Made by a program: the position numbers and the translations under genes. The notes under the pieces were generated by a model, which searched no databases, was not told the origin of the DNA, and was given only the letters and a program-made list of their open reading frames with translations. DNA of 64,000 nucleotides from Sulfurovum sp. (GTDB lineage Bacteria > Campylobacterota > Campylobacteria > Campylobacterales > Sulfurovaceae), in contig JALWTA010000038.1 of NCBI GenBank assembly GCA_027082955.1, forward strand, positions 60,338 through 124,337, given 5' to 3'. Shown here one piece after another: positions 1 through 64,000 of the stretch (position 1 is its first letter; every line of letters begins with the position of its first letter).

Positions 1-93
1 TATTATATTCCTAAAATTGGGGATGGTGTACTTCGTCGGGAAGTATTCGGGCGGAATTGTATCGAAATGGATATTAAAAATATATTAATTTAA
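1..93 (+). CDS. 3' end of an unidentified gene (partial)
   Basis: The first 93 bases read as 30 open codons ending in TAA on the plus strand, with residues IPKIGDGVLRREVFGRN before a short hydrophobic end. No family is recognised. It converges with the ferredoxin gene on the other strand. It may be the tail of a gene that starts outside the window, or a chance reading frame; the length is too short to decide. Confidence 0.35.
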   Translation, partial: YYIPKIGDGVLRREVFGRNCIEMDIKNILI

Positions 94-118
94 GGAATTT
101 CAAGAAAGAAGAAAGAAG

Positions 119-142
119 GGGTGACCAAAGATCCGGTCACCC
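119..142 (-). terminator. Rho-independent terminator of the ferredoxin gene
   Basis: A perfect 8-bp stem, GGGTGACC/GGTCACCC with an 8-base loop, lies just after the ferredoxin stop. On the minus strand it is followed by a pyrimidine run (CTTCTTTCTTC), as expected for an intrinsic terminator. It may also serve the converging gene from the other side. Confidence 0.75.
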
Positions 143-151
143 AAATGAAGA

Positions 152-427
152 TTAGTCTTCAATGACCGGCTCGCCTTTAGCACCTCTGTTTTCAGAACAA
201 GGCTGTCCCTCAACACAGTCGCTCCACTGAATACATCCTTCTGTAGGACATGCTTCAGCACATGCCGGTACTTCAAAATAATCTACACACTCAACACATT
301 TGTCTGCATATACGTAGTAGATCTCCTCACCAGTTGGGTTATCGTCCTCATCAACGATCGCTTCAACTGGACACTCATCAATACAAGCTGCACAGTTAAT
401 GCAGATATCTGTAATCATTACTGCCAT
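152..427 (-). CDS. 2[4Fe-4S] ferredoxin, Alvin type
   Basis: Small cytoplasmic electron carrier of 91 residues. The N-terminal half has CINCAACIDECP, a CxxCxxCxxxCP cluster motif. The second half has CVEC, eight residues, then CAEACP, the stretched second motif of Chromatium/Epsilon-type ferredoxins. The C-terminal extension has three more cysteines. In Campylobacterota such ferredoxins serve pyruvate and 2-oxoglutarate oxidoreductases; that partner is inferred. It is a single-gene unit with its own terminator. Confidence 0.9.
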   Translation of the reverse strand: MAVMITDICINCAACIDECPVEAIVDEDDNPTGEEIYYVYADKCVECVDYFEVPACAEACPTEGCIQWSDCVEGQPCSENRGAKGEPVIED

Positions 428-489
428 TTGTTTTCTCCTTTATGTAAGATGGTCAAACTATAACAAAACTTATTTAAATTATTCTTTAA

Positions 490-1647
490 TTAGATACTTA
501 AATAGTCTCTAATCGCTTTTGTTTTGTCTGTTTTTTCCCATGTAAAATCTTCATCCTCGCGACCAAAATGACCATAAGCTGCTGTCTTTCGGTAAATAGG
601 ACGCAGCAGATTCAGACTCTCCATGATCCCTTTTGGTGTCAGGTCAAACAGCTCCTTGACACATGCCACAATCTTCTCTTCTACCACATGAGCAGTACCG
701 TGTGTATCTACATGAATAGAGACCGGTGCAGCCACACCAATAGCGTAGGCTATTTGGATAGTCGCCTTTTCACAGGCACCTGCAGCGACAAGGTTCTTGG
801 CAACATAGCGTGCCGCATAGGCAGCCGAGCGGTCGACCTTGGTCGGATCTTTGCCAGAGAATGCCCCGCCGCCGTGTGGGCAGGACCCCCCATAGGTATC
901 GACAATGATCTTTCGTCCTGTCAGGCCTGCATCACCCTGTGGACCACCAATCACAAAGCGCCCTGTCGGGTTGATGTGATAGGTGATCTCATCATGCAGC
1001 ATACCGTAAGCTTCCAGTACAGGATTGATCACCTCTTCTCTGACTGCTTTTTGCACCTGTGTCAGAGAAACATTATCATGGTGCTGGGTAGAGACAACTA
1101 CCGTATCGACAGAAACCGGCTTTCCGTCAACATATTTGACCGAAACCTGCACCTTACCATCTGGTCTTAGAAACGGTACCGTACCGTTTTTACGTACCTC
1201 TGCCAGCTTTGAGGTCAGACGGTGTGCCAGTGTAATAGGCAGCGGCATCAGTTCCGGTGTCTCTTTGCACGCATAACCGAACATCAATCCCTGATCTCCC
1301 GCACCGATCTCTCCGCTTGCCTGATCAACCCCCTGATTGATATCGGGTGACTGCTCGCCAATTCCATTGAGTACACCGGCACTGCGGTAATCAAAACCGT
1401 AAGAGGCATCGGTATATCCAATCTCTCTAACCACTTCGCGCGCAATTTCCTGCATCGGTGCATACGCTGTTGTTTTCAATTCTCCTGCAATCACACAAAA
1501 ACCGTTACTCAGCAACGTCTCACATGCCACTCTGGCATTGGGATCTTCCTTGATGATGTAGTCCAGAATCGCATCAGATATCTGGTCTGCCATCTTGTCA
1601 GGATGTCCTTCGGTTACTGATTCACTGGTAAAAATGTATTCGTTCAT
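490..1647 (-). CDS. metK: S-adenosylmethionine synthetase
   Basis: Makes S-adenosylmethionine from methionine and ATP in the cytoplasm. The 385-residue protein begins [18 protein letters not shown], the family signature with the ATP-binding His. It also contains GAGDQG and [16 protein letters not shown], the signature 1 and 2 blocks. The track start adds 14 residues; the ATG at 1647 is preferred because AAGGAG lies 8 bases upstream and the protein then starts as the family does. About 195 bp separate it from dxs upstream. Confidence 0.96.
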
Positions 1648-1842
1648 CCATACTCCTTCTTCTTGAAGATCGGCAAAGCCAATCTTCAATTCATCTCACT
1701 AAAGCTTCGCCTGCAGCTTAGAACACTTCAATAAGAGATGTTTAATATTCGTCCACTGTCACTGAACTTAAATAAATCACCGACAGGAGATTTATTCAAA
1801 CCCAGTATCGGTGCGTGACTACGCACCCTACTGCTTTCCTTT
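1648..1842. other. Intergenic region with two hairpins
   Basis: Between dxs and metK, this stretch has a 7-bp hairpin GGTGCGT/ACGCACC (1810-1827) and a longer AATAAATC/GATTTATT stem. Neither is followed by a clear T-run. They could be RNA processing or attenuation structures ahead of metK; nothing typical of a SAM riboswitch was recognised. Confidence 0.4.
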
Positions 1843-1866
1843 TTAATTTTTAATTTTTAATTTTTC
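1840..1866. repeat. 7-bp tandem array (TTTTTAA)n
   Basis: About three and a half copies of TTTTTAA cross the dxs stop codon, so the array supplies the last residues of Dxs. It is one of many heptamer arrays in this window, each of different sequence but the same unit length. Confidence 0.7.
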
Positions 1867-3678
1867 CCTTACACGTTCTGCGAGTTGTTCCGGTAACAGT
1901 CCCATGCTCTCTTCCACCAGCCTGGTATTGCCGTGTGTGATAAATGCATCATCATACTCAAAAGAGGTTAACGATACCGTATGAATACCCGTTTGGGACA
2001 AATACTCAAGTATCGCGGAACCTACCCCGCCTTTTTTGGCAGAATCGGAGAAAACGAACCACTTTGTATATTTTGATGCCAAAGAAGAGAGCATCGCTTC
2101 ATCCAGCGGTTTGACAAAACGCAGATCGAGCACCGCCGCATCTATCCCGGATTCTGAGAGCAAAGATGCTGTCTGAAGTGCTCTGCCTACACCATTCCCG
2201 TACCCGATAAGCAACAGTTCACTGCTGCCCTCTTGGATGAAATGTGCTTTGCCCAATGTATACTCTGGGACATCACAATCTTCTGCCATAAATGCACCGC
2301 GCGGATATCGGAATGCACAGGGACGACCGTAGTCTCTCGCAAATGCCATCACCTTTTTCATACTCGTCTCATTGTAAGGTGCCAGCAGTGTCATATTGGG
2401 AATTGCACGCAGATAAGAGACATCAAACGCTCCCTGATGGGTCTCGCCATCCTCTCCTACAATACCTGCACGGTCAATGGCAAAGGCAACCCCAAGATCC
2501 ATCAGGCAGATATCATGGATCACTTGGTCGTAGCCCCGTTGCAAGAAAGTTGAATAGATGGCACAGAAAGGTTTGAATCCCTCTTTGGCAAGCGGTCCCA
2601 TGGAGGTCACCGCATGCTGCTCGGCAATCGCTACATCCCAGAAGCGTTCAGGATATTTTTCCATCGCCGCATTCAGCCCTGTTCCGCTTGGCATAGCAGC
2701 CGTTACACCAACGATCTTATCATCTTCATCCGCCATTGCGACCAGTGTTTCAGAAAATATCTTCGTTGCTGCTTTGGCACTGCTCTTCTTGTAAGATTCG
2801 CCTGTTTTAGGATCAAATGCACCTACTCCATGCCAATGCTCTTTGGTGCCTTCGGCAATCTCATACCCTTTGCCTTTGGTCGTCTGTGCATGAATGATGA
2901 CCGGTTTGCCAAGCCCTTTGGCTACCTCCATTGTTTCTATCAGCGCGGCAATATCATGCCCGTCTACAGGACCGATATACTCGATACCCATCTCTTCAAA
3001 AAGCACCCCGGGAGTGATCAGCTTAAACGACTCTTCAAACCGTTTTGCCATATAGCTGGTGCCTTCGGGCATCATATCTACAATCTTCTCGACCTTCGTC
3101 TTAAACTTCTGATAAAGCGGGCTTGCCATGGTCTGAGAAAGGAGTTTCGAGATAGCACCTATTGGTTTGGCAATACTCATCTCATTGTCATTGAGGATGA
3201 TCACGACCGGATATTTACGGTCACCCAGTTCATTGAGTGCTTCATAAACCATCCCTGCACTCATACTCCCATCACCGATAAAGGCAACCGGAATACGCTT
3301 TTCCCCCTTGAGTGCAATCGCTTTGGCAGCCCCTACAGCCAGTGAAATGGAGGTAGAGCTATGTCCCGCTACATAATAGTCGTAGGGTGACTCTTTTGGT
3401 TTGGTATAGCCGCAAATACCGCCAAACTGACGCAATGAGTCAAAACGATCCCAACGGTCTGTCAACAGCTTATGGGCATATGCCTGATGTGACACATCGA
3501 AGATAAACGGATCTTTGGTCACATCAAAGACTTTGTGCATAGCTACAATCAGATCGGTTGCGCCCAGTGTCGAACTCAAATGTCCGCCATTCTTGCTCAC
3601 TGTTGCAAGAATACGATCCCGTATCTGCTGTGCAAGTGTTTCCAGTGTTTCAACCGATGCATCACGAATATCCATCAT
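1843..3678 (-). CDS. dxs: 1-deoxy-D-xylulose-5-phosphate synthase
   Basis: Thiamine-diphosphate enzyme that condenses pyruvate and glyceraldehyde-3-phosphate, the first step of the MEP isoprenoid pathway. Visible motifs are FDVSHQAYAHK, the ThDP/Mg motif GDGSMSAGMVYEALN and the catalytic-domain EQHAV. Length is 611 residues, normal for the family. Start chosen at the ATG at 3678 after GAGAGG; the track start would run into the preceding gene. Its last codons (KLKIKN) lie inside a (TTTTTAA) 7-bp tandem array. It forms an operon with the 69-residue gene, hisC and pheA upstream. Confidence 0.95.
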   Translation of the reverse strand: MMDIRDASVETLETLAQQIRDRILATVSKNGGHLSSTLGATDLIVAMHKVFDVTKDPFIFDVSHQAYAHKLLTDRWDRFDSLRQFGGICGYTKPKESPYDYYVAGHSSTSISLAVGAAKAIALKGEKRIPVAFIGDGSMSAGMVYEALNELGDRKYPVVIILNDNEMSIAKPIGAISKLLSQTMASPLYQKFKTKVEKIVDMMPEGTSYMAKRFEESFKLITPGVLFEEMGIEYIGPVDGHDIAALIETMEVAKGLGKPVIIHAQTTKGKGYEIAEGTKEHWHGVGAFDPKTGESYKKSSAKAATKIFSETLVAMADEDDKIVGVTAAMPSGTGLNAAMEKYPERFWDVAIAEQHAVTSMGPLAKEGFKPFCAIYSTFLQRGYDQVIHDICLMDLGVAFAIDRAGIVGEDGETHQGAFDVSYLRAIPNMTLLAPYNETSMKKVMAFARDYGRPCAFRYPRGAFMAEDCDVPEYTLGKAHFIQEGSSELLLIGYGNGVGRALQTASLLSESGIDAAVLDLRFVKPLDEAMLSSLASKYTKWFVFSDSAKKGGVGSAILEYLSQTGIHTVSLTSFEYDDAFITHGNTRLVEESMGLLPEQLAERVREKLKIKN

Positions 3679-3685
3679 TGCCTCT

Positions 3686-3895
3686 CTACCGTGTAATATA
3701 CGCATTCACTATACGCTTGGCAAAAGCGAGCTTTTCATCATCAACAGAAAGCCCCATCTCTTTTGCCATATGTTTGATCTCTTTTTTGGTAATCTTCTCT
3801 ATCGTAACAGATTTGGCTTCATCCTTCATGAAATCCTCTATGCGAAAAGAGACTATCTCTATCTCGGAGCCCTCTGCTACAACTGCCTCTTTCAT
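3686..3895 (-). CDS. Small conserved-looking hypothetical protein
   Basis: A 69-residue, charged, probably helical protein of unknown function. It overlaps the hisC end by four bases (ATGA) and stops 8 bp before dxs, so it is translationally coupled inside the pheA-hisC-dxs operon. This placement supports it being a real gene. The second half ([18 protein letters not shown]) looks like a short SAP- or HeH-like helix-extended-loop, but that is only a resemblance. Confidence 0.7.
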
Positions 3896-4986
3896 CCAAT
3901 CACCTCTGAGAAGTGCTTAAAGAAGATATCGTTTTGCCGTGCCGTTCCTACTGTGATTCGTACAGCATTCATGCCATAAGATGCCAAATTTCGGATAATG
4001 ACACCGCGTTTTAGCAGTGCATCAGAAATAGCAGTCGAATCCATATCTTCAGGGAAGAGGTAGGTAATAAAGTTGGTATAGCTGTCAATATAGTCAAACC
4101 CGTTCTCTTTAGCAAAAGCTTCATAACGCTTAATCTGCTGCTGATGCAGTGCTACGGAATCACGTACAAAAGTTTCATCTTTTGCCGCTGTGATCGCAGC
4201 AGCAAGCGAGAGTGTCGTAATGTTAAACGGCGGTCGCATCTTGTAAAGCTGACTGATGATCTGCGGCTGGGCTATCCCGTACCCCACACGCATACCGCCA
4301 AGTCCGTACGCCTTGGAGAAGGTACCAAGATAGATCACATGCTCATACCCGATCAAATCTGCTGGGGTAATTGCCATCGCAGCATCTTTAGCAGCGGCAT
4401 ACTCCATATAGGCACCATCCACTACCACCAGCGTATCCCGATCAACCGCTTCAATGATACGCAGCACCTCCTCTTTGGGCGTAGCATCTCCGGTAGGGTT
4501 GTTTGGTGTGCAGATATAGACGATCTTTGGATGGTACATTTTGTACGCCTCCATAAACTCGTCGTATTTGTGTGCGTAGCTTGCCGTACGGTAGATCTTC
4601 GCTCCCATCTGCTTGGCGTAGATCTCATACATCGCAAAGGTAACAGCGCTCATCAAGACCGATTCGGTCTCATTGAGCAGTGCTCTGGAGATAAACTCCA
4701 GCACCTGATCACTCCCCGCACCGATAATGATGTTTCCCTCATCCACATCAAACTTCTGTGCAAGTGCCTCTTTGAGTTCAAACATGCTGTCATCAGGGTA
4801 AAGATGTGCTTTTTCGGCATGGTTGCGGATTGTCTCTGCTACTGCAGGAGAAGTACCGATGGGGTTTTCGTTAGAAGCGAGTTTGACCACATCTTCAGGC
4901 TTCACTCCAAACTCCCGTACTACCAATTCAATGGGCTTACCCGCTTCATAGGTTTTAATACCATCTAATACTTTGTTAAATCTCAT
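3892..4986 (-). CDS. hisC: Histidinol-phosphate aminotransferase family protein
   Basis: PLP-dependent fold-type I aminotransferase of 364 residues. It has SNENPIG near the N-terminus, NNPTGDATP, and [16 protein letters not shown] with the PLP lysine. The family converts imidazole-acetol phosphate to histidinol phosphate. Its place directly after pheA (chorismate mutase/prephenate dehydratase) suggests it also, or mainly, transaminates phenylpyruvate. The ATG at 4986 was chosen over the longer track start because it fits the family N-terminus (MRFNKVL). Confidence 0.9.
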
Positions 4987-4995
4987 CCAAATCCC

Positions 4996-5029
4996 CAATT
5001 TTAACTTTTAATTTCTAATTTTTAATTCT
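4996..5029. repeat. Degenerate 7-bp tandem array (TTTTAAT-like)
   Basis: The short pheA-hisC gap is almost entirely a degenerate run of 7-bp units (TTTTAAC, TTTTAAT, TTCTAAT, TTTTAAT). It belongs to the heptamer arrays seen all along the window and lies just upstream of the hisC ribosome-binding region. Confidence 0.55.
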
Positions 5030-6087
5030 TAAATGTCGTCCGTCTCTTTCACATACGAACCAAGCACTTTGATCGACTCTTTGTGTTTGTCAATGATCAC
5101 ACTGATCTTCGGATCATCCTTGTGTCCGTTAAATTCAATGAAGAAGATAGAGACCCCTTCTACAATGTGTGATTTGATCTTTGTCAGGTTGATGTTAGCC
5201 GCTTCAAAATCGTTCAAAAACTCTACCAGAGATCCCGGTTTGTTCGGCAGTCTGACAAGCAGAGAAGTTTTATCGTTGCCGCTTGGTGCATTCTCGAAAT
5301 CACTGATAACAAAGAACCGGGTTCTGTTGTTTTGGTTATCTTCTATATTTTCAAAGAGCACCGGAAGATTGTAGATTTTCGCGGCAACCGCCGAACAGAT
5401 AGCTGCGCTCTCCGGGTCTTCTGCCGCCATCTTGGCTGCCTTTGCCGTAGACTCGACCGGAATCTGCTCCACCTCATCAAACCCAAAATCATTCAAAAAG
5501 TTCTGACACTGTCCAAAAGCGATATCTTTGGAGTAGATACGCTTGATATCCCCTATCTTATCGGCACGTGTCGCCAGTACATGGTGTATCTCCACCACCA
5601 CTTCGGCAATGATCTTCAGATCATAGTCGTTCAGACAGCTGATCGTATCGCTGACAATTCCGTTGGAACTGTTTTCAATGGGAACAACACCAAACTTCGC
5701 TTTTTTGCTGCTTACTTCCCTAAAAACACCCTTGATCGTTGCCACAGGATAGTAGGTGCTCATCGCACCGAACTTGCTCTCTGCCGCCTGATGGGTAAAG
5801 CTCGCTTCAGGTCCAAGGTAGGCAACTGCTTCAGGACGCTCAAGATTTCGCGCAACGGCAAAGAGTTCCAAAAAGAGCGCATCAATCGCCTCATCGGTCA
5901 ACTTGCCATCATTTTGTGCTTTGAGGCGCTGCAAGATCGCCTGTTCGCGTTCCGGGCGGTAAATGGGGGCACCCGTGGTATTTTTCAGCTCTCCTACCTG
6001 ATGCACAAGCTCCATACGCTCATTATAGAGCTTGAGCAGGGTATCATCGATATGATCGATCTTCTCTCTGAGGGCATCCAGTGTCAT
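5029..6087 (-). CDS. pheA: Bifunctional chorismate mutase/prephenate dehydratase
   Basis: Makes phenylpyruvate from chorismate in phenylalanine synthesis. The 352 residues hold an AroQ-type chorismate mutase (about 1-85), a prephenate dehydratase domain with YLGPEASFTHQAA and the catalytic NNRTRF motif, and a C-terminal ACT domain with PGSLVEFLNDF and KIKSHI that senses phenylalanine. It heads the operon pheA-hisC-(69 aa)-dxs and lies 18 bp after lysA, so lysA may be in the same transcript. Confidence 0.95.
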   Translation of the reverse strand: MTLDALREKIDHIDDTLLKLYNERMELVHQVGELKNTTGAPIYRPEREQAILQRLKAQNDGKLTDEAIDALFLELFAVARNLERPEAVAYLGPEASFTHQAAESKFGAMSTYYPVATIKGVFREVSSKKAKFGVVPIENSSNGIVSDTISCLNDYDLKIIAEVVVEIHHVLATRADKIGDIKRIYSKDIAFGQCQNFLNDFGFDEVEQIPVESTAKAAKMAAEDPESAAICSAVAAKIYNLPVLFENIEDNQNNRTRFFVISDFENAPSGNDKTSLLVRLPNKPGSLVEFLNDFEAANINLTKIKSHIVEGVSIFFIEFNGHKDDPKISVIIDKHKESIKVLGSYVKETDDI

Positions 6088-6105
6088 TACCGCCTCCTTT
6101 CTTTT

Positions 6106-7314
6106 TTATTGCAGGAACTCTTTTTCAAGACGTACCTGGTCTTCATAGGTCTCACGCCGTCTTATCAGTCTGTCTGTACCGCCTTGAAGTGCGACTTCAG
6201 CCGGTTTTGGACGGGTGTTGTAGTTGCTTGCCATGGTAAAACCGTAAGCTCCGGCAGAGTGCACCACAACAATGTCACCGTGTGATAGCGGCGGCAGAGC
6301 AACATTCTTCCCAAAGAAGTCACCGCTCTCACATACTGGTCCGACAACATCCGCCTCACTCTTTTCCCCTTCAACACCCGGTGCTTCTATTTTATGGTAA
6401 GCGTTGTAGAGGCTTGGACGGATCAGGTCATTCATTGCCCCGTCCACGATCACAAAACGTTTTCCACTATTGACCTTTTCATAAAGTACTTTCGTAAAAA
6501 ATGCTCCGGCATTGGCAACCATATAACGCCCCGGTTCACACATCAGTGTCACATCAAGCCCTTTGGTCGCCTCGGCAATGGCATCAACATACGCCTGCTC
6601 CGCTATGGGTGTCTCATCATCATAGACCACACCTATCCCGCCGCCGACATCAAAAAATTTGATATCGATCTTGATCGCTTTGAGTGACCGTACCAGATCG
6701 GCAACGATCATGGCTGACTCTCTGATGGGGTCAAGATTGGTCAGCTGAGAACCGATGTGAAAGTGGATGCCTACCGGGTTGAGATACTCCGACTTGTTTG
6801 CATAGATATACATCCGTTTTGCCATATCGAGTTCGACACCAAATTTGTTCTCGTGCAGTCCTGTCGAGATGTACGGATGGGTCTGTGGGTCGATGTTGGG
6901 GTTGACACGAATAGAGATGCGCGCCTCTTTGCCAAGCTTTTTGGCAACCAGTTCGACACGTTTCATCTCCGCTTCGCTCTCAAGGTTAAGCATCAAAATA
7001 TCTCTTTTGAGTGCCTCTTCTATCTCGTCATCGCGTTTCCCGACACCGGAGAAGATGATCTTATACTTGTCCACACCGGCATCGAGCGCACGGTACACCT
7101 CTCCAATGCTCACACAGTCTGCCCCCGCACCCAGCTTTGCAAGGTGCTGAATGACCGAAAGGTTTGAGTTTGCTTTAACCGCATAGTTGATGAGTGATTT
7201 TTTACCGGCAAACGCCTCTTTGAGTGTCATATAGCGATTTTCTATATAGTCAAAATCATACATATACAGCGGTGAGCCGTATTTTTCCACCAGTGCTTTA
7301 TAATCTATTGACAT
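6106..7314 (-). CDS. lysA: Diaminopimelate decarboxylase
   Basis: PLP enzyme that decarboxylates meso-diaminopimelate to lysine. The 402-residue protein shows the PLP lysine motif NYAVKAN, HIGSQ, GGGIGV in the phosphate site, CEPGRY and the active-site CESGDFF from the partner subunit. Its length is normal. It is first of a minus-strand run with pheA and hisC, an amino-acid synthesis operon. Confidence 0.96.
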   Translation of the reverse strand: MSIDYKALVEKYGSPLYMYDFDYIENRYMTLKEAFAGKKSLINYAVKANSNLSVIQHLAKLGAGADCVSIGEVYRALDAGVDKYKIIFSGVGKRDDEIEEALKRDILMLNLESEAEMKRVELVAKKLGKEARISIRVNPNIDPQTHPYISTGLHENKFGVELDMAKRMYIYANKSEYLNPVGIHFHIGSQLTNLDPIRESAMIVADLVRSLKAIKIDIKFFDVGGGIGVVYDDETPIAEQAYVDAIAEATKGLDVTLMCEPGRYMVANAGAFFTKVLYEKVNSGKRFVIVDGAMNDLIRPSLYNAYHKIEAPGVEGEKSEADVVGPVCESGDFFGKNVALPPLSHGDIVVVHSAGAYGFTMASNYNTRPKPAEVALQGGTDRLIRRRETYEDQVRLEKEFLQ

Positions 7315-7391
7315 CCTGTATCCTAAGCTAATTTGGGGTGATTTTATCTAAAAGTTAATTAAGGGCACCTCTAAAGCATCTTTCTGTGTTT

Positions 7392-8477
7392 TCAGGCAAT
7401 ACTACGTTCATCCGTAAAAAAGAGATACACTGCATAAATCCACAATAGCACTACCGGCAGTAGTGCTGTAAGCTCGGGGATAACCACACCGTTAGAACCT
7501 ACCTGATCCAAACCAAAAAGGATCCCCCATATTACAAAAGTAATTCCCAAGGAAAATGCTATCACAAGCCCCATATTCATCATACGTGCATGAAATGGGA
7601 GTTTAAAGAACAAAATGAGTAACATTGCCAGAGAGAAAAGCGGCACTACACTCTTTTCATACAGTGCTGAGCGTATCTTGTCGGAATTGAGATGCTGTTT
7701 GTGCAGTAGTTGCCAAGTATGATAGGCATCCATGATATTGAGTGACTTCCCCTCATAGAGAGACTCAATAATTTTCGGCTTATACCCTCTTAGGGTATCG
7801 ATATGCTCTTTTTGTTCACTTTTGTAGCGCACCAGATTCCCATGACTATCATATATATGGGTTTTTAAAAGTGCATTTTGGGCATCCCACTTCTCACCGT
7901 CAAACAAAGCACTAGGGGCATGGATCGTATAGAGTACCTTATGTCCCTTCACTTTGAAGATTGTCACATTCTCGATGCGTTTGTGGACAGGATCGAGCTT
8001 TTGCATATAGACAAAAGTATCATTGTATTTAAAAAAAATATCATTGACATTATAGGTACCGATCTCATTTTTAAGCAGTGCCTCCCCTTTGTCTCCTGCA
8101 TAGGCAAAAGCGGTTGTGTTCAAACCCAAAAACAGAACATATACTACAAACGCGACCAGAAAAAGTGGAGCAACAAGACGTTTTTTGCTATATCCGAAAG
8201 CATGAAAGCTGCCCATGGTATTCTGTTTTACCAAGGAGAGTTTCGTCATGATCAATGCAAAAATAATAGAGAGCGGGTAGAGCATCTCGAGTGCCTGCTG
8301 CCACATATAAAAGATATAGAGTATCTTGTAGTTCCATGCGACCTGAAGCTCTTGTGCATACTGAAAATAGTTAATGGATGCAAAAGCGAAAGAGAGACCC
8401 ATCAGAATCCATAGCAGATTCTTAAGATAGCGCAGACTCAAATAACGAAAATAGAGGGGTGGTGTAAGCATGTTCAT
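7392..8477 (-). CDS. LptF/LptG (YjgP/YjgQ) family permease
   Basis: Inner-membrane subunit of the lipopolysaccharide transport ABC system. The 361 residues show three N-terminal membrane segments, a periplasmic domain from about 110 to 260, and three C-terminal segments ending near TDERS. This is the LptF/G layout. Which of the two it is cannot be told. It overlaps pth by four bases. A single copy of the 13-bp AGGGCACCTCTAA end seen in the 15.3-kb foldback element lies just downstream. Confidence 0.88.
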   Translation of the reverse strand: MNMLTPPLYFRYLSLRYLKNLLWILMGLSFAFASINYFQYAQELQVAWNYKILYIFYMWQQALEMLYPLSIIFALIMTKLSLVKQNTMGSFHAFGYSKKRLVAPLFLVAFVVYVLFLGLNTTAFAYAGDKGEALLKNEIGTYNVNDIFFKYNDTFVYMQKLDPVHKRIENVTIFKVKGHKVLYTIHAPSALFDGEKWDAQNALLKTHIYDSHGNLVRYKSEQKEHIDTLRGYKPKIIESLYEGKSLNIMDAYHTWQLLHKQHLNSDKIRSALYEKSVVPLFSLAMLLILFFKLPFHARMMNMGLVIAFSLGITFVIWGILFGLDQVGSNGVVIPELTALLPVVLLWIYAVYLFFTDERSIA

Positions 8478-9046
8478 TGCACCAGTCCCCCAATTGATTT
8501 CAGACTGTAACGGGATTTCACTTCATTGAGATCCCAGTGCAACAGTGCATCTGCCGCTTCTGCCACATGGGAAACAAGTGCGTCAATCTGTTGCATTTCT
8601 TCAGGAACAAAAGCCTGTAAAACATAGTCTGCTACCTGTGATTTATGCTCTGGTTTACCAACACCTATACGAATACGAAGGTACTCTTTCCCAATCATAC
8701 TGTCTATAGACTTCAGTCCGTTATGACCCCCATGACCTCCCCCTCTTTTAAAACGTACTGCCCCGAACGGAAGGTCTATATCATCATGTATGACGATAAT
8801 GTTCTCCATTTCTACCTTAAAAAACTGTTTGACAGGCAATACACTTTTCCCAGATAGATTCATATAGGTAGTAGGCTTTAAAAAAAGAGTGGAAACGGTA
8901 CGGTACAGTTCACCGTGAAATGCAGATTTTGAGATATCTCTGGCTTCATGTTTCTCGATAAGTGCGTCGATAACTTTGAAGCCAATATTATGCCGTGTCT
9001 CTTCGTATTGTGATCCCGGATTTCCCAGACCTACGAAGAGTGTCAC
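8474..9046 (-). CDS. pth: Peptidyl-tRNA hydrolase
   Basis: Releases tRNA from stalled peptidyl-tRNA. The 190-residue protein starts FVGLGNPGSQYEETRHNIGF with the catalytic His and Asn11-type residues, then KPTTYMNLSG and HDDIDLPFG. It is downstream of rplY by 13 bp, the usual rplY-pth order, and overlaps the LptF/G gene. Confidence 0.96.
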   Translation of the reverse strand: MTLFVGLGNPGSQYEETRHNIGFKVIDALIEKHEARDISKSAFHGELYRTVSTLFLKPTTYMNLSGKSVLPVKQFFKVEMENIIVIHDDIDLPFGAVRFKRGGGHGGHNGLKSIDSMIGKEYLRIRIGVGKPEHKSQVADYVLQAFVPEEMQQIDALVSHVAEAADALLHWDLNEVKSRYSLKSIGGLVQ

Positions 9047-9059
9047 AACGGTACTTTCA

Positions 9060-9596
9060 TTATTTGGACTTGATTACACCGCAGATTGCAACATCAGGTC
9101 TGTCCATCAGGCGACAACCTTCCGGTACCTCAACATCTCTGACAAGAATAGAGTCATCTCTGTTGAGCGGTTCAACATCCAGATCAAATTTTGCAGGCAT
9201 ATTTTCGATCGCCCCTCTTACTTTGATTCTTCTTTTTGACATAACGAGTACACCTTTGTTTTTCAGACCAACCGGAGTACCGTGAGTCACAACAGGGACA
9301 AGATAGTCAGTTACCTGACCGGGAACAGCGATTCTAAGATCAACATGTACTACCTCACCATGTACAGGGTGCAGTTGATACTCTTGAATGACAACATTCA
9401 GTTCTTTGTCACCGACTTTCACAGGGAATGCAAGGTTCTCTTTGGCTCTTACTGCTCTTACAAACTCACCGCGTTTGAACGCCGCTTGAATGTTCTCTAC
9501 GCCTTTGGCATAAAGGTTTGCAGTTAGATAACCATCTCTTCTAAGCTTCTTTGCAGTCGTCTTTCCGATACTCTCTCTAACGATACCTTCTAACAT
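9060..9596 (-). CDS. rplY: 50S ribosomal protein L25 (Ctc form)
   Basis: 5S-rRNA-binding ribosomal protein. The 178 residues have the N-terminal L25 domain (LRRDGYLTANLYAKG) and the C-terminal TL5/Ctc beta domain found in the long form (GTPVGLKNKGVL). It leads directly into pth, so translation machinery genes are grouped. Confidence 0.94.
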   Translation of the reverse strand: MLEGIVRESIGKTTAKKLRRDGYLTANLYAKGVENIQAAFKRGEFVRAVRAKENLAFPVKVGDKELNVVIQEYQLHPVHGEVVHVDLRIAVPGQVTDYLVPVVTHGTPVGLKNKGVLVMSKRRIKVRGAIENMPAKFDLDVEPLNRDDSILVRDVEVPEGCRLMDRPDVAICGVIKSK

Positions 9597-9669
9597 TGTT
9601 TATCCTTGAATTGAAAATAGGAACGGATTATATCGAAACAATTTTAAGAAAAGTTGAAGTATAACATTT

Positions 9670-10800
9670 CTACTCTTCTTTGAATTCAAATACATCCATC
9701 TCTTTGTTCATATCGTCGGTGACGATGGCACCTTTACCGACACCTTGCATTTTCAATTTCATATCTGCCGGGTTGGTAGCATATTCAAGTGCGGTCTTTT
9801 CATCAATATCTCCGCGTTTGAAAATATCGAGAAGTGCCTGATCAAAAGTCTGTGTACCGTAGATCTCTTTCCCGTCAAAGAGTGCATCGGGGATCTCAGT
9901 ATCTCTATTTTCTGCTATCAACTGTTCAATACGTGCTGTTTTCTTTAAAATTTCTATCGCTGCAACCCTGCCTCCACGTACTTTAGGAATAAGCCTTTGG
10001 GAAAGAACCCCTTCAAGTACCGAAGCGAGCGACATACGTATACGGTTTTGTTCATCATTTGGGAACATCCCCACAATACGGTCTATGGTCTCTTTGGCAT
10101 CAAGGGTGTGCAGTGTCGAGAATACAAGGTGCCCTGTATTGGCAGCATGCATTGCTATATCAATGGTCTCAAGGTCACGCATTTCACCGACCAGAATGAT
10201 GTCCGGATCTTCCCTCAGTGCCGCACGCAGCGCATCCGAGAAGGAGTGGGTATCCTGACCGATACTTCGCTGATTGATCAAACACCCGCGGTCTTTATGG
10301 ACAAATTCGATCGGATCTTCAACGGTAATAATATGTTTTTTCTGTTCTCTGTTGATCTTGTCCAAGATCGCTGCCAATGTGGTAGATTTACCAGAACCTG
10401 TGACTCCCGTTACCAGCACCAATCCGCGTTGGATATTGGCAAATTCGTTCACCACTTCTGGCAATCCAAGCTCTTCAATACTTAGTATCTCTACAGGAAT
10501 GATACGGAATACTGCACTCAAACCATCCATTTGATAGAAAAAATTGACCCTGAAACGATGTTCTTTCCCAAGTGCATAAGAGAAGTCGAGGTTACGGTCT
10601 GTTTTGAGCTTATCGAACTGATCTTCTGTCGTAATCTCTTTGGCAAGCTGTTCCATCTGCTGGGCAGAAAGTTCCTCTTTCCCAAGCAGTTTCAATACAC
10701 CGTGTACACGTACACGTACCTGTGAACCAGACTTCAAATGCAGGTCACTCCCCTGGTTGCTGATCATGGTACGCAGATACAGTTTCAGTTTTTCTTCCAT
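9670..10800 (-). CDS. pilT: Type IV pilus retraction ATPase PilT
   Basis: Hexameric ATPase that depolymerises type IV pili or drives a related machine at the inner membrane. Visible are the N-terminal SDLHLKSG, the Walker A GVTGSGKST, the Asp box, Walker B ILVGEMRD and the His box GHLVFSTLHT. Length 376 fits. No other pilus genes are nearby, which is normal for this clade. Confidence 0.92.
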   Translation of the reverse strand: MEEKLKLYLRTMISNQGSDLHLKSGSQVRVRVHGVLKLLGKEELSAQQMEQLAKEITTEDQFDKLKTDRNLDFSYALGKEHRFRVNFFYQMDGLSAVFRIIPVEILSIEELGLPEVVNEFANIQRGLVLVTGVTGSGKSTTLAAILDKINREQKKHIITVEDPIEFVHKDRGCLINQRSIGQDTHSFSDALRAALREDPDIILVGEMRDLETIDIAMHAANTGHLVFSTLHTLDAKETIDRIVGMFPNDEQNRIRMSLASVLEGVLSQRLIPKVRGGRVAAIEILKKTARIEQLIAENRDTEIPDALFDGKEIYGTQTFDQALLDIFKRGDIDEKTALEYATNPADMKLKMQGVGKGAIVTDDMNKEMDVFEFKEE

Positions 10801-10812
10801 ATACTTCCCTTT

Positions 10813-11796
10813 CTAAGCCAGTGATTCAAGCATTCCTTCAAACGCTTTTTCAAATGCCTCCAAACCCTCTTTTAGAAGTGTAGCATAAACTTCATCCATA
10901 TCAAAACCGCTGTCTTTAAGCCGTGTAAAGTAACCATTGATCACCGCATCATCCATTGGCAGTTTCGGTGGCGTCGGTTTGACTGCACGCCACGCCTCAA
11001 TGGTTGCCAAAGGTGCCGTATTGACCGAATGGGGTGCAAGCAGTTGTCGCATGTAGTAGTATGGCGGCAGATCATCACCCTTGACTCCTGTACTTGCAAA
11101 AAGCGTACGGATATGCGCATTGTCATACTTTTCGATCATAGTGTAGATTTTCGCTGCATTGTAGATACCGGTAAGTCCTGTATCTATCCCCTCCTGCGCA
11201 AGCTCACCGTCAAGCATACGGTCAAACCGGCTGACAAAAACAGAGATCACACCGTCAACCTTTGCTTCGGTCTGCTCCATCCCTTTCTCCATCGCTTTGA
11301 CACAGCGCTGTGCCTGCGTCGGAGAGAATATCAGTGTCGCATTGACAGAGATGCCCTCAGCAAGCAGTGCTGTCATCGCATCATACCCGGCATTGGTCGC
11401 AGGTACCTTGATCATGACATTGGGCTCACCAATCGCCGCAAAAAGGCGTTTGCCTTCTTCTATCGTACCCTGTGTATCGTTAGAGAGAAAAGGATCAACT
11501 TCAATAGAGATATAACCGTCATTGTCCGTATCATAAAGCGGTCTGAGTGCCTGTGCAGCGGTTTTGATATCTTCGATCGCAAGTGCTTCATATTTCTCTT
11601 TTGGCGTTTTCCCTGCCAATGCTTCAAGCTGTGCTTTGTACGCCGGAGAACTTGTAATCGCCGAAGCGAAGATCGCAGGATTGCTTGTTGCCCCGTTAAT
11701 GATCCCTTGTTCTATGAGGTTTCCAAATTCGTTTTTAAGGTAGTCACGCTCCACAAAATCGAGCCACAGTGAAAAACCTATCTCTCTATCTACCAT
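10813..11796 (-). CDS. tal: Transaldolase
   Basis: Pentose-phosphate enzyme forming a Schiff base with fructose-6-phosphate; the lysine sits in NVMIKVPATNAGYDA. About 327 residues, the long transaldolase type used in Campylobacterota. The track start is far too early: it runs through aat in another frame. ATG 11796 has AAGGA 8 bases upstream, so it is preferred over ATG 11805. The start overlaps the end of aat by 11 bp. Confidence 0.93.
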   Translation of the reverse strand: MVDREIGFSLWLDFVERDYLKNEFGNLIEQGIINGATSNPAIFASAITSSPAYKAQLEALAGKTPKEKYEALAIEDIKTAAQALRPLYDTDNDGYISIEVDPFLSNDTQGTIEEGKRLFAAIGEPNVMIKVPATNAGYDAMTALLAEGISVNATLIFSPTQAQRCVKAMEKGMEQTEAKVDGVISVFVSRFDRMLDGELAQEGIDTGLTGIYNAAKIYTMIEKYDNAHIRTLFASTGVKGDDLPPYYYMRQLLAPHSVNTAPLATIEAWRAVKPTPPKLPMDDAVINGYFTRLKDSGFDMDEVYATLLKEGLEAFEKAFEGMLESLA

Positions 11797-12532
11797 CTGT
11801 TTCATCCTTGTATTGCCATTGAAATTGCTGCCAGCTTCCCAGATCGCTCGGTTTTTGCAAAGCGGTATGCAATTCATCAAGAAAACGCTCCCGCGGTACG
11901 GTCTGTGCCCCAAGGGCGACCATGTGATCCGTACGCATCTGACAGTCGATAAAATCATAGCCTCTCTGCGCTAAAACATCACTGAGTGCCTTGAACGCAA
12001 CTTTTGAAGCGTTGGATACCAATGAGAACATAGACTCACCAAAAAAGGCTTTGCCCATCGCCAAACCATAAAGCCCGCCAACCAGTTCATCGTCCTTATA
12101 GACCTCTACACTATGGGCAAATCCCTCTTCATGCAGCCGTATATACGCCTCCCGTACTTCGGGCAATATCCATGATCCCTCCTGCCCCTCTCTGGGAACC
12201 GTAGCACAATAGTGGATCACATCGGCAAAACGTTCATCGAACCGGACACTGAATCCTGCATTACGCAGTACCCTGCGAAACGACTTTCGTACAATGAAGT
12301 CTCCCGGATAGAGCAAAAGCCGCGGATCGGGAGACCACCACAAAATAGGATCTCCCTCGGCATACCACGGGAAGATACCGTTTCTATATGCGGTCAAAAG
12401 CCGATTGGTAGAAAGATCCCCGCCATAGGCAAGCAATCCTTCATCAGATGCAAAACGGGGATTTGGAAAGGTATAGGAGTAGTCACTCAGAGGCGCAATA
12501 AGATAGTGCTCTTCGTCGAACATGGAGCCCAT
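11786..12532 (-). CDS. aat: Leucyl/phenylalanyl-tRNA-protein transferase
   Basis: Adds Leu or Phe to N-terminal Lys or Arg of proteins, creating N-degrons. Motifs AYRNGIFPWY, WWSPDPR and GGLYGLAMGKAFFGESMFS are present. ATG 12532 is used because AAGGAG precedes it. Functionally it belongs with clpA and clpS just upstream: ClpS binds the Leu/Phe N-degron and hands the substrate to ClpAP. The Shine-Dalgarno lies in a small hairpin made with the end of a heptamer array. Confidence 0.95.
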   Translation of the reverse strand: MGSMFDEEHYLIAPLSDYSYTFPNPRFASDEGLLAYGGDLSTNRLLTAYRNGIFPWYAEGDPILWWSPDPRLLLYPGDFIVRKSFRRVLRNAGFSVRFDERFADVIHYCATVPREGQEGSWILPEVREAYIRLHEEGFAHSVEVYKDDELVGGLYGLAMGKAFFGESMFSLVSNASKVAFKALSDVLAQRGYDFIDCQMRTDHMVALGAQTVPRERFLDELHTALQKPSDLGSWQQFQWQYKDETDGR

Positions 12533-12540
12533 TACAAACT

Positions 12541-12615
12541 CCTTTGGCGTTTGTAAGTGAAGAGTGAAGAGTGAAGAGTGAAGAGTTTTGGTATGCATTG
12601 CTTAGCAATGCTTTT
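12541..12615. repeat. Composite heptamer array with flanking hairpins, upstream of aat
   Basis: Read on the minus strand, a hairpin GCATTGC-N4-GCAATGC is followed by ATACC, then about four copies of the 7-bp unit CACTCTT, then a hairpin CAAACGCC/GGAGTTTG that contains the aat Shine-Dalgarno. The same order of parts recurs at 31.5, 33.1, 38.7 and 46.7 kb. Confidence 0.7.
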
Positions 12616-12619
12616 ATTG

Positions 12620-12815
12620 TAGGGTGTTGTCCCCCCACAACACCGTAATACAAATAATATCTTCCAGGAAATGATATACATCGTGTTGGTCAGGTAGCGA
12701 CAAAGGAGCACCCAACCCCTGAAAGGGGCGCTTGCGTTTGCGACTGCCAGAGCTGCCTGACCAACACGAAAATGTTTTATAGATACACATGGTGTTGTGG
12801 GGACACAACACCCTA
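12620..12815. mobile_element. Foldback element (MITE-like) between aat and clpA
   Basis: A 196-bp stretch has 25-bp terminal inverted repeats (TAGGGTGTTGT...CACAACACC, two mismatches), each of which is itself a hairpin. Inside lies a second 17-bp inverted repeat (CGTGTTGGTCAGG, one mismatch) and a small CCCCT/AGGGG hairpin. The ends begin and finish with TA, which would fit TA target duplication, but this is inference. No transposase is encoded. Confidence 0.65.
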
Positions 12816-12829
12816 TGGGGTAAACCATG

Positions 12830-15022
12830 TTATGCTCCAAAGTCGAAAGTCAGTTTTTCATTTTTGAAGCCCACTTTGACCTTGCCGCCTTTTTTGAGCT
12901 TTCCAAAGAGGATCTCATCTGTCAATGCCTCTTTGATCTTCTCATCAATCACACGGGCAATATGACGGGCACCGTAACGCTCGTCATACCCCTCCTGTGC
13001 AAGATAGGCTTTGGCTTTTTTGCTTACTTTGACCCGTATCTCTTTTGCCGCAAGCAGTGTGTTGAGCTTTTCAAGTTCACGATCGACGATCTTGATCAGA
13101 GCATCGGTATCAAGTGGGTTGAAGTTTACAATGGCATTGAGACGGTTTCTGAACTCCGGAGCAAAAAAGGCGTTAATCGCTTTGTCCGTTTTGACAGACG
13201 TGTCTTTGTTGAATCCCATCACATTGGGCTCTTTGGTACCGAGGTTGGAGGTCATGATGAGCACAACATTCTTAAAGTCTGTCACCACACCATTGTTGTC
13301 AGTCAGCTTTGCACCATCCATGATCTGCAGCAGTATGTTCATAATATCCGGATGCGCCTTTTCAATCTCATCAAGCAGCAATACCGTGTGAGGGTGTTTT
13401 TTGATCATCTCGGTAAGCAGACCGCCCTGTTCATACCCGACATACCCCGGAGGTGCACCGACAAGGCGGCTGACGGTGTGCGGTTCCATATATTCACTCA
13501 TGTCCAACCGTTCAAAATGCACATGCAATGTCTGCGCAAGCTGTGTTGCCAGTGCCGTCTTTCCGACCCCTGTCGGTCCAACAAAAAGGAATGAACCAAT
13601 AGGTCGGTTCTCTCCGTTAAGCCCGGCATAGGAGCGTTTGATCGCCGTTGCCAACACCCCGATCGCTTCATCTTGCCCGATAATATGTGCTTTGAGATCT
13701 TTTTCAAGGGTTTTAAGCTTTTTGGTATCGTCCGTACCGATCACTGTGGAAGGAAGTTTCATCATTTTGGCGACACTCTCTTCAATGTCGGCAGGCACAA
13801 CAGTAATACCCTCTTTGCCGCGCAACATAAAGTGTGCTCCCACCTCATCGATGATATCCATCGCTTTGTCCGGTAAAAACCGATCATGAAGATACTTGAC
13901 ACTCAGATCGATCGCACTCTGCAATGCTTCGTCAGTAAAGTCAATCTTATGAAACTGCTCATATTTATGCTGCACCCCTTTGAGGATGGTAAAGGTATCT
14001 TCAATGCTTGGCTCCTCTACATCGATCTTGGCAAACCGGCGGCTGAGTGCTTTGTCTTTGTCAAAGAAGTTTCTAAACTCCTGATAGGTCGTCGCACCGA
14101 TACACTTGATCTCCCCGCGGGCAAGGGCAGGTTTGAGAAGGTTGCTTGCATCCATGCTGCCCCCGCTGGTCGCACCTGCACCTACCATGGTATGGATCTC
14201 GTCAATGAAGAGAATCGCATCTTTCTCTTTTTTAAGCTCTTTCAAGATCCCTTTGAGACGCTTTTCAAAATCTCCACGGTATTTGGTACCGGCGATCAAT
14301 GCTCCCATATCAAGTGCATAAACTTTTGCACTTTTGAGAATGTCAGGCACTTCGCCCTCACTGATCTTCAGTGCCAGCCCTTCAGCAATCGCAGTCTTCC
14401 CGACACCTGGTTCACCTACCAGCAGCGGGTTGTTCTTCTTCCGGCGGCAGAGTGTCTGCATCACACGGTCAATCTCATCGACACGTCCAATCACCGGATC
14501 TATCTTGCCCTTTTTGGCAAGGGAAACAAGCTCCATGGTAAACTGTTCCAGCAGCGTCTCTTCAGCCTCTTTTTGTTTCTGGTCTGTGGCATTCCCCGCT
14601 TCATCATGTGCATGGGAGATCACTTCAAGCACATCGACTCTGGCAATTCCCTCTTTTTTCATCAGATAGACAGCATAAGAGTGCTCCTGCATGAAGATCG
14701 CCGCAAGCATATCCCCAACCTTTGCCTCACTTCGCCCGGCAGAGTGGATATGTGTCATCATATCATTGATAGCACGGGAGAGTGCCACTGTCTCAAACGG
14801 CTCTACTGCCTCTTTGAGCGTGGGAATGGTTTTATGAATATGGGCTTCTATGCCCTCTTCAAGCCGCTTGATATCTGCACCGAGCAGATCAAATATCTCC
14901 TGCCCTTTCTCCGAACGTACAATCGCCAAAAAGACATGTTCTACGGTCAGGTACTCATGCCGGTTCTCTTTGGCATACGTTACCGCCTCTTTAAATACAT
15001 CGTTCAATGCTACACTGATCAT
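12830..15022 (-). CDS. clpA: ATP-dependent Clp protease ATP-binding subunit ClpA
   Basis: AAA+ unfoldase partner of ClpP. The 730 residues hold an N-terminal ClpS-binding repeat domain, the first AAA module with Walker A GEPGVGKT and Walker [13 protein letters not shown], and the second with GPTGVGKT and [12 protein letters not shown]. No ClpB-type middle coiled coil is present. It follows clpS directly, so adaptor and unfoldase are made together, with aat two elements downstream completing an N-degron module. Confidence 0.96.
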
Positions 15023-15322
15023 CTATGCATCCTCTTCCATCGTTGCAAGCAGAGGGAACTCGTTGCGCTTGGCAAGCTGTCTTACCTGCTCCACTTTCAT
15101 CTGGGCAATCTCATAGGTGTATACACCGCAGATCGCCTTGCCTTTTTCGTGAATCTGCAGCATAATCTGCTCAGCTTGGCTGTGGCTTTTGTGGAAAATA
15201 TCCATCAACACCTCCACAACAAAATCCATACTGGTATAATCATCATTATGCAGCAGCACTTTGAACATCTGCGGTTCCTGCAGGTCAAATGCTACGTCGA
15301 GTTCTTCTTCATACTTTGGCAT
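15023..15322 (-). CDS. clpS: ClpA adaptor protein ClpS
   Basis: Adaptor that binds N-degron substrates and docks on the ClpA N domain. The 99 residues contain LLHNDDYTSMDFVVEVL, the family signature with the substrate pocket Asn-Asp. It ends one base before clpA. Length and placement are typical. Confidence 0.95.
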   Translation of the reverse strand: MPKYEEELDVAFDLQEPQMFKVLLHNDDYTSMDFVVEVLMDIFHKSHSQAEQIMLQIHEKGKAICGVYTYEIAQMKVEQVRQLAKRNEFPLLATMEEDA

Positions 15323-15343
15323 TTATGCTAAAATTCCTTACTT

Positions 15344-15611
15344 AGGGCACCTCTAATAACCCCAGACGCTCATAATGGGTTTTGCAGATGTGAGGTTTTG
15401 CAAGAAGCTTTCAAGTCCTAGCCAAAGCTAAGACGATGGAAGCATCTTGTGAAAGATCGCGTCTGCAAAGCCCACCCTTCGGGCAATACCAGCTTTGCCC
15501 TATGCGGCGTTACACTTTTTCGACTTAGCTACGGCTAGGACTTCAAAAGTGTGTCTTGCCTAGAACAAAGCTGGCAATGTTATGAGCATCTGGGGTTATT
15601 AGAGGTGCCCT
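15344..15611. mobile_element. Foldback element (MITE-like) between clpS and bioD
   Basis: A 268-bp non-coding element with 32-bp terminal inverted repeats starting AGGGCACCTCTAATAACCCC, one mismatch between arms. Internally, a second inverted repeat of about 20 bp (AAGTCCTAGCC..AGCTAAG) is nested. A lone end of the same type is found near 7362, so the end is repeated in the genome. No open frame for a transposase is present; it would need one in trans. Confidence 0.75.
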
Positions 15612-15660
15612 TTAAATTCTATAATCGTCTATATTATACAAAAAATCGGGAGAAAAACAA

Positions 15661-16317
15661 GTGAAGAGCCTTTTTATTACTGCCACAGGGACAAATGTAG
15701 GAAAGACGCACACTACCCTCAAACTCATTGAAGCACTCGCAGCACAGGGCATACGCCCGGGAGTCTACAAACCTATCGAAACCGGTGTAACCGACACGCC
15801 GCACGATGCTACTGCCCTGCTTAATGCATGTCAACATGTCAACCCAAATTTTCAGTCATTGACAACCTATGACATCACCGCTTACACCTTCGAACTGCCT
15901 GCTGCACCGTTTTGTGCCGATACAGACGGTGTGATCGATCTTCAATACATTGTTGACAAACATGACATGCTGTTGAAAAAGTGTGACATACTGCTTGTCG
16001 AAGGAGCCGGAGGGCTGATGGTTCCCTTGACAGAAACCTACCTGACGGTACACCTCATCAAAGAGCTTGGTGCCAGAGCACTTCTGGTAACACCCAGCCG
16101 TCTTGGCTGCATCAACGACACCCTTCTCTCCATGATGGCACTGCGCAGTTTTGACATCCCATTTGAGTGGTGTGTCAACCTTTACGAAGACAGAGAAGAT
16201 TTTGCAAAGGTTACACAGCCCTATTATGATGCTGTATTTCCGGAATGGTGGAGCGTGCAAAATGGCATTGATGATTTTAGCAGAAGATTTGCATCAACAT
16301 CCCTTTTTACGTCATAA
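15661..16317 (+). CDS. bioD: Dethiobiotin synthetase
   Basis: Biotin synthesis enzyme that closes the ureido ring of dethiobiotin with CO2 and ATP. The P-loop is TGTNVGKTHTTL; KPIETGV and VEGAGGLMVPLT are the other family blocks. Start is GTG at 15661. Length 218 residues. It stands alone and is followed by pyrB after 63 bp with its own promoter-like TATAAT-type region. Confidence 0.93.
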   Translation: MKSLFITATGTNVGKTHTTLKLIEALAAQGIRPGVYKPIETGVTDTPHDATALLNACQHVNPNFQSLTTYDITAYTFELPAAPFCADTDGVIDLQYIVDKHDMLLKKCDILLVEGAGGLMVPLTETYLTVHLIKELGARALLVTPSRLGCINDTLLSMMALRSFDIPFEWCVNLYEDREDFAKVTQPYYDAVFPEWWSVQNGIDDFSRRFASTSLFTS

Positions 16318-16380
16318 AGCATACACACTTTTACCACTCCTTTGTTATAATCGCATATCTTATACTTAGGAGTCACACTC

Positions 16381-17262
16381 ATGCAGCATCTTGTCGATAC
16401 GACCGATCTCTCACAGGCACAGATCTTACAAATTTTAGAAGATGCAAAACGTTTTAAAGTACAACGTCCGCCTCAGTTGCTGAATGACAAACTCTTCATC
16501 ACCCTCTTTTTCGAACCCTCTACCCGTACACGAAGCTCTTTTGAGGTGGCAGCCAAACGGCTCGGAGCATCTGTGGTACACCTAGATCCAAGCCGCTCTT
16601 CTACCAAAAAGGGAGAAAGTCTTGAAGACACCTTTGCCAATCTCTGTGCCATGGGACCAGATGGGGTGATCATCAGACATGAGAGCAATGACGCCCCCGG
16701 TCAGCTTGCGCAGATGCAGATGACCTCCGTCATCAATGCAGGAGCAGGCAACTACGCACATCCGACACAGGCACTGCTCGATCTCTTTACGATCATGGAG
16801 TATTTTGACGGGAACATCGCCGGAAAAACCATCGCCATTGTCGGAGACATTGCCAACTCACGCGTAGCAAGTTCCGGCATACGGCTCTTGACACGCATGG
16901 GAATGAAAGTATTACTGATTGCACCCGAACCTTTCATGCCCAAAGAGACAGACCTGCCATGCTATGAATATCTTGAAGAGGTCATTGACAAGGTTGATGT
17001 GATTATGAGCCTGCGTGCACAGCTTGAACGCCATGCCAAACCTATCTTTGACGACTACGACACCTATGCAACGCACTACTGCATTACCAAAGAGCGCCTC
17101 AAAGACAGAAACATCCTTCTGCTGCATCCGGGACCTGTCATGCGCAACATCGATATCAGTGACGAAATGCTCGACGACCCCCGTTGCAAAGTACTCGAAC
17201 AGGTCAAAAACGGCGTATTTGTCCGCATGGCAGTCCTCAAACTGCTGCTGCTCGACAGCTAA
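16381..17262 (+). CDS. pyrB: Aspartate carbamoyltransferase catalytic subunit
   Basis: First committed pyrimidine step: carbamoyl phosphate plus aspartate. The 293 residues contain the carbamoyl-phosphate site FEPSTRTRSSFE, and HPTQALLD. AGGAG lies just ahead of the ATG. No regulatory subunit pyrI is next to it, as usual in this clade. pabB follows after 12 bp. Confidence 0.96.
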   Translation: MQHLVDTTDLSQAQILQILEDAKRFKVQRPPQLLNDKLFITLFFEPSTRTRSSFEVAAKRLGASVVHLDPSRSSTKKGESLEDTFANLCAMGPDGVIIRHESNDAPGQLAQMQMTSVINAGAGNYAHPTQALLDLFTIMEYFDGNIAGKTIAIVGDIANSRVASSGIRLLTRMGMKVLLIAPEPFMPKETDLPCYEYLEEVIDKVDVIMSLRAQLERHAKPIFDDYDTYATHYCITKERLKDRNILLLHPGPVMRNIDISDEMLDDPRCKVLEQVKNGVFVRMAVLKLLLLDS

Positions 17263-17274
17263 AAGAGAGCAAAA

Positions 17275-18300
17275 TTGGATACCCCATCCTCTGCTCTACC
17301 TGCTACCCGCTACCCACTACCCACTGAAAGCCTCTGGCTTTCCCAACAACAGGGGTTTGAAACCATCAACCGGTTAGGAGACTCCCGCACTCCGTTTCTC
17401 TTCGTTGTCTCCTACGACAAACAAAAGATCTTTGCACAACCGCTTGACGCACTTGACAATGACATCTGCTACAAACTTGAGGATTGGCGCAACTACCCGG
17501 TACAAAAACGTACCAAACCCTACACCCTTGCCAAATTTCCGGTAGATTTCGCACACTACCGCCGTGCTATCGAAACAGTGCAGGAGGAGATACGTTCAGG
17601 CAACACCTACCTGCTCAACCTCACGTTTGAGACGCCTGTAGAGACCAACCTCACCCTTAAAGAGATTTTCACATGGGCACAGGCAAAATTTAAACTCTAT
17701 TTCAAAGGCAAGTTCATCTGTTTCTCCCCCGAACGCTTTGTAGAGATAAAAAATGACACCATCGCCACCTACCCGATGAAAGGGACGATAGACGCTACCC
17801 TTCCCAATGCCAAAGAGACAATTTTGGCTAATGAAAAAGAGATGGCAGAGCATGTCATGATCGTCGATTTGATGCGAAACGATCTTGGTATGGTCGGTAC
17901 CGATGTCAAGGTTGAAACATTCCGTTATACAGATACCATCCGTGCAGGAAACAAACCCCTGCTGCAGGTCAGTTCCAAAATCACCGCATCTCTTCCCAAA
18001 GACTGGCACACACAGCTTGGCACCATCTTAGAGAGACTCACACCGGCAGGCTCCATCACCGGTACCCCCAAAAAACGCACCGTAGAGATCATCGATGCGA
18101 TAGAAACCTATGAGAGAGGATTTTACACCGGCATCTTTGGTATCTACGACGGCACCGACCTGCGTTCAGCCGTGATGATACGCTTCATGGAAGAGAGAGA
18201 CGGAAAGCTCTACTACAAAAGCGGCGGCGGCATTACTATCGATTCAGATGCACGCAGTGAGTATGGGGAGCTGGTGGATAAGATCTATCTGCCATTGTGA
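17275..18300 (+). CDS. pabB: Aminodeoxychorismate synthase component I
   Basis: Converts chorismate to aminodeoxychorismate for folate. Motifs CFSPERFV, YPMKGTID (the Lys marks PabB rather than anthranilate synthase), MIVDLMRNDLG, AGSITGTPK and GGGITIDSD are all present. The start is uncertain: no ATG lies near the family N-terminus, and the TTG at 17275 places a 7-bp tandem array (CTACCCG/A) inside the first codons. The true start may be a different non-ATG codon. Length 341 from that TTG. Confidence 0.9.
   Translation: MDTPSSALPATRYPLPTESLWLSQQQGFETINRLGDSRTPFLFVVSYDKQKIFAQPLDALDNDICYKLEDWRNYPVQKRTKPYTLAKFPVDFAHYRRAIETVQEEIRSGNTYLLNLTFETPVETNLTLKEIFTWAQAKFKLYFKGKFICFSPERFVEIKNDTIATYPMKGTIDATLPNAKETILANEKEMAEHVMIVDLMRNDLGMVGTDVKVETFRYTDTIRAGNKPLLQVSSKITASLPKDWHTQLGTILERLTPAGSITGTPKKRTVEIIDAIETYERGFYTGIFGIYDGTDLRSAVMIRFMEERDGKLYYKSGGGITIDSDARSEYGELVDKIYLPL
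17296..17326. repeat. 7-bp tandem array (CTACCCR)n at the pabB 5' end
   Basis: Four units of 7 bp, CTACCTG, CTACCCG, CTACCCA, CTACCCA, lie in the reading frame ahead of the conserved part of pabB. This is one more heptamer array with its own sequence. Confidence 0.65.
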
Positions 18301-18314
18301 TACATAAACAGAAA

Positions 18315-18332
18315 AGGTATTATGTTATAATA
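18315..18332 (+). promoter_or_regulatory. Probable -10 promoter element
   Basis: TATAAT within ATGTTATAATAGTC lies about 30 bases before the GTG start of the DUF4258-like gene, the spacing expected for a sigma-70 promoter with a short leader. No good -35 is seen, which is usual in Campylobacterota. Confidence 0.5.
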
Positions 18333-18358
18333 GTCTCAAAGTTCAAAAGGTTTTTTGT

Positions 18359-18694
18359 GTGATTGAAAGTGAAACGTTTACAAAAGTAAAGAGCCTTATT
18401 GAAAAGTCTGATGTACTCATTTCCAGTCATGGATATGATGAATTGGCAGAAGATGGTATCTTGGTGAAAGATATTCTCACAAGCGTAAAGAGTGCAATTG
18501 TTTTGGAAGATTACCCACAGTTCGGGAAAGGTCCATGTTGCCTGCTTTTACAACGGGATGCCCGCAATGCACCTATACATACTGTATGGGGTATCTCTGC
18601 AGGAACTCAGAGACCTGCTGTACTCATTACGGCATACAGACTGAGTCCAGATAGATGGTCAGAAGATTTTACAAGGAGAAAAAATGCCAAATAG
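18359..18694 (+). CDS. DUF4258-like protein, possible toxin
   Basis: A 111-residue protein beginning from GTG. The spacing of SSHGYDELAEDGI, the YPQFGKG-like strand and the HTVWGIS block recall DUF4258 proteins, which are often toxins of small toxin-antitoxin pairs. It overlaps the following 71-residue gene by 11 bases, consistent with a two-gene module. Function is inferred from family and arrangement only. Confidence 0.65.
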   Translation: MIESETFTKVKSLIEKSDVLISSHGYDELAEDGILVKDILTSVKSAIVLEDYPQFGKGPCCLLLQRDARNAPIHTVWGISAGTQRPAVLITAYRLSPDRWSEDFTRRKNAK

Positions 18695-18899
18695 AACACA
18701 TACAAAACTGCTACATGAAGGGAAGTATGTTGCAGAGGTGGAGATTGAAATTATTGACAATGAAAATGCATGGTCACCTTATATTAGTCTCGATGATACA
18801 CTAAAACTTGATACTGTACGTGAACTTTTACGTGAAGGGAATATTGCAGAAGCGAAAAAGTATGGAAAGGTCTATATACTCAAACCTGTTGCGGCATAG
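18684..18899 (+). CDS. Small partner protein of the DUF4258-like gene
   Basis: A 71-residue acidic protein overlapping its upstream neighbour and preceded by AAGGAG. It lacks a zinc CxxC motif found in many antitoxins of such pairs. The strand-helix pattern (YVAEVEIEII..LREGNIAEAKKYG) suggests a compact binding domain. It may be the antitoxin; this rests on gene order. Confidence 0.6.
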   Translation: MPNRTHTKLLHEGKYVAEVEIEIIDNENAWSPYISLDDTLKLDTVRELLREGNIAEAKKYGKVYILKPVAA

Positions 18900-18966
18900 G
18901 ATTTTTATCTCTTTAAAGTACAATAAACATACGGCTATATCATTAACTTTTGATTTAAATACCTAT

Positions 18967-19491
18967 CTACAGACACTCTCTGCTTGGACGATGTACCCAC
19001 TTATACTTTTTATCTTCACGGATCGGTGCGGCGTATACCGTACCGGTCTGCCGCCATGCATCTACCACAACACCATCATGCACCCTGCCCCCTTTACGCG
19101 TCACTGCCAAGGCATTGTGTTCCATCCAGTATGACCCGATGTGCGCTCCGATCAGGTGAAAACCAAAATGTGGGTAGTACGTTTCTCTACGTTTTAAATA
19201 AGTGTAGAGTCCGTCACTGTAGTGGTAGCAAAGTCCTTTTTTCTTAAGCCCGATATTGACCAGAAAATTGTGAAACTTCGGCGGGGTCGTACGCCCAAAC
19301 TCCCGGTTCAACGCTGCCGCACGCTGCACAATATCGTGGGCGAGCAGTCTGGTCTCCTGTAGCGTAGCATTACTCTCAAGCCCATTCAATACATGTACGA
19401 GTTTTGCCTCTACTGCTTTGGGAGCCTTCATAGGTACCTGTGTGCAGCCGGAAAAGCACCACAGGAACAGACTAAAGTACAAGATGCGCAT
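18967..19491 (-). CDS. Lipoprotein with Cys-His-Asp residues of transglutaminase-like order
   Basis: A 174-residue protein starting MRILYFSLFLWCFSGC, a signal peptide with lipobox, so it is probably a lipid-anchored cell-envelope protein. The order LCYHYSDGLY, MEHNALAV and VVVDAW gives Cys, His and Asp as in papain/transglutaminase-like folds. The ATG at 19491 is chosen because the signal peptide starts there; it overlaps the rhomboid gene by about 20 bp. Exact function is unknown. Confidence 0.7.
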   Translation of the reverse strand: MRILYFSLFLWCFSGCTQVPMKAPKAVEAKLVHVLNGLESNATLQETRLLAHDIVQRAAALNREFGRTTPPKFHNFLVNIGLKKKGLCYHYSDGLYTYLKRRETYYPHFGFHLIGAHIGSYWMEHNALAVTRKGGRVHDGVVVDAWRQTGTVYAAPIREDKKYKWVHRPSRECL

Positions 19492-20155
19492 AATGCTCCA
19501 CAAGCACATTCTCAAGCATATACCAGACAAACAGAGCCATTACCATACCAAACGGAACAAGCGCTTTTGGGGAACGGGCAACCAAAAATCCGCCGACAAA
19601 CCCGGTCAGCAACCCTCCGACATGTGCACTCATATCAATGGAGGCAACAGAGAGCCCGAGAAAGAGGTTTAGCCCGATAATAACAGCAAAGTCTTTCAGT
19701 ATCTCTCTGCCCCTTTCAGTGGCAATACGATCCCTGTGGGCAAGAAAAAAGCCGCCCAGCGCACCAAACACACCGAAGATGGCACCGGAAGCACCGATAC
19801 CCACACTTTCAGGGTGTATATAGAGTGAGGCTACCCCGCCTGCAAGTCCGGAAAAGAGATAAATGGTAATATAAGCAGTTCTGGAGAAATAGAGCTCCAT
19901 CCCTCGGCCAATGAGATAAAGCGAGAACATATTCATAAGGATGTGTGTCATGCCCCCATGCAGAAACATGGCACTCAAAAGCCGCCACCACTCACCTTTG
20001 AGCACTACAAGCGGTCCATACAGTGCACCCATATCAACCAGCGTGTTTAGATTGATATCGGCAATATCACCACTCAGAAATATGCTCAACACATATACCA
20101 ATGCATTGAGCGCTATAATCCCATACGTCAGAGGATAACGGCTCATCTGACTCAA
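19472..20155 (-). CDS. Rhomboid family intramembrane serine protease
   Basis: Membrane protease cleaving other membrane proteins. It shows six or so membrane segments, HGGMTHILMNMFSLY, the catalytic serine in GIGASGAIFG and the catalytic histidine in SAHVGGLLTG. Length 227. It belongs to a minus-strand run with rsmG and the genes between. Confidence 0.92.
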   Translation of the reverse strand: MSQMSRYPLTYGIIALNALVYVLSIFLSGDIADINLNTLVDMGALYGPLVVLKGEWWRLLSAMFLHGGMTHILMNMFSLYLIGRGMELYFSRTAYITIYLFSGLAGGVASLYIHPESVGIGASGAIFGVFGALGGFFLAHRDRIATERGREILKDFAVIIGLNLFLGLSVASIDMSAHVGGLLTGFVGGFLVARSPKALVPFGMVMALFVWYMLENVLVEHYAHLVL

Positions 20156-20157
20156 GA

Positions 20158-20538
20158 TCAGCAGATCGCCCCTGCAAATATCACACCGTCAATACCGCCT
20201 CTGGCTATTTTACTGATCTCTTTTTCACTGTGTATCAACACCAATACACGTGTATCGAACAGATACTCCTGTGCTACAGGCTGTACCATCAATGCCGTAT
20301 CTTCATCACAAATCATGTAGGAGGCACCAAGTGCATTGGCATAGATAGCATCATCAAGCGTATTCACAACAACAGCATAATCAATCCCGTTTTCATGGCA
20401 ATACTCTGCCAGTGCATGTGAATCGACAAGCGGTTCAAGGAGTACAATATCATTGCTGTTGCTTGCTTTTATATCATCTAAAGAAAATACACGGCAAAAA
20501 CGTCGGCTTTTAATCCATGGATGTCCAATCAATATCAT
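20158..20538 (-). CDS. Hypothetical protein
   Basis: A 126-residue protein of unknown function, 2 bp from the rhomboid gene. The alternating strands and helices (DIVLLEPLVDSHALAEYC, YAVVVNTLDDAIYANALGASYMI) look like a small alpha/beta fold. ATG 20538 has AAGGAG six bases ahead, better than the track start. It ends GAIC. Probably conserved among relatives because of its tight operon place. Confidence 0.7.
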   Translation of the reverse strand: MILIGHPWIKSRRFCRVFSLDDIKASNSNDIVLLEPLVDSHALAEYCHENGIDYAVVVNTLDDAIYANALGASYMICDEDTALMVQPVAQEYLFDTRVLVLIHSEKEISKIARGGIDGVIFAGAIC

Positions 20539-20559
20539 CTGCTGCTCCTTCATATTTTT

Positions 20560-20775
20560 TTATGCACACTCATCACAGTAATACTTTCCATTGACCATAA
20601 TACTCTCATCTACCGTCACGTAGGTACCGCACTTGCAACACTCTACCATTGTGTCACCAGTTGGTTTTTTCTCTTTTTGCGGTTTGCTTTTTTTACCGAT
20701 ACGGGGCAATTCTCCCCCCATCAGTTTATAAATAAATATACCTATCGCGGCAAAGATAATAAGTTTGAAGATCAT
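20560..20775 (-). CDS. PP0621-like small membrane protein with zinc ribbon
   Basis: 71 residues: one N-terminal membrane segment ([17 protein letters not shown]), a basic linker, and a C-terminal zinc-binding pattern [15 protein letters not shown]. This layout matches the PP0621 family of unknown function. It overlaps rsmG by four bases. Confidence 0.75.
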
Positions 20776-21362
20776 ACGCGGCCTTTGATGTAAAGATAGT
20801 TTCTGTGCGCTTTTTGTACTATATCATAATCTAACTGATGTTGCACAGCATCGATCTCATCAAACACCCTGCTGCCCTTGTAGAAAAGGTAGCGGGTATT
20901 TAGATCACTGAGTGTTCGGGTCAAATTAAGCAACAATGCTGTATTGGTTACTGCACGGCTGCTAATAAGGTCGAAAGGGGCATGTTCTATCTTCTCAACC
21001 CTTTTTGCCTCTACCCTCACATTGGAAATGCCAATGTCAATACAGGCATACTTCAAAAACGATACCCGCTTTTTTAACGGTTCTGCAAGCACGACTTCCG
21101 TATCGGGCATGGCAATTGCCAGTACCAGTCCGGGAAATCCTGCACCTGTTCCAACATCAAGCAGCGTTTTGGGTGTCGTTATAAATGTAAGCGGGTAGAG
21201 TGAATCAATAATATTGTCATAAATTGCATCAATCGTTTTTGCTCCGGTGAGATTATGCACTCCATTCCATTCATGCAGCAGTGAGGCAAAGTGTTCCAAT
21301 TTCTCCATAAGATCTTGGGAGACTAAAATGTTTTCTTGATCCAAATATCTTTTTAATATCAT
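20772..21362 (-). CDS. rsmG: 16S rRNA (guanine-N7) methyltransferase RsmG
   Basis: Methylates G527 of 16S rRNA. The 196 residues contain NLTGAK, the SAM site [17 protein letters not shown] and SRAVTN. Overlaps the small zinc-ribbon gene and starts 4 bp after the stop of the PqqD-like gene, so the RiPP cluster is fused onto the front of this housekeeping operon. Confidence 0.95.
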
Positions 21363-21366
21363 CTAT

Positions 21367-21654
21367 TTACTGTTTACCATTCACTATTTGCACCAATCCA
21401 CTCTCTGCTAGCCTATCAACAAAAAGCAGTAAATCCTGTTTCAAAAGTGCTTCATCGACATCATATTCTTCAAGCAATACATTAAACACGCTCTCTAATT
21501 TTCCATCTTCTGCTTCAATAGCTTTCCAAATGGATGTACCCACTTCATCAAGTCCAAAGTAATTTTCCGAATTCATATCGAGTAGTACCATTTCACCGTC
21601 TATCTCCTGTGTGAAGACACTCTCTGAGCACACAACCCTATCTTTCACATCCAT
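21367..21654 (-). CDS. PqqD-like RiPP recognition protein (lasso B1)
   Basis: A 95-residue PqqD-fold protein. In lasso clusters the stand-alone RRE (B1) binds the leader peptide and presents it to the processing enzymes. VLLDMNSENYFGLDEVGTSIWKAIE is the typical strand-turn-helix, followed by a winged-helix-like end (LLKQDLLLFVDRLAESGLV). It lies 70 bp after the flavoprotein and 4 bp before rsmG. A role with the precursor at 26594 is inferred from the neighbourhood. Confidence 0.85.
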   Translation of the reverse strand: MDVKDRVVCSESVFTQEIDGEMVLLDMNSENYFGLDEVGTSIWKAIEAEDGKLESVFNVLLEEYDVDEALLKQDLLLFVDRLAESGLVQIVNGKQ

Positions 21655-21724
21655 AAAAAACCTCTTTTTCTTTTATTATAACATGCTTCATATTGCAACT
21701 TCCACAACATATGAATACCCCTAC

Positions 21725-22801
21725 TCAATACAGTTGTTTGGCATACGTCTGATAAAACAGATCCGGTTGATGATGAAATGCGAGAGAGACAAAAGAAAGT
21801 CGGCGTTTTAACACCATGCCTATCTCTGATTCAATACGTTCCTGATACGACTGTGCGATACTGTTTGGGCTACAATCACCTTCAAGTACAGCCGAAATGC
21901 TTTCAGCAGCAATCTTGCCACTATGCAACGCATAACGTATTCCTTCACCGCTTATAGGGTCGACCAAAGCAGCAGCATCACCTGTTAAAAGCACTCTTTT
22001 CGTTGCTATTGGTCTCCTCCCTCGATACACAGGAATAGGGTGCCCTTTAACCGATATTGCTTCAATTGCTTCTTTGGGTAATGAACGTAATAAAAAATCA
22101 TCTAAGTAATGCCTAATATTGATTGGGGACCCCCATGTACCTATTCCGCAACTTAATATGGCATTATCTTTAGGGAATATCCATCCATAACCCTTTGGAA
22201 TACAAAAGTAGTTCATCACCATTGTATTGTGAAACTGCCTGTATGCATCTGCTTTCATAATTACTTCAGCTTCCAATGATTGTGCAAATCGTCTATCACC
22301 CATTAGTCCAACTGATTCGGCAGTCCTTCCTAAAGCACCGTCTGCACCAATTACATAGCGGCTTTGAATCCTGCTTCCGTCTTTCAATACAACATTAATG
22401 CCGTTGTTTTCCTCTTCAATAATACGTACCTCTGCCCCAGTTTTCAGCATTAAACCATCAAAACGATTTTGAGCCTGACGGAGCAAAAATGCATCAAATA
22501 AACGACGATGTACCAGCAAAGGTGCCTGATTGCCTTCTGTGTGATACATGATGCTTTGTTTATAATTGTGATACAGTTGCAAACGTGTGGTACGATTAGC
22601 CACTATCTCTGACAAATCAAGGGAAAGCAAAGATTCAACAGCTCCAGGCATAGCTCCACCACATGGTTTGTCTCTGGGAATAGCAGTTTTATCAATCACC
22701 AACACCGAATACCTACCTTGTCGTGCAAACGTCAATGCTGCACTAGCACCCGCAGGTCCTGCACCAATAATAACAATATCAACACACATAAGGTTGCTCA
22801 T
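21725..22801 (-). CDS. FAD-dependent oxidoreductase, geranylgeranyl reductase family
   Basis: About 358 residues. The N-terminal Rossmann motif is DIVIIGAGPAGASAAL, followed by DKTAIPRDKPCGGAMPG (the GGR-family PCGG), GADGALGRTAE and the FAD-site GDAAALVDPISGEGIRYA. Family members reduce isoprenoid double bonds or act as monooxygenases. Inside a lasso-type cluster it may be a tailoring enzyme. The start overlaps the preceding gene by about 20 bp; ATG 22801 or 22789 are both possible. Confidence 0.85.
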   Translation of the reverse strand: MSNLMCVDIVIIGAGPAGASAALTFARQGRYSVLVIDKTAIPRDKPCGGAMPGAVESLLSLDLSEIVANRTTRLQLYHNYKQSIMYHTEGNQAPLLVHRRLFDAFLLRQAQNRFDGLMLKTGAEVRIIEEENNGINVVLKDGSRIQSRYVIGADGALGRTAESVGLMGDRRFAQSLEAEVIMKADAYRQFHNTMVMNYFCIPKGYGWIFPKDNAILSCGIGTWGSPINIRHYLDDFLLRSLPKEAIEAISVKGHPIPVYRGRRPIATKRVLLTGDAAALVDPISGEGIRYALHSGKIAAESISAVLEGDCSPNSIAQSYQERIESEIGMVLKRRLSFVSLAFHHQPDLFYQTYAKQLY

Positions 22802-24065
22802 TCCCAAGGTAATGTCTATGATAGATGTTGATCTTATCGATTTGCTCCTCTTTAATTTCTATGGCAACATCATAATATGCTTGTTTTTGCATCTTTTTAC
22901 AAACATCGTCATAATAAGGAATTATCTTTTTAAAATACTCTAGTTCATCCGCAGCCACCATAAGTTCTATTTTATAAGAGACGAACTGTTCTTCTCTATC
23001 CAACCTCAAAACCAAGTAATGTATATTTAGATCTATCTCTTCAATTGAAATATATGGTTTCAAGTATCGCGACAAAAAGTGCTTCGTCGTCTGAAAATAG
23101 AGTTTATATCCCCCCAAACCATCATCGAACACATCAATACCAATACCTATAAACTGGAGATCTTTTACATGTGGATACCTATAGTTTATTTGAAAATCCA
23201 TCAGCAGTTTGTCACCATATGTCTTTGGAGTAAACATATAAAAAGACTCTCTATAACGGGATCCTTTTTGTGCAAGGCTGTATGCTACTTGTGAGGTCTT
23301 TTCAATATCTGCTATACCTTCAAGCATATCTACATACGATCGTGCAATTGTATGTTCCCGCATAAATGAAAACTCGGTCGCATAGTCTTTAGGATTCAAA
23401 GCATTACAACCATAGATAAACCGGTTTTCAAAGGAGTGTTCTGAATCAAAATCTATATTGGTAACATAATATACCGTCCTGTAGCTTGTCGTTCTATCCT
23501 GACTTTGACAATAGTGTACATATACCGCATGCATCTGATTTAAATAATTCCACTGTGTCTGAAACGGATACAATTCATTTTGTGTAAGCTTTGTTCTCTC
23601 TTCTTCTTTTTCTATGACAGGCTTTATTGCACCTATTGAAATAAGCTCAGGAGCATGACAGATTTGCTTATCTATACACTTCCTGCACTCAGAATTTGTT
23701 TTCTCTTTTGTAGACCGAAACGGCAAGGTACCCTGCTGATATCGGAAGCGCATATACCAGTAGCTACCCAATAGTGCCCGTATAATGCATGGGGGAGTAT
23801 CATGAAAAAGAACATTTTTTTGTGCAGATAGGAGCATTTTAATGTTTTTGTCAAAAAAAATAAGCTTGCCGTAAGACTCTATATCATGTTTCACGCCTAT
23901 GCATAATCCTTTAAAAAATGGCGTACCAAGACATATCTTTACAATCTGTTTTATGGCATATTCATCTCCAGCACCGATCAAAATATCAAGCATGAACTGC
24001 TCTTTTTGACACAATCTCTTTTTAAGGCTTTCAATGCCCTCAAAACGATAACAAGGTTCAGTCAT
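22779..24065 (-). CDS. Unknown RiPP-cluster protein
   Basis: A 428-residue protein with no recognised family. It has a cysteine knuckle ECRKCIDKQICH near residue 135, which could hold zinc or an Fe-S cluster. The C-terminal half is strand-rich, with FIGIGIDVFDDGLGGYKLYF near residue 300; the D..G..KLYF pattern faintly recalls ABBA-type prenyltransferases. Overlaps of 8 bp with the kinase gene and about 20 bp with the flavoprotein gene show it is part of the cluster. Enzyme, partner or substrate-binding role cannot be assigned. Confidence 0.75.
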   Translation of the reverse strand: MTEPCYRFEGIESLKKRLCQKEQFMLDILIGAGDEYAIKQIVKICLGTPFFKGLCIGVKHDIESYGKLIFFDKNIKMLLSAQKNVLFHDTPPCIIRALLGSYWYMRFRYQQGTLPFRSTKEKTNSECRKCIDKQICHAPELISIGAIKPVIEKEEERTKLTQNELYPFQTQWNYLNQMHAVYVHYCQSQDRTTSYRTVYYVTNIDFDSEHSFENRFIYGCNALNPKDYATEFSFMREHTIARSYVDMLEGIADIEKTSQVAYSLAQKGSRYRESFYMFTPKTYGDKLLMDFQINYRYPHVKDLQFIGIGIDVFDDGLGGYKLYFQTTKHFLSRYLKPYISIEEIDLNIHYLVLRLDREEQFVSYKIELMVAADELEYFKKIIPYYDDVCKKMQKQAYYDVAIEIKEEQIDKINIYHRHYLGNEQPYVC

Positions 24066-24966
24066 TTGTATGCCCTGATGTAATCTGATCTACCACTGCA
24101 TAATAAACCTCGTTAAGACGTTCGATCTCTTTTGGTACATTTATCTGATATAATTGTACACTTCCGCTAAACTTCAGTAGATACTGCATTTCGGTCGTTG
24201 ATATTGAGATCGGCTCATATAGATATGCCTGCTGCAAAACTTCAAATTTGTGCAGCCCTCCAATTAACTGAATAGAACATTTTTCATCTGACTCAACAAA
24301 CGATAACAAAAAAACACCTCCTACTGGAAGAGGTGATGAGCAGTATCTTTCTGTTAATGTTCCAAGTGTTTCAAAATCACGGGTCGTTCTGCGATAAGGA
24401 TAGGATGGGTAAGCAAAGTAACCATCTGGGGTCAATACTATTCTGATTTTATCATCAGATAACAGTCTGTGTCCCTGCTGTACAAAAAAATCTGCCAGTG
24501 TTGATTTCCCGCCATAGGATGGGGCAATGAATAAAATGGCTTTTCCACCTACCTCCACGGCTGAGGCATGCAGTAGTATATCGCCTTGCGCAAGCATCAT
24601 ATAAACTGGCATGACCGTATGTGAAAGCCAAAAAAGAAGCTTCGTGCTATTTCCTTCTCCACCGAGTGTTTCAACACACATTTCTCTCTGATGATTTGAC
24701 CAAGTAAACACAAACCTCTTTTCGATAACAAGCTGCCATACTCTCGATGGAGATGAACGAGGGTCAGAAAAAGGAAGATTGCTGCGAAGCTGTGTCGATT
24801 GTCCATGGAGATTCACAGAAGGTATTGCGTATGGCATCGCTTGAACTAATGTACACTCTTTATCAAGATGCAGCAAAAGCTTTTGGTCCGATATGCTCTC
24901 CGGTGTACGCTCTAAAGGCAATGTGGTGGAGGTTTTAACTTCGATGCCGTAAATAACAAATTTCAT
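24058..24966 (-). CDS. HPr kinase-like protein of the lasso cluster
   Basis: A 302-residue protein with the HprK core: LLHASAVEVGGKAILFIAPSYGGKST (catalytic His region plus Walker A) and HRLLSDD. In the paeninodin-type lasso clusters a homologue phosphorylates the C-terminal Ser of the precursor. The precursor here ends in Ser, which fits. The gene overlaps the cyclase by four bases. It lacks the N-terminal sensor domain of true HprK, and no HPr is nearby. Confidence 0.85.
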   Translation of the reverse strand: MKFVIYGIEVKTSTTLPLERTPESISDQKLLLHLDKECTLVQAMPYAIPSVNLHGQSTQLRSNLPFSDPRSSPSRVWQLVIEKRFVFTWSNHQREMCVETLGGEGNSTKLLFWLSHTVMPVYMMLAQGDILLHASAVEVGGKAILFIAPSYGGKSTLADFFVQQGHRLLSDDKIRIVLTPDGYFAYPSYPYRRTTRDFETLGTLTERYCSSPLPVGGVFLLSFVESDEKCSIQLIGGLHKFEVLQQAYLYEPISISTTEMQYLLKFSGSVQLYQINVPKEIERLNEVYYAVVDQITSGHTND

Positions 24967-26588
24967 CTCTTTTCATCTCTCCTTCCATTGGCATTGACAA
25001 AATTATACCGATACCAGTACTCTAGATTGATCAACTGCCAAAAATAGACAACAGAACGCATTTCCCCGCTTTTGTATCTCTGCACATATTGGTCAAGACT
25101 TTTTTGTTCCATTATGCCAAGCTTTGCCAAATATGCATTCTCAAATAACGCTCGAATATCCAACGCATCAATCTGCTGTTTCAATACATCTGTGAACTGT
25201 GCTTTATCATCACGTTGTCTGATCTCTTCCGGCAATATTCCCTTCATAGCAACACGCAAAAGACGTTTACTAAATCCTGCTGAATACTTCATATGCATTG
25301 GAAGCGACAATGCAAATTCTATAAGCTGTCTATCAAAAAACGGATGTCTGAAACGAATACCGTAGTACTTCTCTGCAACCGTATAGTAACTGCTTTCCAG
25401 CAATACAGATAGACTCGAATGCAACACACCTGCAAGTTCCGCTTTAAACGCATACGATTTCCCATCGTAACATTCATAAAGCTCTTCTACCTTTGGTACT
25501 TGACAAGAATCGGTCTTTTTGGTAAAACTTCCTCTCCGTATGGTTCTGACAGCATTGCGCAATCTATTGAGGTTCTTCTCTCCTATCATTGGATACAATA
25601 CATAATGTATCAATTTTTTATGCGGCTGAGGCACATATCTTAACTCTTGATATAGTCGTTTAAACTGCCTCGTCACAAAAAGATCATACAAAATAAAAGG
25701 ATTACCTGCAAGAATATTGTCTCCCCCTTGCCCAGTAAGTACAGTGTTTAGACCATTGCGACACACCTGTTCCACTATAGAAAAACCCATCGTGTAGGTG
25801 ATGAAAATCGGCCAATACGGGTGCATATCATAATTCTTTTTAAGACTGTACTCTGTTTTATAATCCATCTTGTCTGTCTGTGCACAATAAAGATCAATGT
25901 CATATTTATTCTTCACTGCTTGAGCATACTGTATCTCATCACACTCTTTCAAGCTTTGGAAAGACATGGAAAATGCTTTAATGCGCTTCTTTGGATAACG
26001 TTGCTTGACCCAGGATACAACAGAGGAGGAGTCCAACCCTCCACTTAATTCAAATCCGGTTCTATCTATATTATCTATACGGCTGAAGATTGCATCATCA
26101 AACAGTTTTTGAAACGTCTCTACAGCCTCCTCTTCATCCAAAGCTTCATTTTGCTCTATCTCTTCTGGCTTCCAGTAACGCTCTATTTTATAGGTTCCAT
26201 TTGCCAAAATTTTCATGTAGTGTCCAGGAGGCACTCGAAAAACCCCGCGGTACATTGTCCTTTCATATGCAATAGCCTGATAGTGAACAATCTGATGCAT
26301 CGTTTGCATATCAGGTTCGGGAGCAAGAGCACTTTTTGTAAACAACCTGCCCATATCCGTTTCTAAATATACTTTCCCTTCTGCTATTGTATAATAGAGT
26401 GGTGTGATACCGATGATATCTCGTGCTGCAAAAACATACTTCTTCTCATGATCAATAATAACAAAAGACTCTTCACAGGGAAGATGGTCAAGACACGATT
26501 TTCCAAATTGTCTATATGCCTCACTGATACGAGTGGTGTCATGACAGAATAACACCTCAAACTGTCGATACTCTTTTTCTTGAGGCAT
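24963..26588 (-). CDS. Lasso peptide cyclase, asparagine-synthetase-like
   Basis: About 541 residues. The N-terminal class II amidotransferase-like domain has no catalytic Cys, and the C-terminal half carries the ATP-pyrophosphatase loop ELSGGLDSSSVVSW and TGQGGDNILAG. In lasso clusters this enzyme adenylates an Asp or Glu side chain of the core so that the core N-terminus closes the ring. The track begins at a TTG inside the precursor stop; ATG 26588, five bases after that stop, is more natural. Tightly coupled to the precursor upstream and to the kinase downstream. Confidence 0.9.
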   Translation of the reverse strand: MPQEKEYRQFEVLFCHDTTRISEAYRQFGKSCLDHLPCEESFVIIDHEKKYVFAARDIIGITPLYYTIAEGKVYLETDMGRLFTKSALAPEPDMQTMHQIVHYQAIAYERTMYRGVFRVPPGHYMKILANGTYKIERYWKPEEIEQNEALDEEEAVETFQKLFDDAIFSRIDNIDRTGFELSGGLDSSSVVSWVKQRYPKKRIKAFSMSFQSLKECDEIQYAQAVKNKYDIDLYCAQTDKMDYKTEYSLKKNYDMHPYWPIFITYTMGFSIVEQVCRNGLNTVLTGQGGDNILAGNPFILYDLFVTRQFKRLYQELRYVPQPHKKLIHYVLYPMIGEKNLNRLRNAVRTIRRGSFTKKTDSCQVPKVEELYECYDGKSYAFKAELAGVLHSSLSVLLESSYYTVAEKYYGIRFRHPFFDRQLIEFALSLPMHMKYSAGFSKRLLRVAMKGILPEEIRQRDDKAQFTDVLKQQIDALDIRALFENAYLAKLGIMEQKSLDQYVQRYKSGEMRSVVYFWQLINLEYWYRYNFVNANGRRDEKR

Positions 26589-26593
26589 ACAGG

Positions 26594-26755
26594 TCAAGAC
26601 CGTGTCGGTGCTCCGTAATATTGCCCGCCGTCAGGTTGTCCTGTTCCGTTGATATTGCCTTTTGTGTACTCAGCGAATGTACCATACTTTTGCAGTACCG
26701 GTTTATGATACACTTTCTTTTTAGCTATGAACTCTTTCTGTTTCTCTTTCGACAT
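26594..26755 (-). CDS. Lasso-type RiPP precursor peptide
   Basis: A 53-residue peptide missing from the ORF track. After a basic N-terminus it has Y16, P19, L21, G25 and T31, exactly the lasso leader pattern YxxPxLxxxGxxxxxT. With Thr at -2, the core is 21 residues starting GNINGTGQPDGG and ending APTRS. The only acidic residue, Asp42, would be position 10 of the core, one beyond the 7-9 residue rings I know. AAGGGAG precedes the ATG. The cyclase starts within a few bases of its stop. Confidence 0.85.
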   Translation of the reverse strand: MSKEKQKEFIAKKKVYHKPVLQKYGTFAEYTKGNINGTGQPDGGQYYGAPTRS

Positions 26756-26826
26756 ACCAGTATTTCTCCCTTACTTCACTCTAAAAACGAGGCAAGCTCA
26801 TTTCACTTATTTACGTAAACTGTATT

Positions 26827-26832
26827 ATTGTA
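26827..26832 (-). promoter_or_regulatory. Possible -10 element of the RiPP operon
   Basis: TACAAT on the minus strand about 70 bases before the precursor start, in an AT-rich stretch without a good -35. It is the best candidate promoter in the 215-bp gap between ribA and the precursor. Confidence 0.35.
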
Positions 26833-26970
26833 CCATAAAATCTATACCGTCTTTTCCACAAATCTCGAACATTCCCTGTCAAAAGATCTTTTCCTTAGCG
26901 ATCTTCCCAGACTGGATACTATGCACGTACCTTTAAAGTAAAAACACTTAAAATCTTTACTATATCCATC

Positions 26971-27546
26971 TTAAAGCAAATGCCCCATCTGCTCTTTTTT
27001 AGTCTTCAGGTATGCTTCATTATGGGGGTTGGGGGCAATGCGGATCGGCAGACGTTCTACGATCTCAATATCTGAGAGACTCTCTATCTTTGCCGGGTTG
27101 TTGGTCAGCAGCTTAAGACGTTCAACGCCCATGTGATGCAAGATGAACTCCACGATCTCATAGGTACGCTCATCGGCACGGAAACCGAGCTGATGATTTG
27201 CTGCCACAGTATCGAGTCCTTGATCCTGCAAGGCATAGGCATTTACTTTGTTGAGCAATCCAATATTACGCCCCTCTTGACGGTGGTAAATCACCATGCC
27301 GCCCTCTTTGGCGATGAGATCGAGTGCGAAATCGAGCTGCTCACCGCAATCGCACTTGACCGAGCCGATAGCATCGCCGGTCAGACACTCCGAGTGTACC
27401 CGGACGATAGGGGTATCAAGTGTATGGAGATTGTCTGTAAAGATAGCAAGATGCTCTTTACCCTGATCATCCTTGAATGCCTGTATCTGAAATGTACCGT
27501 GTTTTGTCGGCAGAGTTGCGATTTGTGAGATCTCTATGTTTTTCAT
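26971..27546 (-). CDS. ribA: GTP cyclohydrolase II
   Basis: First step of riboflavin synthesis from GTP. The 191-residue protein has VRVHSECLTGDAIGSVKCDCGEQL with the three zinc cysteines, and YHRQEGRNIGL. It is a stand-alone RibA without the RibB domain. Divergent from hemB, with a 7-bp repeat array between them. Confidence 0.95.
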   Translation of the reverse strand: MKNIEISQIATLPTKHGTFQIQAFKDDQGKEHLAIFTDNLHTLDTPIVRVHSECLTGDAIGSVKCDCGEQLDFALDLIAKEGGMVIYHRQEGRNIGLLNKVNAYALQDQGLDTVAANHQLGFRADERTYEIVEFILHHMGVERLKLLTNNPAKIESLSDIEIVERLPIRIAPNPHNEAYLKTKKEQMGHLL

Positions 27547-27564
27547 GGTAGGATTATACTTTAA

Positions 27565-27599
27565 AAATTAGAAATTAGAAATTAGAAATTAGAAATTTT
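27565..27599. repeat. 7-bp tandem array (AATTAGA)n
   Basis: Four to five perfect copies of AATTAGA lie in the ribA-hemB divergent promoter region. Copy number changes would move the two promoters apart. Confidence 0.8.
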
Positions 27600-27637
27600 A
27601 GTGTAGAATGCTAAAAACTATTTATTGAAGGCTATCT

Positions 27638-28627
27638 ATGTTTACAAGATTTAGACGTAAAAGAATCCATCCGGTACTCCGAGACCTGCTGCAGGAGACC
27701 ACATTGAGTGTCAATGACTTCATCTATCCGCTCTTTGTCAAGAGCGGTGAAGGGGTCAAAGAGGAGGTTGCTTCCATGCCCGGAGTATACCAGATGAGTA
27801 TTGACGAGATTGTCAAGGAGTGTGACAACCTCAAAGCACTGGGTATCAAGTCGATCATCCTCTTTGGTATCCCTGATGTCAAAGACTCTGTCGGAAGCGA
27901 TGCAATGTGCGAGCACGGTATCATCGCACAAACTGTTAGAGCGGTCAAAGCAGCCCACCCGGATATGTTTGTGGTAACGGATCTGTGTTTCTGTGAATAC
28001 ACCGACCATGGGCACTGTGGTGTACTCGATCCGGTACTCGAGACAGTTGACAATGACATCACCCTTGACAACCTAGCCAAACAAGCGGTTGTCCATGCCA
28101 AAGCGGGAGTCGATATGATCGCGCCAAGCGGCATGATGGATGGAATGATCACCGCGATCAGAGAGGGGCTTGATGGTGCCGGATTTGTCAACCTCCCTGT
28201 CATGAGCTACTCAACCAAGTTTGCCTCCGCCTACTACGGTCCTTTCCGTGATGTGGCAGAGAGTGCTCCTAGCTTTGGAGACAGACGCAGCTACCAGATG
28301 AACCCCGCCAACCGCCGCGAAGCGATCGCCGAATCGGTCGCCGACGAGATGGAAGGCGCAGACATCCTCATGGTCAAACCCGCCCTTGCCTACATGGATG
28401 TCATCCGTGATGTACGGGAAAACACCACCCTCCCGCTTGCCGTCTACAACGTCAGCGGCGAATACTCCATGCTCAAGATGGCTGCCAAAGCAGGGGTCAT
28501 CGACTATGAGCGTGTCATGATGGAGACCCTGCTTGGCTTCAAACGTGCAGGGGCAGATATCATCATCACCTACCATGCGAAGGAAGCGGCGGAGATTTTG
28601 GCTAAGCAGGTAGCAGGTAGCAGGTAG
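27638..28627 (+). CDS. hemB: Delta-aminolevulinic acid dehydratase
   Basis: Condenses two aminolevulinates to porphobilinogen in haem synthesis. TDLCFCEYTDHGHCG carries the zinc cysteines, and the active-site lysines lie in SYSTKFAS and MVKPALAYMD. 329 residues. The last residues (QVAGSR) are encoded by the first units of a GGTAGCA array, so the repeat has moved into the 3' end of the gene. Confidence 0.95.
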   Translation: MFTRFRRKRIHPVLRDLLQETTLSVNDFIYPLFVKSGEGVKEEVASMPGVYQMSIDEIVKECDNLKALGIKSIILFGIPDVKDSVGSDAMCEHGIIAQTVRAVKAAHPDMFVVTDLCFCEYTDHGHCGVLDPVLETVDNDITLDNLAKQAVVHAKAGVDMIAPSGMMDGMITAIREGLDGAGFVNLPVMSYSTKFASAYYGPFRDVAESAPSFGDRRSYQMNPANRREAIAESVADEMEGADILMVKPALAYMDVIRDVRENTTLPLAVYNVSGEYSMLKMAAKAGVIDYERVMMETLLGFKRAGADIIITYHAKEAAEILAKQVAGSR

Positions 28628-28642
28628 CAGGTAGCAGGTAGC
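28606..28642. repeat. 7-bp tandem array (AGGTAGC)n
   Basis: Five perfect copies of GCAGGTA/AGGTAGC cross the hemB stop codon. The stop itself comes from the array. Confidence 0.85.
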
Positions 28643-28713
28643 GAACTTTTCATGTGCCTACTTATTCCAACCTTAACTGCTCCCTTCTCCCTATCACCTA
28701 TCTTCCTCCTTTG

Positions 28714-28934
28714 GAACCGAAAGCTTTAGCTTCGGCAACACGCTCTACAGGTCTGAAGCCTACATTTGTTAGGAACCGACTGCTTTAGCGTCGGCAATAC
28801 GTTGCATTGATAACATAACGTCTAACGGGGCTAAAGCCTCCGACACCAAAAAGATAGGAACCGAAAGCTTTAGCTTCGAATATAGATTGAGTGATGCAAT
28901 AACTGTTGGCGGGACTAAAGTCCCCGACGCCAAC
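28714..28934. repeat. REP-like palindromic repeats, five units
   Basis: The hemB-relE gap of about 310 bp holds five units related to GGAACCGAAAGCTTTAGCTT. Three are direct (near 28714, 28770 and 28857) and two are in the opposite direction (ACGGGGCTAAAGCCTCCGAC near 28825, GGCGGGACTAAAGTCCCCGA near 28911). Paired, inverted arrangement is that of REP/BIME clusters. No gene is seen in this gap. Confidence 0.7.
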
Positions 28935-28955
28935 AAAAACAGAAACCAATAGAAT

Positions 28956-29252
28956 TTACAACCGTTCGGAAGCTTTGGCATACACCGCCATATCTTCCCG
29001 TTTGCCCACAACAATTACCTCAACAATAATTTGTGACTCAATGATCCGATAAACAATGCGAATTTTTTTCTTATCAACATATAATTTACGAAGACCGCTT
29101 AAATTGTATCCGGATTTATTACCAAGAAAGTCTCCAAGTTCAGGAGACTCTTGAAGCTTTTTGAATTGCTTGTACACAAGCATTCTTTGTGATTTTGAGA
29201 GTTTTGAAAGATCTTTCTCTACCTCTTTTTTTACTTTAAGCTTATAACTCAT
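28956..29252 (-). CDS. RelE/ParE-family toxin
   Basis: A 98-residue toxin with the RelE pattern: SYKLKVKKEVEKDLSKLSK, then LYVDKKKIRIVYRI and IVVGKREDMAVY. Members cut mRNA at the ribosome or poison gyrase; which is not decidable. ATG 29252 overlaps the antitoxin end by 11 bp. The track start would sit inside the antitoxin. Confidence 0.85.
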   Translation of the reverse strand: MSYKLKVKKEVEKDLSKLSKSQRMLVYKQFKKLQESPELGDFLGNKSGYNLSGLRKLYVDKKKIRIVYRIIESQIIVEVIVVGKREDMAVYAKASERL

Positions 29253-29532
29253 CGTAGGAGATACCTTCTTTTTCCAACAATGTTTCAAAATCGATCGTTT
29301 CAGAATCTTTTCTCTCCTCTACGATTTTTGCAATCTCTGCATGCTCCATAAGTTCATACGCTTCTTTCAGACGCTCATACTCTTCGATATCGATTATGAC
29401 TGCTTCAAGCCTGTTGTTTTTGGATATGGCTATTTTCTCTTTTGTCTTTTTTATAATGCTATTCAATGTACCCGAAACATTACGTGCCAAATCTGTTGCG
29501 GAAATAATTTCATCTCTTGTATAGGCTACCAT
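29242..29532 (-). CDS. Phd/YefM-type antitoxin
   Basis: 96 residues, N-terminal DNA-binding and dimer part with ISATDLARNVSGTLNSI and AISKNNRLEAVIIDIEEYERL, and an acidic C-terminal toxin-binding tail. First gene of the pair, as usual for autoregulated toxin-antitoxin operons. Its promoter faces the amidase-like gene. Confidence 0.85.
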   Translation of the reverse strand: MVAYTRDEIISATDLARNVSGTLNSIIKKTKEKIAISKNNRLEAVIIDIEEYERLKEAYELMEHAEIAKIVEERKDSETIDFETLLEKEGISYDEL

Positions 29533-29642
29533 GACTATATCCTTACTATTTTATGTCTAATTATATGTATAATACTATGTTTATTTTATTTTGTCAATTT
29601 TTTATCAGTTTGACAAATACGCTTTTTGCTATAATCCACATC

Positions 29643-30263
29643 ATGAACCTCAAAAACAAAACCGCCGCTTTTTTTGCCATACTTATCTTGCTGCTCATTG
29701 GCTTTATCCTCTACCAGAGTCTGAAAGCACCTGTCTCTGTAGTGATACAGGCAGGACATGAGGGGCGTACCTGTGGCAATACCGGTGCAGTCTGCAAAAA
29801 CTACAAAGAGGTGGTGTGGAATATCAAAGTTGCAGATATGGCAGCTGCACAGCTCAAAAAATGGGGGATCGATGTAAAGCGTGTGCCTGCCGATACCCTG
29901 CCTGTACGTGCAAAGATCGCTGTGGCCATTCACTTTGACTCTGCAAAACACCGTTGTCATTCAGGAGCCTCAGTCGGCTACCCTGACAACAATGCCTCAC
30001 GTACTTTTGCACAACACTGGAAAGCGATCTACAAACCTTACTTTCCTTTTGTTTGGCATGCAGACAACTTTACCGATAACTTAAAAGAATATTATGCTTA
30101 TCATACTATCTTTGCACCAAAATTTCTGGTACTGGAACTGGGGGAGATTACATGCCCCAAACAGACCCACTGGCTGGAGCCAAGACTCAAAACAATAGCC
30201 CGTCTCATCGCCTATACGATCGCTACAGAACTTGGTATGAAAGTAAAAAGGGTTAAGGGTTAA
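29643..30263 (+). CDS. Membrane-anchored amidase-like protein
   Basis: About 206 residues: one N-terminal membrane segment (TAAFFAILILLLIGFILY), then VVIQAGHEGR, the start of the N-acetylmuramoyl-L-alanine amidase (Amidase_3) fold, then AVAIHFDSA and LELGEITC. The zinc His of the first strand and the second His-containing strand are in place, so wall hydrolysis at the inner membrane face of the periplasm is plausible. ATG 29643 is chosen to begin at the anchor. The stop TAA is given by the first unit of a GGTTAAG array. Confidence 0.7.
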   Translation: MNLKNKTAAFFAILILLLIGFILYQSLKAPVSVVIQAGHEGRTCGNTGAVCKNYKEVVWNIKVADMAAAQLKKWGIDVKRVPADTLPVRAKIAVAIHFDSAKHRCHSGASVGYPDNNASRTFAQHWKAIYKPYFPFVWHADNFTDNLKEYYAYHTIFAPKFLVLELGEITCPKQTHWLEPRLKTIARLIAYTIATELGMKVKRVKG

Positions 30264-30301
30264 GGGTTAAGGGTTAAGGGTTAAGGGTTAAGGGTTAAGG
30301 G
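30251..30301. repeat. 7-bp tandem array (GGTTAAG)n
   Basis: About seven perfect copies of GGTTAAG follow, and supply, the stop codon of the amidase-like gene. It is the longest perfect heptamer array in the window. Confidence 0.9.
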
Positions 30302-30339
30302 ATTATTCATACTTTTGCTGATGTGAACCTTAGCTCTCC

Positions 30340-30446
30340 TTGGAGCCGATTGCTTTTGCTTCGGCAAAACATTGTATTAAAAACATAACGTTTAACGGGG
30401 CTAAAGCCTCCGACACCAAAAGAGACAGGAACCGAAAGCCATAGCA
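30340..30446. repeat. REP-like palindromic repeats
   Basis: A direct unit (GGAGCCGATTGCTTTTGCTT), an inverted unit (ACGGGGCTAAAGCCTCCGAC) and a partial direct unit (GGAACCGAAAGCCATAGC) match the cluster at 28.7 kb. They fill the gap before argF. Confidence 0.65.
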
Positions 30447-30547
30447 AATATCCAATAAAAACGGCTTCAAATCGAAGCAAGCACAACTATGGTAAAATAA
30501 TCTCTTCAAAATTTTACATTGCCTATGTAATGTATAAGGACAGTCCG

Positions 30548-31468
30548 ATGAGACACTTTTTAACGCTGGCAGATTTTTCTAAAGAGGAACTGCTGGAGAT
30601 GATTGACCTTGCAGTCAAGATCAAGGCACAGACCAAACGCAAAGAGTTTGTTCCCTATATGGAGCGCCAGACACTGGGAATGATCTTTGAAAAAAGCTCA
30701 ACGCGTACCCGTGTGAGTTTTGAGACAGGGATCTATCAGCTTGGCGGTGTAGGGCTCTTCCTCTCTGCCAATGACATCCAGCTTGGACGCGGTGAACCCA
30801 TGAAGGATACCGCACGTGTCATTAGCCGTATGGTCGATATGGTGATGATCCGTACCTTTGAGCAGAGTAAGCTTGAAGAGTTTGCCACCTACTCCAAAGT
30901 ACCTGTCATCAACGGTTTGACAGACAGTTATCACCCTGTACAGCTGATGACAGACTATCTGACCATGATGGAGTTTGGTAAAGCAGACAACCCTGTCTGT
31001 GCCTATGTGGGTGATGGCAACAACATGGCACACTCATGGCTGATGCTCGCAAGCAAACTCGGGTTTGAACTGCGTATCGCTACCCCCAAAGGGTATGAGT
31101 GTGACCCGGAGGTTGTCTCTCAAGCCCAAGCCTTTGCCAAAGAGAGCGGTGCCACACTCATCTTTGGCAACGACCCTGTTAAAGCGGTCAAAGGGTGCGA
31201 TGTGGTCACCACAGACACATGGGTCAGCATGGGACAGGAGGATGAAAAAGCAATCCGCCTCAAAGCCTTTGAAGGCTATATGGTCGATGAAACACTGATG
31301 GCACACGCCAAACCCGATGCCATCTTCCTGCACTGCCTGCCCGCCTACCGAGGCTATGAGGTAAGCGAAGAAACCTTTGAAAAACATGCCGATGTCATTT
31401 TCACAGAAGCGGAAAACCGCTTGCATGCGCAAAAAGGCATTATGGTGTGGCTGGATCAGCACCGCTAA
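30548..31468 (+). CDS. argF: Ornithine carbamoyltransferase
   Basis: Makes citrulline from ornithine and carbamoyl phosphate. The 306-residue protein has the carbamoyl-phosphate site [23 protein letters not shown], and [11 protein letters not shown] 30548 follows AAGGACAG, so it is preferred over the earlier ATG at 30530. A short inverted repeat TACATT/AATGTA overlaps the leader and could be a regulatory site. Confidence 0.95.
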
Positions 31469-31482
31469 TCCAGCCAAGCGTT

Positions 31483-31660
31483 CAGCGTTCAGTGCTAAGC
31501 GTTAAGAATTTATTGTATGCATTGCGTCGCAATGCTTTTATCTTTAATCTGGGATGATAGAAGAGTTTATGGGTTATTGAAAGATAGCTTTACGGCAGTA
31601 AAGCATACCTTCATTCCTCATTCCTCATTCCTCATTCCTCATTTTTTCCGAAGGAAAACC
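31483..31660. repeat. Heptamer arrays and hairpins upstream of hemN
   Basis: First a degenerate array AGCGTTC, then hairpins GCATTGC-GTC-GCAATGC and GCTTTAC/GTAAAGC, then ATACC and four copies of CATTCCT, then a hairpin TTTTCC-GAA-GGAAAA that holds the hemN Shine-Dalgarno. The order of parts is the same as in the elements before aat, the Fe-S gene and ruvB. Confidence 0.7.
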
Positions 31661-33028
31661 ATGAGCACCATCGATTTAGAAAAATTCAGCAAATACTCCA
31701 AACCGGGACCGCGATACACCTCCTACCCTACCGCACTGGAGTTCAGTGAGGATTTCAAATATGATGAGTATATCCGCTTTCTCGAATCGGGCGAAGAGAA
31801 ACTCTCGCTCTATGTACACCTGCCCTTTTGCCGGAGTGCCTGTTACTTCTGCGGGTGTAATGTCGTCTTTACCTCCAAAGAGGAGAAGCTAAGCCGGTAT
31901 GTAGAGTATCTTAAAAAAGAGATCGATATCTTGGCAAGTCACCTCGATACTACCCGTGAAGTAATACAGTTCCACTTTGGGGGCGGAACGCCTACTTTCT
32001 ACAAAGCTTTTGAACTTGACGAGATCATAAGCTACATCAAGTCAAAGTTCCCCAACTGGAGCAGTGATGCAGAGATCAGTTGTGAAATCGATCCGCGCTT
32101 TTTCAATGAGGAGCAGATGAAAGTTTTCGCCAAGCACGGCTTTAATCGTATCAGTTTCGGGGTGCAGGATTTTGATCCGAAAGTACAGCAGGAGATTCAC
32201 CGTATCCAGCCCTATGAGCTGACCAAAGCCGCAGTCAATCTCGCACGCCGGTACGGCATTGGGTCGATCAATATCGATCTTATCTACGGACTACCCTACC
32301 AGACTTTTGAGAGCTTCAAAGCAACCCTTGAAAAAGCCTTTTCGCTTGCTCCGGACAGGCTGGCGGTATTTAACTATGCCCATGTGCCTTGGCTTAAAAA
32401 AACCATGCGAAAATTTGACGAAACTACGCTGCCAAGCCCCGATGTAAAGTTGCAGATTTTTCAATATACCATTGACTTTTTTGAAAACAATGGCTATAAG
32501 ATGGTAGGTATGGATCATTTTGCCAAACCCGAAGATGAGCTCTTTGGCGCTATCGAAAAGGGAGAGCTGCACAGAAACTTTCAGGGCTACACTACCAAAG
32601 GCGGCGCCAACCTCATCGGTATCGGACTGACAAGTATCGGTGAAGGCAGCCGCTACTATGCCCAAAATACCAAAGATATGAAAGCCTATGAAGCAGCGAT
32701 CGATGCAGACAAACTCCCTTTTGAGCGCGGTGTCTCTCTCAGTGACGATGACTACCTGCGCAAAGCGGTCATTATGGAGCTGATGGCGAACTTCGCTATT
32801 GATATTGCACGGGTTGAAAAGGAGCATGGTATTGACTTCAAAGCCTACTTTGCCAATGCTCTAGAAGAGCTGCAAGAATTTGTCGATGCCGATTTGGTAA
32901 CCATAAGTGATGAAAAGATCACCGTAAGCCCCACCGGTACCCTGCTGATCAGAAACATCGCCATGCCGTTTGATGCTTATATGCATCAATATGCAGGGAA
33001 TAAAAAGAGTTTTTCGAAAACAGTATAA
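31661..33028 (+). CDS. hemN: Oxygen-independent coproporphyrinogen III oxidase
   Basis: Radical SAM enzyme of haem synthesis. Motifs: GPRYTSYPTA near the N-terminus, the [4Fe-4S] motif CRSACYFCGC, and FGGGTPTF. 455 residues from ATG 31661, which follows AAGGA; the track start lies inside the repeat element. With hemB it puts two haem genes within 6 kb, though not in one operon. Confidence 0.95.
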   Translation: MSTIDLEKFSKYSKPGPRYTSYPTALEFSEDFKYDEYIRFLESGEEKLSLYVHLPFCRSACYFCGCNVVFTSKEEKLSRYVEYLKKEIDILASHLDTTREVIQFHFGGGTPTFYKAFELDEIISYIKSKFPNWSSDAEISCEIDPRFFNEEQMKVFAKHGFNRISFGVQDFDPKVQQEIHRIQPYELTKAAVNLARRYGIGSINIDLIYGLPYQTFESFKATLEKAFSLAPDRLAVFNYAHVPWLKKTMRKFDETTLPSPDVKLQIFQYTIDFFENNGYKMVGMDHFAKPEDELFGAIEKGELHRNFQGYTTKGGANLIGIGLTSIGEGSRYYAQNTKDMKAYEAAIDADKLPFERGVSLSDDDYLRKAVIMELMANFAIDIARVEKEHGIDFKAYFANALEELQEFVDADLVTISDEKITVSPTGTLLIRNIAMPFDAYMHQYAGNKKSFSKTV

Positions 33029-33039
33029 TTAAGGAATAC

Positions 33040-33188
33040 AATGAGGAATGAGGAATTAGGAATTAGGAATTGTGGTAAGCTTTTTTACAAAAAGCTTTTA
33101 TTAGATAAAAGCATTGCAAAGCAATGCAAACCGACACTCTTCACTCTTCACTCTTCACTCTTCACTAAAAAACTCCAAAGGAGTTTTT
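33040..33188. repeat. Composite heptamer element between hemN and the Fe-S gene
   Basis: In order: AATGAGG/AATTAGG units, hairpin AAGCTTTTTT/AAAAAGCTT, hairpin GCATTGC-AAA-GCAATGC, AAACC, four copies of CACTCTT, and hairpin AAAAACTCC-AAA-GGAGTTTTT just ahead of the ATG. A near copy lies in opposite orientation at 38.7 kb. Confidence 0.8.
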
Positions 33189-33189
33189 A

Positions 33190-34482
33190 ATGGAGATCTT
33201 CAATTTTTCCGAAACCAGCGACGCCTGTATCAAATGCGGGAAGTGTATCCCTGTATGTACCATACATCAAGTCAACCCTGATGAAACTACCTCTCCGCGT
33301 GGATTTATCGACCTGCTGGGTGCCTACCAAAGAGGGCATCTGCCGCTGGATAAAAATGCCAAAGATATCTTCGAGAGCTGTTTTTTGTGTACCAACTGTG
33401 TCGATGTCTGCCCCAACTCACTGGCAACCGACATGGTCATCGAAGAGGTACGTGCCGATCTTGCCGATAAGTATGGCATTGCATGGTTCAAGCGGGGCTT
33501 CTTCTTCCTGCTTCGCCACCGAAAGATCATGGATTTGGTGATGAAGTTCGGCTTTATGTTCAAGACCTGTGCACTTGCCGAAGATGAAAAAGGGCGTGGA
33601 CTGCGTGCACGCTTCTCACTGCCGATGATGAAAAAAGGCAGACTCATCCCCTCGATGATGAAGACCAGCTTCCTCAACAAATATCCAGAGCACCTTCCTG
33701 CCCCCAAACCGGAGGAGAAGAAACAGAGAGTTGCCATCTTCATCGGATGCCTTGCCAACTACAACTACGGCGGCATCGGTGACAGCCTTGTTGAGATCCT
33801 CGAGAAGCTCAATATTGAAGTCTTTATCCCCAAAAAGCAGCTCTGCTGCGGGGCACCTGCCTACTTCACCGGCGATGTGGGTTCGGTCGAGTATATGACC
33901 AAAAAGAACATTGAATACTTTGAGAGCTTTATGGATGAGTACGATGCGATGCTCATCCCCGAAGCGACCTGCTCAGCGATGGTCAAACATGACTGGCAAG
34001 TCTTTTTTGCCAACCATGATATGCCCGAGTGGGAGGCACGCGCCCGCAAGGTTGGAGAAAAAATTCACATGGCAACCGCCTGGCTGCATGACAACACCAA
34101 CCTCAAAACACTTCTCGAGCAGAAAGGCAAAAAGTTCAATGAGATCGTCACCTATCACGATCCCTGCCATGCAAGAAAGGTACAGGGCATCTGGCAGGAA
34201 CCGCGAAACCTGCTCAGCCCCAACTATCCTATGGTAGAGATGAGCGACCCCAATCGCTGCTGCGGTTTTGGCGGTGTGACGATGCAGACAGAGAAGTTCC
34301 ACTTTGCCGAAGCAGCAGGCAAACCCAAAGCAGCAATGATCAAAGAGACCAAAGCACACTATGTGAGTGCTGAGTGTTCTGCGTGTCGTGTTCAGTTGAG
34401 TGAAGCAATGAACAACGCCAAGGTTGAGACGATCTTCAAAAATCCGCTGGAGCTGATCGCGGAAGCGTTGAGGGAGGATTGA
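33190..34482 (+). CDS. (Fe-S)-binding oxidoreductase subunit, GlcF/HdrD-like
   Basis: A 430-residue protein with two [4Fe-4S] ferredoxin motifs (CIKCGKCIPVC and CFLCTNCVDVCP) and two CCG domains (CCGAPAYFTGD and CCGFGGV), the layout of glycolate/lactate oxidase Fe-S subunits. It probably passes electrons from a flavoprotein to quinone. The flavin subunit is not next to it. The Shine-Dalgarno is buried in a perfect 9-bp hairpin that borders a heptamer array. Confidence 0.88.
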   Translation: MEIFNFSETSDACIKCGKCIPVCTIHQVNPDETTSPRGFIDLLGAYQRGHLPLDKNAKDIFESCFLCTNCVDVCPNSLATDMVIEEVRADLADKYGIAWFKRGFFFLLRHRKIMDLVMKFGFMFKTCALAEDEKGRGLRARFSLPMMKKGRLIPSMMKTSFLNKYPEHLPAPKPEEKKQRVAIFIGCLANYNYGGIGDSLVEILEKLNIEVFIPKKQLCCGAPAYFTGDVGSVEYMTKKNIEYFESFMDEYDAMLIPEATCSAMVKHDWQVFFANHDMPEWEARARKVGEKIHMATAWLHDNTNLKTLLEQKGKKFNEIVTYHDPCHARKVQGIWQEPRNLLSPNYPMVEMSDPNRCCGFGGVTMQTEKFHFAEAAGKPKAAMIKETKAHYVSAECSACRVQLSEAMNNAKVETIFKNPLELIAEALRED

Positions 34483-34530
34483 GGGCTGAGCATTTTTCAT
34501 ATTTTGTTGAATGAAAGCTTAAAATCCTAT

Positions 34531-34612
34531 CTGGAACCGAAAGCTTCAGCTTCGCTCTAACATTGATTACGACTATGACATCTTGCGGGGCTAAAGCCTC
34601 CGACTCCAAAAA
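34531..34612. repeat. REP-like palindromic pair
   Basis: One direct unit (GGAACCGAAAGCTTCAGCTT) and one inverted unit (GCGGGGCTAAAGCCTCCGAC) about 55 bp apart, as in the clusters at 28.7 and 30.3 kb, between the converging Fe-S and sensor kinase genes. Confidence 0.65.
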
Positions 34613-34652
34613 GATTTGGAAATATAAACGCTACAAATCAACTTCTTATCTG

Positions 34653-34677
34653 AACGCTCAACGCTCAGCGCTCAATA
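34653..34677. repeat. 7-bp tandem array (AACGCTC)n
   Basis: Three and a half units AACGCTC, AACGCTC, AGCGCTC, AATAC end exactly at the stop codon of the sensor kinase gene. Confidence 0.65.
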
Positions 34678-35910
34678 CTACTTCTCCGGCACCAACATAA
34701 AAATATTTACCCCTTCCTCATGCCGATATCCCAGCCGGTATCCGATCTTTTGCAATATACTATCAACAATATAAAGTCCCAGCCCAAAACCGGAGCTTCG
34801 TTTTTCAGCCTGTGAAAACGGTTCTATGTAGTATGACAAAGGGTGTTCAAGCGCTTTACCTTTGGAAAGTACCTCTATCATTCCATGATGTGTACGAAGT
34901 TTCACACACTTGTCTTTACCGTATTTCATCCCATTATCCATCAAGTTCTTCAAAACAAGTACCATCAGTTTTTTATCGGTAGTAAGTGCCTGTTCTTCTA
35001 CCTCTGTATCGATACAGTTCCCTTCTGACAGAAGCAGTTCCTTGCTTTCATTGACAATATCAGAAAGCATTACATATTCAAAATTCGGTTCAAAACTCTG
35101 GGTAGTGACACGCTCTATTTCTGCCAGTTCTGAGATCAATTCGTTCATACGTTCAAAAGCCCGTACCAATACTTGTTTCGTATGTTCATCATCAAGCATT
35201 TCTACAATGATACGCCCCTTTGTAATTGGTGTTTTAAGCTCATGCATAAGGTTGCGCATAAAAAGGTTTTTGGAGGTACTTAACTGGTTGATGTGTCTGA
35301 TTGCATCATCAAAACTCTTGGCAATCTTACCTATTTCATCATCGTGTTCATAGGTAATTTTGACATTCATATCTCCTTGAGCAAAACGCTGTATTTGCCG
35401 GTGAAGTTTTTTAAGCGGATAGAGTTTTTTCAATACAGCAAAATAAATCAGTAGCAGCAGTAATATCAGAACAACTCCCAGAGTCACTGCAATTTCAAAA
35501 AAGAAATTTTTAGGTACGTCATCTTTAAGCAACAGATTATAGGACATACGTTGCACATAAATATAGTTTTGTCCGTCTACACGGAACACCCTTACCCTTC
35601 CAAGCTGTCTGGAACCACCGCTGAAAATTGTGTCACCTTTTTCAGTGATCTTCTGCTTCAATGTCTTGATCTTGTAAGGGGGGATTGGTTTTAGGTGTAG
35701 TTCTTTATAAAGCTTCTTAAGCTCATCTTGACTTGGATAGAGCTTCAAATTAGAAAGAAACGTAATAGATATGAGTTGATAACGCTTGAACTCATCGATC
35801 TTCCGTCTGTCTTCATTCCAGTAATGAAACAGCGTGAATGTCACCACCAAAATAATGATAGCCACAGAAAACAGAATATGGATAAATGTTGTAACGGAAA
35901 GATTTCTCAT
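34678..35910 (-). CDS. Two-component sensor histidine kinase, ArsS-like
   Basis: A 410-residue membrane kinase: membrane segments near 10-30 and 135-160 around a periplasmic sensor, a HAMP-like linker, the phosphorylated His in MHELKTPITKGRI, N box NLMDNGMKYGKD and G box SGFGLGLYIVDSI. The LKTPITKGR form is that of the Campylobacterota ArsS group, which answers to acid or other envelope signals. It overlaps the regulator gene by four bases. Confidence 0.88.
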   Translation of the reverse strand: MRNLSVTTFIHILFSVAIIILVVTFTLFHYWNEDRRKIDEFKRYQLISITFLSNLKLYPSQDELKKLYKELHLKPIPPYKIKTLKQKITEKGDTIFSGGSRQLGRVRVFRVDGQNYIYVQRMSYNLLLKDDVPKNFFFEIAVTLGVVLILLLLLIYFAVLKKLYPLKKLHRQIQRFAQGDMNVKITYEHDDEIGKIAKSFDDAIRHINQLSTSKNLFMRNLMHELKTPITKGRIIVEMLDDEHTKQVLVRAFERMNELISELAEIERVTTQSFEPNFEYVMLSDIVNESKELLLSEGNCIDTEVEEQALTTDKKLMVLVLKNLMDNGMKYGKDKCVKLRTHHGMIEVLSKGKALEHPLSYYIEPFSQAEKRSSGFGLGLYIVDSILQKIGYRLGYRHEEGVNIFMLVPEK

Positions 35911-36575
35911 ACGCGGTCAGTCAACAAATATCCAACACCTCGAATCGGTTTAATATAAACATGATCCGGGTCAATTTTAGCAATTTTGGCACGAATACGA
36001 GAGATGATTACATCAATATTTTTAATGGAACTGTCATCATCGATGTGTTCACTCTCATACAGTAACTGTTCGCGAGAAACCGATCCATTCTTGTGCTGAA
36101 GCAACATAGAAAGGATATCATACTCTGCCGCTGTCAATTCCAGAAAATGCCCTTTAAAAAGAATGGTTCTTGCTGACGGATCAGCAACAAAAATCTCCTC
36201 TTTTTTCTCTTTTTTGCTCTCACTGCCATGGGTACGACGCAAAATAGTTTTGATACGTGTTACAAGTTCCCGTGGATCGTACGGTTTTGGCATATAATCA
36301 TCTGCTCCGCGTTCAAGCCCTATCACCTTGTCGGTAATGTCATCGCGTGCCGAGGAGATGATAATTGGGATATCTGTAACCTCACGTATCTTGGGGATCA
36401 CTTCCAACCCATCCATCCCCGGCAATGTTAGATCGAGGATGATCAAATCAAAATCATGCTGTGTCAAAAGTGACAACCCCACATACGGATCTTCCGCCCC
36501 AATCACTTCCATATCATACTTGGTCAAATAATTGGTTAGGATGAGTGCCAGTTCCGGGTCATCTTCGATGATCAA
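35907..36575 (-). CDS. Two-component response regulator, OmpR family (ArsR-like)
   Basis: Receiver domain with the acidic pair IIEDD, phospho-Asp in LIILDLTLPGMDG and the Lys in MPKPYDP, then an OmpR-type winged helix (LTAAEYDILSMLLQHKNGSVSREQLL). Coordinates use the TTG at 36575, but receivers normally start MKILIIEDD. The AAGGAT Shine-Dalgarno sits at the right distance from an ATT codon at 36587, so the real start may be ATT. Partner of the kinase downstream. Confidence 0.88.
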   Translation of the reverse strand: MIIEDDPELALILTNYLTKYDMEVIGAEDPYVGLSLLTQHDFDLIILDLTLPGMDGLEVIPKIREVTDIPIIISSARDDITDKVIGLERGADDYMPKPYDPRELVTRIKTILRRTHGSESKKEKKEEIFVADPSARTILFKGHFLELTAAEYDILSMLLQHKNGSVSREQLLYESEHIDDDSSIKNIDVIISRIRAKIAKIDPDHVYIKPIRGVGYLLTDRV

Positions 36576-36647
36576 TATCTTGATAATGACAGATCCTTTT
36601 TTCTAAAGTCATAAGTCAATTGTAAACCATAAAACTTAACAGCAGGA

Positions 36648-37670
36648 TTAACCTGCATCAGAATAATCCAGATAGACCTTTGTAATGGCAATCAGGAACG
36701 ATGTAATAGCCGGTCCGAGGATCATGCCCCAGAAACCGTAGGTACTCATTCCTGCGAGAATAGAGAAAAAGATCAGAATCGAGTTGATCTGCAGTGTACT
36801 TTTCAAAAAATCCCGTTTTATAATCTCAATGATCATTGGCTTCACAAAGGTGTCAGCAATGATAGAGATTACGATCACAGAGTAAGATGCGATCAAAAGT
36901 GCTGTTTGTGAATCAACTTTAGTCCAGACATACAGCGATACAGGTGCCCACACAATCACGCCCCCTATGACTGGAATCAGTGAAGCAAAACCGTATATTA
37001 CACCGAAAAAGACACCGTTAAAGCCAAAGAAGCTCATCATGATGCCAAAGAGAAACCCCTCAAAAATAGCTGTAACGATAATGGAATAAAAAACGATCTC
37101 CATGGTAGCTGAGACCTCTTTCATCATTCTCTCCCCTTTTTGCGGAGAGACAGGAAGAAGTTCCAGGATCGTGTCGAAAAATCTGTTACCGTAATAGTTG
37201 ATGAAAAAGTAGAAAAAGACCACAAAGAGCATATTTTTCATAAAACCAAGTCCGGTACTTCCAGCAACCGTAATATAGGTAGTCGATTCTTTGATATATT
37301 CCGCGATACGGGCATCGCTCATATATTGATGCGTTACTTCTTTCAAAAAAGGAATGTCCTCTACCAGTGCACGGAGCGCTGCAAGTGTGTCCTTAACTCC
37401 CTGTTGATCGATTTGGGAGATATAGCCTACCCCAATCGTTGCCAAGTAGATAATCGGTGCGAACAGAAGCAGGCTCATTAAAAGTGTAGAGATGCCTGCC
37501 GATATTTTAGCAGAGCCAGTAAAGTCAACCAGATGTTTGGTCAGGTTGAAAGTTGCCATAGAGAGCAGTATCGCTACGGTCAAAGAGAGCAGAAACGGCT
37601 GATAGACACTGTATGCCCCCATCAATCCCAGTACGAACAGCGCTGTGACCATTAACTGCGTTTTAGTCAT
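36648..37670 (-). CDS. AI-2E family transporter (PerM-like)
   Basis: A 340-residue membrane protein with about eight segments in the PerM layout, with the family block [23 protein letters not shown] near residue 220. Members export small molecules or act as Na+/H+ antiporters; the substrate is unknown. It overlaps ruvB by eight bases. Confidence 0.85.
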
Positions 37671-38673
37671 CGAACAGCCCCTGTCTCATACCGCCAAGCT
37701 TGAAGTGTTCATAGCTCTTCTGTGTCGCAATGCGTCCGCGTGCCGTACGCTCAATGTAGCCATTGGCAATCAGATACGGTTCAAGTACATCTTCGATAGT
37801 CCCCTCATCCTCACTGAGTGCCGCAGCGATAGTACTTAATCCCATCGGTCTGCTTTTGGCACCAACAAGCAGTTCAAGCAGTTGAATATCCTGTTCATCA
37901 AATCCAAGGGTATTTACTCCCAGCTCATCGAGCGCATACTTTGCCCTCTCAAGCGTGATCTCCGACTCATTGGCAACTTCCGAGAAATCTCGTACACGCC
38001 TAAGCAGACGCAAGGCAATACGCGGTGTACCGCGACTGCGTCTGGCAATCTCAAGTGCCGCGTCTGGCTGTGCCGGCTTATCCAGCTTCAGTGCCGCCTG
38101 CTCAACAATCTTGGCAAGCTCTTCAGGCGTGTAGAACTGCATCCGAAAATGCATCCCGAAACGCTCTCGTAGCGGATTGCTCAGCATCCCCGCCCTTGTC
38201 GTCGCGCCAATGAGCGTAAAGCGCGGCAGATCGATTTTGACCGTCTGTGCCGCAGGCCCGCTGCCGATAATGATATCGAGCCTAAAATCCTCCATGGCAG
38301 GATAAAGTATCTCCTCGATCGCAGGGCTCATTCGGTGGATCTCATCAATAAAGAGAATATCCCCCTCTTCAATGTTAGTCAGCAATGCCGCAAGATCTCC
38401 AGACTTCTCAATCATCGGTGCTGCGGTGGTTTTGATGTTTGCCTGCATCTCAGAAGAGATGATATTCGCCAGTGTTGTCTTCCCCAGCCCGGGAGGACCA
38501 AAGAAGAGAATGTGGTCAAGCGCCTCCTCTCTGCGTCTGCTCGCCTCAATAAATACCCTGAGGTTCTTCTTGATCTTCTCCTGACCGATATACTCATCCC
38601 AGCTGCTCGGGCGCAGGGTCACCTCGTAAGAGGCTTCCCCTTCGAAACGCTCGATCTCGACCATTCTTTCCAT
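37663..38673 (-). CDS. ruvB: Holliday junction DNA helicase RuvB
   Basis: AAA+ motor for branch migration with Ruv[19 protein letters not shown], Walker [10 protein letters not shown], Walker B FIDEIHRM and [18 protein letters not shown] are present, then a winged-helix end. Start ATG 38673 follows AAAGGA; 336 residues. The Shine-Dalgarno lies in the palindrome ATCAAAAG-GAA-CTTTTGAT next to a heptamer array. Confidence 0.96.
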
Positions 38674-38885
38674 CAAAAGTTCCTTTTGATAGGAGTGAAG
38701 AGTGAAGAGTGAAGAGTGAAGAGTTTCGGTTTGCATTGCTCTGCAATGCCTCTACTCTGTAAAAGCTTTTTAGAAAAAAGCTTACCACAATTCCTCATTC
38801 CTAATTCCTCATTCCTCATTCTCACTCCTTTTAAAACAAAAGCTTTTCAACAGAAAAGCATACCGCATCTCTTCACTCTTCTCTC
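38674..38885. repeat. Composite heptamer element between panB and ruvB
   Basis: Read on the minus strand, the part next to ruvB repeats the 33.1-kb element: AATGAGG units, AAGCTTTTTT/AAAAAGCTT hairpin, GCATTGCAGAGCAATGC hairpin, AAACC, four CACTCTT units, then the hairpin with the start region. The panB side carries another hairpin, ATACC and degenerate CTCTTCA units running to the panB stop. Confidence 0.75.
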
Positions 38886-38889
38886 ATCA

Positions 38890-39702
38890 CTAATACGAGT
38901 GTTCATCATCTGGAAACTCCCGCGCTTTCACATCATTTCGGTACGCCTCTATGCCTTCCCGTATGGCTTTGGCACCATCAAGGTACTGTTTGACAAACTT
39001 GGGCTTAAAAGCTTCAAAAAAGCCGAACATATCGCTCCATACCAGTACCTGCCCGTCTGTGACATTGCCTGCACCAATGCCTATGGTAGGTACCTTGACT
39101 GCATCAGTAACCGCTTTTGCCGCTTCAGCTTTAACCCCTTCAACCAGTATGATCGCTGCGCCTGCTGCTTCAAGCACGAGTGCATCTTCCACCAATCTCT
39201 GAATATCTTCAGCATCTTTCCCGCGTACTTTGTAGCCACCCTCGCTTCTGACATGCTGCGGCATCAGCCCGATGTGCGCTACTACGGCAATGCCATTCTC
39301 ACAGAGTGCCTTGACAATCTCCGCTTTCTCTTTGCCTCCCTCTATCTTGACCGCTTCGGCACAGGTTTCACGGTAGACACGGGAAGCATTCTCAAGTGCG
39401 ATTTCCGGTGTCAGGTATGAGCCAAAAGGCATATCAAAGACAATACAGGGCAGCTTCGCACCGTTGCAGACCGCCTGTGTATGGTAGATCATCTGATCCA
39501 TCGTTGCCGAAAGGGTATCGGGCTTGCCGTAAAAGCTCATGTTGAGACTGTCACCGACAAGGATCATCTCTACCTCTTTGTCAAACAGCTTGGCAAAGAG
39601 CGCATCATATGCCGTTACCATTGTGATCGGCTCAACACCTTTCATACCTGCGATCGTACTTAGTGTCACTTTTTTCTCTATCTTCGGTGTATGAATACTC
39701 AT
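38890..39702 (-). CDS. panB: 3-methyl-2-oxobutanoate hydroxymethyltransferase
   Basis: First step of pantothenate synthesis, using methylene-tetrahydrofolate. MVTAYDALFAKLFD, VGDSLNMSFYG, FDMPFGSY and GIGAGNVTDGQVLVWSDMFG are family blocks. 270 residues. The leader forms AAACTCC-AAG-GGAGTTT, a hairpin holding the ribosome-binding site. Confidence 0.95.
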   Translation of the reverse strand: MSIHTPKIEKKVTLSTIAGMKGVEPITMVTAYDALFAKLFDKEVEMILVGDSLNMSFYGKPDTLSATMDQMIYHTQAVCNGAKLPCIVFDMPFGSYLTPEIALENASRVYRETCAEAVKIEGGKEKAEIVKALCENGIAVVAHIGLMPQHVRSEGGYKVRGKDAEDIQRLVEDALVLEAAGAAIILVEGVKAEAAKAVTDAVKVPTIGIGAGNVTDGQVLVWSDMFGFFEAFKPKFVKQYLDGAKAIREGIEAYRNDVKAREFPDDEHSY

Positions 39703-39842
39703 GAAAAACTCCCTTGGAGTTTAGTAAATAGATATTGCATCTTTGGGTTTCTGCCTTGTTTTGTATTTTATAGTTGTGAAATGAGATAATTTTACTCATT
39801 TTATCATATAATGTTAAAAATTTATGTCATAAAGAAGCGATA

Positions 39843-40583
39843 TTGAAAAAATTAGTTGCCTATATTACAACCGGATTTCCTTCACTTGATTTTACTGTAG
39901 ATGCTGCACTTGCGCTTGCGGATGCAGGTGTCGATACGTTAGAGCTTGGTATGCCTTTTTCAGATCCTGTTGCCGACGGTCCTGTCATCGAGGCTGCCAA
40001 CCTTCAAGCCCTTCAAAACGGATTTAGGCTTACACACCTTTTTGAAGCCTCAGCCAAGATTGCCCCACACATCGATACACTTTGGATGGGCTACTTTAAC
40101 CCCTTTTACCACAAAGGGATCGACCATTTCATCTCACAGGCAAAAACGGCAGGAGTAAACGGATTTATCATCCCCGATCTTCCTTTTGAAGAGGCACAGC
40201 CCTACAAGCCTGTTATTGAAAATGCAGGTTTGCATCTGATTGACTTCATCGCCCCAACAGACCCCAAAGCGCGCATTGAAACCATTGCACCGGGAGCGAA
40301 GAAGTTCATCTATCTTGTCGCCTATGCGGGCATAACGGGTGCAGGCAAAAGCGAAGACCTTCAGGAGGTCGTCTCCCAAATCAAAGCATGCAGCGACACA
40401 CCTGTCTATGTCGGATTCGGTGTCGATCAAAACACTGCTCGAGAAAAAGCCAAAGGGGTTGACGGTGTCATTGTCGGGTCAGCCTTTGTCAAAGTACTGC
40501 TTGACGAACACCTCTCCAACAGCCAAAAGATTGAGAAGATTGTGGCGATCGCCAAAGAGATCAAAGAGAAGATCAACGCTTGA
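39843..40583 (+). CDS. trpA: Tryptophan synthase alpha chain
   Basis: Cleaves indole-3-glycerol phosphate to indole. The catalytic Glu and Asp sit in LELGMPFSDPVADGP and IIPDLPFEE. 246 residues from TTG. Other trp genes are not adjacent, so the tryptophan pathway is dispersed. Overlaps lgt by four bases. Confidence 0.95.
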   Translation: MKKLVAYITTGFPSLDFTVDAALALADAGVDTLELGMPFSDPVADGPVIEAANLQALQNGFRLTHLFEASAKIAPHIDTLWMGYFNPFYHKGIDHFISQAKTAGVNGFIIPDLPFEEAQPYKPVIENAGLHLIDFIAPTDPKARIETIAPGAKKFIYLVAYAGITGAGKSEDLQEVVSQIKACSDTPVYVGFGVDQNTAREKAKGVDGVIVGSAFVKVLLDEHLSNSQKIEKIVAIAKEIKEKINA

Positions 40584-41374
40584 GTACTTCACACATCATC
40601 TGGAACATCGATCCGGTACTGTTGCACCTTGGACCGCTGCAGCTACGCTGGTACGGCATCTTTTTTGTAGGTTCCTTCCTCATTGGACTCTATATCATGC
40701 AGCGGATCTACAAACGTGAAAAAAGAGATCCGGCTTTGCTGGATATGCTTCTGATATATCTGCTTGTAGGTACAGTGGTTGGCGCACGCCTCATGCACTG
40801 CCTCGCTTACGAACCCGATTTTTATCTTTCTCATCCAATCGAGATACTGAAAGTTTGGAAAGGCGGGCTGGCAAGCCACGGGGGACTGCTTGGCGTGCTT
40901 GTTGCACTCTATCTTTTCACAAAAAAGTACCACGAATCCTATCTTTGGCTGATGTCGCGCATTGCCATTCCGGGAGCCTTGGTAGCTGCATCGATCCGTA
41001 TAGGCAACTTTTTTAACTCTGAGATCGTCGGCATCCCTTCAGACAAACCATGGGCGATCATCTTTTCCCGTATCGATATGCTACCGCGTCACCCTGTACA
41101 GCTTTATGAGTCATTTTCATACTTTGCGCTCTTTTGCCTTTTGTCCATACTCTATCTGACCATGCAACCCAAACAGGTCACACGACTCTTCCCCGGTCTT
41201 TTTTTTCTGTTTGTCTTTACCTCCCGTTTTTTTCTGGAGTTTGTCAAGACAAAACAGGCAGACTATCAGTGGGACATTCCCCTGAGTACCGGGCAGGTGT
41301 TGAGTATTCCGTTTATCCTGGTTGGGATCATATGGATCATATGGGCACTGAAAGATACAAAAACAGCTTCATAG
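40580..41374 (+). CDS. lgt: Prolipoprotein diacylglyceryl transferase
   Basis: Inner-membrane enzyme that adds diacylglyceryl to lipobox cysteines. Seven membrane segments; signature RIGNFFNSEIVG. 264 residues from TTG at 40580, which overlaps the trpA stop (TTGA). No ATG lies near the expected N-terminus. Confidence 0.94.
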   Translation: MSTSHIIWNIDPVLLHLGPLQLRWYGIFFVGSFLIGLYIMQRIYKREKRDPALLDMLLIYLLVGTVVGARLMHCLAYEPDFYLSHPIEILKVWKGGLASHGGLLGVLVALYLFTKKYHESYLWLMSRIAIPGALVAASIRIGNFFNSEIVGIPSDKPWAIIFSRIDMLPRHPVQLYESFSYFALFCLLSILYLTMQPKQVTRLFPGLFFLFVFTSRFFLEFVKTKQADYQWDIPLSTGQVLSIPFILVGIIWIIWALKDTKTAS

Positions 41375-41393
41375 AAGTCAGTTAGACTGTTTA

Positions 41394-42167
41394 CTACTGC
41401 CTCTTTGCCAAAATATGGATGTATCTTCCCATATTGCGGTAGGTCGGCTTACGGCAATAACGGTACTCCAATGCCATCAGCTCTTCCATATCGGTCTCTT
41501 CGAGTGCCGATTTACTCATATAGTCATGAAAGACACGAATGCCTGTCTGCACTTCTACTTCAAAACTGTGTGAAGCAAGCCATGCATGGATGGTTTCGGG
41601 TGACTGAGGATGGGGAGGAGTAAGCCGTTTGCCTCTGCCGTACCAGCGGTTTTCCAGTATGGTACCAAGCCGCCAGCTTCCCTGCATCACATTGCGATAG
41701 ACCAGTGCGTGTTCATTGAAAAAGAGCAATGAGAGATACCCTCCGGGCTTGACTCTGCCTGCAACAATTTCCAACGTCTCCAGCGGTTTTGCCGTCCATT
41801 CAATAACGGCATGGTAGAGTACCAGATCCTGAAGCGGTAGTGATGCAGCAACCTCCTGTGCAGGGGCTTTGTGTGTCGTTACCTCTACGCCTGCATCTTC
41901 AAAAGCCTCCTTAGCTCGCTCCAGCATCTTGAAAGAGATGTCATTGGCACTCACTCTGTGTCCGGCTTTGGCAAACCAGAGTGACATCTGCCCCAGACCG
42001 CACCCGGCATCCCACACATCAAGCGTAGTGGCATCATGCAACTGCTGCAGATCTTCTTTCAGCAGTTTCAAGCGCCACTCGCCCTTGAAAGAGCCATAAA
42101 TTGAGCGTTCAAACTTCTCAACGAAGCCGTCAAAATTGTAGTCGTATTTTCCGCGTTCTTTTGCCAT
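41394..42167 (-). CDS. cmoM: tRNA wobble uridine carboxymethyltransferase CmoM-like
   Basis: SAM-dependent methyltransferase of 257 residues: FEKSIYG-like start (FERSIYGSFKGEWR), SAM site DAGCGLGQMSLWFAKAGH and the CmoM-like end. CmoM methylates cmo5U in tRNA. It is last in the mod run and overlaps the modC-like gene by one base, so it may be carried on the same transcript. Confidence 0.85.
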   Translation of the reverse strand: MAKERGKYDYNFDGFVEKFERSIYGSFKGEWRLKLLKEDLQQLHDATTLDVWDAGCGLGQMSLWFAKAGHRVSANDISFKMLERAKEAFEDAGVEVTTHKAPAQEVAASLPLQDLVLYHAVIEWTAKPLETLEIVAGRVKPGGYLSLLFFNEHALVYRNVMQGSWRLGTILENRWYGRGKRLTPPHPQSPETIHAWLASHSFEVEVQTGIRVFHDYMSKSALEETDMEELMALEYRYCRKPTYRNMGRYIHILAKRQ

Positions 42168-42832
42168 TATTCTTCTTTGTAAAGAGTATCCAGTACAGAC
42201 AGCGGATACTCCGCTACCTGTCCGTTTTCGACAAACCAGAGCCGTGTTGCCATCTCTTTGGCTTCATTGACATCATGGCTGACCATCAGGGTTGTCATCT
42301 CAAAACGCTCATGCAGCATCTTGATCTGCCCTGTCAACTTACGCCGCATCCTCGGATCGAGCGCTGAGAGCGGTTCGTCCATCAGCAGCAGTTTCGGGCG
42401 GCGCATCAGTGCCCGTGCCAGTGCCACACGCTGTTTTTGTCCGCCGCTTAGCTGCCGGACATTACGGTGCGAAATCTGCGCGATCTCCATCATCTCCAGC
42501 AGTGTTTGGGCAAACTCGTTGTCAGGATTGACAAAGAGCAGATTCTCCTTAACACTCATATTGTCAAAAAGAGCATAGTCCTGAAAAACAAAGCCTACAT
42601 TACGCTGCTGTACCGCCAGTTTCTTTGTACCCTCAAGCCACGCCGTATCTTCAAAAATAATGCTTCCATAAGCATCTTCAAGTCCGGCAAGCGTACGCAG
42701 CAGGGTACTCTTGCCTGCACCGCTTTCACCCATAATAACGACAAAATCACCCTTGTTGACATCTATGTTGACATGTAGCGTCATTTTTCCGCTGCTGCCA
42801 CACAATTGCCGTTCAAACGCCATCTTCAGCAT
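42167..42832 (-). CDS. modC: Molybdate ABC transporter ATP-binding protein
   Basis: ABC ATPase with Walker A GESGAGKST, signature LSGGQKQRVALARAL and Walker B LLMDEPLSALD. At 221 residues it lacks the C-terminal Mop domain of full ModC, as in several Campylobacterota. It follows modB by one base, so molybdate or tungstate is the likely substrate. Confidence 0.88.
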   Translation of the reverse strand: MLKMAFERQLCGSSGKMTLHVNIDVNKGDFVVIMGESGAGKSTLLRTLAGLEDAYGSIIFEDTAWLEGTKKLAVQQRNVGFVFQDYALFDNMSVKENLLFVNPDNEFAQTLLEMMEIAQISHRNVRQLSGGQKQRVALARALMRRPKLLLMDEPLSALDPRMRRKLTGQIKMLHERFEMTTLMVSHDVNEAKEMATRLWFVENGQVAEYPLSVLDTLYKEE

Positions 42833-42833
42833 A

Positions 42834-43526
42834 CTACACCATCCCTACACGCATCTTCTGCCGATGGTTAAACCAGTAGACCATCAACAGTACACTGAAA
42901 CTAAATGCCAGCAAGAGCCCTGCATAGATATTGGCCTTCTCATAGTCCATCACCTCAACCAGATCATAGATCGCCACCGACGCCACACGTGTCTCATGGG
43001 GAATGTTTCCTCCCACCATCAACACTACACCAAATTCTCCGACTGTATGGGCGAATGTAACGATCAGTGCTGTCAGCAAAGAGGGTTTGATATTTGGCAG
43101 GGCAACACTCCAAAGGGTTCTTGCACTGCTTTTGCCTGCAAGGTAGCTCGCCTCGATCATATGCGGATTGAGTGATTCAAAGCCGCTTTGCAGCGGCTGT
43201 ACCATAAACGGAAAAGAGTAAAAACAGCTGGCGATCACCAATCCTGTAAAACTGAATGCCAGTTTGATATTGAATGTCTCTTCAAGAAAGTGCCCTATCG
43301 GTGAGTTATGTGAAAGCAGCAATAGCATGTAAAACCCCAGTACCGAAGGAGGCAGTACAATAGGCAGCGCCGTAAAGGCTTCAAGAAACGGTTTGCTGCG
43401 TGAACGTGTCTGAGAGAGGAACCATGCAAACGGAAGCGCTACAAAAAAGAGAATGGCAGCGGTCAGCCCCGCAAGCTTGAAGGAGAGCACAAACGGTGCC
43501 CACTCTATTGCATGAAACCACTCCAT
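42834..43526 (-). CDS. modB: Molybdate ABC transporter permease
   Basis: 230-residue inner-membrane permease with about five to six segments and the ABC-coupling EAA loop ([20 protein letters not shown]). [14 protein letters not shown] is typical of ModB. Between modA and modC in a compact operon. Confidence 0.92.
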
Positions 43527-43531
43527 AACAG

Positions 43532-44296
43532 CTACCTTTCCTGCTTTGGTACGCTAAATCCGTACTGTTTCATAACCTGTTGTGCTTCATCGGTTTGAAA
43601 AAAGTCATAAAAGGCACGCGCAAGCGGATTGGAGGCACCATATTTGGTAATACCGTAGCCCTGTCTAAGCGGCTGGTGCAGTTTGTCGTCTATGAGATAA
43701 TAGGCTGCATGTTCACTCTTGGCTACTGTAGGCGCAAGCACCAGTGAAAGCGCAATGATCCCGACATCCGCCGCTTTGACCTTGATAAAGTTCGCCGTTT
43801 GGGAGATGTTCTCCCCCAATACAATCTTGGATTTCAGCTTTTGGTAAAGGTGTCTGCTTTCCAAAGCTTGTTTTGCCTTTTCTCCATAAGGTGCATGTGA
43901 AGGGTTGGCAATAGCGACCTTCTCTACCCACGGTGCAAGAAGGTTGTCAAACCCTTTCTCGGCATCAAATGCATCGTTCATACTCCAGATCACCAACCTT
44001 CCTATGGCATAGAGTTTAGGCTTGGTGACAATATTGCCATTACGATAGAGCTGCTCAACATAATCCATATTGGCAGAGAAATAGAGGTCATACGGTGCAC
44101 CGTTGGCCACTTGCACCCTTCCCTTGCCAGAGGAGCCGTAGATCATCCGTATGGTATCGTTTGGGTGTGTTTTGAGAAAAGATGCCTTGATCGTATCGAG
44201 TGCGAACTTCAGGTCGCTTGCTGCAAAGATAGTCATCTCCCCTGCCTGAAGCATACTCCATACCAATGTCACCATGATAGCTGTTTTTTTTAACAT
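43532..44296 (-). CDS. modA: Molybdate-binding periplasmic protein
   Basis: 254-residue solute-binding protein with a signal peptide ([19 protein letters not shown]), then [13 protein letters not shown] and [22 protein letters not shown], the oxyanion pocket pattern of ModA. First transport gene after the porin. Confidence 0.93.
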
Positions 44297-44305
44297 CTTC
44301 GCTCC

Positions 44306-45784
44306 TTAAAAAAGATAATCCATTTCTGCACGCAGTTCATCATAGGAGGGATCCAGTTTGTACGCTCCCGGTTTACCGGGAAACGGCGTATGGGTATCAC
44401 CCCACACATGAGCATAACGCACCTTCCAGTAGAACTGCTGTTTTGCACCAAACCCCTGCATCACTTCCAGTGTCGCCACATTGTTGTCTGCTGGCACGGC
44501 GGCTTTTGCATCATCAAAATCCTGATAACCGTAGCTTCCTACAATTTTCATATCGTATTGCTTCCAGTCATACCCCACCTTTCCAACATAGGTTTTTGTA
44601 TTGGCATCCCAGTTGTACTGCCCCATGAGCCGGGTAAATCCACCGGTTGGAAAACCTCGCCACGGTGCGATAATATCTGCCTTGTCCGCTACACGCGTGT
44701 AGCCAAGGTGCACTCTCCACACATCATATTTTGCATCAAGCCGCACACCAAGCAGCCAGCTGTCCAGACTTTTGGGGTCTTTGTATCCTGTCACAAGCAG
44801 TTTTTGGCTTGCACCACCAATCTCGCCTGCACCGTTGTCAAACTGCTGCATATAACGGATACCCGGCCGCCATGTCCAGCCGTCACTTTTGAAAGTATAG
44901 TCAGCCTGCAGCATTGCCGAAGAGAGCAGATCGGGCACACCGGTATAGTTGGCTGTCAGGGTAAGGTTGTCAATACTGTGGTTTTCAACCTCTGCAATCC
45001 ATAGTCTGTCATCAATACCTCTCTCTTGCAATTTTTTCAGTGTCAATCCGCGATGCATACCTGCATCATCATTTTCTCTATAGTATGAGTAAGACACCCC
45101 TTTCTCATAACCGCTTGCAAGCAGATGGTGAAAGTGGCTGTGATCACGCAGCTTCTGCCGTGTCATATAGGCTGCCTTGAAAGTCGTACCGGGTAGATCA
45201 TGCGTAGTTACCGTCACCCCCTCAAACGTATTGGGGATCATCTTTCCGTCGTTACTTTTGGTAAGAAAACTCTCAAATATCTGCCTTCCTGCTTTAAAGT
45301 CGGTATGGCTGTAACGATACTCAAGATACGCTTCGGCAAATGTTGCAACGTATGTTTTCCCATCTTTCAATCGGTCATATCGGTAAAAAGCATCTTTCCC
45401 TGCTTTATAGAGATACGCCTGATCTCTCCCAAGACTGCCTATACCGTCTGTGAAATAAAACCCTGCCGTTGCGCCAAAGCCACTGTAGTAGGCTGTTTTA
45501 TAGGTCAGACTTCCGCCCAGACCCACGATCGTACTGTCTTTACGAACATCTTTCCCTTTGATCTGCAGCTCATGCCCCCATTTGTCCACAAAAAGATGTG
45601 TACGCAGCCTGCCGTACCACATCCCTTTGGTGAATATCTCTTTCACATTCGAAGCATCTCCGGGCTGCTTGTTGTAGACGTGAATCATATTGGGTTTGAG
45701 TGAATGCTTGAAAGGCGCTGTTGTCTGTGCCTGTACAAAAAGTGAAACTGCAGCCATTCCAAGCCATCCGTATTTTATTTTCAT
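44306..45784 (-). CDS. Outer membrane porin, OprD-like
   Basis: A 492-residue beta-barrel protein with signal peptide (MAAVSLFVQAQ) and a C-terminal Phe, strand-rich throughout, in the style of OprD-type porins of Campylobacterota. It sits between modE and modA with gaps of 2 and 9 bp. This suggests it is co-regulated by ModE and lets molybdate, or another oxyanion, through the outer membrane. That substrate is inference. Confidence 0.82.
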   Translation of the reverse strand: MKIKYGWLGMAAVSLFVQAQTTAPFKHSLKPNMIHVYNKQPGDASNVKEIFTKGMWYGRLRTHLFVDKWGHELQIKGKDVRKDSTIVGLGGSLTYKTAYYSGFGATAGFYFTDGIGSLGRDQAYLYKAGKDAFYRYDRLKDGKTYVATFAEAYLEYRYSHTDFKAGRQIFESFLTKSNDGKMIPNTFEGVTVTTHDLPGTTFKAAYMTRQKLRDHSHFHHLLASGYEKGVSYSYYRENDDAGMHRGLTLKKLQERGIDDRLWIAEVENHSIDNLTLTANYTGVPDLLSSAMLQADYTFKSDGWTWRPGIRYMQQFDNGAGEIGGASQKLLVTGYKDPKSLDSWLLGVRLDAKYDVWRVHLGYTRVADKADIIAPWRGFPTGGFTRLMGQYNWDANTKTYVGKVGYDWKQYDMKIVGSYGYQDFDDAKAAVPADNNVATLEVMQGFGAKQQFYWKVRYAHVWGDTHTPFPGKPGAYKLDPSYDELRAEMDYLF

Positions 45785-45786
45785 CC

Positions 45787-46560
45787 TTACCTTCCTATCA
45801 TAATATCTCTGGGTTTGATGCCAAGACGCACCTTCTCCCCGGTTTTTAGTGTAGCGATATATGGTGAGAGTGGTGAAACAGAGACAACCGTATCATACCC
45901 GCCAATATCTACAGCCAGCTTGATGTGCTTTGCATCTTTCTCAAGCAGTGTGATTGTCCCTTCAAGCAGATTGATCGGCTGGGTTTCACCCGGATTCACT
46001 ACAAATACATTGGACGATTTATATACTGCCACCACACTGTTGCCTACCTCTATCTGCAGATCTTCAACCGCTTCAGCAGTAATGTGCGAGACCATCTTCT
46101 GGGCACCTTTCAACTGCAAAGCAACAGTAGCATTGACACCATCTTGCTGCACCTGCGTCACCACTGCCTGTATCTGATTACGTGCAGAGAGTTGAAGCCC
46201 GAGTCTTCCAATGGTTCCAAATGTACCCTCTTCCCCATCCACCAAAGATGCCAACCGTGCGATAAAACGGCTATGCTCCTCTTCCAAAAGAGCATAGTGT
46301 TGCAAGAGCCGCTTTCCGTATGCAGTCAAAACGGTACCGCCTCCCTCTTTGCCACCGGTCTCTCGGTTTACAATGGGTTCCGGAGAGAGTGCATTCATCG
46401 CATCAACCGCTTCCCATGCACTCTTGTAACTCATCGGCACTGCCTTTGCCGCTTTGGAGATGGAGCCATGCTCTTCTATGGCATGCAGCAGCCGTATCCG
46501 CTTCTCAAGCAAAAACGGTTTCCCAAACATTTCCAACGAGAGTGTCGATGCAAGCTCCAT
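45787..46560 (-). CDS. modE: Molybdate-responsive regulator ModE
   Basis: 257 residues: an N-terminal winged helix (LLEKRIRLLHAIEEHGSISKAAKAVPMSYKSAWEAVDAMN) and two C-terminal TOBE/Mop repeats (GLQLSARNQIQAVV, AEAVEDLQIEVGNSVVAV, NLLEGTITLLE) that bind molybdate. It represses uptake genes when molybdate is plentiful. ATG 46560 fits the family start. Heads the modE-porin-modABC-cmoM run. Confidence 0.93.
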   Translation of the reverse strand: MELASTLSLEMFGKPFLLEKRIRLLHAIEEHGSISKAAKAVPMSYKSAWEAVDAMNALSPEPIVNRETGGKEGGGTVLTAYGKRLLQHYALLEEEHSRFIARLASLVDGEEGTFGTIGRLGLQLSARNQIQAVVTQVQQDGVNATVALQLKGAQKMVSHITAEAVEDLQIEVGNSVVAVYKSSNVFVVNPGETQPINLLEGTITLLEKDAKHIKLAVDIGGYDTVVSVSPLSPYIATLKTGEKVRLGIKPRDIMIGR

Positions 46561-46566
46561 AGATTT

Positions 46567-46590
46567 CCTTATATACCATACTACATAACG
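46567..46590 (-). promoter_or_regulatory. ModE operator
   Basis: The sequence CCTTATAT-N8-ACATAACG lies 7 bp before the modE start. It has the half-sites and 8-bp spacing of the E. coli modA operator as I recall it (CGTTATAT-N8-ACATAACG). It predicts autoregulation of the whole operon. Confidence 0.75.
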
Positions 46591-46629
46591 GTAGAATCGT
46601 ACCATTATATAGCTTAATATACAACGCCC

Positions 46630-46658
46630 TTGACAAAGTCATCCAAAAGTGTTATTAT
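46630..46658 (+). promoter_or_regulatory. ssrA: ssrA promoter
   Basis: TTGACA, 17 bases, TATTAT: a near-consensus sigma-70 promoter on the plus strand, about 100 bp before mature tmRNA. A full -35 is rare in this lineage and fits a strong stable-RNA gene. Confidence 0.8.
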
Positions 46659-46698
46659 CGCACCACTTTAGTCAAGCGTGTTGAATGCAAGGGAGAAG

Positions 46699-46753
46699 TT
46701 CACTCTTCACTCTTCACTCTTCACTCTTCACTAAAAAATGCTTTGCATTTTTT
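46699..46753 (+). repeat. 7-bp array (CACTCTT)n and hairpin in the tmRNA leader
   Basis: About four to five units of CACTCTT, then a perfect hairpin AAAAAATGC-TTT-GCATTTTTT that ends one base before mature tmRNA. It lies between the promoter and the RNA, so it is transcribed into the precursor and removed when the 5' end is made. Confidence 0.8.
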
Positions 46754-46754
46754 A

Positions 46755-47119
46755 GGGGGTGACTTGGTTTCGACTGGAGCAGTCGGGGCTATGTGCATGT
46801 CGGACTGGGCAATTCCGTTACGCGGCCCAACGCGAATAAACGCAAACAATACAGATTATCGTCCAGCTTACGCTGTAGCGTAAGTTTAACCAACTTTGGA
46901 CTGCCCTGCCGGTGAGTGTCATCTTAGCCGGATCTTTGGGTATCATATCTGATGACTATATCTTGCAGAAGCCATGCTGCAAGACGAACCTTCTGGCTGG
47001 CTTGGTGTAGTTTTGGGTGTGGTACGAAACCAAGCGAGATATAACAACACCGACTAAGCATGTAGAGTCATAGTTCTAGCTGTTTCAGGACACGGGTTCA
47101 ATTCCCGTCACCTCCACCA
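46755..47119 (+). ncRNA. ssrA: Transfer-messenger RNA (tmRNA)
   Basis: 365 nt from GGGGGTGACTTGG to the encoded CCA end with the T-arm CGGGTTCAATTCCCG. The tag frame starts with GCA at 46842 and reads ANNTDYRPAYAVA before TAA (46881-46883), related to the Campylobacterota tags. It rescues stalled ribosomes and marks products for proteolysis. Its 3' end is the attachment site of the following element and is kept intact by it. Confidence 0.97.
47105..47119. repeat. attL core repeat
   Basis: CCGTCACCTCCACCA, the last 15 bases of tmRNA, recurs exactly at 62201-62215. This is the direct repeat expected from site-specific integration into ssrA. Confidence 0.85.
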
Positions 47120-47254
47120 TTGGCTACCAAAAGTAACACTTCATAAAAAATCATTAAAAATCACTATCCTTTGCAAATATCGGTAATACCGTGCTTTCAA
47201 GCATATCACAACATATCATTACTCATCACTGAAAATCGTAGCACCTCACATCAA

Positions 47255-47275
47255 GTGGTACACAGAGTGGTACAC
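47255..47275. promoter_or_regulatory. Direct repeat GTGGTACAC x2, left integrase arm sites
   Basis: GTGGTACAC-AGA-GTGGTACAC, with an inverted copy GTGTACCAC at 47310-47318 touching the integrase start. A matching pair stands 50 bp before the right repeat. These are likely arm-type binding sites of the integrase, and the copy at the start codon could autoregulate it. Confidence 0.65.
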
Positions 47276-47319
47276 ACTTGCTATACTTTCCATATAACAA
47301 AAAAGAGGTGTGTACCACT

Positions 47320-48576
47320 ATGAATTTATCAGATAGTAAAATCAAAAACACAAAACCGGGCAAAAAGATCATTCATCTAAATGACGGTGACGGACTATGG
47401 ATGGAGGTAAGACCGGTAGGCTCAAAGCTTTGGCGGTACCGTTTTACATTCGAGGGCAAACGCACCCGCCTAAGCCTCGGCGAATACCCCGCCGTAAGCC
47501 TTAAATCGGCAAGAGAAAAAAGGGATGCTTTAAAATCCCTCATCGCCCAGGGCATCGATCCACGCACAGTAAAAGAGGTACCAAAGGAAGAGAAGCAAAA
47601 CTTTGTCAGCTTTGGCGATATGGTCGAAAAATACTTGGAGCATTATAGGGCTGAACGCAATGAAAAGTATTGGCAAGGGGTAGAGAGTCTTTTTAGGCGT
47701 GATGTGCTGCCGGTCATCGGCAAGCTGCCTATTGAAGAGATCAACTCCAAACAGATCGTTACCATCGTGCAAGCCGTCCAGGGGCGTGGTGCTGTAGAGT
47801 CTGCAAAACGGCTGTTTACCCAAATAAGCAAGGTATTCAAGTTTGCCATTGCCCACGGAGAATGCACCCGTAATCCTTGTGGCGACATAGAGCGGTCAAT
47901 GGTACTGCAAAAACCCACCGGCAGAAACTACCCTACCATTACAGATCCCAAAGAAATCGGTAAGCTGATGTATGACATCGATCATTATACCGGATGGTAT
48001 ATGGTACGCTTCGGGCTTCTCTTTTTGGCGTACAGTGCGATCCGTCCTGGAAATGTACGGTTAGCGGAATGGAGTGAGATAGACTGGGATAAGAAGCAAT
48101 GGATCATACCGGCAGAAAAAATGAAAACCGGCAAAGAGCATATTGTACCGCTCTCACGCCAAATGCTTGAGATCTTGAAGTTTGCCAAACATTACGCCAC
48201 CGGTGGAAAGTATATCTTTTTCTCCAACCGGCATAAAAACTCCCCGATGAGTGATGTCACCTTTTCCAAAGCTTTATGGCGGATGGGTTATGGTAACGAT
48301 ACCATCGTACCGCACGGCTTTAGGGCGATGTTTAGCACCATTGCCAATGAACACAGCGAATATGGCTTTGAAGTGATCGAAACCCAACTTGCCCACAGGA
48401 TAGGCTCCAAAGTCGCTCAGGCATACAACCGGGCACAATATCTACCGCAGCGTAAAAAGATGATGCAATGGTGGGCGGATTGGCTGGATGAGCAGAAATC
48501 ACATAGAGAAATAGAGCTCAACAACCTTGACAAGGTTATCAAATATGATAATCTATCCTATGAATTGGACGATTGA
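47320..48576 (+). CDS. int: Tyrosine site-specific integrase (P4-like)
   Basis: 418 residues. N-terminal DUF4102-type arm domain (DGDGLWMEVRPVGSKLWRYRF), core-binding domain, then the catalytic domain with R in YSAIRPGNVR, HGFRAMFSTIANE and the Tyr in the AQAYNRAQY region. ATG 47320 chosen since the track TTG is too early and the known family starts LSDSKIKN. It recombines the tmRNA 3' end with the element. Related to, but clearly distinct from, the second integrase at 62410. Confidence 0.93.
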   Translation: MNLSDSKIKNTKPGKKIIHLNDGDGLWMEVRPVGSKLWRYRFTFEGKRTRLSLGEYPAVSLKSAREKRDALKSLIAQGIDPRTVKEVPKEEKQNFVSFGDMVEKYLEHYRAERNEKYWQGVESLFRRDVLPVIGKLPIEEINSKQIVTIVQAVQGRGAVESAKRLFTQISKVFKFAIAHGECTRNPCGDIERSMVLQKPTGRNYPTITDPKEIGKLMYDIDHYTGWYMVRFGLLFLAYSAIRPGNVRLAEWSEIDWDKKQWIIPAEKMKTGKEHIVPLSRQMLEILKFAKHYATGGKYIFFSNRHKNSPMSDVTFSKALWRMGYGNDTIVPHGFRAMFSTIANEHSEYGFEVIETQLAHRIGSKVAQAYNRAQYLPQRKKMMQWWADWLDEQKSHREIELNNLDKVIKYDNLSYELDD

Positions 48577-48617
48577 GTTTTTTGAAATCGCTCTAAAGCG
48601 AAAAAAGGAAATAGACC

Positions 48618-48908
48618 ATGAAAACAAATAGACCAACATTTAAAAGCTTTAGAGATAAGGCACTGAAAAATGCAGATGTTAAAGCAGAGTATGACGCATT
48701 GGCACCGCTTTTTAACATCAAAAAGCAGCTTGTAGCAGCAAGGCTTGCCAAAGGAGTTACTCAGGAGTAAATTGTCCTTAAAATCGGTACATCAAAGTCT
48801 AATATCTCCAGACTGGAGAGTCTAAACAATACCTATATGCCAAATCTTGGTATGCTGATGAAGTATGCAGAGGCTTTAGGGCTTAGATTGGATATTGGGT
48901 TGAGATAA
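48618..48908 (+). pseudogene. XRE-family antitoxin-like gene with an internal stop
   Basis: A 97-codon frame reads as a HigA/XRE-type antitoxin: KKQLVAARLAKGVTQE, then TAA at 48768, then IGTSKSNISRLESLNN and YAEALGLRLDI. The helix-turn-helix continues in the same frame across the stop, so a single base change broke it. No toxin gene is left next to it. Confidence 0.8.
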
Positions 48909-49026
48909 TCATTATGGATACCTCCATAACAAAAGACTCTCAGGCGAATAGGCTAACTATTCCCGCATGCCTAAAAGTCTGAAACAGAATATAAATGTGT
49001 CCATGGAAATTATCATCTCTAAATAA

Positions 49027-49260
49027 TTAACCTTGATACCGATGTCTACCATACTGAATAAAACTTTTACAGAATCTTTCCCAATCATACAGATAAACAT
49101 AGGTTTCACCATCTATAAAAGCCATAGTTGAACCTACATGAGAGTCTTTAAAGAATTTGGCAAAAGGTAGCTTTTCGATATCGCTAAGCTTTACACCTTG
49201 TGTATAGACATTAAGTCCGAAAAATGTTTTGTTTTCTTTAAATTTAAATATATGATTCAT
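49027..49260 (-). CDS. Hypothetical protein
   Basis: A 77-residue basic/aromatic protein (MNHIFKFKENKTFFGLNVYTQ) with AAGAGG ahead of the ATG. It is 14 bp after the HD gene and probably shares its transcript. No family recognised. Confidence 0.6.
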   Translation of the reverse strand: MNHIFKFKENKTFFGLNVYTQGVKLSDIEKLPFAKFFKDSHVGSTMAFIDGETYVYLYDWERFCKSFIQYGRHRYQG

Positions 49261-49274
49261 TGAAGCCTCTTAAG

Positions 49275-50210
49275 CTATATCATTTCGATAGTATCCAAAT
49301 AACATTTCGCAACCTCAATATTTACCGGCTTCTGTTTAACCGCTTGTATCAGTTTTGGGTTTAGGTTTTTAGCAGAGAGTTCATCGCGTATTTCCCTGTC
49401 ACTCCTCCCCTCAAAGGCTACATCTGTTTTCGCACATGAATCCGCCAGGAAGAGTACCCCTACCTCTATTTTATACGCTTCGAAAGAGGGTAATGCACTA
49501 TAGACCGCCTCTTTGAAAGCATCGGAATTGGCAAATGCTACACTGTACCCGTGCTTTGATTTTTTACCGATCTCCCGTATAAACCCAAGTTCAAAATGGT
49601 ATCTGGCACACATAGCGACATACTCTATCTGCCTGTCAGTCAATCCATAGCGGTCATGCAACAGCACATAGAGATCGTTTTGTATGATCTGCTGCGAATA
49701 GATTTCATGCCGGTTAAAAGTATAGACAACCCGCATATTCAAAACTTTGCTGTAGTTCTTGCAAAATTTGCCGATATCATGGAGCAGTATCCCCAGATAG
49801 ATCAGTTTGCCTTTGGGGATGCCGTCGATCGTGTCTGAAAAGTGTGCCTCTATCTCTGCCAGCTTGCCCCATGCCTGAAGATAGGCTTTGACCTCATTGT
49901 CATACATGCGCATAAAGTTTTTGGTATGAGTGACGATACCCCACTGATGCCAGTTTGGCTGATGCTGCTGCGGTGAATCGAGGGCTTCGAGAAACTTCTC
50001 TTTGTGCTGACGGATGAGTGTGTCTTTTTCATTTTTTATCTCATGCAATACTACGGAATGGGCGATATTCTCCAAGTTTCTATCGATCTCTGCAATAATC
50101 ATATCAATATCTACCGCTGTGTTATAGAAGGTTGGTAATGGCATCTTTTTTTTATGCCACTCCTCATCACTCATAAAGGTTTTGCTTTTGAGTGTTTTAT
50201 TCTCTTCCAT
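49275..50210 (-). CDS. HD-domain phosphohydrolase
   Basis: A 311-residue protein with a metal-binding HD domain: HTKNFMRMYD, LLHDIGKF, RHEIYSQ and later LADSCAKTD, in the order of HD hydrolases acting on nucleotides or phosphoesters. The N-terminal 70 residues are helical. In a mobile element it may act in nucleotide signalling or defence; no substrate can be named. Overlaps the preceding 92-residue gene by 14 bases. Confidence 0.78.
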   Translation of the reverse strand: MEENKTLKSKTFMSDEEWHKKKMPLPTFYNTAVDIDMIIAEIDRNLENIAHSVVLHEIKNEKDTLIRQHKEKFLEALDSPQQHQPNWHQWGIVTHTKNFMRMYDNEVKAYLQAWGKLAEIEAHFSDTIDGIPKGKLIYLGILLHDIGKFCKNYSKVLNMRVVYTFNRHEIYSQQIIQNDLYVLLHDRYGLTDRQIEYVAMCARYHFELGFIREIGKKSKHGYSVAFANSDAFKEAVYSALPSFEAYKIEVGVLFLADSCAKTDVAFEGRSDREIRDELSAKNLNPKLIQAVKQKPVNIEVAKCYLDTIEMI

Positions 50211-50475
50211 TTTTGAGCACTTCTAAAACAATAATCTCTTCTGTTTCTAAATCAATCGTTACAGACTCCAATCTTCCATTTGGAAATTCGCGGAGTAGTT
50301 TCCCAGGGTATTCATCACTTCTATATGATGCCCATTGTCCTGCTGCCAATTTCTCTTCAACGATATTTGGCATACCTTCCTCTTCCCATTTTATTAAGTT
50401 TTCTTCTGTCATAGTGTTTCCTTCAAGGTTAATGATATCATCGATCCTAAATTCCTGTTGATTATGTGTAGTCAT
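50197..50475 (-). CDS. Hypothetical protein
   Basis: A 92-residue acidic protein from ATG 50475 (AAAGAG ahead). The C-terminal strands GRLESVTIDLETEEIIVLEVL resemble the small protein at 61249 in layout (a sheet built around a 'FPNGR' or 'YPNGT' turn), which precedes the zeta toxin. It is first in a run with the HD gene; partner role is only suggested. Confidence 0.6.
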   Translation of the reverse strand: MTTHNQQEFRIDDIINLEGNTMTEENLIKWEEEGMPNIVEEKLAAGQWASYRSDEYPGKLLREFPNGRLESVTIDLETEEIIVLEVLKNGRE

Positions 50476-50523
50476 TTTAATCTCTTTCAATCTTCATATT
50501 CTTTTACAATACTATGGAGTATG

Positions 50524-50695
50524 CCTACCTCCGCACGTGCGGCAAGGTTGAGGGATTGGGATAACCCAATCTAAAGGGTAGGTAGGCAATGAAGTGGATA
50601 GTCCTGATTTTCCTACTACTCATCATACTAACCGTAAGGTTGTATTAGATGAGTGCGGCGAAGAGAGTAGCGGCTCTCTTTATCGCCTTGCCGTA
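50524..50695 (+). ncRNA. Structured RNA carrying a micro-ORF (type I toxin-like)
   Basis: The gap between the 92-residue gene and the Fic gene holds a dense set of hairpins on the plus strand. GCCTACCT pairs with AGGTAGGC over the Shine-Dalgarno at 50580-50587. Inside are the palindrome CCGCACGTGCGG and the stem GATTGGG/CCCAATC. After the ORF comes GGCGAAGAGAG/CTCTCTTTATCGCC. TACAAT at about 50504 may be the -10. Such burying of the ribosome site is typical of type I toxin mRNAs. Confidence 0.55.
50589..50648 (+). CDS. 19-residue hydrophobic peptide, candidate type I toxin
   Basis: MKWIVLIFLLLIILTVRLY, one membrane segment with a charged residue near each end. Length and composition match Ibs/Fst-like toxin peptides that insert into the inner membrane. 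GGTAGG lies 5-8 bases upstream and is sequestered in the hairpin described. It is below the ORF track limit. Whether an antisense RNA is made from the minus strand cannot be seen. Confidence 0.5.
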   Translation: MKWIVLIFLLLIILTVRLY

Positions 50696-50712
50696 TTATA
50701 ACATTTTTGCTT

Positions 50713-51978
50713 TTAACGCCCTCGATCCCTCTCCCTCTCCAGCTGCCGCCGCTTAAAGAACTCTTTAGCAGTCTCTTTGGAGTGCTGCTTCGCCGGCTGC
50801 TGCGGAGAGGATCTCTGTGCGCTCTTAGCGTCTACCATTTCAACCTCTTCCTTGGTATTAATTGTATATTTAGTATTGCGCCCCGCACTCCCCTCAACCT
50901 GCTTTAACAGTCCATACTCCACGAGCTTGGAGATATCTCTCTTTGCCGTAGGAATGGAGGTTTTGGCAATGGCAGCATACTTTTTGGTATTCAACCCTCC
51001 GTCAAATTCCGCTGCACCTACATCAAGTACTTTATTAAGTACTTTAATTTGCCTTTCATTGAGTACATATGCCCTTGCCCGATCCCAAAATTTCGCTTTT
51101 TGTACTACCTTTTCGATCTCACCCATCGCATACTCAATCGATCGGTTCACCGTAGCAGTATGCCAACCTATCCACTCGGAAAAATCAAAGTTTCTATTGT
51201 GTATGAGGTTGTTTGACCGCTCCAAGATATCATAATAGGCTCTTTTATGTTCCGCTATCGTCTTTGATATAGAGAAGTATTGATGTGTCAACCCCAACTC
51301 TTTGGAGAGCACATAGTTTGTGATCGCTCTTGCCATTCTGCCGTTACCGTCATCATAGGGGTGAATGGCAACAAACCATAAGTGTGCAATCGCGCTTTTG
51401 ATATAAGGGTCTTCCTGAGAATGGTTGATATAGGCAAGCAGTTCATCCATCTGCTTTTCAATCTTTTGAGGCGGTGGAGCTTCATAATGTACTGTTTCCC
51501 GATATCCCCTATTGGAAACCACCTGCATCTCATCACTGCGATAGGTTGCCACATCTATCTTGTATCCTCCGCTGTAACCGGTAGGAAAGAGTGCATTATG
51601 CCATCCGTGTAGTCGTTCTTTGGATAAAGGGGCATGATTAAAACTGCTGTCGATCAGAATATCCGCCAAACCGTCCGTGTGTCGTGTGGAACGATCCTCT
51701 TCATATGCAAACGCATCATCAAGCTTTTTTCTTATGGAAGATCTTACGCTGTCACGATTGAGGATCTCTCCTTCTATCTTGGAGGATTGCATGATCTCAT
51801 CCGTAGAAGCATCGATGATCACATCACGGATATTTTTTTGATCAAGAATGTGGATCGCATACTCCAGTTTCCCGGTGTTGCGTGATACCGTAGATAACTT
51901 GGGTGCTATCGCTTCATAATGGTAGTCAAATGAGGGATATGCTTCATGTTGCCATACCCATTTTTTATGCTTTTTCAT
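50713..51978 (-). CDS. Class II Fic protein with relaxase-like C-terminal tail
   Basis: 421 residues. DUF4172-like N-terminus, the inhibitory helix motif SSKIEGE (65-71), the Fic core HPYDDGNGRMAR (from about His206) with all catalytic residues, and a C-terminal winged helix. Fic enzymes usually AMPylate target proteins. The last 45 codons (VEMVDAKSAQ... to RRQLERERDRGR) are almost identical to the end of the relaxase upstream, and are not part of a normal Fic. A promoter TTGACA-N17-TAGGAT begins on the relaxase stop codon. Confidence 0.9.
   Translation of the reverse strand: MKKHKKWVWQHEAYPSFDYHYEAIAPKLSTVSRNTGKLEYAIHILDQKNIRDVIIDASTDEIMQSSKIEGEILNRDSVRSSIRKKLDDAFAYEEDRSTRHTDGLADILIDSSFNHAPLSKERLHGWHNALFPTGYSGGYKIDVATYRSDEMQVVSNRGYRETVHYEAPPPQKIEKQMDELLAYINHSQEDPYIKSAIAHLWFVAIHPYDDGNGRMARAITNYVLSKELGLTHQYFSISKTIAEHKRAYYDILERSNNLIHNRNFDFSEWIGWHTATVNRSIEYAMGEIEKVVQKAKFWDRARAYVLNERQIKVLNKVLDVGAAEFDGGLNTKKYAAIAKTSIPTAKRDISKLVEYGLLKQVEGSAGRNTKYTINTKEEVEMVDAKSAQRSSPQQPAKQHSKETAKEFFKRRQLERERDRGR
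50715..50849. repeat. 135-bp direct repeat, copy in the Fic gene
   Basis: Covers the last 45 codons of the Fic gene, ending at the stop. It differs from the copy at 52042-52176 at one base only, while the DNA on both sides is unrelated. Confidence 0.95.
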
Positions 51979-52039
51979 ATAGTTTGGCTCCCAATGATCC
52001 GATTAAAGTAGTTAATCCTATCATAATATGAGCCGATTG

Positions 52040-55000
52040 TCAACGCCCTCGATCCCTCTCCCTCTCCAGCTGCCGCCGCTTAAAGAACTCTTTAGCAGTC
52101 TCTTTGGAGTGCTGCTTCGCCGGCTGCTGCGGAGAGGATCTCTGTGCGCTCTTAGCGTCTACCATCTCAACCTCTTTGCCTTTATGCTGCTTCATAAACT
52201 GCTTAAAGCTCTCCTTGATCCCTACTCTTCTTCCATCATCATGACGATTGCTATCTCTCTCCCGTCGCACGCTTTGATCGGATCGTCTCCCTCTTGCCAT
52301 ACGATCAGATACATCTGTTTGCAGTAGCATTTTAGGGTGGAATTGGTCGCGTGCCATATCGACGCGGGACAATCCATGCACGCGGTTTTGACCTTTTCTA
52401 AGTGATCGTCCTTGAGTACGCGTAATGTCGGACTGAAGTGCTCCGACTCTTGCAAGCCGTCTTGCATCTTCTCTTCGTCTAGTATCATGTGCTTTACTTT
52501 GGGTTTGCCGTATAGTGGATGTTCTTCCATGTGTGTGTCTCCTTTGCTCTTTAAGTTTGGCTACCGCTTTTTCGTAGTAGCTGTTTCGGCGTATCGCCTG
52601 CACGGTACGCTCTCTTAGCACTCTAGCTAATTGTTGCCCTCTGCCTTTAATTCTTCGTCCAGTTCGTGTAAGAACTGTTCGAGTAGCCCGTAGAATCCGA
52701 GAGTCGTTTTGTTGATCTCTAACATCTCTGTTTTCTGCTGCACCTGCTCTCTTTGTATCTCTGCCAAGAGATTTTTGATCTCCTGTAGCTCTTTGAGTAT
52801 CTGATCGTTCATGTGTTTTTTCTCCTTTTTCTTTGATTCGGATCGTGTAATCCAAGGTACTTTTATCCTCGATCTCTTTACCGATGTTGGCTTTGAGCTG
52901 CTCCAGGTTGTCGGTATAGAGTGTGATATCCTGCTTAGCCCTGGTGATCTGTGTATAGAATGAATTGAAGTTCGCCATATCGGACTTAGCCAGGATCATC
53001 ACGCTCTTAGTTGTGACACCCTGCGCCTTTACATCGGTAATAGCGTAGCCGTGATCGATATAGTTCATCTTGTGGATATTGAAACGCTTGCCCGTATCCG
53101 TTACAATATCACCCTTTTTATTGATAGACTTGATCACGGCACGCTCTCCGTTGCGGACTCTTACATTTGTTTTTTTCGAGATCTTTCTATTCTTGTTGAA
53201 TACGATCACATCGCCTTTCTCAAAGCTCTTTTGCGTCCGCCGGTAGACCTGGAGAGAGCTGCCGTGATCGTACACATTTAAAATCTTCTCTTTAGATCTT
53301 CGATCTTTCCCTGACACTAAGATCCGCTTATCATCGAGGATCTCTTTGATCTCCAGCTGCTCACCTTTTTTGAAGCCCTTGATCTTGCCGTCTATGACGA
53401 CATGATAACCCTGTTTATACTCCTGCGTATAGTGTGCAGATATCCCCTGCAAACTGACATTCTCATAGACTTCATAGCTGCGCCCGCCCTTGCCCAGCTT
53501 CTCCCTGATCCGGTCATTGATCGCGCGTCTGTCCTTATTGGTCGATGAGATGATCAGTGTCTCTTTTTGCCGTTTTTTGGAGAGATTGGCAAAGGTACCG
53601 GAGATCTTCTCCCGCAGATCATCCGTGCTATTCTCGATGATCTTATCCCTGCTTTGCAGCACATTGATAGACTTTTCTACCTCCCTGCTCTTTAGCAAAG
53701 AGACACTCTCTTTGGTGTAGTCGCTCTCCTGTCGTAAGACCTCGTTCATGTGTACCGTTTTAATACCGTACTTCTGCATATCGGCAAAGGCTCTGCCCGC
53801 AGCGATAGATTTAAACTGCTTCGTATCCCCGATAAAGACCACTTTATCGCCTTTGGCTTTGGCATTTTCAATGATCTCGTTCATCTGAAATGAGCCGATC
53901 ATCCCCGCCTCATCCACGATCAAAACTCTGTTTCTCTCATCCCTGCCGGCATCTTTCAAAAGAAAAGAGTGGACGGTTTCACTCTTGATGCCCGACTCTT
54001 TTTCCAGTCCGTCCGAAGCCTTGCCGGTATAGGAAATTCCTCTGATTTTCTGATCCGGGAAGTGCTGCTCCAGGAACTCTTTAACTGCTTTGGCAGCATA
54101 AGTTTTACCGGTACCTGCATCACCCTGAATAGCTATAAACTGATCCTCATTGCCCAGGATAAACCGCACCATTTTATCCTGACCGGCTGTCATATTGGAG
54201 TAGTTTTTCTCCAAAAATTCATTGATTCTTTCACCCTCATACGGCTCAAAAACCATCCCTTTTCCTCTGTTTTCATGGATAGAAAAGATGATATTTTTCT
54301 CCGCTTTTATCATTTTTTCGGTAGAAAAAACATTCTTATCCAGCTGAAAAAGATCGGCTCTTTTGGCTACAAAAGGCTGATAAATCTCCTCTGAATATCC
54401 ATACTCCAGACCATATTTGAGCAGCTCTTTATAGAGATCCTCACGGGTAAAAACGGATTGTTTTTCGGTCAAATTCTCTAAGGATCTATCGATATGATCC
54501 TGTATCAAAGGCTCTAAAATAACTACCTTTTTCTCATGATCATCAAGCTTTTCTATCATCGATTTATCAATATTTACAGACTCCATACGCTGTAAATTTT
54601 GCTTTCTGACCGCCTCACGATCTATCTCTTTTTTGGCTTTTTTTGTGTCTTTTACAATGACTTGAAGCAGCTCATTTTCATCCATATTCGGATATTTTTC
54701 ACGGTATTTTGGCAACACTTCCCGGATCAATTTCGAGCGATTTGAGAACTCTTCGAGCTGATTTTTCTCAAATCCGGCGATCTCAAAAAAGCCGTTTTTT
54801 CGATCCGAAACCTCGATTTCATAGCCCAAATTCTTTAGATTTTTTGCCAATTCTGAGCGGTAAACCTGCCCCAAATACATCTTATTTTGGTAGATTTCCT
54901 CATTGGAAAGTGCCAGATTTCTAACGATATTTTTCTCTTTGTCATGGTAAAAAACAGTAGAAAAAATGAAGTTATGAGAGTGCAGCTGCGGATCAATCTG

Positions 55001-55489
55001 ACCCATTACCTCCCTTGAAATATCATGCTGAAAAGTACCGTAAACGATCTCTGCATTGACTCGATATTGATCTCCGTTAATGTTGTAAATTCTCGTTTTC
55101 GCATACTCGTTTTCAAGCTTTTTCATAGCAGTTTTGACTGCCAAATCATGTGCATTTCTGATCTCAAATGCCTTAGAATTTTCCTGATTTCCCTCATGAA
55201 ATTCCATCAAAACTGAGACACTTTTTGGGGCTGAAAATGTCACATCCATACCCGCTCTTCTCTCTGCATTTCCAGCATTGATTACCAATGCTTCACCCGT
55301 AATCGGGTGATAGCCATTGAGTAATTTTTCGTACATTTCAGGGGTGATCTCCAGCCCCTCTTGGAGTCCTAAAACTTCAAGACCCTTGCCGTAAAAATAT
55401 CCTTTCTCGGAATTTTTCTGATAGTAATTTTCTTTGGTAAGGTACCCTTGAGCCTGGGCAACGGATTGAGGTTTACTCATACTGACCAT
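52040..55489 (-). CDS. MobF-family relaxase-helicase (TrwC/TraI-like)
   Basis: 1149 residues. Relaxase domain at about 1-290 with Tyr at 16/22/23 and the HUH motif H155 and DPQLHSHNF (H170, H172); RecD-like helicase at about 430-870 with Walker A GDAGTGKT and VLIVDEAGMIG. It nicks oriT and unwinds the transferred strand. The last 250 residues are Arg-rich, overlap two other small genes in a second frame, and end in the tail shared with the Fic protein. AGGAGG precedes the ATG. Confidence 0.93.
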   Translation of the reverse strand: MVSMSKPQSVAQAQGYLTKENYYQKNSEKGYFYGKGLEVLGLQEGLEITPEMYEKLLNGYHPITGEALVINAGNAERRAGMDVTFSAPKSVSVLMEFHEGNQENSKAFEIRNAHDLAVKTAMKKLENEYAKTRIYNINGDQYRVNAEIVYGTFQHDISREVMGQIDPQLHSHNFIFSTVFYHDKEKNIVRNLALSNEEIYQNKMYLGQVYRSELAKNLKNLGYEIEVSDRKNGFFEIAGFEKNQLEEFSNRSKLIREVLPKYREKYPNMDENELLQVIVKDTKKAKKEIDREAVRKQNLQRMESVNIDKSMIEKLDDHEKKVVILEPLIQDHIDRSLENLTEKQSVFTREDLYKELLKYGLEYGYSEEIYQPFVAKRADLFQLDKNVFSTEKMIKAEKNIIFSIHENRGKGMVFEPYEGERINEFLEKNYSNMTAGQDKMVRFILGNEDQFIAIQGDAGTGKTYAAKAVKEFLEQHFPDQKIRGISYTGKASDGLEKESGIKSETVHSFLLKDAGRDERNRVLIVDEAGMIGSFQMNEIIENAKAKGDKVVFIGDTKQFKSIAAGRAFADMQKYGIKTVHMNEVLRQESDYTKESVSLLKSREVEKSINVLQSRDKIIENSTDDLREKISGTFANLSKKRQKETLIISSTNKDRRAINDRIREKLGKGGRSYEVYENVSLQGISAHYTQEYKQGYHVVIDGKIKGFKKGEQLEIKEILDDKRILVSGKDRRSKEKILNVYDHGSSLQVYRRTQKSFEKGDVIVFNKNRKISKKTNVRVRNGERAVIKSINKKGDIVTDTGKRFNIHKMNYIDHGYAITDVKAQGVTTKSVMILAKSDMANFNSFYTQITRAKQDITLYTDNLEQLKANIGKEIEDKSTLDYTIRIKEKGEKTHERSDTQRATGDQKSLGRDTKRAGAAENRDVRDQQNDSRILRATRTVLTRTGRRIKGRGQQLARVLRERTVQAIRRNSYYEKAVAKLKEQRRHTHGRTSTIRQTQSKAHDTRRREDARRLARVGALQSDITRTQGRSLRKGQNRVHGLSRVDMARDQFHPKMLLQTDVSDRMARGRRSDQSVRRERDSNRHDDGRRVGIKESFKQFMKQHKGKEVEMVDAKSAQRSSPQQPAKQHSKETAKEFFKRRQLERERDRGR
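52042..52176. repeat. 135-bp direct repeat, copy in the relaxase gene
   Basis: The source or sister copy of the 50715 repeat; the relaxase frame is used in both. The boundary at the stop codon suggests selection for the encoded tail. Confidence 0.95.
52222..52530 (-). CDS. Small conserved-looking conjugation protein, overprinted on the relaxase
   Basis: A 102-residue protein in another frame of the relaxase 3' part. AAAGGAG stands 10 bases before the ATG. It has a cysteine pattern ACMDCPAS..YCKQMYLIVW and ends with CDGREIA. This CxxCP...CYC...CDG layout looks like a small zinc or Fe-S protein met near transfer genes in this lineage. Unlike the relaxase frame, which is Arg-rich and low in complexity, this frame has normal composition. 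Confidence 0.72.
   Translation of the reverse strand: MEEHPLYGKPKVKHMILDEEKMQDGLQESEHFSPTLRVLKDDHLEKVKTACMDCPASIWHATNSTLKCYCKQMYLIVWQEGDDPIKACDGREIAIVMMMEEE
52627..52812 (-). CDS. Small coiled-coil protein, overprinted on the relaxase
   Basis: 61 residues, MNDQILKELQEIKNLLAEIQ with clear heptad hydrophobics, followed by an acidic end. AAGGAG is nine bases before the ATG. It is translated in a different frame from the relaxase that covers it. Could be a relaxosome accessory or chaperone; only its coiled coil is visible. Confidence 0.68.
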   Translation of the reverse strand: MNDQILKELQEIKNLLAEIQREQVQQKTEMLEINKTTLGFYGLLEQFLHELDEELKAEGNN

Positions 55490-56025
55490 GACCGGTAAAC
55501 CTCCTTTTTTAACACCTTACAGGCTTGCGACATTGTGTCGTGAGCGTTAGGTGTGAATGCTATACTAAATGTTTCGGATAGATGCGAAGCATCAAGGAGA
55601 AACCCTGCCCATCTCTGCCGGCACCACTGCTGCCGGCAGAGATACAAACCTTTCCAAACCACATCTCTTTTCATAATCGTTTCTCTCCCGTAAAATCACT
55701 GGAGGAATGCCGGGCATTCCTCCAGAAAAAAGCCAATTTAAAAATTGGCAACACAGAGCATCCCGTAGGGTATTGCTCCTAACAAACTTTAAACGGATTG
55801 GAAGCTCGCCAGGTAGCGTAAGCGGCTCTAGCCAACTCTTGTGAATTACCTGCATTTCATCGCCGTGTGTTTTGCGTTGTGATTAACCGGCACGGTTAAT
55901 CATCGTTAGCAAATAAATCACGGTGTGAAATAGTGAGTAAGCGAACGGCAAGTTATTCATCTGATTGGCGTAACCCCCGAACTGAGACAAAGAGCGTTCC
56001 CCGGTAGGGGAACTGCCGGCATGAA
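55490..56025. other. Hairpin-rich non-coding region, candidate oriT
   Basis: 536 bp between relaxase and virB6 without a convincing gene. Inverted repeats: ACACCTTAC/GTTAGGTGT around CGACA-TTG-TGTCG (55511-55554), GATGC/GCATC (55581), ATCTCTGCCGGCA/TGCCGGCAGAGAT (55611-55643), CTGGAGGAATGCC-G-GGCATTCCTCCAG (55699-55725), GCCAATTT/AAATTGGC (55732), TGATTAACCG/CGGTTAATCA (55880-55902), GTTCCCC/GGGGAAC (55996-56013). Position beside a MobF relaxase suggests oriT; the nick site cannot be named. Confidence 0.6.
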
Positions 56026-56910
56026 TCAATCCTTGCCTCTGTAAAATCTTCTTTGCTCTCTGCGGTCTTTCCAGTTTCTGTATGCTCTAAAGGGTGCAGA
56101 TGCTTGAGCACCGGCTGAACCCGGAAGATGCTCGATCGATGCACCTGCCAACTGCTGTGCAATTTCTCTAGCCATCAAAACTGCCAAGCCCAAAAAAATT
56201 GTAAGAATTGCTATCTCAACACTTTGTGCAAACATATTTGATGACACCTGAGCCTTTGCCGTATCGATCACCTGCCGATAGCTTCCATCCAAAGCGTTCA
56301 AAAATACACCGACTATTAAAACGGTCAGGGTATTTGCAATGATCAGTTTCATCCAGTTTGAAAAGATCTCTTTGAACCAGCTGTATAAACTGCTGTAGAT
56401 CATAATAGGCGAGATCATGATCAGGACTTTAAGCATGAGTGTTGTGCTTGCCATGATCCATACGGTCAATACAGAGAAGACGACAAACCCAGCCATGAGA
56501 ATAATGGCAGATGTATACCCCTCTATCGGCACCATAGAGCGATCCATGTCTATCATTCTTACCGAAACATCAAAAGTCTTTTTCAGGAGTTCATCCATTC
56601 TTGCAAAAAGTGATGTGCTTCCGCTTGCCCAGGAGTTCATCCCGTCTATTGCATCGGATATCAGTTGAATCCATGCAGGATTAAACACGACTGCCACCAC
56701 AGCCATCTTGAGTGCTGCATCAAAGATGAGACCTTTGAGCGGATCTTCGCTCTTTCCTGCAAGGATCAAATACCCCCGGAACATCACCCAAGCGACGATA
56801 TATGCGTAGATGATATCTTCAAGTGCATTTACCTGTGGCTGCACCGCTGCGGCTGTAAGATGAGAAACAAGTACATTGATTTTTTCCTCGATCAGTTTGA
56901 AAATCATCAT
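56026..56910 (-). CDS. VirB6/TrbL-like inner-membrane protein of type IV secretion
   Basis: 294 residues with five to six membrane segments (ALEDIIYAYIVAWVMFRGYLI, SAIILMAGFVVFSVLTVW, MLKVLIMISPIMIYSSLY, and others) and WFKEIFSNWMKL, the VirB6 core pattern. In full systems it forms the inner-membrane channel. Overlaps the EexN-like gene by four bases. The rest of the channel genes is missing. Confidence 0.85.
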   Translation of the reverse strand: MMIFKLIEEKINVLVSHLTAAAVQPQVNALEDIIYAYIVAWVMFRGYLILAGKSEDPLKGLIFDAALKMAVVAVVFNPAWIQLISDAIDGMNSWASGSTSLFARMDELLKKTFDVSVRMIDMDRSMVPIEGYTSAIILMAGFVVFSVLTVWIMASTTLMLKVLIMISPIMIYSSLYSWFKEIFSNWMKLIIANTLTVLIVGVFLNALDGSYRQVIDTAKAQVSSNMFAQSVEIAILTIFLGLAVLMAREIAQQLAGASIEHLPGSAGAQASAPFRAYRNWKDRREQRRFYRGKD

Positions 56911-57179
56911 TTGCTCCAGTCGGTATACTTGTAGCGTTTGGATTGAAGATCCGCTTTACCAGCATTGTTGCAGTCGGTCATTATCGGATATGTCATACTT
57001 GTCATGTATCGGCACTCTTTCAATCGTGCCTCTCTAAGATCCTTGTGATCAAGATAGTATTGAACCGTTTTGAAAGAGGCAGCCTCTTTGACTGTCTCTT
57101 TGATCTCTTGCTTTGTATCATTACCGCAGCCGGTGAGTGCCAGTAACAGAGTGACGGCGAGTAGTGTCATGTGTCTCAT
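56907..57179 (-). CDS. EexN-like entry-exclusion lipoprotein
   Basis: About 90 residues with a lipobox (LLALTGCGN) and the EexN pattern VQYYLDHKDLREARLKEC..DCNNAGKA. Such proteins stop the carrier from receiving a second copy of the same plasmid by acting on the incoming system's VirB6. Placed between virB5 and virB6, as eex is in IncN plasmids. Its ATG overlaps the virB5 stop. Confidence 0.85.
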   Translation of the reverse strand: MRHMTLLAVTLLLALTGCGNDTKQEIKETVKEAASFKTVQYYLDHKDLREARLKECRYMTSMTYPIMTDCNNAGKADLQSKRYKYTDWSK

Positions 57180-57892
57180 CAGTTCCCCCAATTTGTGTAT
57201 TTATGGCGATTGGATCTCATGATCTGCTCGCTTTGTCTACGATCAACCCGCGCTTTGGATCTGTTCTGTGCTTCCATCATTTCAACCTGGGTCTTGATGA
57301 TCTCCAGCTGTGCCAGCTGCATCTGAATAGCGTTGGCAACATCGGCGGACTGTTTGATATCTTCACTGTGCGCTCTTTTGTCGGAGAGCTGCTGCAAATT
57401 CTGCATGATCCGCTTGAGCTTCTGTGTTGTGTGTTGGTAGGTGGCGATCTCCTGCACATTCCGTACCATTTCACTTTTGCAGATCCTCTTTTGATCGTCG
57501 TTCATGTAGTCGTAGTTACAATCATCAAAAAGATTGTATTGATCAAACAGCTGCTTTGCATAAGCACCGATCTGAGACCTGGGATGATCTACAATGTCGT
57601 TGGTAAGATCCATGAAGTCCAGGGAGTAGTTATCCATAAACTCCATGAGCTGCTGCATCTCCTGTTGGAATGAGATAATATCTCTGATCCCTGTTTTTGC
57701 AAGCAGTTCATCACGGTAGTTTTGGATTGTGTGTCTCCAGCGTTCCGCCTGCTTCGCGTACTCCGCTACCGCTTTGGCTGTCTGTGTCGGATCAAAGACG
57801 ATATCGCCTGCTCCAAATATTGCAAAGGATGAAGTAGTCATTACAGATACCGCAGCGATTGAGATTCCGATTTTTTTGAGTGTGTGTGTCAT
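57179..57892 (-). CDS. VirB5/TrbJ-like type IV secretion protein
   Basis: 237 residues, signal peptide (ISIAAVSVMTTSSFAI), then long helices with GAGDIVFDPTQTAKAVAEYAKQ, the TrbJ/VirB5 pattern. VirB5 sits at the pilus tip and affects attachment. The C-terminus NRHKYTNWGN resembles that of the neighbouring EexN-like protein (KRYKYTDWSK). Confidence 0.83.
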   Translation of the reverse strand: MTHTLKKIGISIAAVSVMTTSSFAIFGAGDIVFDPTQTAKAVAEYAKQAERWRHTIQNYRDELLAKTGIRDIISFQQEMQQLMEFMDNYSLDFMDLTNDIVDHPRSQIGAYAKQLFDQYNLFDDCNYDYMNDDQKRICKSEMVRNVQEIATYQHTTQKLKRIMQNLQQLSDKRAHSEDIKQSADVANAIQMQLAQLEIIKTQVEMMEAQNRSKARVDRRQSEQIMRSNRHKYTNWGN

Positions 57893-58179
57893 GTGTTATC
57901 CTTTGTGTATATGTTGATGATTCTTTCTGCTTCATTTACCAAACGCTCTTGATTAGCCATAAGATCCTCAATAACATTTTCAAGTACTCTGATTTCGTTT
58001 GTTGTTTTGGTACCTCCTTCTAGTTGTTTTAAACGATTTAAGAGCTTTTTAGGCAAATGGCTATCCTCACCTATGCCTAGAAGCTCTATGAGCTTATTTT
58101 CGCTAATTCTGAGCCAATACGCAGCAGCTATCGTATTGCCGCCGCACTGCTCTTGGACAAACCGCTCTATACTTTGCAT
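57889..58179 (-). CDS. Hypothetical helical protein
   Basis: 96 residues from ATG 58179 (AGGAG ahead). SIERFVQEQCGGNTIAAAYWLRISENKLIELLGI looks like a helix-turn-helix, then an acidic helical tail. It may be a DNA-binding regulator of the VirB5-Eex-VirB6 unit, whose start it overlaps. Confidence 0.6.
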   Translation of the reverse strand: MQSIERFVQEQCGGNTIAAAYWLRISENKLIELLGIGEDSHLPKKLLNRLKQLEGGTKTTNEIRVLENVIEDLMANQERLVNEAERIINIYTKDNT

Positions 58180-58180
58180 T

Positions 58181-58336
58181 CTATTTCTCCTTTTGTTTGT
58201 ATTCATACTGGGCATATATGATCATTCCTGCCCCAATCAGGGTGATCAAAGGCTCTACCGATTCAAATCCCACAATGCTCTCTGCAATCAGCCATGCACC
58301 GATAAAAGCCTGTATATAAGACTCAAAATGTTTCAT
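58181..58336 (-). CDS. 51-residue membrane protein
   Basis: A short protein not in the track: MKHFESYIQAFIGAWLIAES, then SVEPLITLIGAGMIIYAQYEYKQ. Two short membrane segments. Its stop is one base from the next ATG and its start overlaps the preceding gene by four bases, so coupling supports it. Confidence 0.6.
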   Translation of the reverse strand: MKHFESYIQAFIGAWLIAESIVGFESVEPLITLIGAGMIIYAQYEYKQKEK

Positions 58337-58647
58337 TTTGGCTGGTTCCGTTTGTGAAAGTCATCAAAAAACTCTTCCTCATTGTCATAGTCCCTGATAC
58401 TTTTTTGGCGGATCTTGACATCTTGCAGTATCTCGATACAAAGTTGATGCTTTGCCGCAAATGCTTCAAGCCGATCACGAAATGTTTTCGTCACAAACCT
58501 GTCAGCCAAACACAGATGCCAGCAGCTCAAACTATGATCGAAGATCCAACACCCTTTAAACGCTTTGTTTTGTGGCTTTAGTTTTTTAATCTCTTCTTTG
58601 ATCCAGTAGGTTTCAGGCTGTTTGCAGCCAAGGTATATGTTGTGCAT
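58333..58647 (-). CDS. Hypothetical protein
   Basis: 104 residues from ATG 58647 behind AGGAGG. It has an aromatic/Cys-rich middle (GCWIFDHSLSCWHLCLADRF) and an acidic end. No family recognised. Lies in the operon between the replication gene and the transfer genes. Confidence 0.6.
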   Translation of the reverse strand: MHNIYLGCKQPETYWIKEEIKKLKPQNKAFKGCWIFDHSLSCWHLCLADRFVTKTFRDRLEAFAAKHQLCIEILQDVKIRQKSIRDYDNEEEFFDDFHKRNQPK

Positions 58648-58656
58648 GATCACCTC

Positions 58657-59493
58657 CTATGCAGACTTTTGCTTTTGATGAATCCACAGATAAAGATCCT
58701 TTTTGGCATAGCCGTAGTCATCCGTACCGTCATCGAAAAAGAGATGCAGGTGGCTGCCGACATCTACCACACGGTTGATTTGCTTATTTCCCAGTGAATA
58801 CCCGACTAACTGCGTATAGTCAAACTCCTCTATCTTCTTTTTCGCCTCTTCCTTTTCTTTTTGATCGAGATATTCGGATCTCCAGGTTAAAAAAGCAGAT
58901 TGGGCATCACTGTTACCTGCACGGATTCTCTTACGCATACTTGCTTTGTATGCCGGTGGATTTTTTGCGGATGAGGAGTAATCATCAAGCCATTTTGAAA
59001 AAAGCGGATCGTTTTCTATCTCTGTCTCTGTGTCTATCTCTAACTCTATCTCTTTCTCTGTGTCTGTCTCTATAGGACTTTTTTTGGACAATTTTGGACA
59101 ATGTCCAATTTCACTGTTTTGTTTACTTTTTTCTCTTTGTTCTCTTTTAATTTGTGCCCATTTGGTTTCGCTTCCTATCATATTTTGAGTTTCCACCATA
59201 AACAAAGTGCCATCATCCCATTTCTCCATCAGACCTAAACTGAGAAATAAATCCACACCTACTTTAACCGTGTCAATATTTGTTCCTGTTATACTTGCAA
59301 GCATTTTAGGAGAGTAAGGAATAGTGTCTCGAAAGTAAAGCTTTCCTTCCGTTTTTACGCTCTTTAACAAAAGCTTTAAATAAAAGTTTATATAGTCAGC
59401 TCCATTATCCATATCTTCTATAATCTTAATTTCATCACGATCATAAAAATCATCTTTTAATTTCAGCCAATAATACCGTTTCTCTTTTGCCAT
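58657..59493 (-). CDS. Replication initiation-type protein (phage replisome organizer N-terminal domain)
   Basis: 278 residues. The N-terminal 110 residues (YYWLKLKDDFYDRDEIKIIEDMDNG..YINFYLKLLLKS) match the phage replisome organizer winged helix. A hexamer-like low-complexity linker encodes ETDTEKEIELEIDTETE. ATG 59493 follows GGGG and replaces the longer track start. It may start replication of the excised circle. Confidence 0.82.
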   Translation of the reverse strand: MAKEKRYYWLKLKDDFYDRDEIKIIEDMDNGADYINFYLKLLLKSVKTEGKLYFRDTIPYSPKMLASITGTNIDTVKVGVDLFLSLGLMEKWDDGTLFMVETQNMIGSETKWAQIKREQREKSKQNSEIGHCPKLSKKSPIETDTEKEIELEIDTETEIENDPLFSKWLDDYSSSAKNPPAYKASMRKRIRAGNSDAQSAFLTWRSEYLDQKEKEEAKKKIEEFDYTQLVGYSLGNKQINRVVDVGSHLHLFFDDGTDDYGYAKKDLYLWIHQKQKSA

Positions 59494-59503
59494 GCCAAAC
59501 CCC

Positions 59504-59722
59504 TTAGTTTTCATCTGCGAGGACACGGGCAAGATCCGGCACCGGGAAAAGTACTCGTCTCCGTTCCTTTTTTGCTACCTTTGCAAGATCGCAGCCTCTT
59601 TTTAATTGCCGATCCAAAGTTGGGATAGATAACCCCAGCAATGTGCAAACCTCTTTTTTACCGACATAGAGCCTTCCGGGGTACATCTCCATGATCATCT
59701 CTTTTGCTTCTTGATATGTCAC
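59504..59722 (-). CDS. Helix-turn-helix protein, AlpA/excisionase-like
   Basis: 72 residues, LYVGKKEVCTLLGLSIPTLDRQLKRGCDLAK is a MerR/AlpA-like winged helix-turn-helix. Such proteins act as excisionase or as a switch for integrase genes. First gene of the minus-strand operon, facing the 174-residue gene across a shared promoter region. Confidence 0.8.
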   Translation of the reverse strand: MTYQEAKEMIMEMYPGRLYVGKKEVCTLLGLSIPTLDRQLKRGCDLAKVAKKERRRVLFPVPDLARVLADEN

Positions 59723-59859
59723 AATATATCCTTTCTATATTGAAATTATATTTCTAATTGTAATAATATTTTATTTAGACATCACTTAGGTGTCTGATAT
59801 ATTATTTCAAATAAAGCTATCTTTCTATACAATCTGAAATAATATACCAAGGAAGCCAC

Positions 59860-60384
59860 ATGTCTTTACAAGGAAAACATTTAGCAAAATTTTTAGGATT
59901 TACTATCCAAGGTGCTAACAAATGGAAGAGAGAGAAAGCAGAAAGACCCATTATTTTGTTCCTCGAAAAATACTTCACAGATAAAGATCTGGAAGAATTC
60001 CTGACGACCGGCAAGGTAAGCCGTCTGGAGAGCCAAAAGATCGATGATGATTTCAAAAATCTAATCCTCGATGATCATATGCTGCACAATGTCAAATTTA
60101 AGCTGATGACCCTATCTGGCGGCACATTCAAAATGTTGGAAATTTTGCAAGATGCATTAAAAGACATTGACCCTAATGACGATGAGTTTACGCTGGAGAA
60201 CGCCAAACAACGCCTGATAGACCGGATTTATGCTGTAGAGAAAAACAGCATGTTTAAAACAAAAGCCAAAAAAGAGGGTGTTGCCAAATGGATAAAGGAT
60301 TATTTATCCAAAGCTGAAGTCTATGCTATGGTAAAATATCCACAAACAATCATTAAATTAACTTCACACAAGGAAAAAGAATGA
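59860..60384 (+). CDS. Probable repressor-like DNA-binding protein
   Basis: 174 residues. GKHLAKFLGFTIQGANKWKREKAERP fits a Cro/CI-type helix-turn-helix; the rest is helical and acidic. It is divergent from the AlpA-like gene over about 140 bp, the usual seat of a master regulator in such elements. Function is inferred. Confidence 0.65.
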   Translation: MSLQGKHLAKFLGFTIQGANKWKREKAERPIILFLEKYFTDKDLEEFLTTGKVSRLESQKIDDDFKNLILDDHMLHNVKFKLMTLSGGTFKMLEILQDALKDIDPNDDEFTLENAKQRLIDRIYAVEKNSMFKTKAKKEGVAKWIKDYLSKAEVYAMVKYPQTIIKLTSHKEKE

Positions 60385-61196
60385 AAATCAAAACAATCCT
60401 AACTGCTGCTGCACTCACCATCATCTCTGCCAATGCCGGCTTTTTCGATCATGACAAAGCATATTATGACAAACACCCCGAAGAGGCTCAATCCAAATTC
60501 AAACTATGCGAAAAGGGTATAGTCACCGCACTAAAAAGCGGGGATATGGCTTTGGCAGAGAAATACGACAAAGATCCCGAATGTAAAGCCGCACGGATCT
60601 CCTACAAAGAACACCGCTCCAAGATCCGTAAAGCCAAGTATGAAGCGGAACGTAAAAAAAGAGAAGAAGAAAGAGCCAAAAAACAGGCTGCATTTGATCA
60701 GGTACACAAAGAATATCTTACCAAACTTCAGCCTCTAAAGTATGATGCTTTCATGGCTGCCAGAAAGGAAGCTTGCGGCGATAGACTGATGTTCTTTAGT
60801 GATGATCTATCCGTCCAAGCTGCCAAATGCAAAGCCTGGAATGAACTCAAAAAAGAGAAAGAGAATGCTGCCATTGATGATATTATCAAACAGCATCCAG
60901 GAGATCAACTGATTGCCTACGAAAAAAAGAGCTGCACAAACTATTCAAATCCAAACTGCCGCATTGCCCAAATCGCATTAGACAAAGCTGTCAACGAGCA
61001 AAAACAAAGATACCTTTCTGATATTGCTTCACTCAAAAAGGATTTCAACGAGTGTCAAAAAAAGTTTGCGCCGCTTTACCTTCACAATAAATTCAATGAA
61101 GCAGCCAAAATCGAAAACACATTCAAGTGTAAAACTGCCAAAGAAGCAGCCATGCAAAAGTTTCATACATTCTCTTTGCTGCATCCGATCAAGTAG
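60381..61196 (+). CDS. Secreted protein with repeated EexN-like Cys units
   Basis: 271 residues with a signal peptide (ILTAAALTIISANAG). AYYDKHPEEAQSKFKLC..DPECKAA resembles the EexN unit. Three more Cys pairs follow (ACGDRL..KCKAW, SCTNYSNPNCRIAQ, ECQKKF..KCKTA), separated by charged helices. It appears to be a string of four related units, perhaps an enlarged exclusion or surface protein. Overlaps the repressor-like gene by four bases. Confidence 0.65.
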   Translation: MKIKTILTAAALTIISANAGFFDHDKAYYDKHPEEAQSKFKLCEKGIVTALKSGDMALAEKYDKDPECKAARISYKEHRSKIRKAKYEAERKKREEERAKKQAAFDQVHKEYLTKLQPLKYDAFMAARKEACGDRLMFFSDDLSVQAAKCKAWNELKKEKENAAIDDIIKQHPGDQLIAYEKKSCTNYSNPNCRIAQIALDKAVNEQKQRYLSDIASLKKDFNECQKKFAPLYLHNKFNEAAKIENTFKCKTAKEAAMQKFHTFSLLHPIK

Positions 61197-61248
61197 TTTT
61201 CTATTTATGATATAATGATACATTCTAAAACACACAAAAGAGGATACT

Positions 61249-61467
61249 ATGGTTCAAAAGATGGAGCTTGATATCGAAACTATTTTTGAAGAGCTGCACA
61301 CTATTGAAATGGATGACAATACCAAAGAACTATTGCAAAATGGTGTGCCTGCCTATATCAAAGAGCCGGGGATGGCAAACGGTTTTATGATCAAACTCTA
61401 TCCCAACGGAACCAAAGAGACAGTACATATAGACGCATCTTTTAACGAAACGGTTGTAAACCTCTAA
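61249..61467 (+). CDS. Probable antitoxin partner of the zeta toxin
   Basis: 72-residue acidic protein directly ahead of the zeta-like toxin (3-bp gap), with GAGGATACT before the ATG. It does not look like classical epsilon antitoxin. The KLYPNGTKETV turn recalls the small protein at 50197. Assignment rests on gene order. Confidence 0.65.
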   Translation: MVQKMELDIETIFEELHTIEMDDNTKELLQNGVPAYIKEPGMANGFMIKLYPNGTKETVHIDASFNETVVNL

Positions 61468-61470
61468 GCT

Positions 61471-62100
61471 ATGGCACAAAAACTTTTCATCCTTGCCGGT
61501 CCAAACGGATCGGGCAAATCTACTCTCTACAGAAAACTCATAGGAAAATACAAAGCTCTCAAAAAACTCCCCTTTGTAAATCCTGACGATATCGCCAAAG
61601 AGATCTTCGGAGATTTTTTACCCGACGGCTCCAAAGAGAGCAATCAAAAGATGCTACATGCAGGGAAAGAAGCGATAAAAAGGCGCAAACAGTTTTTAGA
61701 AGACGGCATAAGCTTTGGTGTGGAAACCACTTTTTCCGGCAATAGCGAAAAACAGCTCATAAATGATGCCATTGCAAAAGGCTATGATCTTTACATTGTC
61801 TATGTTGCGCTTAGCGATCCTTTGCTCAATGTGCAAAGAGTGCGTGCGAGAGTGCAAAACAAAGGTCACTTCGTTGATCCTGCTATTATTGTAAGACGCT
61901 ATCACAAAAGTATTCAGCAAATTGCCGAAGTTGCAGCACAAACAAAAGCTCTCTATCTGTTTGACAATTCACAAACACACTATAAGCGTATTGCATCACT
62001 TCGAAGATCCGGCGCAAGAGGAGAGCAAAATATCATACTCAACACTCCCTTACCTGAATGGTCAAAAGAGATTATTTCCAACATCATTCAATCCCACTAA
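61471..62100 (+). CDS. Zeta-toxin-family kinase
   Basis: 209 residues, Walker A ILAGPNGSGKSTLYR, FVNPDDIAKEIF and GVETTFSGNSEKQLI. Zeta toxins phosphorylate UDP-N-acetylglucosamine and block wall synthesis. With the preceding gene it would hold the element in the cell. Its stop codon is followed at once by an inverted copy of the tmRNA T-arm. Confidence 0.85.
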   Translation: MAQKLFILAGPNGSGKSTLYRKLIGKYKALKKLPFVNPDDIAKEIFGDFLPDGSKESNQKMLHAGKEAIKRRKQFLEDGISFGVETTFSGNSEKQLINDAIAKGYDLYIVYVALSDPLLNVQRVRARVQNKGHFVDPAIIVRRYHKSIQQIAEVAAQTKALYLFDNSQTHYKRIASLRRSGARGEQNIILNTPLPEWSKEIISNIIQSH

Positions 62101-62129
62101 TGGGAATTGAACCCGGTTCCCAAATCCAT

Positions 62130-62150
62130 GTGGTACACGAATCGGTACAC
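62130..62150. promoter_or_regulatory. Right integrase arm sites
   Basis: GTGGTACAC-GAAT-CGGTACAC, the same pair and length as at 47255-47275, 51 bp before the right core repeat. Matches only at the two ends suggest binding sites for the element's integrase. Confidence 0.65.
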
Positions 62151-62200
62151 GCTAAGAGGCTAATAACCACAAAGCACGCTATATCGATATAGTTCGGTAG

Positions 62201-62215
62201 CCGTCACCTCCACCA
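62201..62215. repeat. attR core repeat
   Basis: Exact copy of the last 15 bases of tmRNA, CCGTCACCTCCACCA, marking the right end of the first element and the left end of the next. Confidence 0.85.
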
Positions 62216-62325
62216 ATACCTCATCTAAACAAATCCACACAAACCCATAAAAAGCCCTAAAATACGAGCTTTAAGGCACATTTCTAATACATACTGATAT
62301 AATCGGATATACACAAATCTACATT

Positions 62326-62393
62326 TTTTAGGGGCTACATTGGGGGCTTTTGCAAAAATAAGCCCCCAACCCTCTTTTGGAAAGCCCCTAAAA
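62326..62393. repeat. Nested inverted repeat ahead of the second integrase
   Basis: TTTTAGGGGCT/AGCCCCTAAAA outside and TTGGGGGCTT/AAGCCCCCAA inside, ending 16 bp before the ATG. It may be an operator, an arm-site cluster or an RNA hairpin controlling the integrase. Confidence 0.6.
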
Positions 62394-62409
62394 TTTTAAA
62401 GGGTATTGC

Positions 62410-63645
62410 ATGGCACGGAGAACAGCACCTTTAACCGCCACAGAGATCAAGGCGGCAAAGCCCAAAGAGAGAGCCTACAAGCTTTTTGACGGCGGCGGGC
62501 TTTATCTGCTGGTAGCCAAAAGCGGCGGTAAGCTTTGGTACCTAAAATACCGCTTCAACGGCAAAGAGAAAAAAATCGCTTTGGGGGCTTACCCGACAGT
62601 ATCGCTTAGTGACGCACGGAAAAAGCGGGAAGAGTTTAAAAAGATGATCGCCGAGGGGATAGACCCCTCCGAAGAGAGGAAAGCCCAAAAAGAGCAGATC
62701 AAGATAGAAGAGGTCAAGAAAACCAATACCTTTTACACCATAAGCCAAAAGTGGCTTGAGAGCTACAAAGACCAGGTATCAGAGAATTATCATACCCGAC
62801 TGGGCAGAGCCTTGAAAAACTATATTTACCCCACTATCAAAGAGAAGCCTATCGATGAGGTGACCCGGCTGGAGATCATAGCCATACTGGAAGAGCTTAA
62901 AGCAAAAGGGCTACATGAGACCGCACGGCGTACCGTTACGCTGCTAAACAAAGTCTTTAAGTATGCGGTAACCCACGAATACACCCCGCATAACATCATA
63001 GCCGACATTGAGACCAAAGAGATCATAGGCAAAAAGGTAAAACGCCACTACCCTACCCTTACCAAGCCCAAAGAGATCAAGGGGCTGTTACTTGCCATAG
63101 ATGACTATACCGGCGACTACTTCACCAAGATGGCGTTAAAGATGCTGCCCTATGTGTTTGTCCGTAGCTACAACATCCGGCACATGGAATGGGAAGAGAT
63201 AGACTTCAAAGCCAAAGAGTGGCAGATCCCCGCTGCAAAGATGAAAACCAAAGAGCCGTTTACCCTCCCGTTACCTCATCAGGTCATTACACTGCTAAAA
63301 GAGGTCAGAGAGAACAGCCTAAGCACTAAATATGTGTTTCCCAGCTTCAGAAGCGATGGCAAACCGTTAAGCGATAACACCCTCATATCTGCCCTGCGAC
63401 GGATGGGCTATACAAAAGAGGACTTTGTGCCGCACAGCTTTAGAGCGATGTTCAGCACCATAGCCCACGAATACGCCAACCGCAAAGACGGACACGACAA
63501 ATCCGAAAAGGTCATAGAGGCGTGTTTGGCACACAAAGAGCGCAACAAGATCAAGGAAGCCTACAACCGGGCAGAATACAAAGAGCCGATGCGGGAGCTT
63601 GTGCAGTGGTATGCGGATTGGCTGGATGGGGTGAAGAATGGATAA
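62410..63645 (+). CDS. int: Tyrosine site-specific integrase (P4-like), second
   Basis: 411 residues: DUF4102-type start (FDGGGLYLLVAKSGGKLWYLKYR), core-binding region, then RSYNIRHMEWEEID, HSFRAMFSTIAHE and EAYNRAEY with the Tyr. AAAGGG precedes the ATG. It shares domain order and many residues with the integrase at 47320 but is a separate lineage. Confidence 0.93.
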   Translation: MARRTAPLTATEIKAAKPKERAYKLFDGGGLYLLVAKSGGKLWYLKYRFNGKEKKIALGAYPTVSLSDARKKREEFKKMIAEGIDPSEERKAQKEQIKIEEVKKTNTFYTISQKWLESYKDQVSENYHTRLGRALKNYIYPTIKEKPIDEVTRLEIIAILEELKAKGLHETARRTVTLLNKVFKYAVTHEYTPHNIIADIETKEIIGKKVKRHYPTLTKPKEIKGLLLAIDDYTGDYFTKMALKMLPYVFVRSYNIRHMEWEEIDFKAKEWQIPAAKMKTKEPFTLPLPHQVITLLKEVRENSLSTKYVFPSFRSDGKPLSDNTLISALRRMGYTKEDFVPHSFRAMFSTIAHEYANRKDGHDKSEKVIEACLAHKERNKIKEAYNRAEYKEPMRELVQWYADWLDGVKNG

Positions 63646-63913
63646 TGATGCTTTGCCAAAATGGGTGACAAATGGAAAAAAATTATCTCACTGGAAATTA
63701 GTACAACAGCTTAAACTTTTTTACTTTAGACAAAGCGTCAAAAAAGGGAAATACATTTATAGACAAAAGATAGAAGAGTATAAAAAAGATATGGTATCAA
63801 TCTACAAAGAAATACTAACTAAGCAATTATCTAATACCCAAATGGATTATCTTGCATCACTCGAAAATCCTAAAAAAACGCCCATTCAAATTATAAGTGC
63901 AATTCACCTCTAA
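63638..63913 (+). CDS. Hypothetical protein
   Basis: 91 residues, basic and helical, overlapping the integrase end by eight bases, so probably co-translated. No family recognised. It stops just before the IS30-like end. Confidence 0.55.
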   Translation: MDNDALPKWVTNGKKLSHWKLVQQLKLFYFRQSVKKGKYIYRQKIEEYKKDMVSIYKEILTKQLSNTQMDYLASLENPKKTPIQIISAIHL

Positions 63914-63914
63914 A

Positions 63915-64000
63915 TTAAGCAGCTACTTCTTTAGCGAATTCTTCGAAAAACACCTCATAAGGTGTCCTGAATCCAAGTACTTTTCGTGGTCTGTGATTTA
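63915..64000 (-). CDS. IS30-family transposase, C-terminal end (partial)
   Basis: The last 27 codons on the minus strand read NHRPRKVLGFRTPYEVF..., the typical end of IS30-type DDE transposases. The rest lies outside the window. It indicates an insertion sequence within or beside the second element. Confidence 0.8.
   Translation of the reverse strand, partial: NHRPRKVLGFRTPYEVFFEEFAKEVAA

Follow-up and report, generated by a model that had tools for sequence, protein, structure and literature searches.

A lasso peptide precursor from Sulfurovum with a predicted ten-residue ring

Lasso peptides that have been structurally characterised carry rings of 7, 8 or 9 residues (PMC13352647). A preliminary description of one locus from an uncultured Sulfurovum pointed out a precursor whose only core acid, Asp42, would stand at position 10, and left three options: a larger ring, a leader cut further downstream, or another linkage. 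Which of these fits the locus and its relatives? The window analysed here comprises 64,000 nucleotides; its contig is 124 kb long and belongs to the assembly G000, which totals 2.1 Mb, and the closest named relative of its cluster is found in Sulfurovum sp. SZUA-1512. The reading that we regard as best, with slightly better than even confidence, is that of a natural lasso peptide with a ten-residue ring, as deduced from the comparisons below.

The gene cluster and its precursor

Six intact genes lie on the minus strand from 26755 down to 21367, in the order A, C, K, U428, flavoenzyme and B1, followed by gidB:

26594..26755, minus: lasso precursor peptide A, 53 aa (open reading frame; lasso_leader_L3 match; constrained homologue in L022)
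26597..26659, minus: predicted core peptide, Gly33-Ser53 (Tyr16 at -17, Pro19 at -14, Leu21 at -12, Thr31 at -2; rule of PMC10368454)
26630..26632, minus: codon of Asp42, core position 10, predicted isopeptide acceptor (sole core acid; conserved in L022)
24963..26597 (first ATG at 26588), minus: lasso cyclase C, asparagine-synthetase family (PF00733, 6.7e-41; NF033535, 221.9 bits)
24058..24966, minus: HPr-kinase-like protein K, candidate peptide kinase (weak PF07475 and TIGR04249 matches, below cut-off)
22779..24065, minus: U428, 428 aa, of no known family, candidate tailoring enzyme (relatives in lasso loci)
21725..22807, minus: FAD-dependent reductase of the geranylgeranyl reductase family (TIGR02032, 224.3 bits, cut-off 158.8)
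21367..21654, minus: PqqD-family leader-binding protein B1 (PF05402, 2.3e-15; NF033536, lasso_PqqD_Bac, 58 bits, cut-off 80)

C and K share a few bases, as do K and U428, and U428 and the reductase. A lasso-linked PqqD gene also adjoins gidB in G016, G014 and G029, and the two genes after gidB are common to the window and G024, which together place the cluster at a shared chromosomal site. An AAGGGAG stretch was read by eye 5' of the ATG of A, and a scan of the stretch between A and ribA for promoters and terminators found none. Elsewhere in the window, a 98-nt unit occurs in two copies 1570 bases apart and 82% alike (28711-28889 and 30324-30421), and a 35-nt core is present four times; the whole has the look of a small dispersed repeat. 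Near these repeats, a ParE-like toxin gene overlaps a Phd/YefM-like antitoxin gene (28956-29532, minus strand).

The precursor was correctly located by the preliminary description, and is read from the minus strand. It consists of the leader MSKEKQKEFIAKKKVYHKPVLQKYGTFAEYTK (residues 1-32) and the predicted core GNINGTGQPDGGQYYGAPTRS (residues 33-53), and scores 21.9 bits against the NCBIfam model lasso_leader_L3 (NF033521; cut-off 19). The core bears out the two features first noted in it: Asp42 is the sole Asp or Glu past residue 32, and the C-terminal half is rich in Gly and Tyr. With its YxxP leader, Thr at -2 and a suitable acid, it has the make-up of a lasso precursor. The homologue in L022 (Sulfurovum SZUA-1512; same contig as G005) reads ...VYHTPHIKEYGNFTEYTK followed by GSFDGQGQADGQQYYGSDLYS and aligns without gaps from residue 4 onward, with differences of 0.35, 0.24 and 0.61 at codon positions 1, 2 and 3. 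Such a codon pattern, typical of a selected protein, together with the gapless homologue, shows that A is no chance open reading frame. All of A, C and K show codon constraint between the window and L022, and by this measure the precursor is under protein-level constraint, as is the cyclase.

Cyclase C has NF033535 (lass_lactam_cya) as its best NCBIfam match, which begins at model position 100 and stays below the 525-bit cut-off; its amidotransferase-like domain is shorter at the N-terminus than that of full-length lasso cyclases. In the cyclase tree it groups with lasso-linked cyclases, and it was classed as a macrolactam cyclase. The same N-terminal shortening of the amidotransferase-like domain marks a subgroup of cyclases of about 534-547 aa (window, L022, L025, L026, L027, L093, L094, L109, L110), while cyclases of 603-640 aa from the same family retain the missing part. 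Protein K, 48% identical in L022 and linked to C in most clusters, scores below the family cut-offs; it contains a P-loop-like APSYGGKST, and the core ends in a Ser. The PF05402 match identifies B1 as the PqqD-type leader-binding component expected of a lasso cluster.

The leader register and the position of the ring acid

In leaders of this kind the YxxPxL motif spans -17 to -12, and Thr at -2 was the rule for YxxP-type leaders until the Ile exception reported in the same paper (PMC10368454). When Gly33 is taken as +1, Tyr16 falls at -17, Leu21 at -12 and Thr31 at -2. The start at Gly33, first proposed from the Thr, is thus also given by the Tyr, and we favour it since the two leader marks agree. 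We compared the register across 20 YxxP precursors from Sulfurovaceae, gathered by cyclase, B2 and precursor-profile searches; they represent one family and are not independent cases, several of the source genomes are incomplete assemblies, and the surroundings of the precursor were examined for all but G477 and G487. With Tyr fixed at -17, Thr stands at -2 in 18 of the 20, the exceptions being G043 (Ile at -2) and G036 (one residue shorter), and core position 1 is Gly in 16.

When the first acid at core position 7 or beyond is counted in this register, eight precursors have it at 8, six at 9, four at 10 and two at 7, the last being the two register exceptions themselves. The same register that puts the window acid at 10 thus gives mostly 8 or 9, and predicts ordinary rings elsewhere in the family. 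The window core has no acid at positions 7-9 (with Tyr at -17 and Thr at -2), and we therefore treat it as a variant rather than a plain lasso member. An acid at 10 only is found in the window, in its closest homologue (L022/G005), in G016 and in G029. Between the window and L022/G005, Asp10 is the only ring-region acid in common. G014, among the six precursors with an acid at 9, has Glu9 followed by Asp10, and its core (GGPSPTATED) resembles that of G016 (GGVSPTSTLD): the pair shares Asp10 but not the acid at 9. An alignment of relatives had been suggested as the way to find which Gly-Asp distance is kept, and it is Asp10 that recurs, both in the nearest homologue and in this pair; homologues with Asp or Glu at 7-9, which had been named as the observation that would speak for a mutant or misread copy, occur solely in more distant clusters.

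The cyclase tree places window plus L022, G016 and G029 in three separate positions, and the sister of window plus L022 is G001, whose precursor has Asp8 (support of the fork 91/82). Asp10-only precursors have thus likely arisen recurrently, to judge from this tree. The G016 cluster is complete and canonical, with ABC transporter, B2, K, C, A and PqqD. G029 is the weaker third case, because its core would start with Asn and the only cyclase found there is a distant one on a long branch. A mutated or misread codon was considered as the source of Asp10 and is unlikely, given its conservation in L022, the constraint on the gene, the recurrence in the tree and the complete G016 cluster.

A second type of precursor exists in the same genus (L093, L094, L097, L098, L091, L043), with a WxxP motif nearer to the core, at about -15 where counted. 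These precursors have their acid mostly at 8 and belong with a different cyclase clade, and some genomes hold both types side by side.

Ring closure, leader removal and tailoring

The spacing downstream of the acid provides a further comparison. The cores of two other U428-bearing clusters with normal rings, GSSGTGSDAGTYQ (G494) and GSSGSGTDGGTYK (G476), have Asp8 with a Tyr four residues on, so that the motif D-[AG]-G-T-Y begins at Asp8 (L109, L110). The same Asp-to-Tyr distance is found from Asp10 in the window (DGGQY) and in L022 (DGQQY). This kept spacing suggests that Asp10 is probably the ring Asp, and in the simplest reading it would be the equivalent of Asp8 with two more residues in the ring. 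The U428-linked precursors at L109:7161-7376 and L110:8990-9202 also carry a long extra tail with a shared end motif, FD-x-x-x-FD-x-S-x-FDR, which is absent from the window precursor and is perhaps a removed follower.

From what the sequences show directly, namely the reading frame and its conservation, the register, the kept Asp10 and the gene set, we propose the following route. The PqqD-type B1 would bind YHKPVL of the leader, which would be cut after Lys32, with Thr31 at -2; cyclase C would adenylate the Asp42 side chain and join it to the Gly33 amine. The product would have a ten-residue ring and an 11-residue tail, GGQYYGAPTRS, threaded with Tyr46 and Tyr47 as likely plugs. Its calculated [M+2H]2+ is 1046.478, against 1017.967 for a nine-residue ring from Asn34 and 960.945 for an eight-residue ring from Ile35; a phosphate would add 39.98. 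K may phosphorylate a Ser or Thr, and U428 and the flavoenzyme would be tailoring enzymes, perhaps acting on Tyr46. Neither a profile search for the leader peptidase B2 (Transglut_core3) at E<=0.1 nor a query with a B2 protein of the genus at E<=1 found one in the window genome, which is 95.6% complete, and none was found in G005, an assembly 78% complete in which the cluster contig ends early. B2 scored over cut-off in 24 of the 78 genomes of the genus search, and G024 and G016 have an ABC transporter and B2 within the cluster. For the window genome, the few percent absent from the assembly may hold B2, a different peptidase may be at work, or the pathway may be broken. B1-type proteins can work with an unrelated peptidase, as in a family of linear phosphopeptides (PMC13381572). 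U428 was considered as a replacement for B2 and set aside, as the two occur together in one cluster (G494) and in one genome (G476).

The missing B2 bears on ring size as well: without it the leader may not be cut at the usual place, which weakens the case for ten residues. The main rival, which we consider unlikely, is a cut one residue later, after Gly33 and the matching residue of the relatives. It would yield a standard nine-residue ring from Asn34, a start with a precedent in metanodin (PMC12670498), with L022 beginning with Ser and G016 and G014 with Gly, and in a genome without B2 a different peptidase may cut at a different site. Yet this cut would leave Tyr at -18 and Thr at -3, contrary to 18 of the 20 relatives, and would discard the Gly found at position 1 in 16 of them; G016 has a normal B2, and the core of G029 would begin with Gln. 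Of the options initially raised, the register thus favours the larger ring, the shifted cut being the less probable of the two. Decay of the cluster, with B2 gone, the precursor unmatured and the position of the Asp free of selection, appears distinctly unlikely. It would agree with the lack of an exporter in the cluster and of B2 in the genome, when 24 of the 78 genomes searched do have B2 over cut-off, but all six reading frames are intact, three junctions overlap, A, C and K are constrained against L022 and Asp10 is kept there; a broken pathway is disfavoured on the same grounds.

We find it very unlikely that the peptide matures without an isopeptide bond at Asp42, either as a linear phosphorylated peptide or through another linkage. 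Beside lasso clusters one does find linear RiPPs that are phosphorylated and are accompanied by an RRE and a kinase of the HprK type (PMC13381572), but these systems come without a cyclase, whereas the window has one with SGGLDSS; and the truncated amidotransferase-like domain, which could hint at a different linkage, is common to clusters with ordinary Asp8 or Asp9 precursors. As for the ten-residue ring itself, its chemistry is possible, since a review describes a fuscanodin/fusilassin analogue with such a ring made in vitro (PMC8498205). The range of 7 to 9 residues given for known rings holds for structurally characterised peptides, but not for this analogue. On the other side, changing the ring by one residue usually lowers the yield of engineered lassos (PMC13352647), which weakens the reading. 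We found no natural ten-residue lasso ring in the open-access library searched, which takes in few subscription journals.

Two further genes of the cluster are of a tailoring type and are linked to lasso clusters in relatives. U428 is a fusion of an N part with CxxCx5C and a C part, and has no meaningful match in Pfam, NCBIfam or PDB. Its relatives lie in lasso loci of G005, G268, G494 and G476, and G494 has a second copy on a short contig without a cyclase. The parts are separate reading frames in L022, whose contig retains the N part only, and in G268, where the split U428 (L088:9428-10713) lies beside a WxxP-type lasso cluster with its own cyclase and B2. The reductase, a member of the geranylgeranyl reductase family by its TIGR02032 score, occurs with U428 in the window, G268 and G494; it adjoins U428 in L088 and is in the same cluster in L109, and tblastn found none in the other lasso loci searched. 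As the G494 cluster also holds B2, U428 is probably a tailoring enzyme, judging from this gene context.

In the C part of U428, five stretches resemble strand pairs by eye, and each contains a basic residue that the five C parts have in common. ABBA-type aromatic prenyltransferases are ten-stranded barrels of five alpha-beta-beta-alpha units. The resemblance led us to the tentative idea, more doubtful than credible, that U428 is an ABBA-type prenyltransferase, which would fit the neighbouring reductase. The family, PDB and profile tests of this idea failed: the hhalign comparison of the C part with NphB relatives scored no better than column-shuffled controls and aligned out of register, giving no detectable homology to the NphB family, and a single-sequence structure model (pLDDT 35) was too poor for use. 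The full picture, a natural class of ten-residue-ring lassos without canonical B2, in which the Tyr four past the ring Asp is lipid-tailored by a new U428 prenyltransferase family and then reduced at a double bond by the geranylgeranyl-reductase-family enzyme, would be a long shot.

Comparison with known lasso systems

A family of clusters that conserve Asp10 beside sisters with 8 or 9 would allow a direct test of how large the ring can be, since natural cyclases for every size could be compared, and would caution genome-mining software against dropping precursors that lack an acid at 7-9. Two separate questions follow, one on leader removal from the absence of B2 and one on tailoring from the orphan U428. 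If U428 and the flavoenzyme act in a lipid-like tailoring, they would recall the Trp-prenylated and Tyr-acylated lasso peptides already known (PMC13352647), though U428 has no match among the known families of prenyl- and acyltransferases. The nearest parallel is the group of paeninodin-type and proteobacterial kinase-bearing lassos (pade, bsf), which likewise combine a YxxPxL leader, a separate PqqD-type B1, an asparagine-synthetase-type cyclase and an HPr-kinase-like gene; the window differs in its acid at 10 instead of 8 or 9, in the lack of B2, and in the addition of U428 and the geranylgeranyl-reductase-family enzyme. Metanodin, from a soil metagenome (PMC12670498), similarly has an uncultured source and an unusual ring start deduced from Thr at -2, but has a nine-residue ring from Asn, whereas the register of the window agrees with a start at Gly33 and a ring of ten would result. 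The fuscanodin/fusilassin analogue (PMC8498205) likewise has a macrolactam of ten residues closed by a lasso cyclase, but it was engineered in vitro, whereas here it is a natural sequence that implies such a ring.
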